Shown here: piece by piece, positions 1 to 46,938 of the stretch
Position numbering within the stretch: the stretch's first letter is position 1
Layout: every line of letters begins with the position of its first letter
NCBI GenBank assembly: GCA_902543145.1
Contig: CACBXG010000010.1
Coordinates: 1 to 46,938, forward strand
DNA length: 46,938 nt
From: an uncultured SAR116 cluster alpha proteobacterium
GTDB taxonomy: Bacteria; Pseudomonadota; Alphaproteobacteria; Puniceispirillales; Marisalimonadaceae
Reading direction: 5' to 3'
Notes under the pieces: model-generated
Database searches by the model: none
What the model was told of the DNA's origin: nothing
What the model saw: only the letters and a program-made list of their open reading frames with translations
Made by a program: the position numbers and the translations under genes

Positions 1-259
1 TTGATTTCCCTATTTTATAACCTTTATTAATTAATTTAGTAAATAATCTAGAAACAGAGTTGGTTGGCTCTGCACAGTATTTTTGTTCGGTAACAAATCT
101 ATCATTTACAGCAAATTCACTTAAAAAAATTTCTTCAGAATTATCAGATTTTAATTTGTAGTGAAGTATCCCATTAAGATGTTTTTTACCAGTTATCGAA
201 TAAACTATATCTAAATTGTCTTTCTTATAAATTTTTGTATTTAATTCAATTTCTGTCAT
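1..259 (-). CDS. Hypothetical protein, 3'-truncated by the window edge
   Basis: An open frame starts at an ATG at 259 on the minus strand and runs off the left edge without a stop, giving 86 codons. A GAGGT Shine-Dalgarno-like sequence lies about six bases upstream of the ATG, which supports this start. The visible protein begins MTEIELNTKIYKK and is polar, with no signal peptide, membrane segment or motif that I recognise. It diverges from the regulator gene at 565, so the two share the gap between them. I cannot assign a family. Codon use resembles that of the neighbouring genes. Confidence 0.55.
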   Translation of the reverse strand, partial: MTEIELNTKIYKKDNLDIVYSITGKKHLNGILHYKLKSDNSEEIFLSEFAVNDRFVTEQKYCAEPTNSVSRLFTKLINKGYKIGKS

Positions 260-382
260 TATAAGTACCTCATTAACCCTAATACGCAAATGAAATTCTA
301 TTCCATTTTATCGCAAAGAAGTGGCCTAACAAATAATCGAAAGAAATTATATTGTTTTTATTAAATAGTCAATCAGATATGT

Positions 383-397
383 TTCACGTTTCGTGAA
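383..397. promoter_or_regulatory. Palindrome, candidate operator
   Basis: TTCACG and CGTGAA form a perfect 6-bp inverted repeat around a TTT spacer. It lies midway between two divergent genes, one of which encodes a winged-helix regulator, so an operator for that regulator is a reasonable inference. It loosely resembles a parS half-site pair, but the 3-base insertion breaks the ParB consensus. Confidence 0.3.
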
Positions 398-447
398 CAC
401 ATACTCTTGATTCACAATCCAATTTTAAATTAATTAAACTTGGTTAG

Positions 448-478
448 CTCAGTAAATTTTCCAACTAGCGTTACTGAG
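448..478. repeat. 8-bp inverted repeat (hairpin) upstream of the regulator
   Basis: CTCAGTAA at 448-455 is the exact reverse complement of TTACTGAG at 471-478, with a 15-base loop. A G-T wobble and an A-T pair can extend the stem outward. No T-run follows, so it is not a typical intrinsic terminator. It lies about 90 bases before the regulator start and may be an operator or a leader hairpin. Confidence 0.35.
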
Positions 479-564
479 TTCACTTCATTAACAAGATAAT
501 AATTTCTATGTAGATATTTTTCAAGATTTGTCTTAATCTCAAATAGCTGGTTGGGAGTTATTTT

Positions 565-1038
565 TTGGAAAATAAAATGGAAAAGGTCCTGCAGCAAAAT
601 TTTGTTGCAATTTGGCACCATTTTCTTTCGTTTGAAATTAGTAGATCAAAATTTGCAGTGGAAACTTGGGGTAGTGGAAACGCTTATTTAGTTTTTCAAG
701 TTATTGCTTGGCATCATTTTTTAGTAATGACAGATCAAGCTGAATCTAAAATAAGAGACGAAGCTGTAGAACTATGGTTTCAGCTATCTAAAACTGGGTT
801 CAAGACGCGTAGCATTTTAACTTATAGCCTTATATCATCATTAACTTCCCTAAGTATAGAAACAGTTAGAAGACATGTAAAAAAACTAGAAAAAAATAAT
901 TGGGTTTCTTATTCAAAAAAGGAGGGTGTTAAGTTTAGTCCTAGTAATGAAAATAACAAGTTTCTTGCAGACGTTTTTAATGTTAAAGAAGTCATGGCTT
1001 TGGGACATTTTCTTGATATAATCGAAAAACAAAAATAA
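565..1038 (+). CDS. Winged-helix DNA-binding transcriptional regulator
   Basis: A 157-residue protein. The C-terminal half (about residues 85-130) reads as a helix-turn-helix, with LISSLTSLSIETVRRHVKKL as turn and recognition helix, followed by NNWVSYSKKEGVKFSPS as a wing. This is typical of MarR/ArsR-like winged helices. The N-terminal half is aromatic-rich and contains a near repeat, AIWHHFL and then IAWHHFL. I see no ligand-binding fold. The TTG start at 565 is preceded by GGGAG at a spacing of about seven bases; an ATG four codons later is the alternative. The SDR gene follows after 18 bases, also with a TTG start, so the two are probably co-transcribed. The target is unknown; regulation of the adjacent SDR or of the divergent gene is an inference. 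Confidence 0.65.
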   Translation: MENKMEKVLQQNFVAIWHHFLSFEISRSKFAVETWGSGNAYLVFQVIAWHHFLVMTDQAESKIRDEAVELWFQLSKTGFKTRSILTYSLISSLTSLSIETVRRHVKKLEKNNWVSYSKKEGVKFSPSNENNKFLADVFNVKEVMALGHFLDIIEKQK

Positions 1039-1056
1039 ATATAATAGGTTTAAAAT

Positions 1057-1815
1057 TTGGAAATAGAAAACAAAGTTGTTGTTGTTACAGGTGGATCAGG
1101 CGGTATTGGAAAAGCCTTAGCAAAGAGTTTTATGTATGAGAATGCAAAAGTTGTTATAGTTCTTGATATAAATTTTGATAATTATGTGTCAGAAAGTAAC
1201 AAGCTAATTTCAATAGTTTGCGATGTTACTAATGAAAAGCAGTTAACTAGAATTATTGATAAAATTAATCTTGAATTTGGTCTTATCGATATCTTTTGTT
1301 CTAACGCAGGAATATTTAGTTTAGGAAATGAACAAACACCTATCGAAGATTGGAACAAAAATTGGAATTTACATGTCATGTCACATGTTTTTGCTGCGAA
1401 AAAACTAATACCTGAAATGTTAAAAAGAGGTAGTGGATATTTTGTAAACACATCATCTGCAGCAGGTTTGCTGAGCCATATCGATTCTGTTACATATTCA
1501 ACTACTAAGCATGCTGCTATAGGATTTGCTGAATGGATTGCAATCACCTATGGTAAGCAAGGTATAGGAGTTTCAATTTTATGTCCTCAGGCTGTAGAGA
1601 CAGCCATGACATTTGGTAGAGAAAACGAGGTATCAGCGCTTGATGGCATGATGAAACCAACTCAGGTGGCCTTAGATGTTATAAAAGCTATTAAAGAAGA
1701 AACTTTTCTTATTTTACCACATGAGCAGGTTTTAAGTTACTTTCAAAATAAAGCTAATAATTATTCTAGGTGGATTGGTGGCATGCAAAAATTAAGGCAA
1801 AAACTAAAGCCTTGA
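1057..1815 (+). CDS. Short-chain dehydrogenase/reductase (SDR)
   Basis: A 252-residue classical SDR. The nucleotide-binding loop TGGSGGIG is at residues 11-18, the NAG motif is near 83-85, and the catalytic residues are Ser133/134, Tyr147 and Lys151 in YSTTK. Aspartate at the end of the second beta strand (VLDIN) suggests NAD(H) preference. It probably oxidises an alcohol or reduces a ketone in the cytoplasm; the substrate cannot be read from the sequence. It starts with TTG 18 bases after the winged-helix regulator and ends three bases before the convergent dehydrogenase gene, so there is almost no terminator space. The length is normal for the family. Confidence 0.88.
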   Translation: MEIENKVVVVTGGSGGIGKALAKSFMYENAKVVIVLDINFDNYVSESNKLISIVCDVTNEKQLTRIIDKINLEFGLIDIFCSNAGIFSLGNEQTPIEDWNKNWNLHVMSHVFAAKKLIPEMLKRGSGYFVNTSSAAGLLSHIDSVTYSTTKHAAIGFAEWIAITYGKQGIGVSILCPQAVETAMTFGRENEVSALDGMMKPTQVALDVIKAIKEETFLILPHEQVLSYFQNKANNYSRWIGGMQKLRQKLKP

Positions 1816-1818
1816 ATT

Positions 1819-2889
1819 TTAAATTGCATCTGCTATCGCAGAACCACAACTAATTGTGTTTGCTTTTCCTCCTAAGTCGCCAGTTCTATACTCTTCTTTT
1901 TCTAAAACTTCTTCTATTGCTCTAACAATATGCTCTGATGCTTCTTTAAATCCAAGATATTCAAGCATCATAGCACCTGCCCAAATTTGTCCAACTGGGT
2001 TGGCAATTCCTTTTCCAGCAATATCTGGCGCAGATCCGTGAACTGGTTCAAATAATGATGGAAATTTTTTTTCAGGGTTGATATTACCAGATGGAGCAAT
2101 ACCTATTGTACCAGTACAAGCAGGACCTAAATCTGATAAAATATCACCAAATAAATTTGAAGCTACTACAACATTAAATTTGTCAGGGTTAAGTACAAAA
2201 TGTGCACAAAGTATATCAATATGATATTTATCCCATTTAACTTCTGAGTATTGTTTGGCCATTTCTTCAACCCTTTCATCCCAATAGGGCATGGTTATAG
2301 AAATACCATTAGATTTTGTAGCAGATGTTAAATATTTTTTTTCTGTTTTACTTGCTAATTCAAATGCAAATTTTAGAACTCTATCTACGCCTACTCTGGA
2401 CATGACGGTTTCCTGCATCACTATTTCTCTTTCAGTATCTGGATACATTTTGCCACCTATAGAAGAGTATTCTCCTTCAGTGTTTTCTCTGATAATATAA
2501 AAATTTATATCCCCTGGTTTCCGATTTGCAAGAGGGGAAGGAACTCCAGGCATTAATTTAACTGGTCTAAGATTTATATATTGATCAAACTCTCTTCTAA
2601 ACTTTAATAATGATCCCCATAATGAAATATGATCAGGGATTTTATCTGGCCAACCTACTGACCCAAAAAATAGAGCATCGTGATCTCCAATTTTCTGCTT
2701 CCAATTATCTGGCATCATTTGACCATGTTTTGAATAATATTCATAAGAGCTAAAATCAAAATGATCAAAATGTAAATTTATACCATATTTGTTAGAAACT
2801 ATATTCAATACTTTTAGAGCTTCCGGCATTACCTCTGTCCCAATACCATCTCCAGGTATTACGGCAATATTATATTTGTTTTTTTGCAT
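1819..2889 (-). CDS. ttuC: Tartrate/D-malate dehydrogenase-like, NAD-dependent beta-decarboxylating dehydrogenase
   Basis: A 356-residue member of the isocitrate/isopropylmalate dehydrogenase family. Visible motifs are PGDGIG at residues 12-17, RENTEGEY near 134-141, a catalytic Lys192 in TKSNG, the metal-binding aspartates Asp225, Asp249 and Asp253, and HGSAPDI at 284-290, which fits NAD rather than NADP. The RENTEGEY form is typical of the TtuC/DmlA branch, which oxidises tartrate or D-malate and can decarboxylate meso-tartrate to glycerate. The gene starts 21 bases after the NIPSNAP gene with an AGGAAG ribosome site, so the two form a minus-strand operon. A second copy of the family is at 44199 and a more distant one at 37511. 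Exact substrate is uncertain. Confidence 0.85.
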   Translation of the reverse strand: MQKNKYNIAVIPGDGIGTEVMPEALKVLNIVSNKYGINLHFDHFDFSSYEYYSKHGQMMPDNWKQKIGDHDALFFGSVGWPDKIPDHISLWGSLLKFRREFDQYINLRPVKLMPGVPSPLANRKPGDINFYIIRENTEGEYSSIGGKMYPDTEREIVMQETVMSRVGVDRVLKFAFELASKTEKKYLTSATKSNGISITMPYWDERVEEMAKQYSEVKWDKYHIDILCAHFVLNPDKFNVVVASNLFGDILSDLGPACTGTIGIAPSGNINPEKKFPSLFEPVHGSAPDIAGKGIANPVGQIWAGAMMLEYLGFKEASEHIVRAIEEVLEKEEYRTGDLGGKANTISCGSAIADAI

Positions 2890-2910
2890 AAAATCTTCCT
2901 AATTAGTTTT

Positions 2911-3222
2911 TTAAGGTGTCCATGGTGCAGCTGTCATTAGCTTGTTTTCCTGTGTCAAAACAAGTGGCCTAAATTCTAAGGCAAACCTTATGAAGTCCTT
3001 ATCATTATATATAGTTTTCCACAATTCTCTTCTACTATTATCATCTTTGAATTGCCAGACGTGAATTATTTGATTTAATGCACCAACATCACCAATATAA
3101 TATCTTATAATATTATCCTCATATTTTTTTAAAGCTGGCCAACCTAAATCTTCATAAATTTTTATTGCTGCTGACAATTTACCAACATGTAATGTATAAG
3201 TTCTTAATTCAAAAATTTTCAA
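2911..3222 (-). CDS. NIPSNAP family protein
   Basis: A protein of about 103 residues with the dimeric alpha/beta-barrel pattern of NIPSNAP domains: an FELRTYTL opening strand, a hydrophobic HVWQFKD strand, then RRELW and a closing strand with FRPLVL. The function of the family in bacteria is poorly defined. A longer frame begins at TTG 3234, but GGAGG at 3232-3228 lies inside it and sits five bases before the TTG at 3222, so I place the start at 3222. It heads a two-gene minus-strand operon with the tartrate dehydrogenase-like gene. It diverges from the hydroxyacid oxidase at 3321. The pairing suggests a role in hydroxy-acid metabolism, by inference only. Confidence 0.72.
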   Translation of the reverse strand: MKIFELRTYTLHVGKLSAAIKIYEDLGWPALKKYEDNIIRYYIGDVGALNQIIHVWQFKDDNSRRELWKTIYNDKDFIRFALEFRPLVLTQENKLMTAAPWTP

Positions 3223-3264
3223 TATTTCCTCCAATTTAAAATAAACTTTTTATCAACTGCATTA

Positions 3265-3293
3265 TTGAGTTTAATTATATTTTATTTAATAAT
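3265..3293 (+). promoter_or_regulatory. Predicted sigma-70 promoter for the 2-hydroxyacid oxidase gene
   Basis: TTGAGT at 3265-3270 and AATAAT at 3288-3293 are separated by exactly 17 bases, each close to the consensus hexamer. The predicted start near 3300 leaves a leader of about 20 bases that carries AGGAAG five bases before the ATG at 3321. In such AT-rich DNA chance matches are common, so this is moderate evidence. Confidence 0.4.
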
Positions 3294-3320
3294 ATACATT
3301 AGAAATAATAGGAAGATTTA

Positions 3321-4460
3321 ATGGAAATTTTAGAAATTAAAGATTTAGAAACGTTAGCAAAAAAACGTGTTCCCAAGATGTTTTTTGATTATGTAAATTC
3401 TGGTTCATGGACTGAAACAACATACAATGAAAATGTTTCTGACTTTCAAAAGATTAAACTAAGGCAAAGGGTTGCAATTGATATGTCAAATAGAACTCTT
3501 GAAACTAAGATGATTAATCAGCCTGTTTCAATGCCAGTAGCAATTGCTCCAACAGGTTTGACAGGAATGCAAAGAGCAGATGGAGAAATATTAGCTGCAC
3601 AAGCAGCAGAAGAATTTGGTATTCCTTACACTTTATCAACTATGAGCGTTTGTTCTATTGAAGCAGTAGCTGAAAAAACAAAAAAACCCTTTTGGTTTCA
3701 ACTTTATGTTATGAAAGATAAAAAATTCATGGAACGTCTCATTGATAGAGCCAAAGAAGCTAAATGTAGTGCTTTAGTTTTAACACTTGATTTACAACTT
3801 TTAGGTCAAAGACATAAAGATTTAAGAAATGGACTATCAACTCCACCCAAATTAATACCCAAGCATATATATCAAGTATTAACCAGGCCTATGTGGTGTT
3901 TAAGAATGTTAAGAACTAAAAATCATTTTTTTGGAAATATTGTTGGTCATGTTGAAGGAATAAAAGACGTAAGATCTTTGGGTTCTTGGATAAGCACTCA
4001 GTTTGATCAAAAACTTGATTGGAAAGAAGTAGATTGGATTAGGAAGAGGTGGGGTGGTAAATTAATAATAAAAGGCATTTTAGATTCTGAAGATGCTCTG
4101 TTAGCTTCCAAAACAGGAGCTGATGCTATAATTGTTTCCAATCATGGAGGAAGACAACTTGATGGGGCATCCTCTACTATTAATATTTTACCTGAAATAG
4201 TAGATAAGTTAGGTAAACTTGTTGAAGTTCATCTCGACGGAGGTATAAGATCTGGTCAGGATGTTATAAAAGCATTGTGTTTAGGAGCAAAAGGAACATA
4301 TATTGGTAGAGCATTTTTGTATGGTTTAGGAGCTCTTGGAAAAGAAGGTGTAACAAGAGCTCTTAACATCATTAAAACAGAAGCAGATATGACAATGGCT
4401 CTATGTGGTAGAAGAGATATACACGATTTAAATAGAGATAATATATATAGCCATAAATAA
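3321..4460 (+). CDS. FMN-dependent alpha-hydroxy-acid oxidase/dehydrogenase (L-lactate or glycolate type)
   Basis: A 379-residue TIM-barrel enzyme of the LldD/glycolate oxidase family. The active-site signature SNHGGRQLDG places the catalytic histidine at residue 275. Other family marks are APTG near 76-79, TLDLQLLGQRHKDLRNG near 155-171, LDGGIRSGQDVIKAL and GRAFLYGL near the FMN phosphate site. It oxidises a small L-2-hydroxy acid to the 2-keto acid and passes electrons to oxygen or quinone. LldD itself prefers L-lactate, but glycolate, mandelate or other 2-hydroxy acids are possible. The start is supported by AGGAAG. It diverges from the NIPSNAP/tartrate dehydrogenase pair, which gives a hydroxy-acid theme at this locus. 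Confidence 0.88.
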   Translation: MEILEIKDLETLAKKRVPKMFFDYVNSGSWTETTYNENVSDFQKIKLRQRVAIDMSNRTLETKMINQPVSMPVAIAPTGLTGMQRADGEILAAQAAEEFGIPYTLSTMSVCSIEAVAEKTKKPFWFQLYVMKDKKFMERLIDRAKEAKCSALVLTLDLQLLGQRHKDLRNGLSTPPKLIPKHIYQVLTRPMWCLRMLRTKNHFFGNIVGHVEGIKDVRSLGSWISTQFDQKLDWKEVDWIRKRWGGKLIIKGILDSEDALLASKTGADAIIVSNHGGRQLDGASSTINILPEIVDKLGKLVEVHLDGGIRSGQDVIKALCLGAKGTYIGRAFLYGLGALGKEGVTRALNIIKTEADMTMALCGRRDIHDLNRDNIYSHK

Positions 4461-4510
4461 TTCAGTTGAAATTTATAATTTTAATTTTGAATTTAGCTTA
4501 ATTCTAATAA

Positions 4511-5473
4511 TTAACAATTATTTAATTGTTGAAATATTGCGACAGCGGCTTCACTCATTTCTTTTATACATGTTAGAGCTGTTGGCAATTGTACAGAATT
4601 ACTTACAAAAGCATGCATTTGACCCGGAAACAGACGATAATGAACTTCATTTCCAAAAGACAAAAGTCTTCTTTTATAAGCATCACCTTCATCAACTAGA
4701 GGGTCTAGACCGGCTCCGAAAATATAAGTTGGTGGCATATTTTTTAAGTTAGGCGTTAAAATTGGAGATGCCCTCCAATCTACTTGTTCTTCATAAGAGT
4801 TTAAATAATGATCCACAAAATACTCTATGGTTTTTTTATTAAGGATCATTCCCTCGAGTTCTATATCCATGGATCTTCTGCACATAGTCATATCTACCCA
4901 CGGATAAACTAAAATTTGACCATGTACTTTTGGGATGATTTTATCTCTTGACATAATCGCGCCAACAGTTGCTAAAGCACCACCTGCACTATCTCCACAC
5001 AAAATGATTTTATTTTCATCAATTTTAAGTTCACTTGAGATCTTTATAATTTCTGTAATTGCATCTTTTGTTTCAGTAATTTGAGATGGAAATTTGTATT
5101 CAGGAGCAAGTTTATAATCAACTGCAATTACTATAGCATTGGTTTGCTTGCAAAGATGTCTACATACTAAATCATGGCTTTCAAGATCACCCATCACAAA
5201 GCCGCCTCCATGAAAATATATTATTAAAGGTAACTTATCTTTATTAATGTTATGAGAAGATTTGTTAAGATATTTTCTTAGTGGAATAGTCCCAAGAGTA
5301 CCGTTAACTGATAAATCTTCTACATTTGTTATATCAACTTTCAACTCTTCAGGAGTTTCTGCCATTTTTGCTCTTAAAGCTCTAAGTTCTTGCGGAGTAA
5401 AGCTCTCAAGAGCAGGTGCATTATTATTTATACGTTCATTAATTAAAGCTTGTGTATCTTTATCAATTTGCAT
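4511..5473 (-). CDS. Alpha/beta hydrolase, HSL-type esterase
   Basis: A 320-residue hormone-sensitive-lipase (family IV) esterase. The oxyanion motif HGGG is at residues 88-91. The nucleophile is Ser162 in GDSAGG, and the other catalytic residues are probably Asp257 in GLDPLVDEG and His287 in MHAF. Such enzymes hydrolyse short-chain acyl or aryl esters in the cytoplasm, and the natural substrate is unknown. The ATG at 5473 is the first in frame. The gene converges on the hydroxyacid oxidase; the end of its coding sequence contains a perfect 8-2-8 AT-rich palindrome (4513-4530) that may help end transcription. It diverges from the manganese exporter. Confidence 0.88.
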   Translation of the reverse strand: MQIDKDTQALINERINNNAPALESFTPQELRALRAKMAETPEELKVDITNVEDLSVNGTLGTIPLRKYLNKSSHNINKDKLPLIIYFHGGGFVMGDLESHDLVCRHLCKQTNAIVIAVDYKLAPEYKFPSQITETKDAITEIIKISSELKIDENKIILCGDSAGGALATVGAIMSRDKIIPKVHGQILVYPWVDMTMCRRSMDIELEGMILNKKTIEYFVDHYLNSYEEQVDWRASPILTPNLKNMPPTYIFGAGLDPLVDEGDAYKRRLLSFGNEVHYRLFPGQMHAFVSNSVQLPTALTCIKEMSEAAVAIFQQLNNC

Positions 5474-5565
5474 GTAGTTTCTCTTTTATATTTATATATT
5501 TATAACCATATCAAAATTTATTTTAAATCAAATATTTTAAATCTTAATTAATTTTAAAACACTAA

Positions 5566-5587
5566 AAAGTTAGATATAGCTAACTTT
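5566..5587. promoter_or_regulatory. 22-bp palindrome, MntR-like operator
   Basis: AAAGTTAG at 5566-5573 and CTAACTTT at 5580-5587 are perfect 8-bp inverted arms around the 6-bp spacer ATATAG. The 8-6-8 geometry, with AAA and TTT ends and TAG/CTA inner ends, is that of the known enterobacterial MntR operator. It lies ten bases upstream of a TTGACG -35 element of the gene for an MneA-like manganese exporter, a position more usual for an activator than a repressor. The regulator gene itself is not in the window. Confidence 0.6.
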
Positions 5588-5596
5588 ATTAGTATA

Positions 5597-5627
5597 TTGA
5601 CGTCATCAATGTAGTGTGCAATATATG
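5597..5627 (+). promoter_or_regulatory. Predicted sigma-70 promoter for the manganese exporter
   Basis: TTGACG at 5597-5602 matches the -35 consensus at five of six positions. The -10 is less clear: AATATA at 5620-5625 has a 17-base spacer, and TATATG at 5622-5627 a better sequence but a 19-base spacer. A suboptimal spacing would suit a promoter that needs an activator, as in MerR- or MntR-activated genes. The TGACGTCA palindrome at 5598-5605 overlaps the -35. Confidence 0.4.
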
Positions 5628-5655
5628 GTGTGTAAACAAATTTTATTGAAGATAC

Positions 5656-6825
5656 ATGAATTATAACTCATCAAAGGTCAACATATATCCATTTATTATT
5701 AGGTATCAGCAAGTATTTAGTTATTTGTTTTTATTTGTTGGAGTTTATCTGTTTTTTAATATGGATAATCAGACATGGGAAATTATAAAATCATCAGTTT
5801 CTGATGCTTACATAGGTGTTACCAGTTTTGTGGCTGGAACATTATTGCTTTTTTTTACATTAGAGAAGTATCTAAAAATTGATGTAAAAAAAATTCTCTT
5901 AAATAAACCAAAATTAGAAGTCTTTATAAGTTCTTTTCTTGGAGCTCTCCCAGGCTGTGGCGGAGCAATTATTGTTTTAACTCAATACTCAAGAGGCAAA
6001 GCATCGTTTGGATCTGTTGTTGCAGCTTTGACTGCGACAATGGGTGATGCGGCTTTTCTGTTAATTGCAAGAGAACCAATAACTGGATTATTAATTCTAT
6101 TTATTGGTTTTTTTGTAGGATATGTTTCAGGTTTACTAGTTAATTCAATTCATGGGAAGAGTTTTATGAAGATGAATGGTTGTGATTTGATTAGATTAAA
6201 TTGTAAACCATCAAAGTATAAAACATCAAAAACTTTAGATTTAATCTGGCTAACCTTAATGATACCGGGCATGATTTTTGGAATTTTATCAGCTTTTCAA
6301 ATTGATCTTGATGCCTATTTCTCAAATAATTTTATTGAGAATCCAATAACATTTTTTGGCTTTTTTGCAGGTTCTCTGTGTTTTATTATGTGGATTATAC
6401 CAATCATTAGTGGTTTTAAGTATAATCCTTCAGGACCTAATGAAAAGATAATTAGAAGAACTGTTTCAGATACCAACTTTATAACAGGTTGGGTTATTTT
6501 AGCTTTTCTTGCTTATGAATTAACAGTTCATTTTGGAGGTTTTAATTTAGAAACTATCTTTAAATCATATTATATATTAATTCCATTTATTGCTATTCTG
6601 ATAGGTTTTTTACCTGGTTGTGGACCACAAATATTAGTTACCACTCTATACTTAAATGGTATAATACCGTTATCTGCACAAATAGGTAATGCAATTTCAA
6701 ATGACGGTGATGCTTTGTTTCCTGCAATTGCATTGCACCCCAAAGCTGCCTTCATAGCTACAATCTACTCAGGTTTTCCAGCAATAATTGTTAGCTATGG
6801 TTTCTTGTTTATATTTGAATTTTAA
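5656..6825 (+). CDS. mneA: Putative manganese exporter, MneA/ArsP_2 (DUF2899) family
   Basis: A 389-residue polytopic membrane protein with about ten hydrophobic segments. Two copies of an LPGCG motif, at residues 98-102 and 319-323, are each followed about 30 residues later by GDAAF or GDALF, which shows an internal duplication. This pattern belongs to the family called putative manganese transporter or 10TM heavy-metal exporter; the Vibrio member MneA exports manganese. It would protect the cell by pumping excess Mn(II) out across the inner membrane. The start ATG has only a weak GAAGA ribosome site. The gene stands alone, and the MntR-like palindrome and promoter upstream fit metal-dependent control. 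Which metal it carries is inferred from family and operator, not shown. Confidence 0.8.
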   Translation: MNYNSSKVNIYPFIIRYQQVFSYLFLFVGVYLFFNMDNQTWEIIKSSVSDAYIGVTSFVAGTLLLFFTLEKYLKIDVKKILLNKPKLEVFISSFLGALPGCGGAIIVLTQYSRGKASFGSVVAALTATMGDAAFLLIAREPITGLLILFIGFFVGYVSGLLVNSIHGKSFMKMNGCDLIRLNCKPSKYKTSKTLDLIWLTLMIPGMIFGILSAFQIDLDAYFSNNFIENPITFFGFFAGSLCFIMWIIPIISGFKYNPSGPNEKIIRRTVSDTNFITGWVILAFLAYELTVHFGGFNLETIFKSYYILIPFIAILIGFLPGCGPQILVTTLYLNGIIPLSAQIGNAISNDGDALFPAIALHPKAAFIATIYSGFPAIIVSYGFLFIFEF

Positions 6826-6955
6826 AATTTAGTTATTTTTTCAATCATTATGGTATTTTCTTTAATTTAATAATAAGTGATACTTGATGAAAGGAAATTG
6901 TATAGTTAGTATGAATTACCACTTCAAAATTCTAATCAAAAATAAAGTATGCTAA

Positions 6956-7768
6956 ATGAATTTTAAACCAGCGAATATACCTTCTAATGATGCACTTAGG
7001 GTTAAAGCAGTTCAAAGGACTGGTGTATTAGATGAAAGTAAAGAGGAGTTATATGATATTTACTGTTTCCTCGCAAAAGAAATAACTGGTTGTCCAGTAA
7101 GTTGGACTGGGGTTATTGATAATGAAAAACAGTTTGTTTTAGCAAGAGATGGTTTTCCAGATGAAGTACCAATGGAGATGCCAAGAGACCAAACACTCTG
7201 TCAATTTGCAATTGAAAAAACAGAACCTTTAATCATAAATGACATGACTATTGACTTTCGTTTTAAGAACCATCCAGCTGTTGTTGATTTTGGAGTAAAA
7301 TTCTATGCAGCATTTCCCGTTACCACTTCAGATGGTTATACTCTTGGAACGTTATGCGTAAGTGATAATAGAGTAAGAAGATTAACAAAAAACAAAATTA
7401 AATTATTAAAAGGTTTGGCTTCGAAGTTGTCGTATCAACTAGAAGTACAAGTTAATCAAAGAAAAGGCACTGCTGAATCTGTAATTAATATATTAGACAA
7501 ATTAATTGGAAATTTTAAAAACCTTCAAATAATAGAAGCAATTACAATTTTAAAATTTATTATAAATGAACAGATTTCAAGAGAAGATGAAGAGTTATTA
7601 ATGCAATTTGGTATTGCTATTAAAAAGAATGATATTCTTGAACTATCTTCACAAGGGAAGAATTTAAAATCAGAATTAAACCTGAACATAGGAACATTGA
7701 AACGTATAAAAAATCTTTCATCTGATAATCAACAACTTATGAATATGTTAGATCAAATTAAAGGTTAA
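6956..7768 (+). CDS. GAF-domain sensory protein
   Basis: A 270-residue soluble protein. Residues about 10-165 match a GAF domain of the type found at the N terminus of bacterial signalling proteins: RVKAVQRTGVLD, SWTGVIDNEKQFVLARDG, a DQTLCQFAI segment, INDMTID.RF and LGTLCVSDN. No histidine kinase, GGDEF or HTH domain follows; the remaining 105 residues are mostly helical and charged, and may mediate dimerisation or partner binding. It abuts the next small gene by two bases, so the two are probably co-translated. The ATG follows directly on the stop of a 22-codon frame (6887-6955) and has no Shine-Dalgarno sequence. Ligand and output are unknown. Confidence 0.75.
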   Translation: MNFKPANIPSNDALRVKAVQRTGVLDESKEELYDIYCFLAKEITGCPVSWTGVIDNEKQFVLARDGFPDEVPMEMPRDQTLCQFAIEKTEPLIINDMTIDFRFKNHPAVVDFGVKFYAAFPVTTSDGYTLGTLCVSDNRVRRLTKNKIKLLKGLASKLSYQLEVQVNQRKGTAESVINILDKLIGNFKNLQIIEAITILKFIINEQISREDEELLMQFGIAIKKNDILELSSQGKNLKSELNLNIGTLKRIKNLSSDNQQLMNMLDQIKG

Positions 7769-7770
7769 AA

Positions 7771-8082
7771 ATGTTTGGAAAAATTTTAAATTTTAAATTT
7801 ATATCTATAAGCGAAGCAAAATTGGCTGCCTCATTTTGTTCTGAAAAGTTTGGTTCTAAAATAAGTGAATATAATATTGTAGGTCTTAATATTTTCATCA
7901 GTCAATCAGGTGATCTAAATGTTTCCATTAAATTTGAAAATCCAGATGCATTGAAAAGCTTTGAATCTAATTATCTAAACATTATTTCAGATCTAAAAGG
8001 AAGTCTGGTTTTTAAGGAAAATAATTTTGTAGGAGTTTGCACTTTTACGTATGAGAAGGAAGCGACAAGTACAGAAATGTAG
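7771..8082 (+). CDS. Small conserved-looking hypothetical protein
   Basis: A 103-residue protein starting with ATG two bases after the GAF gene stop. It alternates charged and hydrophobic segments (LNIFISQSGDLNVSIKFENP) and looks like a compact alpha/beta domain, without signal peptide or membrane segment. I recognise no family. The tight spacing to the GAF gene suggests a functional partner, perhaps an output or anti-factor for it, but this is inference. The dehalogenase-like gene follows after 24 bases, with TAGAGGG as a possible ribosome site. Confidence 0.6.
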   Translation: MFGKILNFKFISISEAKLAASFCSEKFGSKISEYNIVGLNIFISQSGDLNVSIKFENPDALKSFESNYLNIISDLKGSLVFKENNFVGVCTFTYEKEATSTEM

Positions 8083-8106
8083 ATCGATTTCTAGAGGGTT
8101 TTATAA

Positions 8107-9030
8107 ATGATCAAAGCATCAGAAACATTTGAAGGAACATGGCCATTTCTGCCTAATTTTTTTGATGGGAATGGTTTTCTAATGCATTACGTAGATGAGG
8201 GGCCAAGACAGGCTAATCCAATTATTCTTATACATGGCGAACCTACCTGGGGCTATTTATATAGAAAATTCATACCTGAATTGTCAAAATCATATAGGGT
8301 TGTTGTTCCAGATATGATGGGTTTTGGTAAATCAGAAACTCCGCAAGATAAAGAATATACTTTAAAAACTCATGTTGAAAACCTGAGTAGATTAATTGAC
8401 TATTTAAAATTAACCAATATCACATTTGTTGGTCAAGATTGGGGTGGTCCGATAACAGCTGCATATTCAATTAGAAATCTTAATAAAGTTAAAGGTTTTG
8501 TTTTAATTAATACATTATTTGGTTATAGCAAAGAAGAAAGACCTAAAGATTTATCTCCTTGGTTTCAATGGATAAACAAACATTATCAAGATAAAACATT
8601 AGAAGGTATTCTAGGTGAACTTGGATCTACCCTTCTTTCTGTTATGAAGATACCCAACTTTACAAATAATAATATTATTAATGATACATGGATAAATGCT
8701 TATTCATCTCAGTTTCCTGATAGAGCAAGTTGTATAGGAGCTATTAATTTCCCATTAGATGCTCTTTTAAATAGGATTGTACCTTATATTGTAGAGGGCA
8801 TTAAACAAGGTGACCTTAAGTCTTTATGTTCGAAACCAGCCATTTTGGCATATGGAATGAAAGATAAAGCAATTGAACCAGACTATGCCATAAGAGATTT
8901 TAAAGCTCTTTTTCCTGGTTCTAAGGTTGTCGAAATGCCAAAAGCTGGTCATTATTCTCAAGAAGATGAACCAGAGCTTTTAATAAACTTAATAAAAGAA
9001 TTCATGACAGAAAATGAAAATAAATTATGA
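8107..9030 (+). CDS. Alpha/beta hydrolase, haloalkane dehalogenase-like (HLD-I type)
   Basis: A 307-residue hydrolase. HGEPTW at residues 43-48 and GQDWGG at 109-114 are the signature of haloalkane dehalogenases of the DhlA/HLD-I branch: the nucleophile is aspartate (Asp111), not serine, and Trp112 would help bind halide. Asp253 (MKDKAIEP) and His282 (GHYSQED) complete the triad. The expected reaction is hydrolytic cleavage of a carbon-halogen bond to give an alcohol and halide. Fluoroacetate dehalogenases and epoxide hydrolases also use Asp, but their flanking motifs differ. The gene overlaps the DUF952 gene by four bases (ATGA) and probably shares an operon with the GAF gene upstream. Marine halogenated alkanes would be plausible substrates; activity is untested. 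Confidence 0.82.
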   Translation: MIKASETFEGTWPFLPNFFDGNGFLMHYVDEGPRQANPIILIHGEPTWGYLYRKFIPELSKSYRVVVPDMMGFGKSETPQDKEYTLKTHVENLSRLIDYLKLTNITFVGQDWGGPITAAYSIRNLNKVKGFVLINTLFGYSKEERPKDLSPWFQWINKHYQDKTLEGILGELGSTLLSVMKIPNFTNNNIINDTWINAYSSQFPDRASCIGAINFPLDALLNRIVPYIVEGIKQGDLKSLCSKPAILAYGMKDKAIEPDYAIRDFKALFPGSKVVEMPKAGHYSQEDEPELLINLIKEFMTENENKL

Positions 9031-9374
9031 ATTTAGTTTATAAAGTCTGTTCTAAAAATGAATGGGATAAAGCAATCTTAAATAAATTTTATGCAGGATC
9101 AGAAATCGATAATAAAGATGGTTTCATTCATTTATCTACAAAAAAACAATTGAATGAAACGGTGGCAAAACATTTTCGAGGAAAGAAAAATTTGTTAGTT
9201 ATCTCCTTTAGCACTAAGAAAATACAAGATAATCTTAAATGGGAAGTTTCTAGAAATGGTGATCTTTTTCCTCATTACTACGGCAATTTAGAAACAAAAT
9301 TTTCAGAAAAGACTTATAATTTACACTTAAATGCTAATGGCATCCATGAATTTCCTGAAAACTTTTTCTCCTAA
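9027..9374 (+). CDS. DUF952 family protein
   Basis: A 115-residue protein matching DUF952: an N-terminal VYKVCSKNEWDKA strand-helix, DGFIHLST near residues 31-38, LLVISF, LKWEVSRNGDLFPHYYG and a closing HEFPE. The conserved FIHLS and FPHxYG stretches are present. Its biochemical role is not established. The start overlaps the dehalogenase stop by four bases, which implies translational coupling. The last 48 bases overlap the 3' end of the convergent glycosyltransferase gene. Confidence 0.8.
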   Translation: MNLVYKVCSKNEWDKAILNKFYAGSEIDNKDGFIHLSTKKQLNETVAKHFRGKKNLLVISFSTKKIQDNLKWEVSRNGDLFPHYYGNLETKFSEKTYNLHLNANGIHEFPENFFS

Positions 9375-10406
9375 AAAACTTTTTAAAAAATTTTTTTCTG
9401 CTTGAAGTCCGTATTTTTGTCTTAAATTTTTATTATTTATAGCTTCTTTTAAAACATTAGCCAAATTTTCTTCATTCATAGGATCTACACACCAACCTGT
9501 TTTTGAGTCAATTACAGCATCTGTTACTCCTCCATCTAAACCTGCAATTGACGGAATTTTGTAAGCAGCTGCTTCTACATAAGAGATACCAAAACCTTCA
9601 ATAGAGTTGTTCACTTTATATGATGGCATTACAAAAACATCAGAACTTTCTAAAAATTTTTGTTTTAAATTACAGTTTATTTTTCCAGCTAGGAATACGT
9701 TGTTCGATAAATTCAATTTTTTAATATTTTCTTTTAATTCTTCTAATTGTAATCCCTCACCACAAATATTCCACTTGAAAGGTTTCAATAAGTTATTTGC
9801 ATTTAAATATGATAAGCATCTTAATACGGGAAGGATGCCTTTTCTTTTTTCCAGTCTACAAATTGTTAAAAGAGAGGTTACTTCTGACTTATCTGTAGAT
9901 TTTATTTTATTTTTTGATATTTTTTCAAGTGAATAAGTAGGAGGAATAACTACTTTTTTTGTGTTTGAAATTTTTAATTTATTAATCAAATTAGCTGTGT
10001 AATGAGAACTACAAATTATACAAGAAACTCTGTTTAAAGATTTTTTTATTTTTTCAAGCTTTTTTTCTTTTCCCAAAAATTCCTGTCCATGAGCAAAGAC
10101 ATATATTTTATTGATGCTTTTAGGTACAGCATTTAAAGATTTCCAGCTGTCACATATGACAACATCATTATGTTTACAAATTATTTTTAAAAATTTTTTT
10201 TTGACATATGGTCTGAATATTTTGGGAGAAAAATTGTTGTGAATATTAATTTTGAAATTTAAAGCGCTATATTTTTTTGAAAGAAAATGATCTGGGAAAA
10301 TATGTATTTCATTATTTATTGATAATCTTTTACAAATTGAATCCATAACATTTTGCATGCCTCCAGTTCGAGGGGGAAAAGTTTGTGTAACAATCATATA
10401 CTTCAT
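9327..10406 (-). CDS. Glycosyltransferase family 4 (GT-B fold)
   Basis: A 359-residue glycosyltransferase. The N terminus MIVTQTFPPRTGGMQNVM is the donor-independent opening of GT4 enzymes. The C-terminal domain has LLTICRLEKRKGI, NICGEGLQLEELKE, a hydrophobic SSDVFVMPS strand and EGFGISYVEAAAYKIPSIAG, where the conserved glutamates bind the nucleotide sugar. It probably adds a hexose to a lipid or surface glycan at the inner membrane face. It stands alone on this strand, with no other polysaccharide gene nearby, so its product is unknown. Its end overlaps the DUF952 gene by 48 bases in antisense orientation. Confidence 0.87.
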   Translation of the reverse strand: MKYMIVTQTFPPRTGGMQNVMDSICKRLSINNEIHIFPDHFLSKKYSALNFKINIHNNFSPKIFRPYVKKKFLKIICKHNDVVICDSWKSLNAVPKSINKIYVFAHGQEFLGKEKKLEKIKKSLNRVSCIICSSHYTANLINKLKISNTKKVVIPPTYSLEKISKNKIKSTDKSEVTSLLTICRLEKRKGILPVLRCLSYLNANNLLKPFKWNICGEGLQLEELKENIKKLNLSNNVFLAGKINCNLKQKFLESSDVFVMPSYKVNNSIEGFGISYVEAAAYKIPSIAGLDGGVTDAVIDSKTGWCVDPMNEENLANVLKEAINNKNLRQKYGLQAEKNFLKSFLGEKVFRKFMDAISI

Positions 10407-10497
10407 AAATATCTACTATAATAAAAATTAAATTAAATCAAAATGTCTGGTTAAATATCATCTCATATTATAGAATACATCAATTTTGGAGGTTATT

Positions 10498-11100
10498 ATG
10501 TTTAAATTAACGTTTAGTCCTGCTTCTCCATATGTACGTAAGGTTTTATTATCAGCTTATAGAGCTGGAATTCAAGATGAATTAGAGCTAGTTGAGGCAG
10601 GAAGTGAAAATGATACTTTATTAAGAGATAAAAACCCTCTTGGAAAAATCCCAGTATTACAAAAACCTGACGGAGGTTTTTTATTTGATAGTAGAGTAAT
10701 TGTTGACCATTTAAATAAATTAGGAGGTGGATTAATACCTGAAAATGGTTCAGAAAGAGACATTATTTTAAGTAGATCAGCTCTTGCTGAAGGGTTAACT
10801 GACGCATCACTTCTTGTTGTTTATTCAGAGAGATATGCAGGAGGTGAGACACCTTCAAAATTATGGCTAGATTTACAATTAGGTAAAATAGATAAAACAT
10901 TAGATTTTTTGGAAATTGATATTATTAACTGGTCAAACCCAAAAGGGTTTGACGCGGCAAACATTGCCTTAGCGACTGCACTTGACTACATGTCATTTAG
11001 AAATGTTAGGGACTGGAAATCAAACAGACCAAAAATAAGTCAATGGTTTAATAATGTTTCATTAAAACTTCTAGGTTTTACTGAAACAGCTCCCAAATAA
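10498..11100 (+). CDS. Glutathione S-transferase family protein
   Basis: A protein of about 200 residues with an N-terminal thioredoxin-like domain (FSPASPYVRKVLLSAY, then NPLGKIPVLQ and a DSRVIVDHL cis-proline and glutathione-binding region) and a helical C-terminal domain. A frame from TTG at 10486 is open, but GGAGG at 10488-10492 stands five bases before ATG 10498, so the start belongs there. The likely role is glutathione conjugation or peroxide reduction; the substrate is unknown. It is monocistronic, and divergent from the GT4 gene. Confidence 0.87.
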   Translation: MFKLTFSPASPYVRKVLLSAYRAGIQDELELVEAGSENDTLLRDKNPLGKIPVLQKPDGGFLFDSRVIVDHLNKLGGGLIPENGSERDIILSRSALAEGLTDASLLVVYSERYAGGETPSKLWLDLQLGKIDKTLDFLEIDIINWSNPKGFDAANIALATALDYMSFRNVRDWKSNRPKISQWFNNVSLKLLGFTETAPK

Positions 11101-11109
11101 TAAGTAAAT

Positions 11110-12357
11110 CTAAGGTTGAACTAAAACAGCTCTAAAGTCATTTACATTCGTTAAGGTAGGTGAAGTAAAAATTAAATCATCTATTTTTTCAAAAAATTCA
11201 TAGGAGTTATTAGCATTTAAATAATTGATTGGATTTAATTTTTTTATGAACGCTTTTTTTAAAGTTTCCTCTGAGATATATGCTCCGGCATTATCCTCAA
11301 CACCATCTATCCCATCTGTATCAATTGCGAGACAATTTATACCATTTGTATTTTTTAGGTGAATTGCCATTGAAAGCATAAATTCAGTATTTCTACCTCC
11401 TTTACCATTTCCCTTAACAGTCACTGTAGTTTCTCCACCAGATAAAAGTAATATTGGTTTTTGTAAGTTAATATCTTGATATTTTTTTTCTTTTTTAATT
11501 TTCATTGCTAACTCAGCCATTTTTTTACCTTCAATTTTAGACTCTCCCTCAAGTGAATCTGAGATAATGACAGGAATGAAATCCTGCTTTTTAGCAACTT
11601 CAGCTGCTTTTTTTAGAGCCATCATTGGGGTTGCAATCATATATTCAGGAGATTTATTTAATTTTGGTAATGTGTTTTTTATAATAATATCATTTAACTG
11701 ATTATTAATTGAAATCTCATATTTTTCTAATATTTTAATTGAATCTTTATTTAAGCCATTGGCCTGTATAGTTGGGCCTGAACCAATATATGCAGGTTCA
11801 TCTCCAGGGATATCAGATATCATATAAGTTGTAAGTTTTGCTGGATAGATTGCTTTAGCAAGACGACCACCTTTGATTTGAGATAAAGATCGTCTTACAA
11901 TGTTCATTTCATCTATTGGAGCACCACAACGTAAAAGTTCCTTATTTATTCTTTGTTTTTCTTCAAAACTAATACCTTTTGCAGGCAGTGTGAGTAAAGA
12001 TGATGCTCCACCTGAAATTAGAAAAACTACATGATCGTCTTTTGATGATTGTGTGGCTAATTCAAATATCTTTTTAGATGCTAATAAACCATTTTTATCT
12101 GGTTCGGGATGAGAGGCTTCAACAATATTTATAAATTTAGTTTTAGTATAATGACCATACCTTGTTACAACTAAACCTTCTAGAGGACCATCATAAGAAT
12201 TTTCGAATTCTTGTGCCATACTTGCACCTGCTTTACCTGCACCTAATACAATCAGTTTACCTTTTGGCTTTTGAGGAAGATTTCTAAATTTACCTCTTGG
12301 TTTAGCTGCATCAAGTGCAGATTTCATAATCAATTTGAGTGATTTTTCAAAATTCAT
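11110..12357 (-). CDS. gckA: Glycerate 2-kinase (MOFRL family)
   Basis: A 415-residue type II glycerate kinase. The N-terminal domain has GAGKAGASMAQEFE at residues 39-52 and EASHPEPDKNGLLAS, followed by ISGGASSLLT; the C-terminal MOFRL domain has LLSGGETTVTVKG and GGRNTEFMLSMA, then DTDGIDG. The enzyme phosphorylates D-glycerate to 2-phosphoglycerate with ATP and feeds it into lower glycolysis. Older annotation calls this family hydroxypyruvate reductase TtuD, but the kinase function is the better-supported one. It could recycle glycerate released by the tartrate dehydrogenase-like enzymes or by glucosylglycerate phosphorylase in this window. The gene is single and converges on the GST gene. 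Confidence 0.85.
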   Translation of the reverse strand: MNFEKSLKLIMKSALDAAKPRGKFRNLPQKPKGKLIVLGAGKAGASMAQEFENSYDGPLEGLVVTRYGHYTKTKFINIVEASHPEPDKNGLLASKKIFELATQSSKDDHVVFLISGGASSLLTLPAKGISFEEKQRINKELLRCGAPIDEMNIVRRSLSQIKGGRLAKAIYPAKLTTYMISDIPGDEPAYIGSGPTIQANGLNKDSIKILEKYEISINNQLNDIIIKNTLPKLNKSPEYMIATPMMALKKAAEVAKKQDFIPVIISDSLEGESKIEGKKMAELAMKIKKEKKYQDINLQKPILLLSGGETTVTVKGNGKGGRNTEFMLSMAIHLKNTNGINCLAIDTDGIDGVEDNAGAYISEETLKKAFIKKLNPINYLNANNSYEFFEKIDDLIFTSPTLTNVNDFRAVLVQP

Positions 12358-12447
12358 AATAAATTTGCAATTTTAGTTAGTTTCTTAAAGAATGACTTTA
12401 TAAGTTTTTAAATTCAATCATTAAATAAATTAAAGTGCAGGAATGAA

Positions 12448-13236
12448 ATGGCTATTATAGAAAATAAATTAATTGGTAATACTATGTTAGTAACTATTAA
12501 TAATCCTTCAAAACGAAATTCAATGATCATTGGTTTTCACGATGAATTACAATCAACGATCAAAATGGGTGAAGAAAATAAGGATGTAAACTCAATCATC
12601 ATCACTGGTGCAGGAGATTTCTTTTGTGCAGGTGGTGACCTGAATGGTCTCAAAACAAGAAGATCAATGACAGAAAATGAGAGATATGATGCGTTAGGTC
12701 AGTTAAATGGAACAATCCAAGCGATATATGACTGCTCAAAACCAATTATTTCAGCTATTGAAGGTGGAGCTGCTGGTGCAGGTGTTTCATTAGCTATGGC
12801 TTGTGATTTAGTCGTGATGAGTGAACATACATTTTTTTCCTTAGCTTATGTTAAAATTGGATTAACACCTGATGGCAATGCAACTAAATTCTTATCTGAA
12901 ACTATGCCACGTCAAATGCTTGCTGAAATGGCAATGATTGGAGGTAAAATAGATGCCTCTAGATTATATCAAATAGGGGCTATTAATGTTTTGTCTCAAA
13001 AAGGAAATGCAAAAGAAACTGCTTTGGAATTATCTAAAAATTTCGATAATCTCCCAAAAAATTCACTTACTAGAATTAAGAAATTATCTAGATCTGCTTA
13101 TGGAAATAATTTTTCAGAGCAGCTTCTAATGGAAACCGATTTAATGGTGAAATCTATGGGTGATAAAGAGAGCATAGAGGGTATTGATGCTTTCTTAGAA
13201 AAAAGGGAACCGAATTATAAAAAATTAAGAAACTAG
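12448..13236 (+). CDS. Enoyl-CoA hydratase/isomerase family protein
   Basis: A 262-residue crotonase-fold protein. The oxyanion-hole segments are GDFFCAGGDL near residues 56-65 and IEGGAAGAGVSLAMACDLVV near 103-122. The usual second catalytic glutamate lies in a region reading KIGLTPDGNATKFL, where Asp replaces the Glu of classical hydratases, so the reaction may not be simple hydration. It acts on an acyl-CoA thioester in the cytoplasm. AGGA upstream supports the ATG at 12448. The lytic transglycosylase follows 32 bases later but is functionally unrelated. Confidence 0.85.
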   Translation: MAIIENKLIGNTMLVTINNPSKRNSMIIGFHDELQSTIKMGEENKDVNSIIITGAGDFFCAGGDLNGLKTRRSMTENERYDALGQLNGTIQAIYDCSKPIISAIEGGAAGAGVSLAMACDLVVMSEHTFFSLAYVKIGLTPDGNATKFLSETMPRQMLAEMAMIGGKIDASRLYQIGAINVLSQKGNAKETALELSKNFDNLPKNSLTRIKKLSRSAYGNNFSEQLLMETDLMVKSMGDKESIEGIDAFLEKREPNYKKLRN

Positions 13237-13268
13237 ATTGTCTGGCATATTGATTGCTTATCAAAAGT

Positions 13269-13961
13269 ATGAAGTTATTTAAAGCATCAATAATATTTAC
13301 TATGTCTTTTCTTATATTAGCTAAGGAAACTTTCGCAGATAACAGTTACAAATTAAATTTATGCGAAAATACAATCGAAAGTATAGAGTTACAAACTGAT
13401 ATTCCAAAAGGGCTTCTTCTTGGTATAGGAAAAGCTGAGGCTATTAGAAAAATTAATAATAAACATATTATCTGGCCTTGGACAATAAATCATTCTGGAA
13501 AAAGCTTGTTTTTTGAAAATAAAGAACAAATGAAAAACTATGTTTTTAAAAATTTAAAAAGAAATGATTTTAATATTGATGTTGGTTGTATGCAGATTAA
13601 TATCAAATGGCATAAAAACAATTTCAAGAAGATTTCTGATATGTTTGAGGTTAACCCTAATATTTCATATGCAGCTTCTTTTCTAAAACAATTAAAAAAC
13701 AAACATGGCTCATGGGATAAAGCAATAAAACACTATCATTCTTCTGATCCAAAAAAGAATAATCCTTATTTAATTAAAGTTAAAAGTTTTTGGAAAAAAG
13801 TAGAAAATACAAAAATAATTAAAGTTGAAACTAACAAAATTAAAAGTCTAAAAAACACAAATGAAACTTCGCTGGCTAATATGATTAGAGAAAGACAACC
13901 TTATTTGTTTGATAGAATTGACAAGGTTAAGTATTTTAGAAATATATTTTCACAAAATTAA
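13269..13961 (+). CDS. Secreted lytic transglycosylase, SLT domain
   Basis: A 230-residue exported protein. From ATG 13269 it has a clear signal peptide (MKLFKASIIFTMSFLILA, cleavage after TFA at about residue 23); the longer TTG frame from 13254 would bury this signal, so I prefer the ATG. The SLT-like domain has the catalytic glutamate at about residue 57 (GIGKAEAIR), then WPWTINHSGKSLFF, DVGCMQIN and a KHYHSSDP stretch, the order seen in a common alphaproteobacterial family. It would cleave the glycan strands of peptidoglycan in the periplasm. The usual ES pair is EA here, which is a mild deviation. No partner gene is nearby. Confidence 0.78.
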   Translation: MKLFKASIIFTMSFLILAKETFADNSYKLNLCENTIESIELQTDIPKGLLLGIGKAEAIRKINNKHIIWPWTINHSGKSLFFENKEQMKNYVFKNLKRNDFNIDVGCMQINIKWHKNNFKKISDMFEVNPNISYAASFLKQLKNKHGSWDKAIKHYHSSDPKKNNPYLIKVKSFWKKVENTKIIKVETNKIKSLKNTNETSLANMIRERQPYLFDRIDKVKYFRNIFSQN

Positions 13962-14039
13962 ATTAATTAATTGATTAAAATCTAAATAATGTAAATAGTT
14001 AGATTGTTAACAAATTAATTTTTTTGTGAGGTTGTAAGT

Positions 14040-14711
14040 ATGAATGTTAAGGAAGCTTTCATTTCAAGAAGATCAGTTAGAAGGTTTCTTCCAGATCCAA
14101 TACCAAAAGACAAGATAAAAAATATTTTAGAATGTTCTGCTTTTGCACCAAGTGGACATAATATACAGCCTTGGCATGTATATGTTGTAGAAGGTGAAAA
14201 AAAGCAAGCAATTACAAATTCTATTTTAGAATCTATTAAAAATGGTTCTGCAAAAAATTTCAAACAAGAATTTGATTATTATCCAACTGAATGGTTTGAA
14301 CCATTTATTTCTAGAAGAAGAGCAGTTGGATTTGAACTTTATAGGCTTCTTAACATTAAAAGAGATGATTTTGAAGCTAGAGATAAACAAATGCAGGAAA
14401 ATTTTCATTTTTTTGGTGCCCCCCTTGGAATGTTTATAACTATGGATAGACGACTTGCAACAGGAACATTTATGGATGTTGGTATGTTTATTCAAAGTAT
14501 ATTAGTGGGTGCTAGAGGAGAAGGATTGCATACCTGTGGACAAGTTGCTTTTACGAGATTTCATACTTTAATTGCTGACCTTTTAGGTTTCAAAGAAAAC
14601 GAAATGTTAGTATGTGGTGTTTCAATTGGTTATGAGGACAAAAATGCACCTGAAAATGCTTTGAGAGTTGAAAAATTAAATTATAGTGATTTTACTACTT
14701 TTTTTTCCTAA
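14040..14711 (+). CDS. Nitroreductase family FMN oxidoreductase
   Basis: A 223-residue nitroreductase-fold enzyme. The FMN-binding start RRSVRRFLPDPIP is followed by APSGHNIQPWHVYVV, and the C-terminal half has FMDVGMFIQSILVGARGEGLHTCGQ, which contacts the flavin. It would use NAD(P)H to reduce nitro compounds, quinones or similar acceptors; the physiological substrate is not readable. The ATG is preceded by GAGG at a spacing of about eight bases. The MFS transporter follows after 30 bases on the same strand and may be co-transcribed. Confidence 0.88.
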   Translation: MNVKEAFISRRSVRRFLPDPIPKDKIKNILECSAFAPSGHNIQPWHVYVVEGEKKQAITNSILESIKNGSAKNFKQEFDYYPTEWFEPFISRRRAVGFELYRLLNIKRDDFEARDKQMQENFHFFGAPLGMFITMDRRLATGTFMDVGMFIQSILVGARGEGLHTCGQVAFTRFHTLIADLLGFKENEMLVCGVSIGYEDKNAPENALRVEKLNYSDFTTFFS

Positions 14712-14741
14712 CTTAATTTAATTTATATTAGACTAGTAAAT

Positions 14742-15968
14742 ATGAAATTATTAAATCTTGATAGTTCTAAAACTTACTCAATACCTGATTTATATCTGAA
14801 TATAGGACATTTACTTGACCATTTTATGATGCTGATTTTTGCCAAGGCAGCATTTGATGCGGGTAGAGAATTTGGATTATCTTATGAAGAAATTATTATT
14901 TATGGAACTTTAGGTGTGGTTTTATTTGGCGCTGCAGCACCCTTAGCGGGTTGGTTAGCTGACAAATTTTCAAGAGCTATACTAATTACAATTTATCCTT
15001 TTGGTTTGGCCCTAGGTGCATTACTAACTGCTTTTTCAAGTTCTGTAGAGATATTAGGAATTTCATTAGGTATTCTAGGTTTTTTTGCAGCTATTTACCA
15101 TCCTGTGGGTATTGCAATGATTACAAAAAGACCAGGTAAAGTAGGTTTGAGGTTAGGTATAAATGGTGTTTGGGGTAATATGGGGGTAGCTTTAGCACCA
15201 GTCCTTACCGGATTTCTTATAGCTTATGCCGATTGGAGACTAGCTTTTATGCTGCCTGCAATTTTTTGTAGTATATTTGGAATTACTCAATTACTTTCTT
15301 TTATAGAGTTAGATGAAAATATATCAAATTCAAAATCAAAAATTCAAAATAAAAAAAATCAAGTTTTAAAGGAAGGATGGAAAACAGTTCTAATTTGCTT
15401 AAGTATTGTTACATTATCTGGAGGATTTATCTTTGGTTCAATGACATTTCTAATACCAAGATTATTTGAAATTAATTTATCAGAAATTTCCAATGATATT
15501 GCAATAACAGGAATATTAGCAGGATTAGTTTATGCTTTTGCTTCATTTGCTCAAATTGGGACAGGTTGGTTGGCTGATAAAATTCCTCCGAAATATGTTT
15601 TATCAGCTATGGGTGTTGGTCAATTAATTTTCATTTACTTAGCAAGTTTTTCATTTGATTACAGTCTATTATTCATTATGTTAGCTGGGATGTTATTTGT
15701 CTTTGGGCAAGTTCCTATTACAGATATTATTTTGGTAAAATATGTTCAAGATAGTTGGAGAGGTCGAGTGCTTTCAATCAAGTTTATGGTTAATTTATGT
15801 GCTGGTGCTGCAGTCTTGCCAGCAATATCTATTTTGTTAAAAAATGGATATGATTTTTCTTATGTTTTAAAATCATTGGCTTTTATTTCAATTGCTGTAA
15901 TTGTTTCTGGAATTCTTTTGCCTAATAAATCATCAAATTTTATTATCGCCAAACAAAAATCTTTATAA
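14742..15968 (+). CDS. MFS transporter
   Basis: A 408-residue protein with about 12 hydrophobic segments and a central basic loop (about residues 193-212, rich in Lys, Asn and Ser). GWLADKFSRAILI after the second helix is the MFS signature motif, and GWLADKIPPKYVLS repeats it in the second half. The N-terminal half resembles fosmidomycin-resistance-type efflux carriers. The substrate is unknown. It follows the nitroreductase gene closely and has no clear ribosome site. Confidence 0.85.
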   Translation: MKLLNLDSSKTYSIPDLYLNIGHLLDHFMMLIFAKAAFDAGREFGLSYEEIIIYGTLGVVLFGAAAPLAGWLADKFSRAILITIYPFGLALGALLTAFSSSVEILGISLGILGFFAAIYHPVGIAMITKRPGKVGLRLGINGVWGNMGVALAPVLTGFLIAYADWRLAFMLPAIFCSIFGITQLLSFIELDENISNSKSKIQNKKNQVLKEGWKTVLICLSIVTLSGGFIFGSMTFLIPRLFEINLSEISNDIAITGILAGLVYAFASFAQIGTGWLADKIPPKYVLSAMGVGQLIFIYLASFSFDYSLLFIMLAGMLFVFGQVPITDIILVKYVQDSWRGRVLSIKFMVNLCAGAAVLPAISILLKNGYDFSYVLKSLAFISIAVIVSGILLPNKSSNFIIAKQKSL

Positions 15969-15995
15969 ATATCAAATATTACATAAGTTGACGCC

Positions 15996-16820
15996 ATGAA
16001 AAATACTCAAATATTAATTTTTACAGATCTTGATGGTTCGTTATTAAACCATAATAACTTTGAGTTTAGAGAGATAAAAAATTTTATTTTAAATTGTATT
16101 AAAAATGGTATTAAGATTATACCAAACACTAGTAAAACAAAGTCAGAAATTAGAGTGTTTCTTGACCAATTAGGGCAAAATCTTCCTTTTGTTGTTGAAA
16201 ATGGTGCGGCAATACATAATCTCGATCTAGTTCATCGTAAACTCAGATTTAAAAATAACTCACTTGTATTTAGTAGATCTGTAAATGAAATTCTAGAGCT
16301 ATTTGAGAAGCGTATACCTATAGAATTAAAAAAAAGGTGTTCTTTTTTAAAAGATATGAGTTCAATAGAACAGATGAAAATACTTGGTCTTAATAAAAAA
16401 TATCTACCATTTGCACTAAATAGAGAATATTCAATGCCGTTAGTTTTTGATGGTTCCAAAGAATTAGTAAATAAATTTACTGTTCTTTTAAAAAAAATTG
16501 GTATGAAACTCCATGAGGGTGGAAGAATTTATAATATATGTGATGATTGTTCAAAAGGTAAAGCAATGACAACATTAATTGAAAAGTTAAAAAATGATTT
16601 TAATTTCAAGTCATATACAATAGTTATAGGGGATAGCCCTAATGATATTTCAATGTTAAATGTTTCCGATCAACCTTGTATTATTCCTTTACCAAACAGA
16701 AATAATTTATGTCACTTGAAAGATCAAAATATAATTAGAGCAACACAAAGCGCACCACAAGGTTGGGAAGAAGTCGTTAGAGCTTCGCTTAAAAAAATAA
16801 ATTTTGAATTAGAGGGATAG
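15996..16820 (+). CDS. gpgP: HAD-IIB phosphatase, glucosyl/mannosyl-3-phosphoglycerate phosphatase
   Basis: A 274-residue HAD hydrolase. FTDLDGSLL places the nucleophile Asp11 and acid Asp13, NTSKTKSE gives motif II, and GDSPNDISML near residue 213 binds magnesium. The sequence is of the mannosyl-3-phosphoglycerate phosphatase type (HAD-IIB cap). Because the next gene is a GT81 synthase, its substrate is most likely glucosyl-3-phosphoglycerate, which it dephosphorylates to the compatible solute glucosylglycerate. It is the first gene of a three-gene operon; the synthase ATG follows four bases after the stop. Specificity for the glucosyl or mannosyl form is inferred from context. Confidence 0.85.
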   Translation: MKNTQILIFTDLDGSLLNHNNFEFREIKNFILNCIKNGIKIIPNTSKTKSEIRVFLDQLGQNLPFVVENGAAIHNLDLVHRKLRFKNNSLVFSRSVNEILELFEKRIPIELKKRCSFLKDMSSIEQMKILGLNKKYLPFALNREYSMPLVFDGSKELVNKFTVLLKKIGMKLHEGGRIYNICDDCSKGKAMTTLIEKLKNDFNFKSYTIVIGDSPNDISMLNVSDQPCIIPLPNRNNLCHLKDQNIIRATQSAPQGWEEVVRASLKKINFELEG

Positions 16821-16824
16821 TAAA

Positions 16825-18063
16825 ATGGGTAGTTTTTATCAAAATGGTATAGTTGCAAATTTACATGATTTTTCATATGGAACATCTTTGAAAGGAAATT
16901 ATACAAAAATAGAAAATGACTTAATGAAATTTTCCAAAGATAACCCGATGGAATTAATTCTTCCATGTTTGTTTTCTGAGATAAGCGGTAAGGCTCTACC
17001 CAAAATTATTGATGAAATTAATAAGACTAAATTTTTAAATCATATAGTCATAGGTTTAGATAGGGCAAACAAAAATCAATACAAAGAAACTTCTAACTTC
17101 TTTAAAAACTTAAAAACACCTCATTCCATTCTTTGGAATGATGGACCAAGATTAATGGAACTTGATAATGAATTAAAAGAAAAAGGTTTGTCACCTAAAG
17201 AATTTGGTAAGGGTAGAAATGTTTGGTTTTGCATTGGCATGACCCTAGCTAGGGGTAAGGCGGAATCTATTGCTTTACATGATTGTGATATCTTAACCTA
17301 CGAAAAATCTTTGTTAGCAAAACTTTTTTATCCTGTAGCTAATCCAGTTTTTAATTTTCAGTTTTGCAAGGGATATTACCCTCGAGTTGCAGATGGAAAA
17401 ATGAACGGAAGAGTTTCTCGTTTACTTGTTTTTCCTTTACTTCTTGCAATGGAAAAGACAATTGGTCGAAGTGAATATTTAGATTTTATGAAATCTTTCC
17501 GATATCCCTTAGCAGGAGAATTTTCTTTTAGAAGAAACTTGTTACCAAGACTAAGAATTCCTTCTGATTGGGGCTTAGAGATTGGTGTGTTGTCTGAAAT
17601 GCAACGAAATCATGCTAGCAATAGAATATGCCAAGTTGATTTGGCTCAGAAATATGACCATAAACATCAAGACCTTTCAGAAGATGATGATAATGCAGGA
17701 CTTTCAAGAATGTCTATCGACATTACAAAGGCGTTAATAAGAAAACTTGCAACTCAAGGAAATATTTTTACTCTAGAGACATTCAGAAGTATTAAAGCAA
17801 CTTATTATAGGGCGGCACTTGATATGATAGATATATATAGAAGTGATGCACAGATGAATGATTTAAATTATGATTCCCATATTGAAGAAAAAACTGTGGA
17901 GTTATTTGCTTTAAATATAATGAAGGCTGGGGAAACTTTTTTTGAAAACCCAATGGAGACACCGTTTATTCCTACGTGGAATAGGGTTTTAAGTGCCATA
18001 CCAGATTTTTTAGATAGATTTAAATTTAGTGTTGAATTAGATAATGAAGATGTCAGAAATTAA
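16825..18063 (+). CDS. gpgS: Glucosyl-3-phosphoglycerate synthase (GT81)
   Basis: A 412-residue GT-A glycosyltransferase. LHDCDILTYEKSL near residues 151-163 holds the metal-binding DxD-type pair (Asp153 and Asp155). A GKGRNVWFCIGMTLARGKAE stretch before it and GLEIGVLSEMQRN later are typical of GpgS. It transfers glucose from an NDP-glucose to 3-phosphoglycerate, the first step of glucosylglycerate synthesis. The ribosome site GAGGG lies within the end of the preceding phosphatase gene, and the 3' end overlaps the phosphorylase gene by 20 bases, so all three are co-translated. N-terminal MGSFYQNG starts directly at the ATG. Confidence 0.88.
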   Translation: MGSFYQNGIVANLHDFSYGTSLKGNYTKIENDLMKFSKDNPMELILPCLFSEISGKALPKIIDEINKTKFLNHIVIGLDRANKNQYKETSNFFKNLKTPHSILWNDGPRLMELDNELKEKGLSPKEFGKGRNVWFCIGMTLARGKAESIALHDCDILTYEKSLLAKLFYPVANPVFNFQFCKGYYPRVADGKMNGRVSRLLVFPLLLAMEKTIGRSEYLDFMKSFRYPLAGEFSFRRNLLPRLRIPSDWGLEIGVLSEMQRNHASNRICQVDLAQKYDHKHQDLSEDDDNAGLSRMSIDITKALIRKLATQGNIFTLETFRSIKATYYRAALDMIDIYRSDAQMNDLNYDSHIEEKTVELFALNIMKAGETFFENPMETPFIPTWNRVLSAIPDFLDRFKFSVELDNEDVRN

Positions 18064-19813
18064 ATTTAAACAAGATATTAATTTAGATATTTTAAAAAGA
18101 TTAAACTATATTTATGAAACAATAATTTCTAAAGAAGAAACTTTAGAGTATTCCAAAAAAATTAATAGACTTATTAATCATTATAAAAAAACGGAATTTA
18201 AAACTGAAACAAAAGATTCATGGTCTGAAAACACAATATTATTAATCACATATGCAGACAGTATTAGTAAAGGTATATCAGGAAAAAGTCTTCACAACTT
18301 TGGAGAATTTTATAAAAAGTACCTTAAAAAATTTATAAATAGTATTCATTTCCTTCCATTTTACCCATCAAGCGGTGATGGTGGTTTTTCTGTCAAAAAT
18401 CATTTTGAAGTTGATGAAACCTATGGAGCATGGGAAGATATCAAAGTATTATCAAAAAATGCTAAAATAATGGTCGATTTGGTTTTAAATCACGCATCTT
18501 CCGAAGGTCAATGGTTTAAAAATTTTTTAAAAGAAAAAAGACCTGGAAAAAATTATTTTTATATTGTTGATAAAGATTATGACTGTAGTAATGTTGTAAG
18601 ACCGCGTGACCATAATCTTCTTTCAGAAATAAAAATCTTAAATAAAAATAAATTTTTATGGTGTACTTTTAGTCATCATCAAATTGATTTGAATTTTAAA
18701 AATCCTGAAGTTTTATTAGAATTTATTGACCTAATACTTAGACTAGCATCCTATGGTATTAAAATCTTTCGATTAGATGCAGTTGCTTTTATTTGGAAAA
18801 AAACTGGAACAACTTGTCTTAATCTGCCTCAAACTCACGAAATAATTAAATTATTAAGAGATATTGTAGATCAATTAGAGAAAGATATTATAATTGTTAC
18901 TGAAACGAATTTACCCAAACAAGAAAATTTAAGTTATTTTGGTAAAAATGATGAGGCTCACTGGGTATATAACTTTTCATTACCACCTTTAATTATAAAT
19001 ACTTTTTTATTTGAGGATTCAAAAGCTCTTACAAAATGGAGTATGAAAATGCCGCCTGCTCAAATAGGAAACGCCTATCTTAACTTTATTGCATCACATG
19101 ATGGTATTGGAATGAGACCTGCTGAAGGTGTGTTAACTGATAAAGAAATAAAAAAAATGCTTCAGAGGCTTAAGAAAAATGGAAGCCAGTTTTCAATGAG
19201 AAAACTATCTAATGGTGAAGAAAAAGTATATGAAGCTAATATTTCATTATTTGACGCTCTAAAATTCACTGATAATGATGAAAAAGGAAGATTTGACTTA
19301 AAAAGATTTATTGCCGCTCATTGCATAATTTTAGCAATTGAAGGAGTACCAGCTTTTTATTTTAATTCATTGTTTGCAACAAAAAATGATAATAAAGCCT
19401 TTGATAGTACTGGCATTAAAAGAAACCTGAATAGATATAAGTGGGATTATTCATCTCTAGTTAATTTAATAAATAAAAAAGATAGTGTTGAGTATAACAG
19501 TTATCATGCATTTAAAAATATTATTTCTATAAGAAAAGCCCAGCCTGCTTTTCATCCAAACGCAACTCAATTTACTCTTAATTTAGATAATAATATTTTT
19601 TCTGTTTGGAGACAGAGTAGAGACAGAAAGCAGAGCATTTTTGCTTTAACAAATGTGTCCTCAAAAACTGTAAAAGTTAATAGTAACCAGATTAATTTAA
19701 TTGATAATGAACAATGGTTTGATTTATTAAGCCCAAATGAAAAAATAACAGATGGGCAATTTATAAAACTGAATCCATATCAAACTGTATGGATTACAAA
19801 TTTTAAAGTATAA
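18044..19813 (+). CDS. ggaP: GH13_18 sugar phosphorylase, probably glucosylglycerate phosphorylase
   Basis: A 589-residue sucrose-phosphorylase-like glycoside hydrolase family 13 protein. FLPFYPSSGDGGFSV at 103-117, DLVLNHAS at 145-152, nucleophile Asp245 in FRLDAVAF, acid/base Glu288 in VTETN, and SHDGIGMR later mark the (beta/alpha)8 active site. Members next to GpgS genes, and the E. coli YcjM branch, cleave glucosylglycerate with phosphate to glucose-1-phosphate and glycerate; sucrose or glucosylglycerol are alternatives. It overlaps gpgS by 20 bases and is last in the operon, giving synthesis and breakdown in one transcript. The released glycerate could enter glycolysis through the glycerate kinase at 11110. 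The start may be ATG 18044 or 18050. Confidence 0.83.
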   Translation: MKMSEIKFKQDINLDILKRLNYIYETIISKEETLEYSKKINRLINHYKKTEFKTETKDSWSENTILLITYADSISKGISGKSLHNFGEFYKKYLKKFINSIHFLPFYPSSGDGGFSVKNHFEVDETYGAWEDIKVLSKNAKIMVDLVLNHASSEGQWFKNFLKEKRPGKNYFYIVDKDYDCSNVVRPRDHNLLSEIKILNKNKFLWCTFSHHQIDLNFKNPEVLLEFIDLILRLASYGIKIFRLDAVAFIWKKTGTTCLNLPQTHEIIKLLRDIVDQLEKDIIIVTETNLPKQENLSYFGKNDEAHWVYNFSLPPLIINTFLFEDSKALTKWSMKMPPAQIGNAYLNFIASHDGIGMRPAEGVLTDKEIKKMLQRLKKNGSQFSMRKLSNGEEKVYEANISLFDALKFTDNDEKGRFDLKRFIAAHCIILAIEGVPAFYFNSLFATKNDNKAFDSTGIKRNLNRYKWDYSSLVNLINKKDSVEYNSYHAFKNIISIRKAQPAFHPNATQFTLNLDNNIFSVWRQSRDRKQSIFALTNVSSKTVKVNSNQINLIDNEQWFDLLSPNEKITDGQFIKLNPYQTVWITNFKV

Positions 19814-19822
19814 AATTTAATA

Positions 19823-20443
19823 TTAATTTAAGGACAATCCACCTTGTTCATTTAGAAAAGATGTTATTGAGTTTACACCAGTATTATTTCTCATCTGACC
19901 AAAAACATAAGGTAATTTATCTCTAGCTTTTTCAACATCATTTTTCATTTTATCAAGATCAACGCCAACATGTGGTGCAAGATCTGTTTTGTTTACAAGC
20001 AAAAAATCTGATTTTGTAATAGCAGGCCCTCCTTTTCTAGGAATATCACCTCCCATTCCTACATCAATTACATAAATAGATAAATCTACCAATTCAGGGC
20101 TAAAAGTAGCAGCTAAATTATCACCTCCTGATTCAATTAATATTAATTCTAAGTCAGGAAACTTTTCTTTTAATTCATCGACTGCTAACAAATTAATTGA
20201 AGCATCTTCCCTAATAGCTGTATGTGGACATCCACCTGTTTCAACTCCTTTAATTCTTTCCAAAGGAAGTGCCTGTGCTTTCATTAGATATTCTGCATCC
20301 TCAATTGTATAAATATCATTAGAAATAACTGCCATAGAGACTTTTTTAGAAAGTTTTTTGCATAAAGCCTCTGTTAAACTAGTTTTCCCTGCACCTACAG
20401 GGCCTCCAATTCCTACTTTAAGTGGTCCAAAGTTATTAATCAT
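19823..20443 (-). CDS. ureG: Urease accessory GTPase UreG
   Basis: A 206-residue P-loop GTPase. GPVGAGKT at residues 14-21 is the Walker A motif. [15 protein letters not shown] follows, with the nickel-binding CPH, and [17 protein letters not shown] and [10 protein letters not shown] are family signatures. UreG delivers nickel to the urease apoprotein together with UreD and UreF, using GTP hydrolysis. It is the last gene of the seven-gene minus-strand urease operon and its ATG overlaps the ureF stop by four bases. Its stop lies ten bases from the convergent phosphorylase stop. Confidence 0.95.
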
Positions 20444-21096
20444 GTTTGATATATCCTATTATTTAATGTTTCATGATACATGCTACTTAAGTCAGACAAA
20501 AAAGCAGAACTTCCTAAATTATTGATTTGTACAATTTTATTTATGTTTGCCTGTTTTTCAATCAATGACAATAAGTTAATCAGAATTTTCTGTCCCTCGC
20601 TCTGACCTAAGGGAATATGTTTAATTCCAACGTTAATAAGATTTGATACAAAGCTTTGTAGAAAAGCAATTAATAATTTTTCTAGGGGTATTTTAAAATA
20701 TGAACCAGCTTTTCCAATAGCTATTGGATAAGCTAAATCTGTATCAATTTTATAACCCCAATTTTCTCTAATGTTTTTACAAAAAGCTTTTCCTAGATTT
20801 GAAGTTTCAATCCATCTTTCTTTAGAGGAGCAAAGAGCAAATGCAAGTTCATTCACTTCTTCACCATTATAGGCGTTGGCAAGTAAAATACTGTCAGTTT
20901 TCCCAATACCATTTACAATTAAATGTTTTGTCCATTCTTCCAAACTAATTTTGTCATATACAAATTCATATTCAATTGCAGCTTCCAAACCATGAGAAAA
21001 GTTAAAGCTACCTATAGGAAAACTGGGTGAAAACCAAGAAAGTAGTAACTGATGATAATCAAAAGTTAGTTGTTTTTGTTTAATGCTTGTGTCCAT
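20440..21096 (-). CDS. ureF: Urease accessory protein UreF
   Basis: A 218-residue all-helical protein. [26 protein letters not shown] near residues 17-42 is the conserved UreF opening, and [10 protein letters not shown] near 175-185 is the conserved C-terminal turn. UreF bridges UreD and UreG in the nickel-insertion complex and is thought to gate GTP hydrolysis. It overlaps ureE by 17 bases upstream and ureG by four bases downstream, which implies coupled translation in a fixed order. The length is slightly short but normal for the family. Confidence 0.93.
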
Positions 21097-21520
21097 GAGT
21101 TCTACCTAAACCATACGCACCACCTTCTGGGTTAAATTCTTCTTTTACTTTTTTTACATGTCCACCCAGTTTTATGATTAAGTTTTCAATTACTTTATCA
21201 ACTTGTATTAAAAGTCTCTCATTTTCAATCTGACAAGGGATATGTCTATTACCAATATGCCAAGTTATTTTCATAAGATTATTACTTGTAATTTCTAATA
21301 GCTCCTCCTCAGCAGATTTAATTAAAATGATTGATCCATTATCAAGTAAAAATCCGTCATTTTTTTTTAAAGAAACAGTCTCTGATAAATTTACTAAAAA
21401 CCCAAAATTATTGTCAGAGACAAGCTTTTTTCTTCGAATAAACCTTTGATCATAAGTTAAGGTTATAGTATCTTCTATTTTTTTATTTTCTGGATTAACT
21501 AAAATCTTTTCTGAAATCAT
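21080..21520 (-). CDS. ureE: Urease nickel metallochaperone UreE
   Basis: A 146-residue protein with the UreE peptide-binding domain first (TLTYDQRFIRRKKLVSDN) and then the metal-binding domain (ITWHIGNRHIPCQIE near residues 84-98, whose histidine binds nickel). The C terminus [14 protein letters not shown] is a short histidine tail with three His, far smaller than the His-rich tails of Klebsiella-type UreE. It carries nickel to the activation complex. It lies eight bases after ureC and overlaps ureF by 17. Confidence 0.92.
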   Translation of the reverse strand: MISEKILVNPENKKIEDTITLTYDQRFIRRKKLVSDNNFGFLVNLSETVSLKKNDGFLLDNGSIILIKSAEEELLEITSNNLMKITWHIGNRHIPCQIENERLLIQVDKVIENLIIKLGGHVKKVKEEFNPEGGAYGLGRTHGHKH

Positions 21521-21528
21521 TATTTTCT

Positions 21529-23238
21529 CTAAAATAAAAAATATCTCTGAGCCATAGGTAATTCTGTAGCTGGCTCGCAGGTAAGAATTTCCCCATCAGC
21601 TGTAACCTCATATGTTTCAGGATCAACTGAAATATCTGGGCAATAATTATTATAAACCATATCTTTTTTTGAGATATCTCTTGTTTTCTCCACCGCAACA
21701 GTATTTTTAGCAAGTTCTAATGAATCTAAACTTCCAGATTCAATAGAATCTTTACTTACAAAAGTAATTGAAGATGTCTCTAGGGACCTTCCATAAGAAG
21801 AAAACATTGGTCTTGTATACACAGGTTGTGGAGTTGGAATTGATGCGTTAGGATCACCCATTTGAGCACAAGCAATGCTTCCACCAAGCATCACAATCTC
21901 TGGCTTTACTCCAAAAAAAGCTGGATCCCATATCACAATATCAGCTCTTTTACCTTCAGTTATTGAACCTATATGTTTAGATAGACCGTGAGTTATAGCT
22001 GGATTAATTGTATATTTAGCTACATATCTTTTAACTCTAACATTATCATTATCACCTTTTTCTTCTTGTAGACGACCTCGTTGAACTTTCATTTTGTGAG
22101 CTGTTTGCCAAGTTCTGATAATAACTTCTCCAACCCTTCCCATTGCTTGACTGTCGGAAGCTATAATTGAAAAGGCACCTAAATCGTGGAGGATATCCTC
22201 TGCAGCTATAGTCTCTTTTCTAATCCTGCTTTCGGCAAAGGCAACGTCTTCTGGAATTGATTTATCTAAATGATGACATACCATAAGCATATCCAAATGC
22301 TCTTCTAAAGTATTAATAGTATAGGGTCTTGTTGGATTGGTTGATGATGGTATTACATTTTCATTCCCGCACACTTTAATGATATCAGGAGCATGTCCTC
22401 CACCAGCACCTTCTGTATGAAAGGCATGAATTGTTCTATTATTAATAGCTTTTATAGTATTCTCCACAAATCCACTTTCATTTAATGTATCTGTATGTAT
22501 CATTACTTGAACATCCATTTTGTCAGCTACATTTAGACAGTTATCTATAGCACCAGGAGTGGTTCCCCAATCTTCGTGTAATTTCAGTGCGCAAGCCCCA
22601 GCATTTACTTGTTCAATTAATCCCTCTGGTTTAGAAGAATTCCCTTTACCAGCAAATGCAAGATTCATAGAAAAAGCATCCGCTGATTGTATCATTTTAC
22701 CTATATGCCAAGATCCAGGTGTGCATGTTGTCGCCAATGTTCCATGAGCAGGTCCAGTACCACCTCCTAACATTGTTGTTAAACCTGAGTGGAGAGCATC
22801 ATCAATTTGTTGAGGACATACATAGTGGATGTGAGAGTCAAATCCTCCAGCTGTAATGATTTTACCTTCACCTGCGATTATTTCTGTGCCAGGTCCAATA
22901 ATAATATCAATTTTTGGTTGAGTATCAGGATTTCCAGATTTTCCAATTTTTTGAATAATACCATCTTTAATTCCAATATCGGCTTTAAATATTCCATTCA
23001 CATCAACAATCAGTGCGTTTGTAATAACAGTGTCAACGGCGCCATCTTTTCTTGTAACTTGTGACTGGCCCATACCGTCTCTAATTACTTTTCCACCGCC
23101 AAATTTTACTTCCTCGCCATAGATTGTTAAATCATTTTCAACTTCTATAAACAAGTCTGTGTCAGCCAATCTAACTTTGTCACCAGTCGTAGGGCCAAAC
23201 ATTTCTGCATATGATGATCTTGTTATTTTTGAACTCAT
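21529..23238 (-). CDS. ureC: Urease alpha subunit UreC
   Basis: A 569-residue catalytic subunit at the usual length. The nickel ligands are all present: His136 and His138 in DSHIHYV, the carbamylated Lys219 in ALKLHEDWG, His248 in MIHTDT, His274 in [15 protein letters not shown], and Asp362 in ASDSQAMGR. The flap residues Cys321 and His322 are in MVCHHLD. The enzyme hydrolyses urea to ammonia and carbamate, giving the cell nitrogen. The ATG shares one base with the ureB stop (TAATG). No residue needed for activity appears lost, so I expect an active enzyme if nickel is available. Confidence 0.97.
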
Positions 23239-23543
23239 TACAAGGCTCCCATAATTTTCTGATTAAACCCAAAAATATTTTTATCACCTTTGATATTGAT
23301 TAAATTTACCTCTCTTGTTTGACCTGGTTCAAAGCGAACTGCAGTTCCAGCTGCAATATCTAGTCTCATTCCTTTTGTTTTATCCCTGTCAAAAGATAAA
23401 AATTCGTTTGTTTCGTAAAAGTGATAGTGGCTACCAACTTGAATTGGTCTATCGCCTGTATTTGAAACTTTGATCTTTAAAGCATCAGAATCTTTATTTA
23501 AAACTATTTCATCAGATTTTGTAATAATTTCTCCAGGTATCAT
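23238..23543 (-). CDS. ureB: Urease beta subunit UreB
   Basis: A 101-residue subunit: MIPGEI at the start, then [21 protein letters not shown] near residues 26-46, [19 protein letters not shown] near 61-80 and a GFNQKIMG end. It packs against UreC in the trimer of trimers. It is a separate gene, as in most proteobacteria, not fused to ureA as in Helicobacter. It lies 11 bases after ureA and overlaps ureC by one base. Confidence 0.96.
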
Positions 23544-23554
23544 TTAAATCTCCA

Positions 23555-23857
23555 TTATCTTATAGGATGATGAACTGTGACTAATTTTGTGCCATCGGGA
23601 AATGTTGCTTCAACTTGAACTTCATGAATCATTTCAGGAATTCCACTCATACATTCATCCTTTTTTACAACATGAGCACCAGCTTCCATTAAGTCTGCAA
23701 CGGTGCGTCCCTCTCTAGCTCCTTCAACAACAAAATCTGAAATTAAAGCTATAGCCTCAGGGTAGTTAAGTTTAATTCCTCTACTTTTTCTACTTCTTGC
23801 AACTATTGCAGCTAAGCTAATTAAGAGTTTATCTTTTTCTCTAGGTGATAATTTCAT
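23555..23857 (-). CDS. ureA: Urease gamma subunit UreA
   Basis: A 100-residue subunit: [13 protein letters not shown] start, [11 protein letters not shown] near residues 26-36, [16 protein letters not shown] near 43-58, [20 protein letters not shown] near the C terminus. It is one of the three structural subunits. The ATG follows nine bases after ureD, and a GGAGAG-like ribosome site lies in the gap. The length is standard for bacterial UreA. Confidence 0.96.
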
Positions 23858-23866
23858 GTCCTCTCC

Positions 23867-24676
23867 CTAACTGTTCCATACTTTTGGAATGTTATCATCA
23901 GCAAATATTGATAATAATTTTTTTTGTATTGATTTCAAATCATAAGCATCTTTGGCAACCATTCTGACTAAAATTTTATCATTCCATATAGAATGAGACA
24001 ACAACACTGTTTCTGAGTTTTTTAGAATTTCAGGTAAAGTATTCTCATAGGATAATAGTTTTTTTCCGTAGATAAAAATATTAGATATTGCAACTCCATC
24101 CTTAGCTGAAGCAATATTTGATAGAGTTTCTCTAATATCTCCATTTAAATTTAATGCTTCAGCGTGAATCAAATTTTTATTTACATTTATTCTCCAATTA
24201 TCATTGAAATAACCCTTTTCAAGATATTCACCCATAGCTGTTCTTCCAAATATTGTGGTTTCAGCTAATAAAAAATTTGAATTAGGATTTAAATTTACTT
24301 CAATGTTTCTATCAAAATTACAATTGTTAAATAAAATTAATTCTTGTGGTATCCAAAAAAGATTACTTGTTTCATCTACTGTCAATGAAATTTTAATTTT
24401 AGCCTTTTCATTAAATCCCTTATAAGCTCTTTCTGCAGTTTGCGTAGTTAAAAAAATTTTGGATTTATTTACAATTTCAAAATCATAAGAAAAATTATCA
24501 CCACTTGTAATTCCACCAGCAGTGTTGACTAAAACTAATTCTTTAAACTTTTGAGAAGATTTAAGGTAAAATACTTTTGCAGAACCTGATTGATAGAAGC
24601 GATTTATTTCATTATTATTTATTTTAACATCAATTTTACCGTGAGCTCTTTGAAAGGTTGCTTTTTTATTTAACAT
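23867..24676 (-). CDS. ureD: Urease accessory protein UreD (UreH)
   Basis: A 269-residue protein. LVNTAGGITSGDNFSY near residues 49-64 and TTQTAERAYKG near 77-87 are the UreD signatures, and RTAMGEYLEKGYF near 145-157 is also conserved. UreD binds the apo-urease and forms a channel that guides nickel from UreG. It is the first gene of the operon; the 51 bases upstream contain AT-rich TATAAT-like sequence but no clear -35, and there is no good Shine-Dalgarno sequence next to the ATG. No urea transporter gene is in the window. Confidence 0.92.
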   Translation of the reverse strand: MLNKKATFQRAHGKIDVKINNNEINRFYQSGSAKVFYLKSSQKFKELVLVNTAGGITSGDNFSYDFEIVNKSKIFLTTQTAERAYKGFNEKAKIKISLTVDETSNLFWIPQELILFNNCNFDRNIEVNLNPNSNFLLAETTIFGRTAMGEYLEKGYFNDNWRINVNKNLIHAEALNLNGDIRETLSNIASAKDGVAISNIFIYGKKLLSYENTLPEILKNSETVLLSHSIWNDKILVRMVAKDAYDLKSIQKKLLSIFADDNIPKVWNS

Positions 24677-24727
24677 TTATATGTTTATACCCTTCGTTAG
24701 TTTTATATTATATTTTGCTCTTTATAA

Positions 24728-25741
24728 TCATATTTTAGAATAATGAATTGTTCCACGCTCATCAACTTTACTTTTGGCTTGATTGGTTACATCTAGGTGG
24801 ATTAGATGAGCTCTTGCTTCTCCAATTGCAAAGTGCATTTGTTCATCACCAATTTTTCTATCAAAAATAATTTCAATAGAATCCATAATAGTTATATCTT
24901 TTTCATTAAGGGCATCTAATATTAAACTTAATCTATGATTATGATGTTTAATTAAGTCTTTCGCTCGTTGATCACCATTTTTAAATGGCCAATCATGACA
25001 AGGAAATACTTTTGTATCTGTTTCCATGGTTGATATTTCATTTAGATATTTAAAATAACCACCTAATCTATCATCTAATGGGTCAAAAAAATTATCAGAA
25101 ATGTTTGGTGAAATTCTAGGTAACAAAAAATCTCCTGAAAGATATAACTTTCTTTTATGATCTATTAAAGAAATATGTTCAGGTGAGTGACCAGAGTCTG
25201 TCCTAGCTATCCATAATCCATCATTAGACTCAATTTCGTATCCAGCTTTAATGATTTCAAACTCAGGTAGTTCATACACTCTATTTTTGTATAGCCTTGT
25301 TGCTGGGCCCTTAGCAAGAATATCTTCTTCACTCATTCCAGCTCTTACAAAAACATTACGAAATATTTTTGCATATTCATCATCTGGCATTGATCTAAAA
25401 GTATTGGCAGTGAATAATTCTTTTGCTGTTGTAAAACATTTAATATCTAATTTTTTTTGAAGCCAGCCTGCCATTCCAATATGATCAGGGTGATAATGTG
25501 TAATTAATAAACCCGCAAATCTTTTAGATTTTAATGGACCATTTATAAGCGCTTCCCAATGTTCTTCTGAATGTTCAGATTTTAGGCCAGCATCTAATAT
25601 TAATAGTCCCTTAGGAGTATCCATTAAAAATAAATTTACATGGTTTAATCTAAAAGGAAGCTCAAAATGTACCCAATATAAATCAGAAGCGATTTGAGTT
25701 AATTCACCAAATTTAGGTTTATCAATTTCTAGTTTCGTCAT
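24728..25741 (-). CDS. MBL-fold metallo-hydrolase
   Basis: A 337-residue metallo-beta-lactamase fold protein. THYHPDHIG at residues 81-89 supplies the metal ligands His82, His84, Asp86 and His87; further ligands are in TDSGHSPEH (histidine) and LSGDFLL (aspartate), and in the PCHDWPF segment. The C-terminal 100 residues form a helical domain seen in thioesterase-like MBL proteins of acyl-CoA gene clusters. A hydrolase acting on a thioester or ester is likely. It lies upstream of the urease operon on the same strand with a 51-base gap and could be co-transcribed, but I see no functional link. It diverges from the CoA-transferase. Confidence 0.85.
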   Translation of the reverse strand: MTKLEIDKPKFGELTQIASDLYWVHFELPFRLNHVNLFLMDTPKGLLILDAGLKSEHSEEHWEALINGPLKSKRFAGLLITHYHPDHIGMAGWLQKKLDIKCFTTAKELFTANTFRSMPDDEYAKIFRNVFVRAGMSEEDILAKGPATRLYKNRVYELPEFEIIKAGYEIESNDGLWIARTDSGHSPEHISLIDHKRKLYLSGDFLLPRISPNISDNFFDPLDDRLGGYFKYLNEISTMETDTKVFPCHDWPFKNGDQRAKDLIKHHNHRLSLILDALNEKDITIMDSIEIIFDRKIGDEQMHFAIGEARAHLIHLDVTNQAKSKVDERGTIHYSKI

Positions 25742-25850
25742 TTATTGCTCGTCAAGAATTATCGTGGTAATTTTTATTTAAGATGTTAAGAATATACATT
25801 AAATCTAAATTAGATCTAGCAAATCTAAAATAAAATTTTAAAAATGAAAA

Positions 25851-25870
25851 TATAGGGTTTTTACCGTATA
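25851..25870. promoter_or_regulatory. Imperfect palindrome, candidate operator
   Basis: TATAGGGT and ACCGTATA are inverted arms with seven of eight pairs, around TTTT. It lies 42 bases upstream of the CoA-transferase ATG in the 170-base divergent gap, where a -10/-35 region would be expected. GC pairs within otherwise very AT-rich DNA make it stand out. A TAGATCTA palindrome is also present at 25811-25818. Confidence 0.3.
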
Positions 25871-25911
25871 TTTTTCTACTAACATATAGATTAAACATTA
25901 AGAGATACATT

Positions 25912-27129
25912 ATGAAAAATTCATTAGACGGAATAAAGGTATTAGATCTAACAAGAGTTTTAGCAGGGCCTTATTGCACCCAAATGCTTGGTGATCTTGG
26001 TGCAGAGATAATAAAAGTTGAAAGGCCAGGAGGAGGGGATGATACCAGAGGATTTGCTCCACCATTTGTAAAAGATGAAAACGGAGAAGAGACGGATTTA
26101 AGTGCGTATTATTGTGGAGCAAACAGGAATAAAAAATCAATAACTGTCAATCTTAGTAAAAAAGAAGGGCAGGATTTAATAAAGAAACTACTTAAAGATT
26201 GTGACATATTAGTAGAAAATTTTAAAACAGGTACATTAGAAAAGTATGGACTTGGTTATAATGATTTAAAGACTGAGTTTCCTAGATTAATTTATTGTTC
26301 TATCACTGGTTTTGGACAGACTGGTCCTTATGCATCTAGACCAGGCTATGATGGTTTAATTCAAGCAATGGGCGGTGTAATGGCTCTTACTGGAGAATCT
26401 AATGGGGAGCCAATGAAAGTTGGAGTTCCTATTGGAGACTTGATGGCAGGAATGTTTGCATCAGTAGGAATTCTTGCAGCTGTTAGACATCAAATTCAAA
26501 CTGGAGAGGGTCAATTTATTGATATTGGTATGTTAGACACACATGTTGCATGGCTTGCTAATCAAGGAATGAATTATTTGTCTACAGACAAAAATCCTGA
26601 AAGACTTGGCAATCAGCATCCTAATATTGTTCCTTATCAAGTCATGCCTACATCTGATGGATATATAGTCCTTTCAGTTGGAAATGACCCAACTTTTAAG
26701 AGATTTTGTAAATTAGCTGGAGAAGAAAAGTTAATTAATGATCCAAAATTCAAAACCAACGCGGACAGAGTATCAAACAGAGAATTTGTTACTAATGTTT
26801 TAAATGAAATTACCAAGAAACACACATCCGAGTGGTGGCTAGAAGAGTTAGAGAAAGAAAAAATTGGATGTGGTCCAATTAATACTTTAAGTCAAGTTTT
26901 CTCAGACCCGCATGTTAAAGCTAGAGAAATGATAGTGAATATGGATCATAAAAAAACAGGCAAATCTCCTCTAAAATTAATAGCAAACCCAATTAAAATG
27001 CATGAAACACCACCAAGTTATAGAATGCCACCTCCTTTACTTGGAGAACATACAGATGAAATTTTGTATGAAGAAATTGGTCTCAGTGAAACTGAGATAA
27101 AAAATCTAAAAGATAATGAGATAATTTAA
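25912..27129 (+). CDS. CaiB/BaiF family CoA-transferase (family III)
   Basis: A 405-residue family III CoA-transferase. The N terminus LDGIKVLDLTRVLAGPYCTQMLGDLGAE and KVERPGGGDDTR binds CoA, and the catalytic aspartate is expected at residue 176 in GVPIGDLMAGM. ITGFGQTGPYASRPGYD is also typical. It moves CoA between a thioester donor and a free acid, such as succinate, formate or an aromatic acid. The substrate is not determined. The MFS transporter follows after 21 bases and may import the acid that this enzyme activates. No oxalyl-CoA decarboxylase is nearby, which argues against an oxalate pathway. Confidence 0.9.
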   Translation: MKNSLDGIKVLDLTRVLAGPYCTQMLGDLGAEIIKVERPGGGDDTRGFAPPFVKDENGEETDLSAYYCGANRNKKSITVNLSKKEGQDLIKKLLKDCDILVENFKTGTLEKYGLGYNDLKTEFPRLIYCSITGFGQTGPYASRPGYDGLIQAMGGVMALTGESNGEPMKVGVPIGDLMAGMFASVGILAAVRHQIQTGEGQFIDIGMLDTHVAWLANQGMNYLSTDKNPERLGNQHPNIVPYQVMPTSDGYIVLSVGNDPTFKRFCKLAGEEKLINDPKFKTNADRVSNREFVTNVLNEITKKHTSEWWLEELEKEKIGCGPINTLSQVFSDPHVKAREMIVNMDHKKTGKSPLKLIANPIKMHETPPSYRMPPPLLGEHTDEILYEEIGLSETEIKNLKDNEII

Positions 27130-27150
27130 TAAATTATTCTAAAAGAATTT

Positions 27151-28392
27151 ATGGTTCAGGCACAAAACAAAAATCTCATTTCTGATATTGAGTATGACAG
27201 TATAAGTTCTTGGATTAGATTAATTCTTTTATTTATTGTTGGTGTTGTAGGTATTGTAGGTATGTGGTCCGTTGTAGTTGTAATGCCAGCATTAGAAACT
27301 GAATTTGCTATTGATAGAGGTAAGGCAAGTTTGCTTTATGCTACTACTATGGTTGGTTTTGGATTAGGTAATTTTTTAATTGGAAAAGTAGTAGATAAAT
27401 TTGGGCTTAAATTTCCAATTATTGTTGGAGTTATTCTCCTTTCATCATCCTATTTAGTAGCAATGATTTCCAATGAATTTTGGCATTTATTGGCTTTGCA
27501 AGTTTTTATGGGTACAGCTGCATCAACTTTTTTTGGTCCCTCTATGGCGGATATTGGAAATTTTTTTGAAAAACATAGAGGACTAGCAGTAGCTATAGTT
27601 GCTAGCGCTAATTACGTAGCAGGTGGTTTGTGGCCACTCTTTATTAGTCATTTGCTAGAGTTTAGTAACTGGAAAGAAGTCTATTTTTATATTGCAATAA
27701 TCTGTTTGGTAATCATCTTTCCAATTTCATTAATTTTGAAAAATAATATTGTTACTTCGAATAACCAAGAAATTAATATTAATAATGAAAATAATACTAT
27801 CAAGAATCTATCACCTAAAACATTACAAATTTTGTTAGTATTAGCTGGTATTGGTTGTTGTCTTGCGATGGCAATGCCTCAAGTTCATATTGTTGCTTTA
27901 TGTGTTGAGAGAGGCTTTGGTCTAAATGTTGGAGCTCAAATCTTATCTGTAATGCTATTGTCTGGAATGATAAGTAGGATTGGTTTTGGATTTTTATCTG
28001 ACAAAATTGGCCCAATATATACCATTTTCATTGGATCATTATTACAAATGTTTTCTTTAGTTTTTTTCTTGCCATTTGATAGTCAGTTGTCACTATTCAT
28101 TGTGTCTTTGATGTTTGGTTTATCTCAAGGTGGGATTGTTCCAGCATATGCAATGATAGTTAGAAAATATCTCCCAATTGAAGAAGTTGGAGAAAGAGTA
28201 GGCTTGGTTATAATGGGAACTATCGTAGGTATGGGGTTAGGTGGTTGGATGTCTGGAGAAATATTTGATCTTACTCAATCTTATAAACTTGCATTTGTTA
28301 ATGGCATATTTTGGAATTTAACAAATCTCCTCATTGTCACATTTATTATGTGGAAAGTTTACTTCCAAAAGGATAGATTTATCTACAGTTAA
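27151..28392 (+). CDS. MFS transporter
   Basis: A 413-residue protein with about 12 membrane segments. The GKVVDKFGLKFPIIVG loop after helix 2 and the GFLSDKIGPIYTIF loop after helix 8 are the MFS signature pair. A hydrophilic central loop (about residues 200-222) separates the halves. It resembles monocarboxylate or oxalate/formate-type carriers (OFA-like), so import of an organic acid is a reasonable guess. It sits between the CoA-transferase gene (21 bases upstream) and the gate-domain gene (14 bases downstream), so the three form a plus-strand operon. Confidence 0.86.
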   Translation: MVQAQNKNLISDIEYDSISSWIRLILLFIVGVVGIVGMWSVVVVMPALETEFAIDRGKASLLYATTMVGFGLGNFLIGKVVDKFGLKFPIIVGVILLSSSYLVAMISNEFWHLLALQVFMGTAASTFFGPSMADIGNFFEKHRGLAVAIVASANYVAGGLWPLFISHLLEFSNWKEVYFYIAIICLVIIFPISLILKNNIVTSNNQEININNENNTIKNLSPKTLQILLVLAGIGCCLAMAMPQVHIVALCVERGFGLNVGAQILSVMLLSGMISRIGFGFLSDKIGPIYTIFIGSLLQMFSLVFFLPFDSQLSLFIVSLMFGLSQGGIVPAYAMIVRKYLPIEEVGERVGLVIMGTIVGMGLGGWMSGEIFDLTQSYKLAFVNGIFWNLTNLLIVTFIMWKVYFQKDRFIYS

Positions 28393-28406
28393 TTGAAGAG
28401 TTTTAT

Positions 28407-29378
28407 ATGAATAAAATAAAAGAACTTACAAAATCAAGTTTTGAAATCACTTATGAGTTATTCATCGTAATGATTCCTACTTTGATAGTAGTAAAAATAC
28501 TAGATGAAATAGGTTTTGTTGAAATTTTAAACAAGATGTTTGCACCTTTAATGTTTTTGTTAGGATTACCAGAAGCTATTTCATTAGTTTTTACCACTTC
28601 AATGTTAACTAGTCCTTATGCTGGTTTAATAGTTTTCTCAGGACTTCCAGCTGATATGCCATTTACTGCTGCTCAAGCAAGTGTTCTTGGGCTTCTTATT
28701 TTATTTACGCATTCTTTACCAATAGAAGTTATTATTTGCCGAAAAGCAGGTGTTAGAGCACGTGCTATGATATTTATTAGATTAGGTTTGGGGATATTAT
28801 CATGTTATTTTTTGAATTTGTTTTTTGAATTAACAGGATATATGAATTATCCTGCTACTATTTTATTACCAAGTCTTGAGAGTGCGCCCGACCTTTTAAG
28901 TTGGGGAATTTCTCAATTAAAAGGTCTTGGAATGATTTTCATTATCATAGTTGCACTTGTCATTATTTTAGATTTTTTAAAATATATTGGTGTTGAGAAA
29001 CTAATAGAAAAAGCCTTAAAACCATTTTTAAATTTTCTTGGTGTTGGCGAAAAAGCGTCAACAATAGCCGTTGTAGGAGTAACATTAGGTATAGGCTTTG
29101 GAGCTGGTCTTTTAATTAAAGAAGTGAAAACTGGAAAACTTCACTACAAAGACGTGTTTGGTGTATTAGTTTTAGTAGGAATGCTTCACAGCATTATTGA
29201 AGATACTGCGGTCATATCATTAATAGGATCAAACATAATTATAACTTTGTTTCTAAGAGCCGTACTTACATTGTGCATCGTTTACGTGTTTATGAGGTTG
29301 GGTGCGCATTTTACTAAGGAATTTTGGCAAAAACATCTTACAAATTATAATATCCCAGAATACAAACCAAATTCTTAG
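28407..29378 (+). CDS. Nucleoside recognition (Gate) domain membrane protein
   Basis: A 323-residue membrane protein with two Gate-domain halves. The sequences LFTHSLPIEVIICRKAGVRARAMI and GMLHSIIEDTAVISLIG are the repeated hairpin helices of the nucleoside-recognition family, which includes spore maturation proteins SpmA and SpmB and parts of concentrative nucleoside transporters. The substrate is unknown. It is the last gene of a run with the CoA-transferase and MFS genes, and its stop overlaps the convergent SDR stop by four bases. Confidence 0.75.
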   Translation: MNKIKELTKSSFEITYELFIVMIPTLIVVKILDEIGFVEILNKMFAPLMFLLGLPEAISLVFTTSMLTSPYAGLIVFSGLPADMPFTAAQASVLGLLILFTHSLPIEVIICRKAGVRARAMIFIRLGLGILSCYFLNLFFELTGYMNYPATILLPSLESAPDLLSWGISQLKGLGMIFIIIVALVIILDFLKYIGVEKLIEKALKPFLNFLGVGEKASTIAVVGVTLGIGFGAGLLIKEVKTGKLHYKDVFGVLVLVGMLHSIIEDTAVISLIGSNIIITLFLRAVLTLCIVYVFMRLGAHFTKEFWQKHLTNYNIPEYKPNS

Positions 29379-30073
29379 TAGGGAATTATTGTGTTGTCCC
29401 AAGCAAATATTTTGCCGTTATCATCTACTGTTTTCGCATCAATAACGTTCACTAATTTCTTAGCTGAAAATTCTGGAGAGAAATACTCCTTATTCTTTTT
29501 CTGAAATGGTCTCGACAATTTTGAATCTACAGTGCCTGGATGAAGCCCAAAAATAATACTGTCGTGATTTAATCTTTGTTGTTCAATTGATAAACCTTTT
29601 AAAATCATATTTAAGGCTGATTTTGAAGCTCTATATGAATACCAACCACCAAGTTCATTGTCCTGAATGCTTCCAACTCGCGCAGAAATTGATGCAAATT
29701 TAGTTATCCTATCCCTGTAGAGGCAAGGTAAATAGTATTTAGCAATCAATGCAGTTGGTATAGTATTAGCATTAAACATATCTAAAAATTTTTCAGTAGA
29801 TAAATCTCTGATTGATTTTTCTGGATTATCTAAAGCACCAATAGCAACTATAATTATATCCAATTTAATTTGTAGAGAGGAAGCGGCTTCAGCTAGGCTT
29901 TGTTCGTTGCAATAATCAACTTTTATTGATTTTATTTGATTATTTTCAAATTCTTCACCTGATCTTGAATACGCAATAATATTATCAATATTTGGTTTAT
30001 TTATATATTCAATGCATAGTGCCTTTCCAATTGCACCAGAGCATCCGAAAATAGCTACATTTAAATTTGTCAT
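29375..30073 (-). CDS. Short-chain dehydrogenase, C-factor-like
   Basis: A 232-residue SDR. The nucleotide loop is FGCSGAIGKAL near residues 9-19, and the active site is YSYRASKSALN near 144-154 with serine in SISARVGS before it. GLHPGTVDSKLSRPF near 177-191 follows the usual PG motif. The GGWYSYRASK form matches the CsgA/C-factor subgroup, some members of which act on fatty acids or cardiolipin, but the substrate here is unknown. It is a single minus-strand gene that diverges from the hydrolase at 30167, sharing a 93-base gap. Confidence 0.85.
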   Translation of the reverse strand: MTNLNVAIFGCSGAIGKALCIEYINKPNIDNIIAYSRSGEEFENNQIKSIKVDYCNEQSLAEAASSLQIKLDIIIVAIGALDNPEKSIRDLSTEKFLDMFNANTIPTALIAKYYLPCLYRDRITKFASISARVGSIQDNELGGWYSYRASKSALNMILKGLSIEQQRLNHDSIIFGLHPGTVDSKLSRPFQKKNKEYFSPEFSAKKLVNVIDAKTVDDNGKIFAWDNTIIPY

Positions 30074-30166
30074 TGGATATACTTTTATTCTTACAATTGA
30101 ATTTTTGACCGATATACTTTATTCGATACATATAGTCATCTTATAATAAAATACAAAGAGACAAAT

Positions 30167-30889
30167 ATGAAAAATAATAAACCTCATTTTTTACTAATTC
30201 ACGGAGCTTGGCATGGAGGATGGGTTTGGAATGAAATATCAGAAATATTGAGCTATCAAGGGTACAGTGTGTCAACGCCTACTTTAACCGGTCTAGGCGA
30301 AAAAAAGCATTTATTATCATCTAAAATCACAATTGATACGTTCATTGAGGATGTAGTTAATCATATTATTTTTGAAAATCTTAATAACATTATACTTGTC
30401 GGTCACAGTTTTGCTGGAAGTGTAATAAGTGGAGTTGCAGATAAATTAAAAGATAGGATACAAAAATTAATTTACTTTGATGCTGTAATTTTAAAAGATG
30501 GTCAAAAACCTTTTGATATTGCTCCGAAAGAATTAGTTAAACAGAGAATTGAATTAGCAAAAAGATTTGGAAATGGTATATCAATCCCAGCTCCAAGTGC
30601 AGACGCATTTGGAGTATTTGACGTAAAAAAATCATTATTACTTGAAGAGAAATTAACACCACATCCACTTAGTACATATCAGTCAAAGCTTACAATTAAA
30701 AATGAAATAGGAAACGGTATTCCTTTATTCTACATATTTTGTAATGATCCTGTTTATAAAAGTCTTGAAAGTTCTAGAAAAGTAGTACGTAAATTGAAAT
30801 GGCCAATTTTTGAACTAAATGCAGGACATGATGCTATGTTAACTCATCCAAAAGAAACTTTAAATTTACTTATGAAAATTTGTAACTAA
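30167..30889 (+). CDS. Alpha/beta hydrolase, EstC/methylesterase-like
   Basis: A 240-residue serine hydrolase. HGAWHGGWVW at residues 12-21 supplies the oxyanion hole. The nucleophile is Ser81 in GHSFAG, and the histidine is in NAGHDAMLTHP near the C terminus. The fold branch is the one that contains pyrethroid hydrolases and plant methylesterases, so hydrolysis of a small ester is likely. TATAAT at 30142-30147 is a perfect -10 hexamer, but I find no good -35. Directly downstream, with a GGAGG ribosome site, is the thiolase-like gene. Confidence 0.85.
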   Translation: MKNNKPHFLLIHGAWHGGWVWNEISEILSYQGYSVSTPTLTGLGEKKHLLSSKITIDTFIEDVVNHIIFENLNNIILVGHSFAGSVISGVADKLKDRIQKLIYFDAVILKDGQKPFDIAPKELVKQRIELAKRFGNGISIPAPSADAFGVFDVKKSLLLEEKLTPHPLSTYQSKLTIKNEIGNGIPLFYIFCNDPVYKSLESSRKVVRKLKWPIFELNAGHDAMLTHPKETLNLLMKICN

Positions 30890-30911
30890 AATATTAACAT
30901 TGGAGGTTAAA

Positions 30912-32078
30912 ATGACAGCTTGTATAACTGGATGGTCTCACAGCAAGTTTGGTGTAAATTTAGAACAAACTTCTGAAAATATGATTGCAGACGTTGTTGA
31001 AAAAGCTATCGAGCATGCAGAAATTTCTGCTAAAGAAATAGATGCTATTTTTGTTGGAACATTCAATAATGGCTTTCAAAAACAAGATTTCCATGGTGCA
31101 TTACCTGCTGTTTCACAATCTGATTTAAGACACGTACCCGCGATGAGAGTTGAAAATGCATGCGCTACCGGTTCTGCTGCCATACATACCGCAATGAATG
31201 CAATTGAAGCAAAAAAAGCAAAAACTACTCTAGTAGTAGGTGTAGAAAAAATGACTGATGTATCTTCTGAAAAAGTTGGCGATATTTTACTAGGTGCAAG
31301 TTACAGACCTGAAGAAGGTAATACAAAAGGTGGATTCACTGGAGTTTTTGCATCTATTGCTAAGTCTTATTTTCAAAAATTTGGTGATAAATCTGATATA
31401 TTAGCAAAAATTGCAGCTAAAAATCATGAAAATGGTTGTTCAAACCCATTAGCACATATGCAAAAAAATCTAGGTTTTGAATTTTGTAATTCTATTTCAG
31501 AAAAAAATCCTTATGTTGCTGAACCTTTAAGAAGAACCGATTGTTCTATGGTATCTGACGGGGCGGCGGCACTAATAATACAAGATTTTGATTTATCGCT
31601 TTCTGCAAAAAGGGCTATTGCGTTTAGAGCAAGAAGGCATGTTAATGATATTCTTCCACTTAGTAAGAGAGAAAAAACTGAATTTGAAGGTGCGCGTCAA
31701 GCTTGGCACCATGCTCTTTCAGATGCTAAGATAACTCTTGACGATTTATCTTTTGTTGAAACTCACGACTGTTTTACAATCGCCGAACTTATTGAGTATG
31801 AAGCAATGGGCTTAACTAGAATAGGTGAGGGTTATAAAGCTATTGAAGAGGGCTGGGTTCAGAAGACTGGTAAATTACCCATAAATCTCTCTGGAGGACT
31901 GAAGTCAAAAGGGCATCCCGTTGGTGCAACTGGAGTATCTCAACATGTAATGTCTGCAATGCAATTGACTGGAGAAGCTGGAGATATGCAAATCAATAAA
32001 GCAAATTTAGCTGGTATATTTAATATGGGTGGTGCTTCTGTTGCAAATTATGTGTCAATTTTAGAAAGATTACGCTAA
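30912..32078 (+). CDS. Thiolase-family acetyl-CoA acetyltransferase / SCP-x-like thiolase
   Basis: A protein of about 388 residues. The nucleophile Cys84 is in VENACATGSAAIHTAM, a THDCFTIAE motif carries an active-site histidine, and SKGHPVGATG holds the second. This layout is that of the SCP-x/lipid-transfer thiolase branch, not the classical FadA type, whose C-terminal CxG motif is absent. It would cleave or condense beta-ketoacyl-CoA. A longer frame begins at TTG 30900, but GGAGG at 30902-30906 sits five bases before ATG 30912, which fixes the start. It follows the hydrolase by 22 bases. Confidence 0.85.
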   Translation: MTACITGWSHSKFGVNLEQTSENMIADVVEKAIEHAEISAKEIDAIFVGTFNNGFQKQDFHGALPAVSQSDLRHVPAMRVENACATGSAAIHTAMNAIEAKKAKTTLVVGVEKMTDVSSEKVGDILLGASYRPEEGNTKGGFTGVFASIAKSYFQKFGDKSDILAKIAAKNHENGCSNPLAHMQKNLGFEFCNSISEKNPYVAEPLRRTDCSMVSDGAAALIIQDFDLSLSAKRAIAFRARRHVNDILPLSKREKTEFEGARQAWHHALSDAKITLDDLSFVETHDCFTIAELIEYEAMGLTRIGEGYKAIEEGWVQKTGKLPINLSGGLKSKGHPVGATGVSQHVMSAMQLTGEAGDMQINKANLAGIFNMGGASVANYVSILERLR

Positions 32079-32120
32079 AAAATATTTTTGATGATTCTAA
32101 ATATTAATATTTTAATTGTA

Positions 32121-32918
32121 TCATGAGTTTTTATAACTAGGTTTTCTCTTTTCTAGTAGCGCGTCTATTGCTTCTCTGTGATCATCAAGTTGTTGTAACA
32201 TGCTTTGTTGGCTAGCGGCCATTTCTAATGCATCTTGCAAAGGGACGTTTTGTGACATTCTTAATAAACGTTTGGCCCGTCTGGATGCTTCTGGAGGTTG
32301 GGCGGCAATTTTTTTGGCTAATTGTTGAGCTTCAATTATCAAATTTTCGTTGGGTACTACTTTTGAAACAAGACCCCAATCTAGAGCTTTGTTAGCATCT
32401 AGAACCTCACAAGTTAGGATCATTTCATTAGCTCTTGCTAAACCAATTATTTTGGGCAGGAACCAAGATCCTCCATCTCCTGGAATAATCCCTATTCTTA
32501 GAAAACTCTCTGAAAATTTTGCATCCTCACCAGCTATTCTGATATCACACATTGTACAAAGATCATTACCTGCACCTATAGCATGACCGTTAACTGCTGC
32601 TATAACAGGGACATCAATAGAATTCATGGTTAAAGGAATTTTTTGAATACCAAATCTGTACCAATTTTCAAGTTGTGCTTGTGTCATTTGATCTTTTGTA
32701 GTCATATCTTTTATTTCTTGAAGATTGCCACCAGAAGAAAAACTTTTTCCAGCTCCGGTTAAAATAACACACCCAACATCTTTGTCTTTATCAGCTTTTT
32801 GTATATATTCTACTAAGCCTTCTATAATGTCCCCTGAAAGTGCATTTCTCGTATCAGGTCTATTAAGTGTAATTTTGACAATTCTATCATCTTGTTCATA
32901 TAAAACAGATTTTGACAT
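32121..32918 (-). CDS. Enoyl-CoA hydratase/isomerase
   Basis: A 265-residue crotonase-fold enzyme. GKSFSSGGNLQEI near residues 57-69 and VNGHAIGAGNDLCTMCDIRI near 109-128 build the oxyanion hole and CoA site. FLRIGIIPGDGGSWFL near 139-154 carries an aspartate where hydratases have glutamate (PGGG or PDGG region), so isomerase or hydrolase activity is possible. It is the last gene of a minus-strand group behind the two acyl-CoA dehydrogenase genes (25-base gap), so it should act next in a beta-oxidation-like path. It converges on the thiolase-like gene. Confidence 0.87.
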   Translation of the reverse strand: MSKSVLYEQDDRIVKITLNRPDTRNALSGDIIEGLVEYIQKADKDKDVGCVILTGAGKSFSSGGNLQEIKDMTTKDQMTQAQLENWYRFGIQKIPLTMNSIDVPVIAAVNGHAIGAGNDLCTMCDIRIAGEDAKFSESFLRIGIIPGDGGSWFLPKIIGLARANEMILTCEVLDANKALDWGLVSKVVPNENLIIEAQQLAKKIAAQPPEASRRAKRLLRMSQNVPLQDALEMAASQQSMLQQLDDHREAIDALLEKRKPSYKNS

Positions 32919-32943
32919 TTCTCACCTCAAGTTTTCTTTAAAA

Positions 32944-33972
32944 TTAAGTTAAATATTCCCATAAGTTTTTATTATTTTTTTCAAGAAATCTTTTGCCTAA
33001 AAATTCCTCCCAAAAAGATTCATTTCCAAAGTCATTTCTCCAACTATTTAAATTTTTTGTAAAATAAGATAATTCATACTCCTTGGTAAATCCAATTGCT
33101 CCATGAACTTGATGCGAAATAGCTATAATTTTCCCAGCTGCAAAACCTGCTCTAATTTTTAATATTGCTGCATCGTTAGAATTTTTTTCAACTAATCCTA
33201 GTTCGGTAATTGTTGATAGGGCTGCAGACGAGGCTGACAATTCAACTGCCATTTCGGAAATTTGGTGTTGTATAGCTTGAAACTTTGACAAAGCTCTACC
33301 AAACTGTTTTCTTTCTGAACAATAATTTATTGACAAATCAAGTATCTTTTCCATTGCACCGATCATTTGAGCAGATCTAAGAATTGCACCTAAAAAATTG
33401 AAATCGATATTATTTTTAATGGGTCTAATTTCAGCAATATTTAAATCCTCTACCTTGATATTGTACCTTGGTTCAGCTAAAAAGTTTTTTGCATGTATAA
33501 TTTCACCATTAATTTCATTGATTAAAATTGCTTTTTTGACATTGTTTAATTCATGAACAATCAATAAATTTTTAGTGAGGTTAAGGTATGGTACTGATAA
33601 AATCTCTCCAGAAATCATATTGTTTTTAATTTGTAAATTTTTTGTGTCACTAGCAAAAGTTACTATACCGTTAGGTGGATTTATATCTGACTCAGATAAT
33701 ATATAATTTGATAAAATTGTTTCAGATAAGGGTAAAGGAGTTCCATGATTATTTACAATTTTAATCAAAGGTAAAATTGAAAAAAATGGTATTTCATAAC
33801 CACCAAACTTTTCTTTAACTGATATTTTTGGAAGTCCATTTTTTTCAATATCATTCCACAAATTTAATATATCAGTATTTTCAGAAACTATGTTTTGTCT
33901 TAAACTATGATTTACGTGTTTTTGTAAAATTTTAGAAGTTGTTTCTAAAATTATTTCTAATTCTTCAATCAT
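32944..33972 (-). CDS. Acyl-CoA dehydrogenase, short subunit-like
   Basis: A 342-residue acyl-CoA dehydrogenase-family protein. The C-terminal half is recognisable (YCSERKQFGRALSKFQAIQHQ, then AAGKIIAISHQVHGAIGFT), while the N-terminal FAD region is short and lacks the usual MTEP.aGSD motif. It overlaps the preceding 384-residue dehydrogenase gene by four bases (ATGA). In mycobacterial and proteobacterial side-chain degradation such pairs form heteromeric enzymes in which one subunit is degenerate. This one is the better candidate for the degenerate partner. The substrate is not readable. Confidence 0.83.
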   Translation of the reverse strand: MIEELEIILETTSKILQKHVNHSLRQNIVSENTDILNLWNDIEKNGLPKISVKEKFGGYEIPFFSILPLIKIVNNHGTPLPLSETILSNYILSESDINPPNGIVTFASDTKNLQIKNNMISGEILSVPYLNLTKNLLIVHELNNVKKAILINEINGEIIHAKNFLAEPRYNIKVEDLNIAEIRPIKNNIDFNFLGAILRSAQMIGAMEKILDLSINYCSERKQFGRALSKFQAIQHQISEMAVELSASSAALSTITELGLVEKNSNDAAILKIRAGFAAGKIIAISHQVHGAIGFTKEYELSYFTKNLNSWRNDFGNESFWEEFLGKRFLEKNNKNLWEYLT

Positions 33973-35123
33973 CTTAGGCCTAACTGTCTAGCAATTATAC
34001 CTTTCATGATTTCAGTTGTCCCTCCTCTTAGAGAGTTTGATGGAATTCTTAATGTTGCATCTTCAAATAGATTTTGTAATTGATTTGGCCATTCATGAAG
34101 CGGAACGATATTTGAAAATTCTCTTAATGTTTCTATCATCATCTTTTCAAATTTATTACCTAATTCTTTTACAAATGCTGCTTGTGTCTCGGGAGATTCA
34201 CCATTATGAAGCATTGAAGCAACCGAAAAACTCATTCTTCTTAATGTTTGTATTTCAGATATTAATTTACCAACTATCTTTGTGCCTGAATGAATGAGTG
34301 AGTTTCTGAATTCATTTATAAAACTATCTAATAATGTGAAATGAGAGAGAAATCTTTCTGGACCAGACCTTTCTAGGGCAAGTTCACCAACAACTTGTTT
34401 CCAGCCTTTGCCTTCTTCTCCTAAAAGGGAATCATCTGACAATTCAACATTGTCAAATAAAGTTTCATTAAAATGTCTTTGACCAGTCATGTCGGGAATC
34501 CCAGTAATCTTTACGTTTGGAAGAGACAAATCAACCAGAAATTGAGAAAGACCTTCATGCCTGTTTTTCTCAGATGCTGGACTAGTTCTAGCTAAAACAA
34601 TCATATAATGTGCTAAATGAGCGCCGGTAGACCATATTTTTCTTCCCTCAAGTTTCCAGCCATTCTTGGTTTTAGTGGCTTTCGTTTTTACTGAGGCTAA
34701 ATCCGAACCAGAGTCAGGTTCACTCATTCCAATAGCAAAAAAACACTCGCCAGCTGTTATTCGAGGAATAATAGAAGATTTCTGTTTTTCATTTCCATAT
34801 CTCAAGATTTGACTTCCACTCTGTCTATCAGCTATCCAATGAGCCGCTACAGGAGCTCCTGAAGACAAGAGTTCTTCTGTTACTACGTATCTTTCTAAAG
34901 CTGTTCTTTGATGTCCGCCATATTCTCTAGGAAATGACATCCCAAGCCAGCCTTTAGATCCAATTTTTTTACTAAAGCTTGGATCAGCTGAAAAAACCCA
35001 GGCATCTGGAGATGGTGTAAATTCATTATTATTTATACAGTTTGTTATAAATTCTCTTACTTCTTTTCTAAGATTTGAGAGTTCGTTTGTTTCTTTTATA
35101 AATGGAAAATTGAATTTTGACAT
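33969..35123 (-). CDS. Acyl-CoA dehydrogenase, large subunit-like
   Basis: A 384-residue acyl-CoA dehydrogenase. FAIGMSEPDSGSDLASVKTKAT near residues 130-151 binds FAD and substrate, GRKIWSTGAHLAHYMIVLART follows, and SLRGGTTEIMKGIIARQLG ends the protein. It oxidises an acyl-CoA to the 2,3-enoyl-CoA with electrons to ETF. It is the first gene of the minus-strand group ACAD-ACAD-enoyl-CoA hydratase and overlaps the second by four bases, which supports a stable complex. A possible minus-strand -35 (TTGACG at 35182-35177) lies upstream. An AGTTG...CAACT inverted repeat at 35138-35154 could be an operator. Confidence 0.87.
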   Translation of the reverse strand: MSKFNFPFIKETNELSNLRKEVREFITNCINNNEFTPSPDAWVFSADPSFSKKIGSKGWLGMSFPREYGGHQRTALERYVVTEELLSSGAPVAAHWIADRQSGSQILRYGNEKQKSSIIPRITAGECFFAIGMSEPDSGSDLASVKTKATKTKNGWKLEGRKIWSTGAHLAHYMIVLARTSPASEKNRHEGLSQFLVDLSLPNVKITGIPDMTGQRHFNETLFDNVELSDDSLLGEEGKGWKQVVGELALERSGPERFLSHFTLLDSFINEFRNSLIHSGTKIVGKLISEIQTLRRMSFSVASMLHNGESPETQAAFVKELGNKFEKMMIETLREFSNIVPLHEWPNQLQNLFEDATLRIPSNSLRGGTTEIMKGIIARQLGLR

Positions 35124-35264
35124 TAATACTTCTTTACAGTTGGTTATTACAACTAAACTAAATAATTAAAGCTAAACGTCAATAGAATTAATAGAATATA
35201 ATAAGTTTAATTATTGATATTAAGAATTTCATTATTTAATCTTTTTACGATTAAGGAGGTAGAA

Positions 35265-35915
35265 ATGTCGATTGATGAAAATATCTTGCAAAGATTAAGG
35301 AATATAGCAACACCCACATTAGCGAATGCACTTGATGATATTGGTTTCAACGGAGTTATGAATAATCTATATCCTGCAGGTCTGGGTATGAAAATAGTTG
35401 GTAGGGCAGTAACTGTACAGGAGGTTACGGGGCCATATGGAAGTTTTTCTACAGAAGAATTCAAAGTTGGGCATATGATTGACGCTGCTAGTCCAGGTGA
35501 TGTTATAGTAGTTGCAAATAATGGAGCACAAGTATCTACCTGGGGTGGAATGGCTTCTTACTCTGCAAAATTAAAGGGTATAGCTGGGCTGGTAGTTGAT
35601 GGTGGAGTTAGGGATCGAGAAGAAATTGTAGAATTTTCTTTTCCAACTTTTTCAAAACACATGGTTCCAACACCTGGTAAAACTCGAATAAAAGTCCTTT
35701 CAATCAATGAGCCAATCATTTGTGCAGGAGTAAGGGTTAGAAATGGAGATATTATTGTTGGAGATGGAACGGGAGTTTTGTGTTTGCCAATTGAACATGT
35801 TGAAAAAATAACAGAGGAAGCTGAAAAGTTTACTGCTGACGATAAAAAGGCTATGCAAGAGATGAAAAATGGTCTGACTTTTAGAGAAGCACTCAAGAAA
35901 TTTTCAAAAATTTAA
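35265..35915 (+). CDS. RraA-like protein (aldolase/decarboxylase superfamily)
   Basis: A protein of about 216 residues. AASPGDVIVVANNG and then GGMASYSAKLKGIAGLVVDGGVRD carry the G..A...G..G.V.DG.RD signature of the RraA family. Relatives include the RNase E inhibitor RraA, 4-hydroxy-4-methyl-2-oxoglutarate aldolase and oxaloacetate decarboxylases; the presence of the RD pair and a metabolic context favour an aldolase or decarboxylase. A frame open from 35214 has no ribosome site, while AAGGAGGT at 35253-35260 stands four bases before ATG 35265, so I use that start. The 3' end overlaps the convergent kinase gene by four bases. Confidence 0.86.
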   Translation: MSIDENILQRLRNIATPTLANALDDIGFNGVMNNLYPAGLGMKIVGRAVTVQEVTGPYGSFSTEEFKVGHMIDAASPGDVIVVANNGAQVSTWGGMASYSAKLKGIAGLVVDGGVRDREEIVEFSFPTFSKHMVPTPGKTRIKVLSINEPIICAGVRVRNGDIIVGDGTGVLCLPIEHVEKITEEAEKFTADDKKAMQEMKNGLTFREALKKFSKI

Positions 35916-37189
35916 GTTTTTCCTCTAAGAATTTGCAAAGCTCTTTTAAAAAAATCAGCTTGACCAAAATTTCCTGATTTTAGAGTAACTGAAACAGGTT
36001 TGTTACAATTTGAATTTGGTGACCAAAGAGCAGGAACTCCGTGAGCTATTTCTTTCCCAATTTTTAATTCTTGTAGCCCTAATCCATTAACTATGGCACC
36101 TGATGTCTCTCCACCAGCAGTTATAAAAATACCAAAAGTATGATTTAAAAGTTTATTCGATAGTTTCTCAAAAATACTTTCAATCTTATTCGCTAATACT
36201 TCTTGTCCATATTGAATTTGTTTTTCTTTAACAATTTTTGGATCTGCAGATGAATAAATTAAAGGTGATAGAGTTTCATTGTTTCTAATCCATTTTATAA
36301 TATCTTCAATTAAGTTTTCGTTATTCATTACTTCGTCAGCAGAAATAAAATATGATGGATTATCTTTTTTATAAACCTCTATTTGACTCAAAGTAGCAGA
36401 TGAACAAGAGCCTGATAGAATTACTGCATTTGTTGTATTTTCAGGAATTTGAAAATTTTTATCCGAGAGTAAACCATCTTTTTTATAAATTTTTGGTAAA
36501 CCTAAGGCAATTCCCGATCCACCAGTTAAAAATTTTAAATCTTTTACTCCGTTACTAATAATTTCAAAATCCTCATTATTGGTTGTATCAACTATTGCGT
36601 ATTTGCAACCTTCAATTTTCAATTTGTTAATTTTATCTTTAACACTATGTGAACCATTATTTATTGTTTTATAATCAATTAATCCAACACTATGTTTAGT
36701 CTGATGGTCTAGCCATCTAACTAAATTATGGTCAATCATGGGTGTTAAAGGGTGTTTTTCCATCCCTGATTCATTGAGTGGTTTCCCATATACAAACATA
36801 TGTCCGTAAAACACTGTTCTTCCTGCATCTGGAAAAGAAGGACAGGCTATTGTGAAATCAACATTTAATTCCTCCATTATAGCATCAGTAACTGGACCTA
36901 TATTTCCTTCTTTTGTTGAATCAAATGTAGAACAATATTTAAATATGAATTGACTGCAACCAGCATTTTTTAGCCATTCCAAAGCTTTTAGACTCTCTGA
37001 TACAGCTTCATTTATTGGAATTGTCCTTGTTTTTAGTGCAATTACAGCAGCATCAGCATTGGTTAGTGAGGCTTTGTTTTTAAAGGAGGGAACTCCCGCA
37101 AACATAGAAACTTGCATTCCAGATTTTTTTAAATTATTTGCTATGTCTGATGACCCTGTAAAGTCATCTCCTATAATTCCAAGTATCAT
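35912..37189 (-). CDS. Four-carbon acid sugar kinase family protein (DUF1537)
   Basis: A 425-residue kinase. The N-terminal domain begins LGIIGDDFTGSSDIANNL (substrate-binding DDxTG near residues 8-12). The C-terminal nucleotide-binding domain has LSGSCSSATLSQIE and TAGGETSGAIVNGLGL. Family members phosphorylate D-threonate, D-erythronate or related four-carbon sugar acids with ATP. The gene is third in a minus-strand operon behind a beta-decarboxylating dehydrogenase and an ABM monooxygenase (12-base gap to the latter). Known routes pair such kinases with a PdxA2-type dehydrogenase; here the dehydrogenase is of the isopropylmalate branch of the same superfamily. Exact substrate unknown. Confidence 0.85.
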   Translation of the reverse strand: MILGIIGDDFTGSSDIANNLKKSGMQVSMFAGVPSFKNKASLTNADAAVIALKTRTIPINEAVSESLKALEWLKNAGCSQFIFKYCSTFDSTKEGNIGPVTDAIMEELNVDFTIACPSFPDAGRTVFYGHMFVYGKPLNESGMEKHPLTPMIDHNLVRWLDHQTKHSVGLIDYKTINNGSHSVKDKINKLKIEGCKYAIVDTTNNEDFEIISNGVKDLKFLTGGSGIALGLPKIYKKDGLLSDKNFQIPENTTNAVILSGSCSSATLSQIEVYKKDNPSYFISADEVMNNENLIEDIIKWIRNNETLSPLIYSSADPKIVKEKQIQYGQEVLANKIESIFEKLSNKLLNHTFGIFITAGGETSGAIVNGLGLQELKIGKEIAHGVPALWSPNSNCNKPVSVTLKSGNFGQADFFKRALQILRGKT

Positions 37190-37201
37190 ATTTAGTCAAC
37201 T

Positions 37202-37492
37202 TTATAGTTTCTGTTTTTCTAGCTGTGTAACAATTTTTTCTTTAACCCAAGGTGTAACCTCTTTATTAAAAGCTAAATAATGATCGCTTTGAAGGTGAAT
37301 ATCAAAAGCATATTTATCAGTATATGTCTCATATAAAAAAACTACATTTTGGTCATTTAGATCATGACATACATCAAACTCATGACAATCTTTTTCAAGC
37401 TCAAGAGAGTCTCTTGCTTGTTGTAAAATTCTAGTTTTAAATTTATCAATATCTTTTTCGTTGATTACGAATTTTACTGTAATTACAAACAT
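37202..37492 (-). CDS. Antibiotic biosynthesis monooxygenase (ABM) domain protein
   Basis: A 96-residue ferredoxin-like ABM-fold protein. The pattern ARDSLELEKDCHEFDVCHD, then VVFLYETYTDKYAFDIHLQSDH, is the typical ABM/YgiN layout. Relatives oxidise quinols or act as dimeric accessory proteins in catabolic operons. It lies 18 bases after the dehydrogenase gene and 12 bases before the kinase gene, so it is part of one transcript. Its role is unknown, but such small proteins often accompany sugar-acid and aldolase genes. Confidence 0.8.
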   Translation of the reverse strand: MFVITVKFVINEKDIDKFKTRILQQARDSLELEKDCHEFDVCHDLNDQNVVFLYETYTDKYAFDIHLQSDHYLAFNKEVTPWVKEKIVTQLEKQKL

Positions 37493-37510
37493 TAATTTAC
37501 TAATCTCCTT

Positions 37511-38638
37511 TTAAGTTAATATTTGTTTTTGAATTTCATTATCTTTTAATAAATCACTTAAAGTTTCGGTTATCGCTGTTGTTCCCATATCACCTCCAAA
37601 TTCTATTGGTCTTAATTCATTTCTTTCAAAACCAATTTCAATTGCAGTCTCAATTAATCTAGAACCTAATAAAGTACTTTTACAACTTGTTTTATCAGAT
37701 AGATATTCGAGCATCAGAGCTGCACTTAAAATAGTAGCTATCGGATTAGCCTTATCCTGTCCGAGTATATCAGGCGCACTTCCATGGGCAGGTTGAAATA
37801 ACCCGTGATTATCACCTATTTCAGCACATGAGGCCATACCCATCCCTCCTATCAGGCCTCCTCCTAAATCAGATAATATGTCACCAAACATGTTTTCCAT
37901 TACCATTACATCATATTCCCAAGGATTTCTGATCAAGTTAAGTGCCATTGCATCAACATAACAATGGTCAGCATCTATATCTTTGAATTTAATTTTTCTT
38001 TCATCAAATATTTTCCTGAAAAATGCCTGTGATCTGAAAACATTAGCTTTATCTACACAAGTAACTTTTCCTAATTTCCCTTTTTTCTTTCTTTGTCTTG
38101 CTAATTTAAATGCAAAATCATGTAATTTTTCAGTAGTTGCTCTAGTTATTTTCATTACATCTTGTACTTCTTGATCATTTTCAACAGGACATCTGTTATG
38201 AACAGCAGCAGTGTAAAATAATCCTTCAGTAGATTCTCTTAAAATAACTAAATCTATATTTCTAGATAATTCATTACTTAATTTATTTGGTATGTTTTTG
38301 TATGCTTTAACTGGTCTAACACCAGCGTACAAGCCAAACATTTCTCTAAATCTTAGGTGAGGGCATATTTCAGTTCCATCTTTATGACGAACACTAGGCA
38401 ACCCAATTGCACCTAAAAAAATACTATCGAGTTCATCAACTTTTTTTTCTCCTCCTGGTTCAACATCTTTTCCAGTCAAAGAATAATATTCAGCTCCTGC
38501 TTTGATCATATGCCATTCGCATTTAAATCCACCTGTTACTTTTGAAGACAAGTCAACAATTGAAATAGCTGAATTTACTATGTCTTTACCTATCCCATCG
38601 CCAGGCACTGTAGCTATCTGAAATTCATTATTATTCAT
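37511..38638 (-). CDS. Isopropylmalate/isocitrate dehydrogenase family protein
   Basis: A protein of about 375 residues. PGDGIG is at residues 12-17, then RESTEGLF, a catalytic lysine in TCVDKANVFRS, the aspartates of MFGDILSDLGGG, and HGSAPDI near the adenine site, which fits NAD. It oxidises and usually decarboxylates a 2-hydroxy acid with a 3-carboxylate. It differs from the two TtuC-like genes at 1819 and 44199 in having RESTEGLF in place of RENTEGEY, so it may have another substrate. I prefer ATG 38638 over the in-frame TTG at 38650, which has no ribosome site. First gene of an operon with the ABM and kinase genes. Upstream lie a Fur box and a structured leader. Confidence 0.83.
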   Translation of the reverse strand: MNNNEFQIATVPGDGIGKDIVNSAISIVDLSSKVTGGFKCEWHMIKAGAEYYSLTGKDVEPGGEKKVDELDSIFLGAIGLPSVRHKDGTEICPHLRFREMFGLYAGVRPVKAYKNIPNKLSNELSRNIDLVILRESTEGLFYTAAVHNRCPVENDQEVQDVMKITRATTEKLHDFAFKLARQRKKKGKLGKVTCVDKANVFRSQAFFRKIFDERKIKFKDIDADHCYVDAMALNLIRNPWEYDVMVMENMFGDILSDLGGGLIGGMGMASCAEIGDNHGLFQPAHGSAPDILGQDKANPIATILSAALMLEYLSDKTSCKSTLLGSRLIETAIEIGFERNELRPIEFGGDMGTTAITETLSDLLKDNEIQKQILT

Positions 38639-38696
38639 GCGTGATACCAAATTTTTTTAATAAAATATTACTTAGGTCAATTAACATTTACAATGA

Positions 38697-38736
38697 TTTA
38701 ATAGATATTTGTAATTTATAAAAAAAATCTATTAAA
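38697..38736. repeat. 10-bp inverted repeat
   Basis: TTTAATAGAT at 38697-38706 is the exact reverse complement of ATCTATTAAA at 38727-38736, with a 20-base loop. Read on the minus strand, a run of eight T's begins within the first arm and continues into the loop. This could act as a weak stop point for a short minus-strand transcript or be a leader hairpin. All but two base pairs are A-T. Confidence 0.35.
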
Positions 38737-38760
38737 GTTATAAATTTTTAAATGAAATGA

Positions 38761-38804
38761 GGATGAACTTAATTAATCTTGGGAGATATATATTGAGTTC
38801 ATCC
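38761..38804 (-). repeat. 9-bp hairpin at the 5' end of a predicted minus-strand transcript
   Basis: GGATGAACT at 38761-38769 pairs perfectly with AGTTCATCC at 38796-38804 around a 26-base loop. On the minus strand the stem begins two bases after the predicted transcription start, and the loop contains TCTCCC, complementary to a Shine-Dalgarno GGGAGA. A 5' hairpin with a C-rich loop is common in small regulatory RNAs. The stem has four G-C pairs, which is unusual in this AT-rich gap. Confidence 0.5.
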
Positions 38805-38812
38805 ATATATTT

Positions 38813-38841
38813 GTAATAATGATAATAATTATCATTGTCAA
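38813..38841 (-). promoter_or_regulatory. Predicted minus-strand promoter with Fur box in the spacer
   Basis: Read on the minus strand, a perfect TTGACA (38841-38836) and TATTAC (38818-38813) are separated by exactly 17 bases, and those 17 bases are the core of the Fur palindrome. The predicted start is near 38806. The fbpA promoter at 39935 has the same arrangement. It would drive a leader or small RNA and perhaps the dehydrogenase operon at 38638, repressed by iron-loaded Fur. Confidence 0.55.
38818..38836. promoter_or_regulatory. Fur box (perfect 9-1-9 palindrome)
   Basis: AATGATAATAATTATCATT is a perfect palindrome and its core TGATAATAATTATCA matches the 7-1-7 Fur consensus at every defined position. 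It occupies the spacer of a minus-strand TTGACA promoter and lies about 114 bases upstream of the mbfA start. A Fur-family gene is present at 41994. Confidence 0.8.
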
Positions 38842-38859
38842 TAATATATTTATTTATTT

Positions 38860-38874
38860 TAATAATTATTATCA
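38860..38874. promoter_or_regulatory. Second Fur box upstream of mbfA
   Basis: TAATAATTATTATCA matches the 7-1-7 Fur consensus with one mismatch. It lies 75 bases upstream of the mbfA ATG and about 24 bases from the first box. It may control mbfA, or reinforce Fur binding at the divergent promoter. Confidence 0.6.
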
Positions 38875-38949
38875 TTTGCAAAAATAAATAATAAATTCAA
38901 TGACTTATTAATTAAACTAATATATTAAAAAACTCTTTGGGAATGCATT

Positions 38950-39924
38950 ATGTACAAATCTTTAATAAAAAAGAAATTTCAAGACTTAAATGATAATGAA
39001 ATATTATCTTTTGCAATTGATAGTTTAGAAGAAGATATAAAATTATATGATGAGTACTCTTCACATTTTCTTATAAATTACCCAGTAACATCAAAAATGT
39101 TTAAACAAATGTCTATTTTAAAAAATAAAAATAGAAAAAAATTAGTTGAATTACATAAAAAAAAATTTGGTGAGACTTTAAGTATTACTAACCACAAAGA
39201 AATTGCTAATTATTTTAAAAGAAAACCTGAATGGTTGGTAATAAAGAATTCTATTGAAAAAGTTAGAAACGAAATTATTGAAATGGAAACTTTGTCTGCT
39301 AAATTTTATAATTCCTTTGCTAAAAAATCACAAAATATTGAAATTAGAAATTTACTTATTGACTTAGCATTAATGAGTAGAGAGCAGAAAGATAATGCTA
39401 AATTGATATTATTGAATGCTCAAAAATCACGAAGTGCCAAAGAGGAAGTTACTAAAGATAAAAGGCAGTTTATTTTAACATGGGTCCAGCCAGGTCTTGC
39501 CGGTCTTATGGATGGATCAGTTTCAACTTTAGCTCCAATTTTTGCTACTGCTTTCGCAACAAAAGACAGTCATACAACATTATTAGTTGGTTTAGCAGCA
39601 TCTATAGGAGCTGGAATTTCAATGGGTTTTACAGAAGCTGTACATGATGATGGAGTAATATCAGGGAGAGGTTCACCAATAAAGCGAGGGTTTGCCTCAG
39701 GCATTATGACCACAATAGGGGGGTTAGGTCATGCACTCCCATATTTGATTTCTGACTTTTATGTTGCAACAGTGATTGCAATGTTTTTTGTACTAGTTGA
39801 GCTTTGGGCTATTGCTTGGATACAAGCTAAATATATGGAAATTAAATTTACAAAAGCCGTGTTTCAAGTGGTTTTTGGTGGATCACTAGTTCTAGCTGCT
39901 GGTATATTAATAGGTGGAGGTTAA
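38950..39924 (+). CDS. mbfA: MbfA-like membrane iron exporter (ferritin-like domain fused to VIT1)
   Basis: A 324-residue fusion. Residues 1-165 are a helical, erythrin/ferritin-like domain. Residues 175-322 are a VIT1/CCC1-type membrane domain: WVQPGLAGLMDGSVSTLAP near 178-196, ISMGFTEAVHDDG near 223-235, SGRGSPIKRG near 238-247, and about five hydrophobic segments. In rhizobia and Agrobacterium MbfA exports iron and protects against iron and peroxide stress. Here the ferritin domain looks degenerate: the expected ExxH of helix 2 reads MSILKNKNRKKL and that of helix 4 reads EQKD, so both histidine ligands seem lost, though Glu27/28 and Glu111/113 remain. It is divergent from the dehydrogenase operon, and followed by the Fur-controlled fbpA promoter. 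Confidence 0.85.
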   Translation: MYKSLIKKKFQDLNDNEILSFAIDSLEEDIKLYDEYSSHFLINYPVTSKMFKQMSILKNKNRKKLVELHKKKFGETLSITNHKEIANYFKRKPEWLVIKNSIEKVRNEIIEMETLSAKFYNSFAKKSQNIEIRNLLIDLALMSREQKDNAKLILLNAQKSRSAKEEVTKDKRQFILTWVQPGLAGLMDGSVSTLAPIFATAFATKDSHTTLLVGLAASIGAGISMGFTEAVHDDGVISGRGSPIKRGFASGIMTTIGGLGHALPYLISDFYVATVIAMFFVLVELWAIAWIQAKYMEIKFTKAVFQVVFGGSLVLAAGILIGGG

Positions 39925-39934
39925 AAAAATTAAT

Positions 39935-39963
39935 TTGACATTGATAATAGTTATAGTAATAAT
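39935..39963 (+). promoter_or_regulatory. Predicted sigma-70 promoter of fbpA
   Basis: A perfect TTGACA at 39935-39940 and AATAAT at 39958-39963 are separated by exactly 17 bases. The spacer holds a Fur-like site and another begins three bases after the -10, so binding of Fur would block RNA polymerase. The predicted start near 39970 leaves a leader of about 30 bases. It begins 11 bases after the mbfA stop, so fbpA can be transcribed apart from mbfA. Confidence 0.65.
39942..39956. promoter_or_regulatory. Fur-like site within the fbpA promoter spacer
   Basis: TGATAATAGTTATAG keeps the whole left half of the 7-1-7 Fur consensus and 11 of its 14 defined positions. It fills most of the spacer between the -35 and -10 of fbpA. 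Confidence 0.5.
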
Positions 39964-39965
39964 AA

Positions 39966-39980
39966 TGATAATGGTTCTCA
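39966..39980. promoter_or_regulatory. Fur box just downstream of the fbpA -10
   Basis: TGATAATGGTTCTCA matches 12 of 14 defined positions of the 7-1-7 Fur consensus, with the left half perfect. It covers the predicted transcription start, a classical repressor position. Together with the spacer site it would form an extended Fur array over the promoter. Confidence 0.6.
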
Positions 39981-40000
39981 ATAACATAATGGTGTTTTAA

Positions 40001-41038
40001 ATGAAAAGTCTTAAATCTTTATTATTTTGTATTTTCAACTTAATTTTTTGTTTATCTATCTTAATTTTTGGAATTCAACGCGCTAGTGCAAAAGAGATAA
40101 ATATTTACTCTTATCGAAGCCCTGCTCTTTTGGAACCATTTACTAAAGAATATGAAAAAGAATTTTCAGTAAAATTTAACGTTTTACATGCTAAGAAGGG
40201 CCTCGCGCAAAGGCTCAAATCCGAAGGAAAAAATTCTCCTGCGGATGTGATTCTTACCGTTGATGTTTCAAGATTATCTGAGCTTGCAGACATGGATTTA
40301 GTTAAAAAAATTAACTCAGACATAATAAATAGAAATGTTCCAAATCATTTAAGAGATATAAACAAAAAATGGGTTAGTTTATCTACTAGAGCCCGAATAA
40401 TAGGTATTTCCAAAGATAGGGTTAATAAAAATGAAATTAATGATATTGAAGATTTAGCAAAATCCAAGTTCAGGGGTAAAATCTGTACAAGAATTGGAAG
40501 TCACCCATATAATAGAGCATTATTGGCTTCAATAATTGCACATAAAGGTGAGGCAAAAGCAAAATCATGGGCAGAAGGTTTAGTTTCAAATTTTGCAAGA
40601 AAACCAAAAGGTAATGATAGAGCACAAGCAAAAGGAATTTACTCAGGTGAGTGTGATATAGTTTTAATGAATACGTATTATTTTGCATTAATGAAATTTA
40701 ATGAAAAGAAACCTGAACAAAAAAATTGGGCACGAGCTACTGAAGTAATATTCTATAACCAAGGTAATAGAGGGCAACATGTTAACATTTCAGGTGCGGC
40801 TATTGCAAAATATTCAAAAAATAGCGAAGAAGCTTTAAGATTTATTGAATGGCTGACTATGCCAAAAGCACAGAAAATTTATGCAAATGTTAATTTTGAA
40901 TATCCAGTAAATCCTAAAGTTAAACTTGATGGCAAAATAATGGAATGGGGTACATTTAAGTCAGATAGCTTACCAATAAGTGAGATTGCTAAAAATGCAA
41001 AAAAAGCACAAATGATAATTGATCAGGTGGGTTGGTGA
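40001..41038 (+). CDS. fbpA: Iron(III) ABC transporter substrate-binding protein (FbpA/FutA)
   Basis: A 345-residue periplasmic protein. The signal peptide ends at ASA near residue 30, followed by KEINIYSYRSPALLEPF, where the tyrosine near 37 is a likely ferric ligand. NTYYFALM near 224-231 provides the conserved tyrosine pair (Tyr226 and Tyr227) of FbpA/FutA proteins. It captures ferric iron and delivers it to an inner-membrane permease. The permease FbpB is at 42460 on the opposite strand, and no ATPase gene (fbpC) is in the window. Its own promoter carries two Fur-type sites, so it should be made when iron is scarce. It ends at a strong bidirectional terminator. Confidence 0.9.
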   Translation: MKSLKSLLFCIFNLIFCLSILIFGIQRASAKEINIYSYRSPALLEPFTKEYEKEFSVKFNVLHAKKGLAQRLKSEGKNSPADVILTVDVSRLSELADMDLVKKINSDIINRNVPNHLRDINKKWVSLSTRARIIGISKDRVNKNEINDIEDLAKSKFRGKICTRIGSHPYNRALLASIIAHKGEAKAKSWAEGLVSNFARKPKGNDRAQAKGIYSGECDIVLMNTYYFALMKFNEKKPEQKNWARATEVIFYNQGNRGQHVNISGAAIAKYSKNSEEALRFIEWLTMPKAQKIYANVNFEYPVNPKVKLDGKIMEWGTFKSDSLPISEIAKNAKKAQMIIDQVGW

Positions 41039-41096
41039 TTAAAAGAAATAACTAATACCAAAATAACCAACTAATAGCCAAGCTATACCTTTAAAT

Positions 41097-41132
41097 AAAA
41101 AAAACAGGAACAAAATAAGTCCTGTTTTTTTT
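41097..41132. terminator. Bidirectional rho-independent terminator between fbpA and the SDR gene
   Basis: A 13-bp perfect inverted repeat with ACAGGA and TCCTGT at its core, flanked by a run of A's on one side and T's on the other, has a 10-base loop (41110-41119). It lies between two convergent genes, so it can end transcription from both. Confidence 0.88.
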
Positions 41133-41168
41133 ATATTTGTCTTTGAAATTTTTATATATTCTAGATAT

Positions 41169-41909
41169 TTAAACAGTTTGACCGCCATTAATCTGGATCT
41201 CTGTTCCATTAACATATGAAAAAGTTTCTGAGCACATTGAAAGAATGACACCTGCAACTTCATCGGGTGTTCCAAATCTTTTCATAGGTATCTTCTCTGT
41301 GAGTAATTTTTTACTACTTGGAGTAACCATAGAGGTTTCAATTTCTCCAGGGGCTATAGCATTTACTCTTATATTATCTTTGGCAAGATCTGATGCCATT
41401 TCTCTTGTTAGTGATTTTAGAGCAGCTTTAGATGTTGCGTAAGCAGGTCCTGCAAATTGGTGAACATTATCACTGGCAATAGATGTTACGTTAATTATCA
41501 TACCATTGGCTGATTTTAGATTATTAACAATAGCTTTTGAAATAATGATTGGAGCAAAAAAATTAACATTAAATACTTTACGCCATAATTCTAATGATGT
41601 GTCATTAAAACTAAGTCTCTCATTTTTTTTGTCTTTTGGAGAAATTGCAGCATTATTAATGAGAGCTTTTACTGGCCTCCCATTTAAAAATTCAGATAAC
41701 TCTTTAAGTTTTTTGTTTAAAGAAATTTCATCTTCAAGATCAACTTGAAAGTGAAATTGTTTATTGTTAGACCAAGGGCATTTTGGTGCAACTTCAGATC
41801 GTGAAAATGTAATTACTGTCCATCCATCATCCCAAAATTTTTTTGAAGTAGCGTGACCTATGCCCCGGCTACCTCCTGTAAGAATTATAATTTTATCTTT
41901 TTCTTTCAT
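41169..41909 (-). CDS. Short-chain dehydrogenase/reductase
   Basis: A 246-residue classical SDR. TGGSRGIG at residues 11-18, INNAAIS near 84-90, Ser143, Tyr157 and Lys161 in YATSK, then APGEIET near 178-184 and a C-terminal GTEIQINGGQTV. It resembles glucose/ribitol- or 3-oxoacyl-type reductases, and the substrate is unknown. A Fur-like site (41929-41943) lies 20 bases upstream of its ATG, after a possible -10 TATTAT, so it may respond to iron. Alternatively it is read through from fur, 84 bases upstream on the same strand. Confidence 0.87.
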   Translation of the reverse strand: MKEKDKIIILTGGSRGIGHATSKKFWDDGWTVITFSRSEVAPKCPWSNNKQFHFQVDLEDEISLNKKLKELSEFLNGRPVKALINNAAISPKDKKNERLSFNDTSLELWRKVFNVNFFAPIIISKAIVNNLKSANGMIINVTSIASDNVHQFAGPAYATSKAALKSLTREMASDLAKDNIRVNAIAPGEIETSMVTPSSKKLLTEKIPMKRFGTPDEVAGVILSMCSETFSYVNGTEIQINGGQTV

Positions 41910-41928
41910 TTTTAAATTTTCGAGAAAT

Positions 41929-41943
41929 TGATAATCATTCTTA
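41929..41943. promoter_or_regulatory. Fur-like site upstream of the SDR gene
   Basis: TGATAATCATTCTTA matches 12 of 14 defined positions of the 7-1-7 Fur consensus, with the left half perfect. On the minus strand it directly follows a TATTAT -10-like hexamer (41949-41944). It shares the string ATAATCATTCT with a weaker site at 42418-42432 before the fur gene. Confidence 0.5.
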
Positions 41944-41993
41944 ATAATACATTATGTAACTTTGAAATTAAAGAAATTAAATAAACAAGAATG

Positions 41994-42398
41994 TTATTTT
42001 TTAATTTTTTTCCCAAATAACTCTAATCTATGATCTACTAGTTCATATCCCATATTTAGAGCTACCTGTCTTTTCATTTCTTCTAGTTCTTCGTTCTGAA
42101 ATTCAATTATTTCACCACTCTCAACATCAATTAAATGTTCATGATGTTCGCCAGCTTCTTCATATCGAGATCTACCGTCACCAATATCTAATCTTTCAAT
42201 TATTCCAGCCTCTTCAAATAATTTGATTGTTCTGTAAACAGTTGCGATTGAGATTGAACGATCTTTTTCAACAGCTCTTCTATACATTTCATCCACATCA
42301 GGGTGATCAGCTGAATCCTCGATTACTTCTAGTATAATTTTTCTAGGCAATGTCATTCTCAGACCGTTTTTTATACATTTCTCATAAAGTTGGGCCAT
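41994..42398 (-). CDS. fur: Fur family ferric uptake regulator
   Basis: A 134-residue Fur protein. The recognition helix is SISIATVYRTIKLFEEAGI near residues 48-66. GEHHEHLID near 83-91 binds the regulatory metal, and EFQNEELEEM follows. The only cysteine is Cys8, so the structural CxxC zinc site of E. coli Fur is absent, as in many alphaproteobacterial Fur/Mur proteins. It senses Fe(II), or Mn(II) if it is a Mur, and binds the palindromes found at 38818, 38860, 39942, 39966 and 41929. AGGA upstream supports the ATG. It lies 61 bases after fbpB on the same strand. A weak Fur-like site at 42418-42432 suggests autoregulation. Confidence 0.9.
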   Translation of the reverse strand: MAQLYEKCIKNGLRMTLPRKIILEVIEDSADHPDVDEMYRRAVEKDRSISIATVYRTIKLFEEAGIIERLDIGDGRSRYEEAGEHHEHLIDVESGEIIEFQNEELEEMKRQVALNMGYELVDHRLELFGKKIKK

Positions 42399-42417
42399 TC
42401 TTTTTTCCTAGAAATAT

Positions 42418-42432
42418 TTATAATCATTCTAA
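42418..42432. promoter_or_regulatory. Weak Fur-like site before fur
   Basis: TTATAATCATTCTAA matches 11 of 14 defined positions of the 7-1-7 consensus and shares ATAATCATTCT with the better site at 41929. It lies 20 bases upstream of the fur ATG, a suitable position for autoregulation, but its score could arise by chance in this AT-rich gap. Confidence 0.3.
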
Positions 42433-42459
42433 ACTAATACAAGTTTACAAAAAATTAAA

Positions 42460-44106
42460 TTATTTTTTTTTATTTATATTTATTATTTTATTGATAAACA
42501 AAATAGGTAAAAGTCCTATAATTACTATAAGAAGAGCTGCGCTTGATGCTCTTTCAAGCATTTCATCATTTGCATATTGATATACGTATGTGGCTAAAGT
42601 TTCAAAATTGAAAGGTCTTAATAACAATGTTATAGGAAGTTCTTTAATAATATCAACAAAAGCCAGAATAAATGCAGTTAAAATAGATGGTCTTAATAAC
42701 GGTAATATAACCTTCCTAAAACTATACCAAAACGGATTACCAAGTGATCTACTAGCTTCAAGCAAATTAGGGGGTAATCTATTTATTCCGCTATTAATTG
42801 CCCCAAATGAAACAGCATTAAATCTTGATATATAGGCAAAAATTAATAAAAAGTAAGAACCAATTAAGATTAAATTTAGATCAATAGAAAAGATTTCTAA
42901 TGATAAATTTACAAATTTTTCAATAAAAGAAATAAAAAATAATGTTCCAAGAGCTATAATTATGCCTGGAAAAGCATATCCAATACCTGCTATTGTAGAT
43001 AAAAAATTAAAGCCTTTAAAATTTTGATATTTAATACTTACGGTTAAAATTATAGATAATAATATTATGATTGTTGCAGTAGTGAAACTAATAAAAAAAG
43101 AGTTTTGAGCAACTGTAACTAAGTAATTAAAATTTTCAAGGTGAAAATAATTTAGAGAATTCTCAATTAAAATAAGCACTGGAATCAAAAATCCAAATAA
43201 TATTGGCATAATGCATATTGAAAAAATTATAATATTTTTAGATTTAGATACTTGAATATTAAAAAAATTGTGAGTGTTGAATTTAGGATCATTAAATTTT
43301 TGTCTTTTTCTTGCATAAAGCTCTAGTGCAAGCAAAACAATTACAAATGTAAATCCTACCAAAGCTAGCTGTGATGCTGAGGCTAGATTGTTCATTCCAA
43401 GCCATAGATTAAAAATACCCAGAGTAATTGTTTCAACTGCAAAAAAATCTACTGTACCAAAATCAGAAACTGTTTCCATCAACACTAATGACAATCCAGC
43501 AACTATTGCAGGTTTAGCCAGAGGTAAAGAAACAAAATAGAAAATATTTTTTCCAGAGATCTCAGCAAACTCAATTAAAGATGAAGGAGTAGATTTAAAA
43601 GCAACTTTCGTAATTAGATAAACATAAGGGTATAAGACAAAAGATATTACAAACACTGCTCCTCCAAGAGATCTTATCTCTGGAAAATAATAATCACTTG
43701 GTGAAGAAAAATTAAATAAATCTCTTAATATTGTCTGAACAACACCACTATATTCAAAAAAATCAGTATAACAATAAGCAACTATATATGATGGTAATGC
43801 TAGAGGCAAAAGAAGTGCCCACTCAATTATATTTTTCATATAAAAATTATATCGGCATACTAACCAGGCAAGAGAAACTCCAATCACAAAGGTAGTTAAA
43901 CAAACACCTAACATTAACATAAAAGTGTTGTATAAATAATACTTTAAACGTGAATTTATAAGATGTAGCCATAAATCATATGTGTTTTGAAAACTTGATA
44001 TAATTATAGAAATAACTGGAGAGAGAAGTAAAAAAATTATAATTATACTTATGATTTTTAAATGCGAATTTAATATTTGATTTAATAGTTTAGAGATAGC
44101 TACCAT
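42460..44106 (-). CDS. fbpB: Iron(III) ABC transporter permease (FbpB/FutB)
   Basis: A 548-residue fused permease with two BPD-transporter domains and about 12 membrane helices. The coupling loops that contact the ATPase are visible as LIEFAEISGKNIFYF...LPLAKPAIVAG near residues 176-206 and as LLEASRSLGNPFWY...LPLLRPSILTAF in the second half. It forms the inner-membrane channel for ferric iron delivered by FbpA. It is on the strand opposite to fbpA, followed by fur after 61 bases. I see no clear Fur box in its 92-base upstream gap, and fbpC is missing from the window, so the ATPase must lie elsewhere or be shared. Confidence 0.9.
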   Translation of the reverse strand: MVAISKLLNQILNSHLKIISIIIIFLLLSPVISIIISSFQNTYDLWLHLINSRLKYYLYNTFMLMLGVCLTTFVIGVSLAWLVCRYNFYMKNIIEWALLLPLALPSYIVAYCYTDFFEYSGVVQTILRDLFNFSSPSDYYFPEIRSLGGAVFVISFVLYPYVYLITKVAFKSTPSSLIEFAEISGKNIFYFVSLPLAKPAIVAGLSLVLMETVSDFGTVDFFAVETITLGIFNLWLGMNNLASASQLALVGFTFVIVLLALELYARKRQKFNDPKFNTHNFFNIQVSKSKNIIIFSICIMPILFGFLIPVLILIENSLNYFHLENFNYLVTVAQNSFFISFTTATIIILLSIILTVSIKYQNFKGFNFLSTIAGIGYAFPGIIIALGTLFFISFIEKFVNLSLEIFSIDLNLILIGSYFLLIFAYISRFNAVSFGAINSGINRLPPNLLEASRSLGNPFWYSFRKVILPLLRPSILTAFILAFVDIIKELPITLLLRPFNFETLATYVYQYANDEMLERASSAALLIVIIGLLPILFINKIININKKK

Positions 44107-44198
44107 TTAACAATTTTTTAAATATTGAAATAATTAAGTTATTAATAGATAAACTATTTTTATTATTATTTATATTTATTTATTTAAGAAGGCAAAAG

Positions 44199-45269
44199 AT
44201 GTACAAAATTGCAGTTATTCCTGGTGATGGGATTGGCACAGAAGTAATAGATAGTGGAGTTGAGGTTTTAAAAGCTCTTTCAAATTCAGTCCAAAATTTA
44301 CCAATAGAATTTCATCAATTTGATTGGGGAGCAGAGTACTACAAAAAACATGGTGTTATGATGCCTGATGAAGGTGTTGAAGAACTTAAGAGTTTTAGTG
44401 CAATTTATTTTGGATCTGCTGGTGTACCTGAAATTCCAGATCACATAACACTTTGGGGGCTGAGGCTAAAAATATGCCAAGGTTTAGACCAATACGCAAA
44501 TTTAAGGCCTGTACGTCTTTTACCTGGAATTATTTCTCCGCTAAAAAATGTAGAAGAAAAAGATATTGATTGGAGTTTTATAAGAGAAAATTCTGAAGGA
44601 GAATACTCAGGAATTGGTGGTAGAAGCCATAGAGGTTATAGTCACGATACTGCTATGGACGTTACACTATTTACTAAGCAGGGTGTAGAGAGAATACAAA
44701 CGTTTGCGTTTGAGATAGCCAGATCCAGACCAAGAAAATTATTAACTTTAGTAACTAAATCTAATGCTCAAAGACATGGTATGGTGATGTGGGATGAAAT
44801 ATTTGATGAGATATCACAAGATTATAGGGACGTTAATACTGACAAAATGCTTGTTGATGCTATGACTACTAGAATGATTTTAGACCCTAAAAGTATAGAT
44901 ACCATCGTTGCTTCAAACTTACATGCTGATATTTTGACAGATTTGGCAGCTTCATTATCAGGGTCAATGGGAATAGCTCCTACAGGAAATCTAGATCCAG
45001 AAAGACGTCATCCATCTATGTTCGAACCCATTCATGGATCTGCTTTTGATATAATGGGAAAAGGAATTGCAAATCCTATTGGATCTTATTGGTCTGCAGT
45101 GATGATGTTAGAAAATTTAGGTGAACTTAAATCTGCTCAAAAGTTGATGTCTGCAATTGAAAAGCTCACATCAGACAAAAAATATCTACCAAGAGATCTT
45201 GGTGGAAAAAGTACTACAAAACAAATTACCAAAGCAATGATAGATATTATTTCAGGAAAAAATAGTTAA
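44199..45269 (+). CDS. ttuC: Tartrate/D-malate dehydrogenase-like enzyme, second copy
   Basis: A 356-residue protein of the same branch and length as the one at 1819. PGDGIG near residues 9-14, RENSEGEY, the catalytic lysine in LVTKSNAQRHG, the aspartates in SNLHADILTDLAA, and HGSAFDI near the adenine site, where phenylalanine replaces the usual proline. It should oxidise tartrate, D-malate or a similar hydroxy-diacid with NAD. The Leu-His-Ala-Asp string in place of the LFGDILSD consensus and the Pro-to-Phe change suggest a shifted specificity. It is followed after 18 bases by a PLP enzyme gene and diverges from fbpB. AAGAAGGC upstream serves as ribosome site. Confidence 0.85.
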   Translation: MYKIAVIPGDGIGTEVIDSGVEVLKALSNSVQNLPIEFHQFDWGAEYYKKHGVMMPDEGVEELKSFSAIYFGSAGVPEIPDHITLWGLRLKICQGLDQYANLRPVRLLPGIISPLKNVEEKDIDWSFIRENSEGEYSGIGGRSHRGYSHDTAMDVTLFTKQGVERIQTFAFEIARSRPRKLLTLVTKSNAQRHGMVMWDEIFDEISQDYRDVNTDKMLVDAMTTRMILDPKSIDTIVASNLHADILTDLAASLSGSMGIAPTGNLDPERRHPSMFEPIHGSAFDIMGKGIANPIGSYWSAVMMLENLGELKSAQKLMSAIEKLTSDKKYLPRDLGGKSTTKQITKAMIDIISGKNS

Positions 45270-45287
45270 TAAAAAGCAGGATTAAAT

Positions 45288-46529
45288 ATGGAAAAAAATT
45301 ATGTAAGTCATCTTGAGTGCTCAATTACTGGCAAGAAATATGAAGCAAATAAAATACATGGTTTGTCAGATGCTGGAAGACCGTTATTGGTTAGATATGA
45401 TTTACAAAATTTAAAAAAGGAAATCTCAAGAGATGATATTACAAATTCCAAAGTAGATGGTCTTTGGAGATATTCACCACTATTACCAGTTTCAGATCCA
45501 AAAAACAGGATTACACTTGGTGAAACGATTACTCCATTGATTAAGTTAAATAGAACCGTTAACTATTCTTCAAACGACAAGGGTGTTGTATTAGTCAAAG
45601 ATGAGGGAAGGCTTCCTACTGGTTCATTTAAAGCTAGGGGATTATGTTTGGCAGTTTCAATGGCAAAACAATTTAAGTTAAAACATTTAGCTATCCCCAC
45701 AAATGGAAATGCAGGTGCTGCTATGGCTGCTTATGCAACAAATGCAGGTATAAAATCAACTGTGTTTTGTCCAGGTGACACTCCAGAAATCAATGTAAAA
45801 GAAATTCAATCACTTGGAGCAGAAACTTTTTTAGTCAATGGTTTAATAAATGATTGTGGAAAAATAGTTGGAGAAGGCAAAGAAAAAGTAGGGTGGTTTG
45901 ATGTTTCAACCCTTAAAGAGCCATATAGGATTGAGGGAAAGAAAACTATGGGTCTTGAATTAGCAGAACAGCTTAATTGGGAGTTACCAGATGTAATTTT
46001 TTATCCTACAGGTGGAGGCACTGGTTTAATTGGAATGTGGAAGGCTTTTTTAGAATTAAAAGAACTTGGGTGGATAAATGGAAAACTACCAAAGATGATT
46101 GCTGTCCAAGCTACTGGTTGCGCGCCTATTGTTAAAGCTTGGGAAAATGGGGATGAGCATGCACCATTATGGGAAAATGCATATACTAAAGCTGCAGGTA
46201 TTAGAGTTCCGATAGCTGTAGGAGATTTCCTTATTATAAGAGCAGTTCGTGAAAGTAGAGGATTCGCAATTTCCGTGTCAGACGAGGAAATATTTGAAGC
46301 TAGAGATCGAGTTGCTTCAAATGATGGTTGTTTTTTATGTCCTGAAGGGGCTGCAACAATGACAGCCTACGAACGAGCATTATCTTCAAATTTAATATCA
46401 AAAGACGATAAGGTTGTACTTTTTAATTGTGCTACGGGATTAAAATATCCACTTCCAGAAGTTTCAAATAAAATAGATAAAAATAATGAGATAGACTATA
46501 AAATTTTTATTAATTACCCCTCGTTGTAA
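45288..46529 (+). CDS. Threonine synthase-like PLP-dependent enzyme
   Basis: A 413-residue fold-type II PLP protein. Lys115 in PTGSFKARG forms the Schiff base, PTNGNAGAAMAAYA follows as the substrate loop, and PTGGGTGLIGMW near residue 240 is the phosphate-binding glycine loop. The N terminus has the LECSITGKKY start common in threonine synthases of the class with a short N-terminal domain. Threonine synthase (O-phosphohomoserine to threonine) is the first guess, but relatives include ammonia-lyases acting on hydroxy-amino acids. It follows the tartrate dehydrogenase-like gene by 18 bases, so a joint catabolic role is possible. The 3' end overlaps the convergent fliL gene by 20 bases. Confidence 0.82.
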   Translation: MEKNYVSHLECSITGKKYEANKIHGLSDAGRPLLVRYDLQNLKKEISRDDITNSKVDGLWRYSPLLPVSDPKNRITLGETITPLIKLNRTVNYSSNDKGVVLVKDEGRLPTGSFKARGLCLAVSMAKQFKLKHLAIPTNGNAGAAMAAYATNAGIKSTVFCPGDTPEINVKEIQSLGAETFLVNGLINDCGKIVGEGKEKVGWFDVSTLKEPYRIEGKKTMGLELAEQLNWELPDVIFYPTGGGTGLIGMWKAFLELKELGWINGKLPKMIAVQATGCAPIVKAWENGDEHAPLWENAYTKAAGIRVPIAVGDFLIIRAVRESRGFAISVSDEEIFEARDRVASNDGCFLCPEGAATMTAYERALSSNLISKDDKVVLFNCATGLKYPLPEVSNKIDKNNEIDYKIFINYPSL

Positions 46530-46938
46530 TTGCAAATTTCTTATAGTGAACACCAAATATTATTGGATCCAATTTTTTTTCATCTAAATATGAATTGAAT
46601 TCATTTTTAATATCCTCAAGTAAATTATTTTTACCTTCGCTTCCCTGAAGTTTTTCATAACTTGTTTTACTGATTTGATCATAAACAATTTTTCTGAAAT
46701 CAACATCATAGTCTGTTAAAAATTCCATTAGCATTTCACCTTTATAAGAAGAAAATACTAAATCAAAACTTATAAATGAATTTGAATTAGGTACATTTGT
46801 CCAAAAACTTTTGTTTGCATTGTCACCCATACCACCTATATCCCAATAACTTAAGGAAGGAACTATAACTTTTCCATCAGCCCCAATCTCTTGTACTATA
46901 GGTTTTTCATCTGGCTCCATTCTGCCAAGTTTAATTGC
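46510..46938 (-). CDS. fliL: Flagellar basal body-associated protein FliL, 5'-truncated
   Basis: The frame is open to the right edge, so the N terminus, including the expected membrane helix, lies outside; an internal ATG at 46920 is probably not the start. The visible 142 residues end in the FliL C-terminal domain: FRKIVYDQISKTSYEKLQGSEGKNNL, then LLEDIKNEFNSYLDEK and a final strand GVHYKKFAITTRG. FliL sits around the stator of the flagellar motor in the inner membrane and modulates torque. It suggests that a flagellar gene cluster continues beyond the window. The 3' end overlaps the PLP enzyme gene by 20 bases. Confidence 0.72.
   Translation of the reverse strand, partial: AIKLGRMEPDEKPIVQEIGADGKVIVPSLSYWDIGGMGDNANKSFWTNVPNSNSFISFDLVFSSYKGEMLMEFLTDYDVDFRKIVYDQISKTSYEKLQGSEGKNNLLEDIKNEFNSYLDEKKLDPIIFGVHYKKFAITTRGN

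Follow-up and report, generated by a model that had tools for sequence, protein, structure and literature searches.

A conserved, apparently Fur-controlled RNA element very likely resides upstream of a dehydrogenase operon in bacteria of the SAR116 cluster. The element was identified on the minus strand of a window (the whole stretch of DNA analyzed, 46,938 nucleotides) from a genome of 1.9 Mb, made of 69 contigs and 76% complete. Promoter, palindrome and hairpin recur under constraint in 22 further genomes, and it is mainly this conservation that excludes chance. According to the explanation favored here, held with a confidence just short of even, the product would be a Fur-repressed, Hfq-independent, iron-sparing RNA acting in trans, similar to IsrR and FsrA, rather than a pure leader. 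The first-pass annotation of this DNA can be regarded as confirmed in its observation, and as partly supported in its interpretation.

Coordinates are given in Table 1. The annotation had described, on the minus strand, perfect TTGACA and TATTAC hexamers flanking a 17-bp Fur palindrome, and both letters and coordinates are right. The palindrome is perfect about its middle base, with a 7-1-7 core at 38820–38834; placed between the –35 and –10 hexamers, and conserved, it qualifies at the sequence level as a Fur operator overlapping the promoter. TTGAC lies outside the symmetric palindrome, and its invariance therefore points to a promoter. A promoter scan of 1.5 kb returned 10 sites, with no excess over the 10.9 found in shuffles; the promoter of the element is missing from the list because the scan wants T at the last –10 position, which is C here. 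Transcription is predicted to start at about 38806. The 9-bp hairpin with a 26-base loop containing UCUCCC, noticed in the annotation near this site, is present, and the conserved hairpin extends from the predicted +1. Its arms on the minus strand are GGATGAACT (38804–38796) and AGTTCATCC (38769–38761), and the 26-nt loop (38795–38770) includes TCTCCC in the DNA. The 110-nt stretch 38806–38697 folds with a z score of –4.2, and 1 of 200 shuffles was equally good. Nothing reached the Rfam gathering score at this locus, where only a miRNA model was hit, on the opposite strand (E 1.8). Elsewhere in the window one Rfam match, to 5_ureB_sRNA, passes this threshold (85.7 bits, gathering score 40); it occupies 22797–23085 (+) and runs antisense to the early part of the urease alpha gene.

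Table 1. Position of the element and of surrounding features in the window.
Feature	Position	Strand	Basis
–35 hexamer TTGACA	38836..38841	minus	sequence letters; TTGAC invariant in 22/22 aligned sequences
Fur-type palindrome, 17 bp, ATGATAATTATTATCAT, between –35 and –10	38819..38835		sequence match; predicted Fur operator
–10 hexamer TATTAC	38813..38818	minus	sequence letters
Conserved 5' hairpin: 9-bp outer stem and inner AUCU/AGAU stem	38761..38804	minus	folding, covariance model, constraint
Invariant loop segment TATCTCCCAAGATT, proposed pairing region	38775..38788	minus	22/22 aligned sequences and 18 distinct hairpins
U-run and 10-bp inverted repeat	38697..38736	minus	arms 38736–38727 and 38706–38697; perfect in this genome only
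Second Fur-like palindrome TAATAATTATTATCA, one mismatch, closer to mbfA	38860..38874		pattern match
Isocitrate/isopropylmalate-dehydrogenase-family gene, downstream	37511..38635	minus	Pfam Iso_dh
ABM and 3-oxo-tetronate-kinase-like genes	after dehydrogenase gene		kinase: NCBIfam OxoTetrKin, 520.8 bits (cut-off 350)
mbfA-like gene, divergent	38950..39924	plus	NCBIfam FeExpMbfA, 444.5 bits, slightly below cut-off 450
Fur-family regulator	41994..42398	minus	Pfam FUR, E 4.2e-37; NCBIfam Fur, 96.4 bits, below cut-off 146

The element was aligned as 22 distinct sequences from 23 genomes. Neither the stem nor the TTGACA-17-TATTAN spacing, whose loss in relatives the annotation had considered, is lost: TTGAC, the 17-bp spacing, most palindrome letters and most hairpin letters are constant throughout. 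The –10 letters vary, and TATTAA, TATTGT, TATCAA or TACTGT are found in relatives. All 14 positions of the loop segment listed in Table 1 are invariant, in the alignment as in the hairpins used to build the covariance model. Identity was measured in 7 representatives of three clades (21 pairs). Promoters are 86–97% identical and hairpins 79–98% (79–90% between clades). Between clades, the spacer running from the hairpin to the dehydrogenase gene reaches 49–64% identity, a level which differs from that of shuffled spacers by no more than 0.05. At third codon positions of the dehydrogenase gene the identical fraction is 0.43–0.56 in the 12 pairs which compare clade 2 with the others, and 0.63–0.86 between clades 1 and 3. 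As clades 1 and 3 have a similar gene and a dissimilar spacer, the histories of gap and gene differ in part, probably because of recombination. Whatever these histories, in the sequences compared the hairpin is kept where the neighboring spacer is not. When the gap was compared by blastn to the 40 genomes of the genus, the alignment ended directly after the hairpin in several of the more distant members.

These data predict a conserved RNA fold whose loop is available for pairing. Compensatory stem changes, which the annotation had proposed to look for in related genomes, are no more frequent than in shuffles (2 pairs with double changes), and slides of +2 and +3 columns score higher; because hairpin letters hardly vary, covariation is uninformative. 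Stem pairing involves 88% of the cells in register and 27–36% when slid, a difference which is partly a consequence of how the structure was chosen. The constraint is very unlikely to stem from an encoded short peptide, whether leaderless or of the leader type (MNS-YISQD-like). The frame of ATGAACTCAAGCTATATCTCCCAAGATTGA is open in several genomes, but is shifted by 2-nt length differences in G030, G019, G002 and G003, and ends early in G038 and G010 (all by eye); the peptide was dismissed on these frame changes and early ends.

The U-run and the 10-bp inverted repeat which the annotation placed farther downstream are present as well, but do not hold as a functional part of the element. Eight aligned relatives of the same clade feature TCTAAAAGAT, TATAAAAGAT or TCTATAAGAT instead of TTTAATAGAT, and nothing similar was found in the alignments of the other two clades; the repeat was dismissed, being perfect in this genome only. 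T-runs were found in the 10 genomes of the same clade (T6–T8) and in 4 others (T5–T6), and are missing in 9. No terminator-like site was detected in the interval 38000–39500, and read-through into the operon is therefore likely.

A covariance model (R1), made from 18 distinct hairpins, was run with the stricter filters of Infernal, which drop weak matches. Matches were found in 23 of the 136 genomes of the order, corresponding to 23/40 in the genus and 0/96 outside, at one place per genome (66.7–85.7 bits); extra reverse-strand rows denote the same places as the forward ones. The 17 genomes of the genus with no match are not clean negatives, many of them being incomplete. Contigs of G027 (L030), G034 (L029) and G035 (L037) end at or beside the element, perhaps due to AT-rich inverted repeats. 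The element is absent, though both flanking genes are present, in G024 and G039 (in the genus) and in G043 and G044 (outside); the mbfA loci of these four genomes and of G047 gave no match to the covariance model. A search for the hairpin pattern in 84,980 species genomes returned 23 stretches, 21 of which are labelled as SAR116 cluster or alpha proteobacterium single cells or assemblies. Matches in Nitrospira and Desulfosporosinus were discarded, as they feature neither such a promoter nor a model match. Viral contigs gave no match.

The dehydrogenase gene follows on the same strand in 23/23 genomes, about 98–126 nt from the hairpin to the start; the count includes G001, in which the dehydrogenase ORF continues into a different gene, perhaps because of an assembly chimera. 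The divergent upstream neighbor is mbfA in the clade of the window and in G013. In the other clades it is a ferritin-domain gene of the bacterioferritin type (Pfam Ferritin), with a BFD-like gene nearby in some, and in G005 and G014 another, inserted ORF adjoins the element. In the genomes compared, the neighbor on the iron-storage side varies and that on the operon side does not, which is the main argument for viewing the hairpin as nothing else than the 5' leader of the dehydrogenase/ABM/kinase mRNA. Fur would then control the operon, and the hairpin would shield the 5' end or bind a protein or a metabolite, with no action in trans. Such a leader has a considerable chance of being the correct explanation, although one clearly below even. 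The lack of a terminator-like site fits it. Furthermore, when the spacers of three genomes were compared with shuffled versions, their top promoter-like sites did not surpass those of the shuffles, so that a separate dehydrogenase promoter was rejected, leaving the Fur promoter as the best candidate for the operon. Against a leader, the spacer is unconserved between clades, and no conserved expression platform (terminator or sequestration of the Shine-Dalgarno sequence) is visible in it: the spacer is near-shuffled, and pairing between loop and start region is lacking. In all 23 genomes contiguous complementarity of the loop to the dehydrogenase start measures at most 6 nt (–3.7 to –9.8 kcal/mol), and the loop is thus invariant with no cis partner at the start codon. 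Moreover, the four genomes mentioned above which have both flanking genes keep the dehydrogenase beside mbfA with no RNA.

Two observations concern the same neighborhood. In G002 and G003 (loci L041 and L042) mbfA and the gap are 91–96% identical to those of the window, and the dehydrogenase 82%, a step which suggests recombination with a breakpoint inside the dehydrogenase gene. The block CAATGACTTA is found upstream of mbfA at 38898–38907 (+) and is perhaps part of a promoter. As judged by eye on its first nine or ten letters, it recurs before the mbfA or bfr-like gene in all aligned relatives other than G005 and G014.

A Fur-family gene is found 3 kb from the element. The sequence TGATAATNATTATCA occurs with no mismatch at one place in the whole 1.9-Mb genome. 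When up to one mismatch is allowed, the 7-1-7 pattern has 4 matches and its reversed form 2; as pattern frequency alone is weak, the argument is carried by position and conservation. The gene next beyond mbfA encodes a solute-binding protein, presumably an iron carrier given the adjoining ABC permease and what is known of FbpA-type proteins. It features a promoter of like build, TTGACA-TTGATAATAGTTATAG, and the gap before it, in which TTGACATTGATAATAGTTATAG resembles the promoter of the element, contains imperfect copies of the palindrome (2–3 mismatches). In G044, a perfect palindrome lies directly before the homologue of this gene. Fur-type palindromes were also seen 182–198 nt upstream of a rhodopsin-like gene in 13/29 loci, among the matches listed (one locus per genome): one in the genome of the window (L149 1501–1515, corresponding to C5:51931–51945) and 12 in genomes of the genus. 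The Pfam assignment Bac_rhodopsin covers the G000 protein only. A light-driven pump may thus be subject to iron control in these genomes.

The ability of the UCUCCC loop to pair with Shine-Dalgarno sequences, as put forward in the annotation, is supported in part. When ATCTTGGGAGAT was searched in the genome of the window, one perfect place was found besides the RNA itself, and this is the Shine-Dalgarno sequence of a 4Fe-4S gene. The site had been viewed as lying 63 nt before an ATG, a placement dismissed because the frame opens further upstream. An in-frame TTG, replaced by ATG in G043 and G044, follows the Shine-Dalgarno sequence at about 7–8 nt. The gene is divergent from a formate-dehydrogenase-like operon, which includes DUF3305, DUF3306, a TorD-like chaperone and a molybdopterin/4Fe-4S protein; the latter is truncated in the excerpt examined, and its best NCBIfam model, formate dehydrogenase alpha, is below cut-off. 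In G005 and G013, corresponding to 2/17 loci scanned (L368 1864–1878 and L369 2927–2941), the part of this cluster which links the DUF3306 gene to the TorD-like gene contains a Fur palindrome.

The 4Fe-4S leader was read in 21 genomes of the family with a strong match. Among the 11 RNA-bearing genomes which yielded the gene, loop and Shine-Dalgarno sequence are complementary over 13 nt in 9 and over 11 nt in 2 (G020, G026). In genomes lacking the RNA the same site matches over 12–15 nt in G044, 8 nt in G043 and G039, and 5–6 nt in G041 and G042, depending on the RNA used. Among five genomes in which the element is broken or of unknown status, G021, G025 and G034 carry the exact 10-mer CTTGGGAGAT, and G012 and G035 a version with a single mismatch. 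The gene was not retrieved from 12 of the 23 RNA-bearing genomes, three of which are 88–90% complete. The match is thus consistent where the RNA is present, but G044 and others show that it does not depend on the RNA, and a Shine-Dalgarno sequence is conserved anyway. The 4Fe-4S gene is best viewed as a candidate target, the one which recurs across clades.

Pairing at the 4Fe-4S site (13 nt, –21.9 kcal/mol) exceeds the best of 124 other gene starts (8 nt, –14.4 kcal/mol), a comparison which is unfair because the site was chosen by a genome-wide search. Shuffled loops, tried 200 times over the 124 starts, gave a mean maximum of 9.0 nt and a top value of 13 nt. If stem letters are included, the start of the urease alpha gene (Pfam) reaches –24.5, on a par with the 4Fe-4S site. 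Complementary sites are not in excess, either in the genome of the window (ATCTTGGGAGAT with up to 2 mismatches: 68+77, versus 74+66 for the reversed sequence) or in 58 genomes searched with the 10-mer (122 places versus 128 reversed, 23 of the 122 being the RNA itself). Among the 99 places other than the RNA 87 were read; the remaining 12 lie in other genera. Further candidates were rejected. At moaA, whose leader was readable in 26 of 29 cases, one of them (G006) cut off at a contig end, the exact 10-mer is found only in G000, G019, G025, G033 and G037, and is missing from the RNA-bearing G003, G005, G010, G014, G015, G016, G017 and G029. A gene which we take to be CoxM-like has the exact site only in G000 and in G044, and the TorD-like gene in G026 only. 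Pairing with the starts of the bfr-like gene and of mbfA is weak (–5.6 to –11.1 in 20/23 genomes), no start having been found for G013, G014 and G015.

The constraint might alternatively act on the DNA, through a non-Fur regulator binding the inverted arms or the quasi-palindrome ATCT-CCCA-AGAT. Palindromic symmetry is seen in the loop core and, in several genomes, in the 4Fe-4S site (CAATCTTGGGAGATTG or TAATCTTGGGAGATTA). The latter, however, coincides with a Shine-Dalgarno sequence, and constraint spans arms and loop from +1, with hairpin length changes sitting beside the invariant core, features which make a DNA site improbable.

No match to Hfq (Pfam PF17209) was found in the 40 genomes of the genus, of which 5 are at least 90% complete and most are incomplete; the control search gave matches in 5/14 named genomes, including Caulobacter. 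The genus is apparently Hfq-free, within the alphaproteobacteria. Pairing by the RNA would accordingly need to be Hfq-free, as for IsrR. In PMC9410917, IsrR of Staphylococcus is described as an iron-repressed, Fur-regulated and Hfq-independent RNA of an AT-rich host. Its C-rich regions, some of which reside in hairpin loops, meet Shine-Dalgarno sequences, the mRNA of fdhA (formate dehydrogenase) being among the targets, and its first stems have conserved letters and little covariation (PMC9410917). The SAR116 element shares an AT-rich host, predicted Fur-type control, a C-rich loop, little covariation and a formate-dehydrogenase-linked target, which is a candidate here. In contrast, at least two hairpins and three C-rich regions are present in IsrR, whose targets have been tested, whereas the SAR116 element has a single conserved hairpin with no terminator seen, and its candidate target is the 4Fe-4S gene beside the operon rather than the catalytic subunit. 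On account of the C-rich pairing to Shine-Dalgarno sequences, the low covariation and the fdhA target, IsrR appears to be the closest functional parallel; no homology is claimed.

FsrA of Bacillus subtilis, Fur-regulated according to a reference title in PMC11005374, has a C-rich motif which binds Shine-Dalgarno sequences and needs Fbp chaperones (PMC9410917). Motif and control are alike, the former being proposed and the latter predicted for the SAR116 element; reliance on Fbp chaperones may set FsrA apart. The enterobacterial RyhB is described in PMC9410917 and PMC11005374 as Fur-repressed, iron-sparing and Hfq-dependent. It is similar in Fur repression and in the iron-sparing role proposed here, and differs in its dependence on Hfq, which was not found in the genus; no Rfam family, RyhB included, matched the locus at the gathering score. 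RusT of Caulobacter is an RNA of iron starvation which is controlled by NtrYX, acts together with Hfq and in many cases targets membrane transporters (PMC11005374). It resembles the SAR116 element as an alphaproteobacterial iron-starvation RNA, and differs in NtrYX control, Hfq and transporter targets. AbcR/ar15 RNAs of rhizobia are alphaproteobacterial and feature CUCCC-type loops; the likeness is one of general description, and the sole Rfam match in the window at the gathering score lies elsewhere. A literature search, most subscription papers apart, found no such RNA for SAR116.

In the favored explanation of an iron-sparing RNA acting in trans, iron-loaded Fur would sit on the palindrome between the –35 and –10 hexamers and block transcription, and the promoter would fire at low iron, as suggested by sequence and conservation. 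The RNA would open with a hairpin whose 14-nt loop, UAUCUCCCAAGAUU, stays constant, a step well supported by the comparison. The C-rich loop may then act in trans, pairing with the Shine-Dalgarno regions of genes for iron-using proteins and reducing their translation with no need for Hfq. Iron scarcity would in this way lead to production of the hairpin RNA, which may stop the production of iron-hungry enzymes. More tentatively, the element may represent an Hfq-free, Fur-controlled RNA family of SAR116, which has arisen between iron-storage and sugar-acid genes, would silence Fe-S protein synthesis through an invariant anti-Shine-Dalgarno loop, and possibly also serves as the 5' end of a metabolic mRNA. 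If this is true, alphaproteobacteria would gain an iron-sparing RNA of their own, in an ocean lineage where Hfq was not found, and the C-rich-loop solution of the AT-rich staphylococci would have arisen again.
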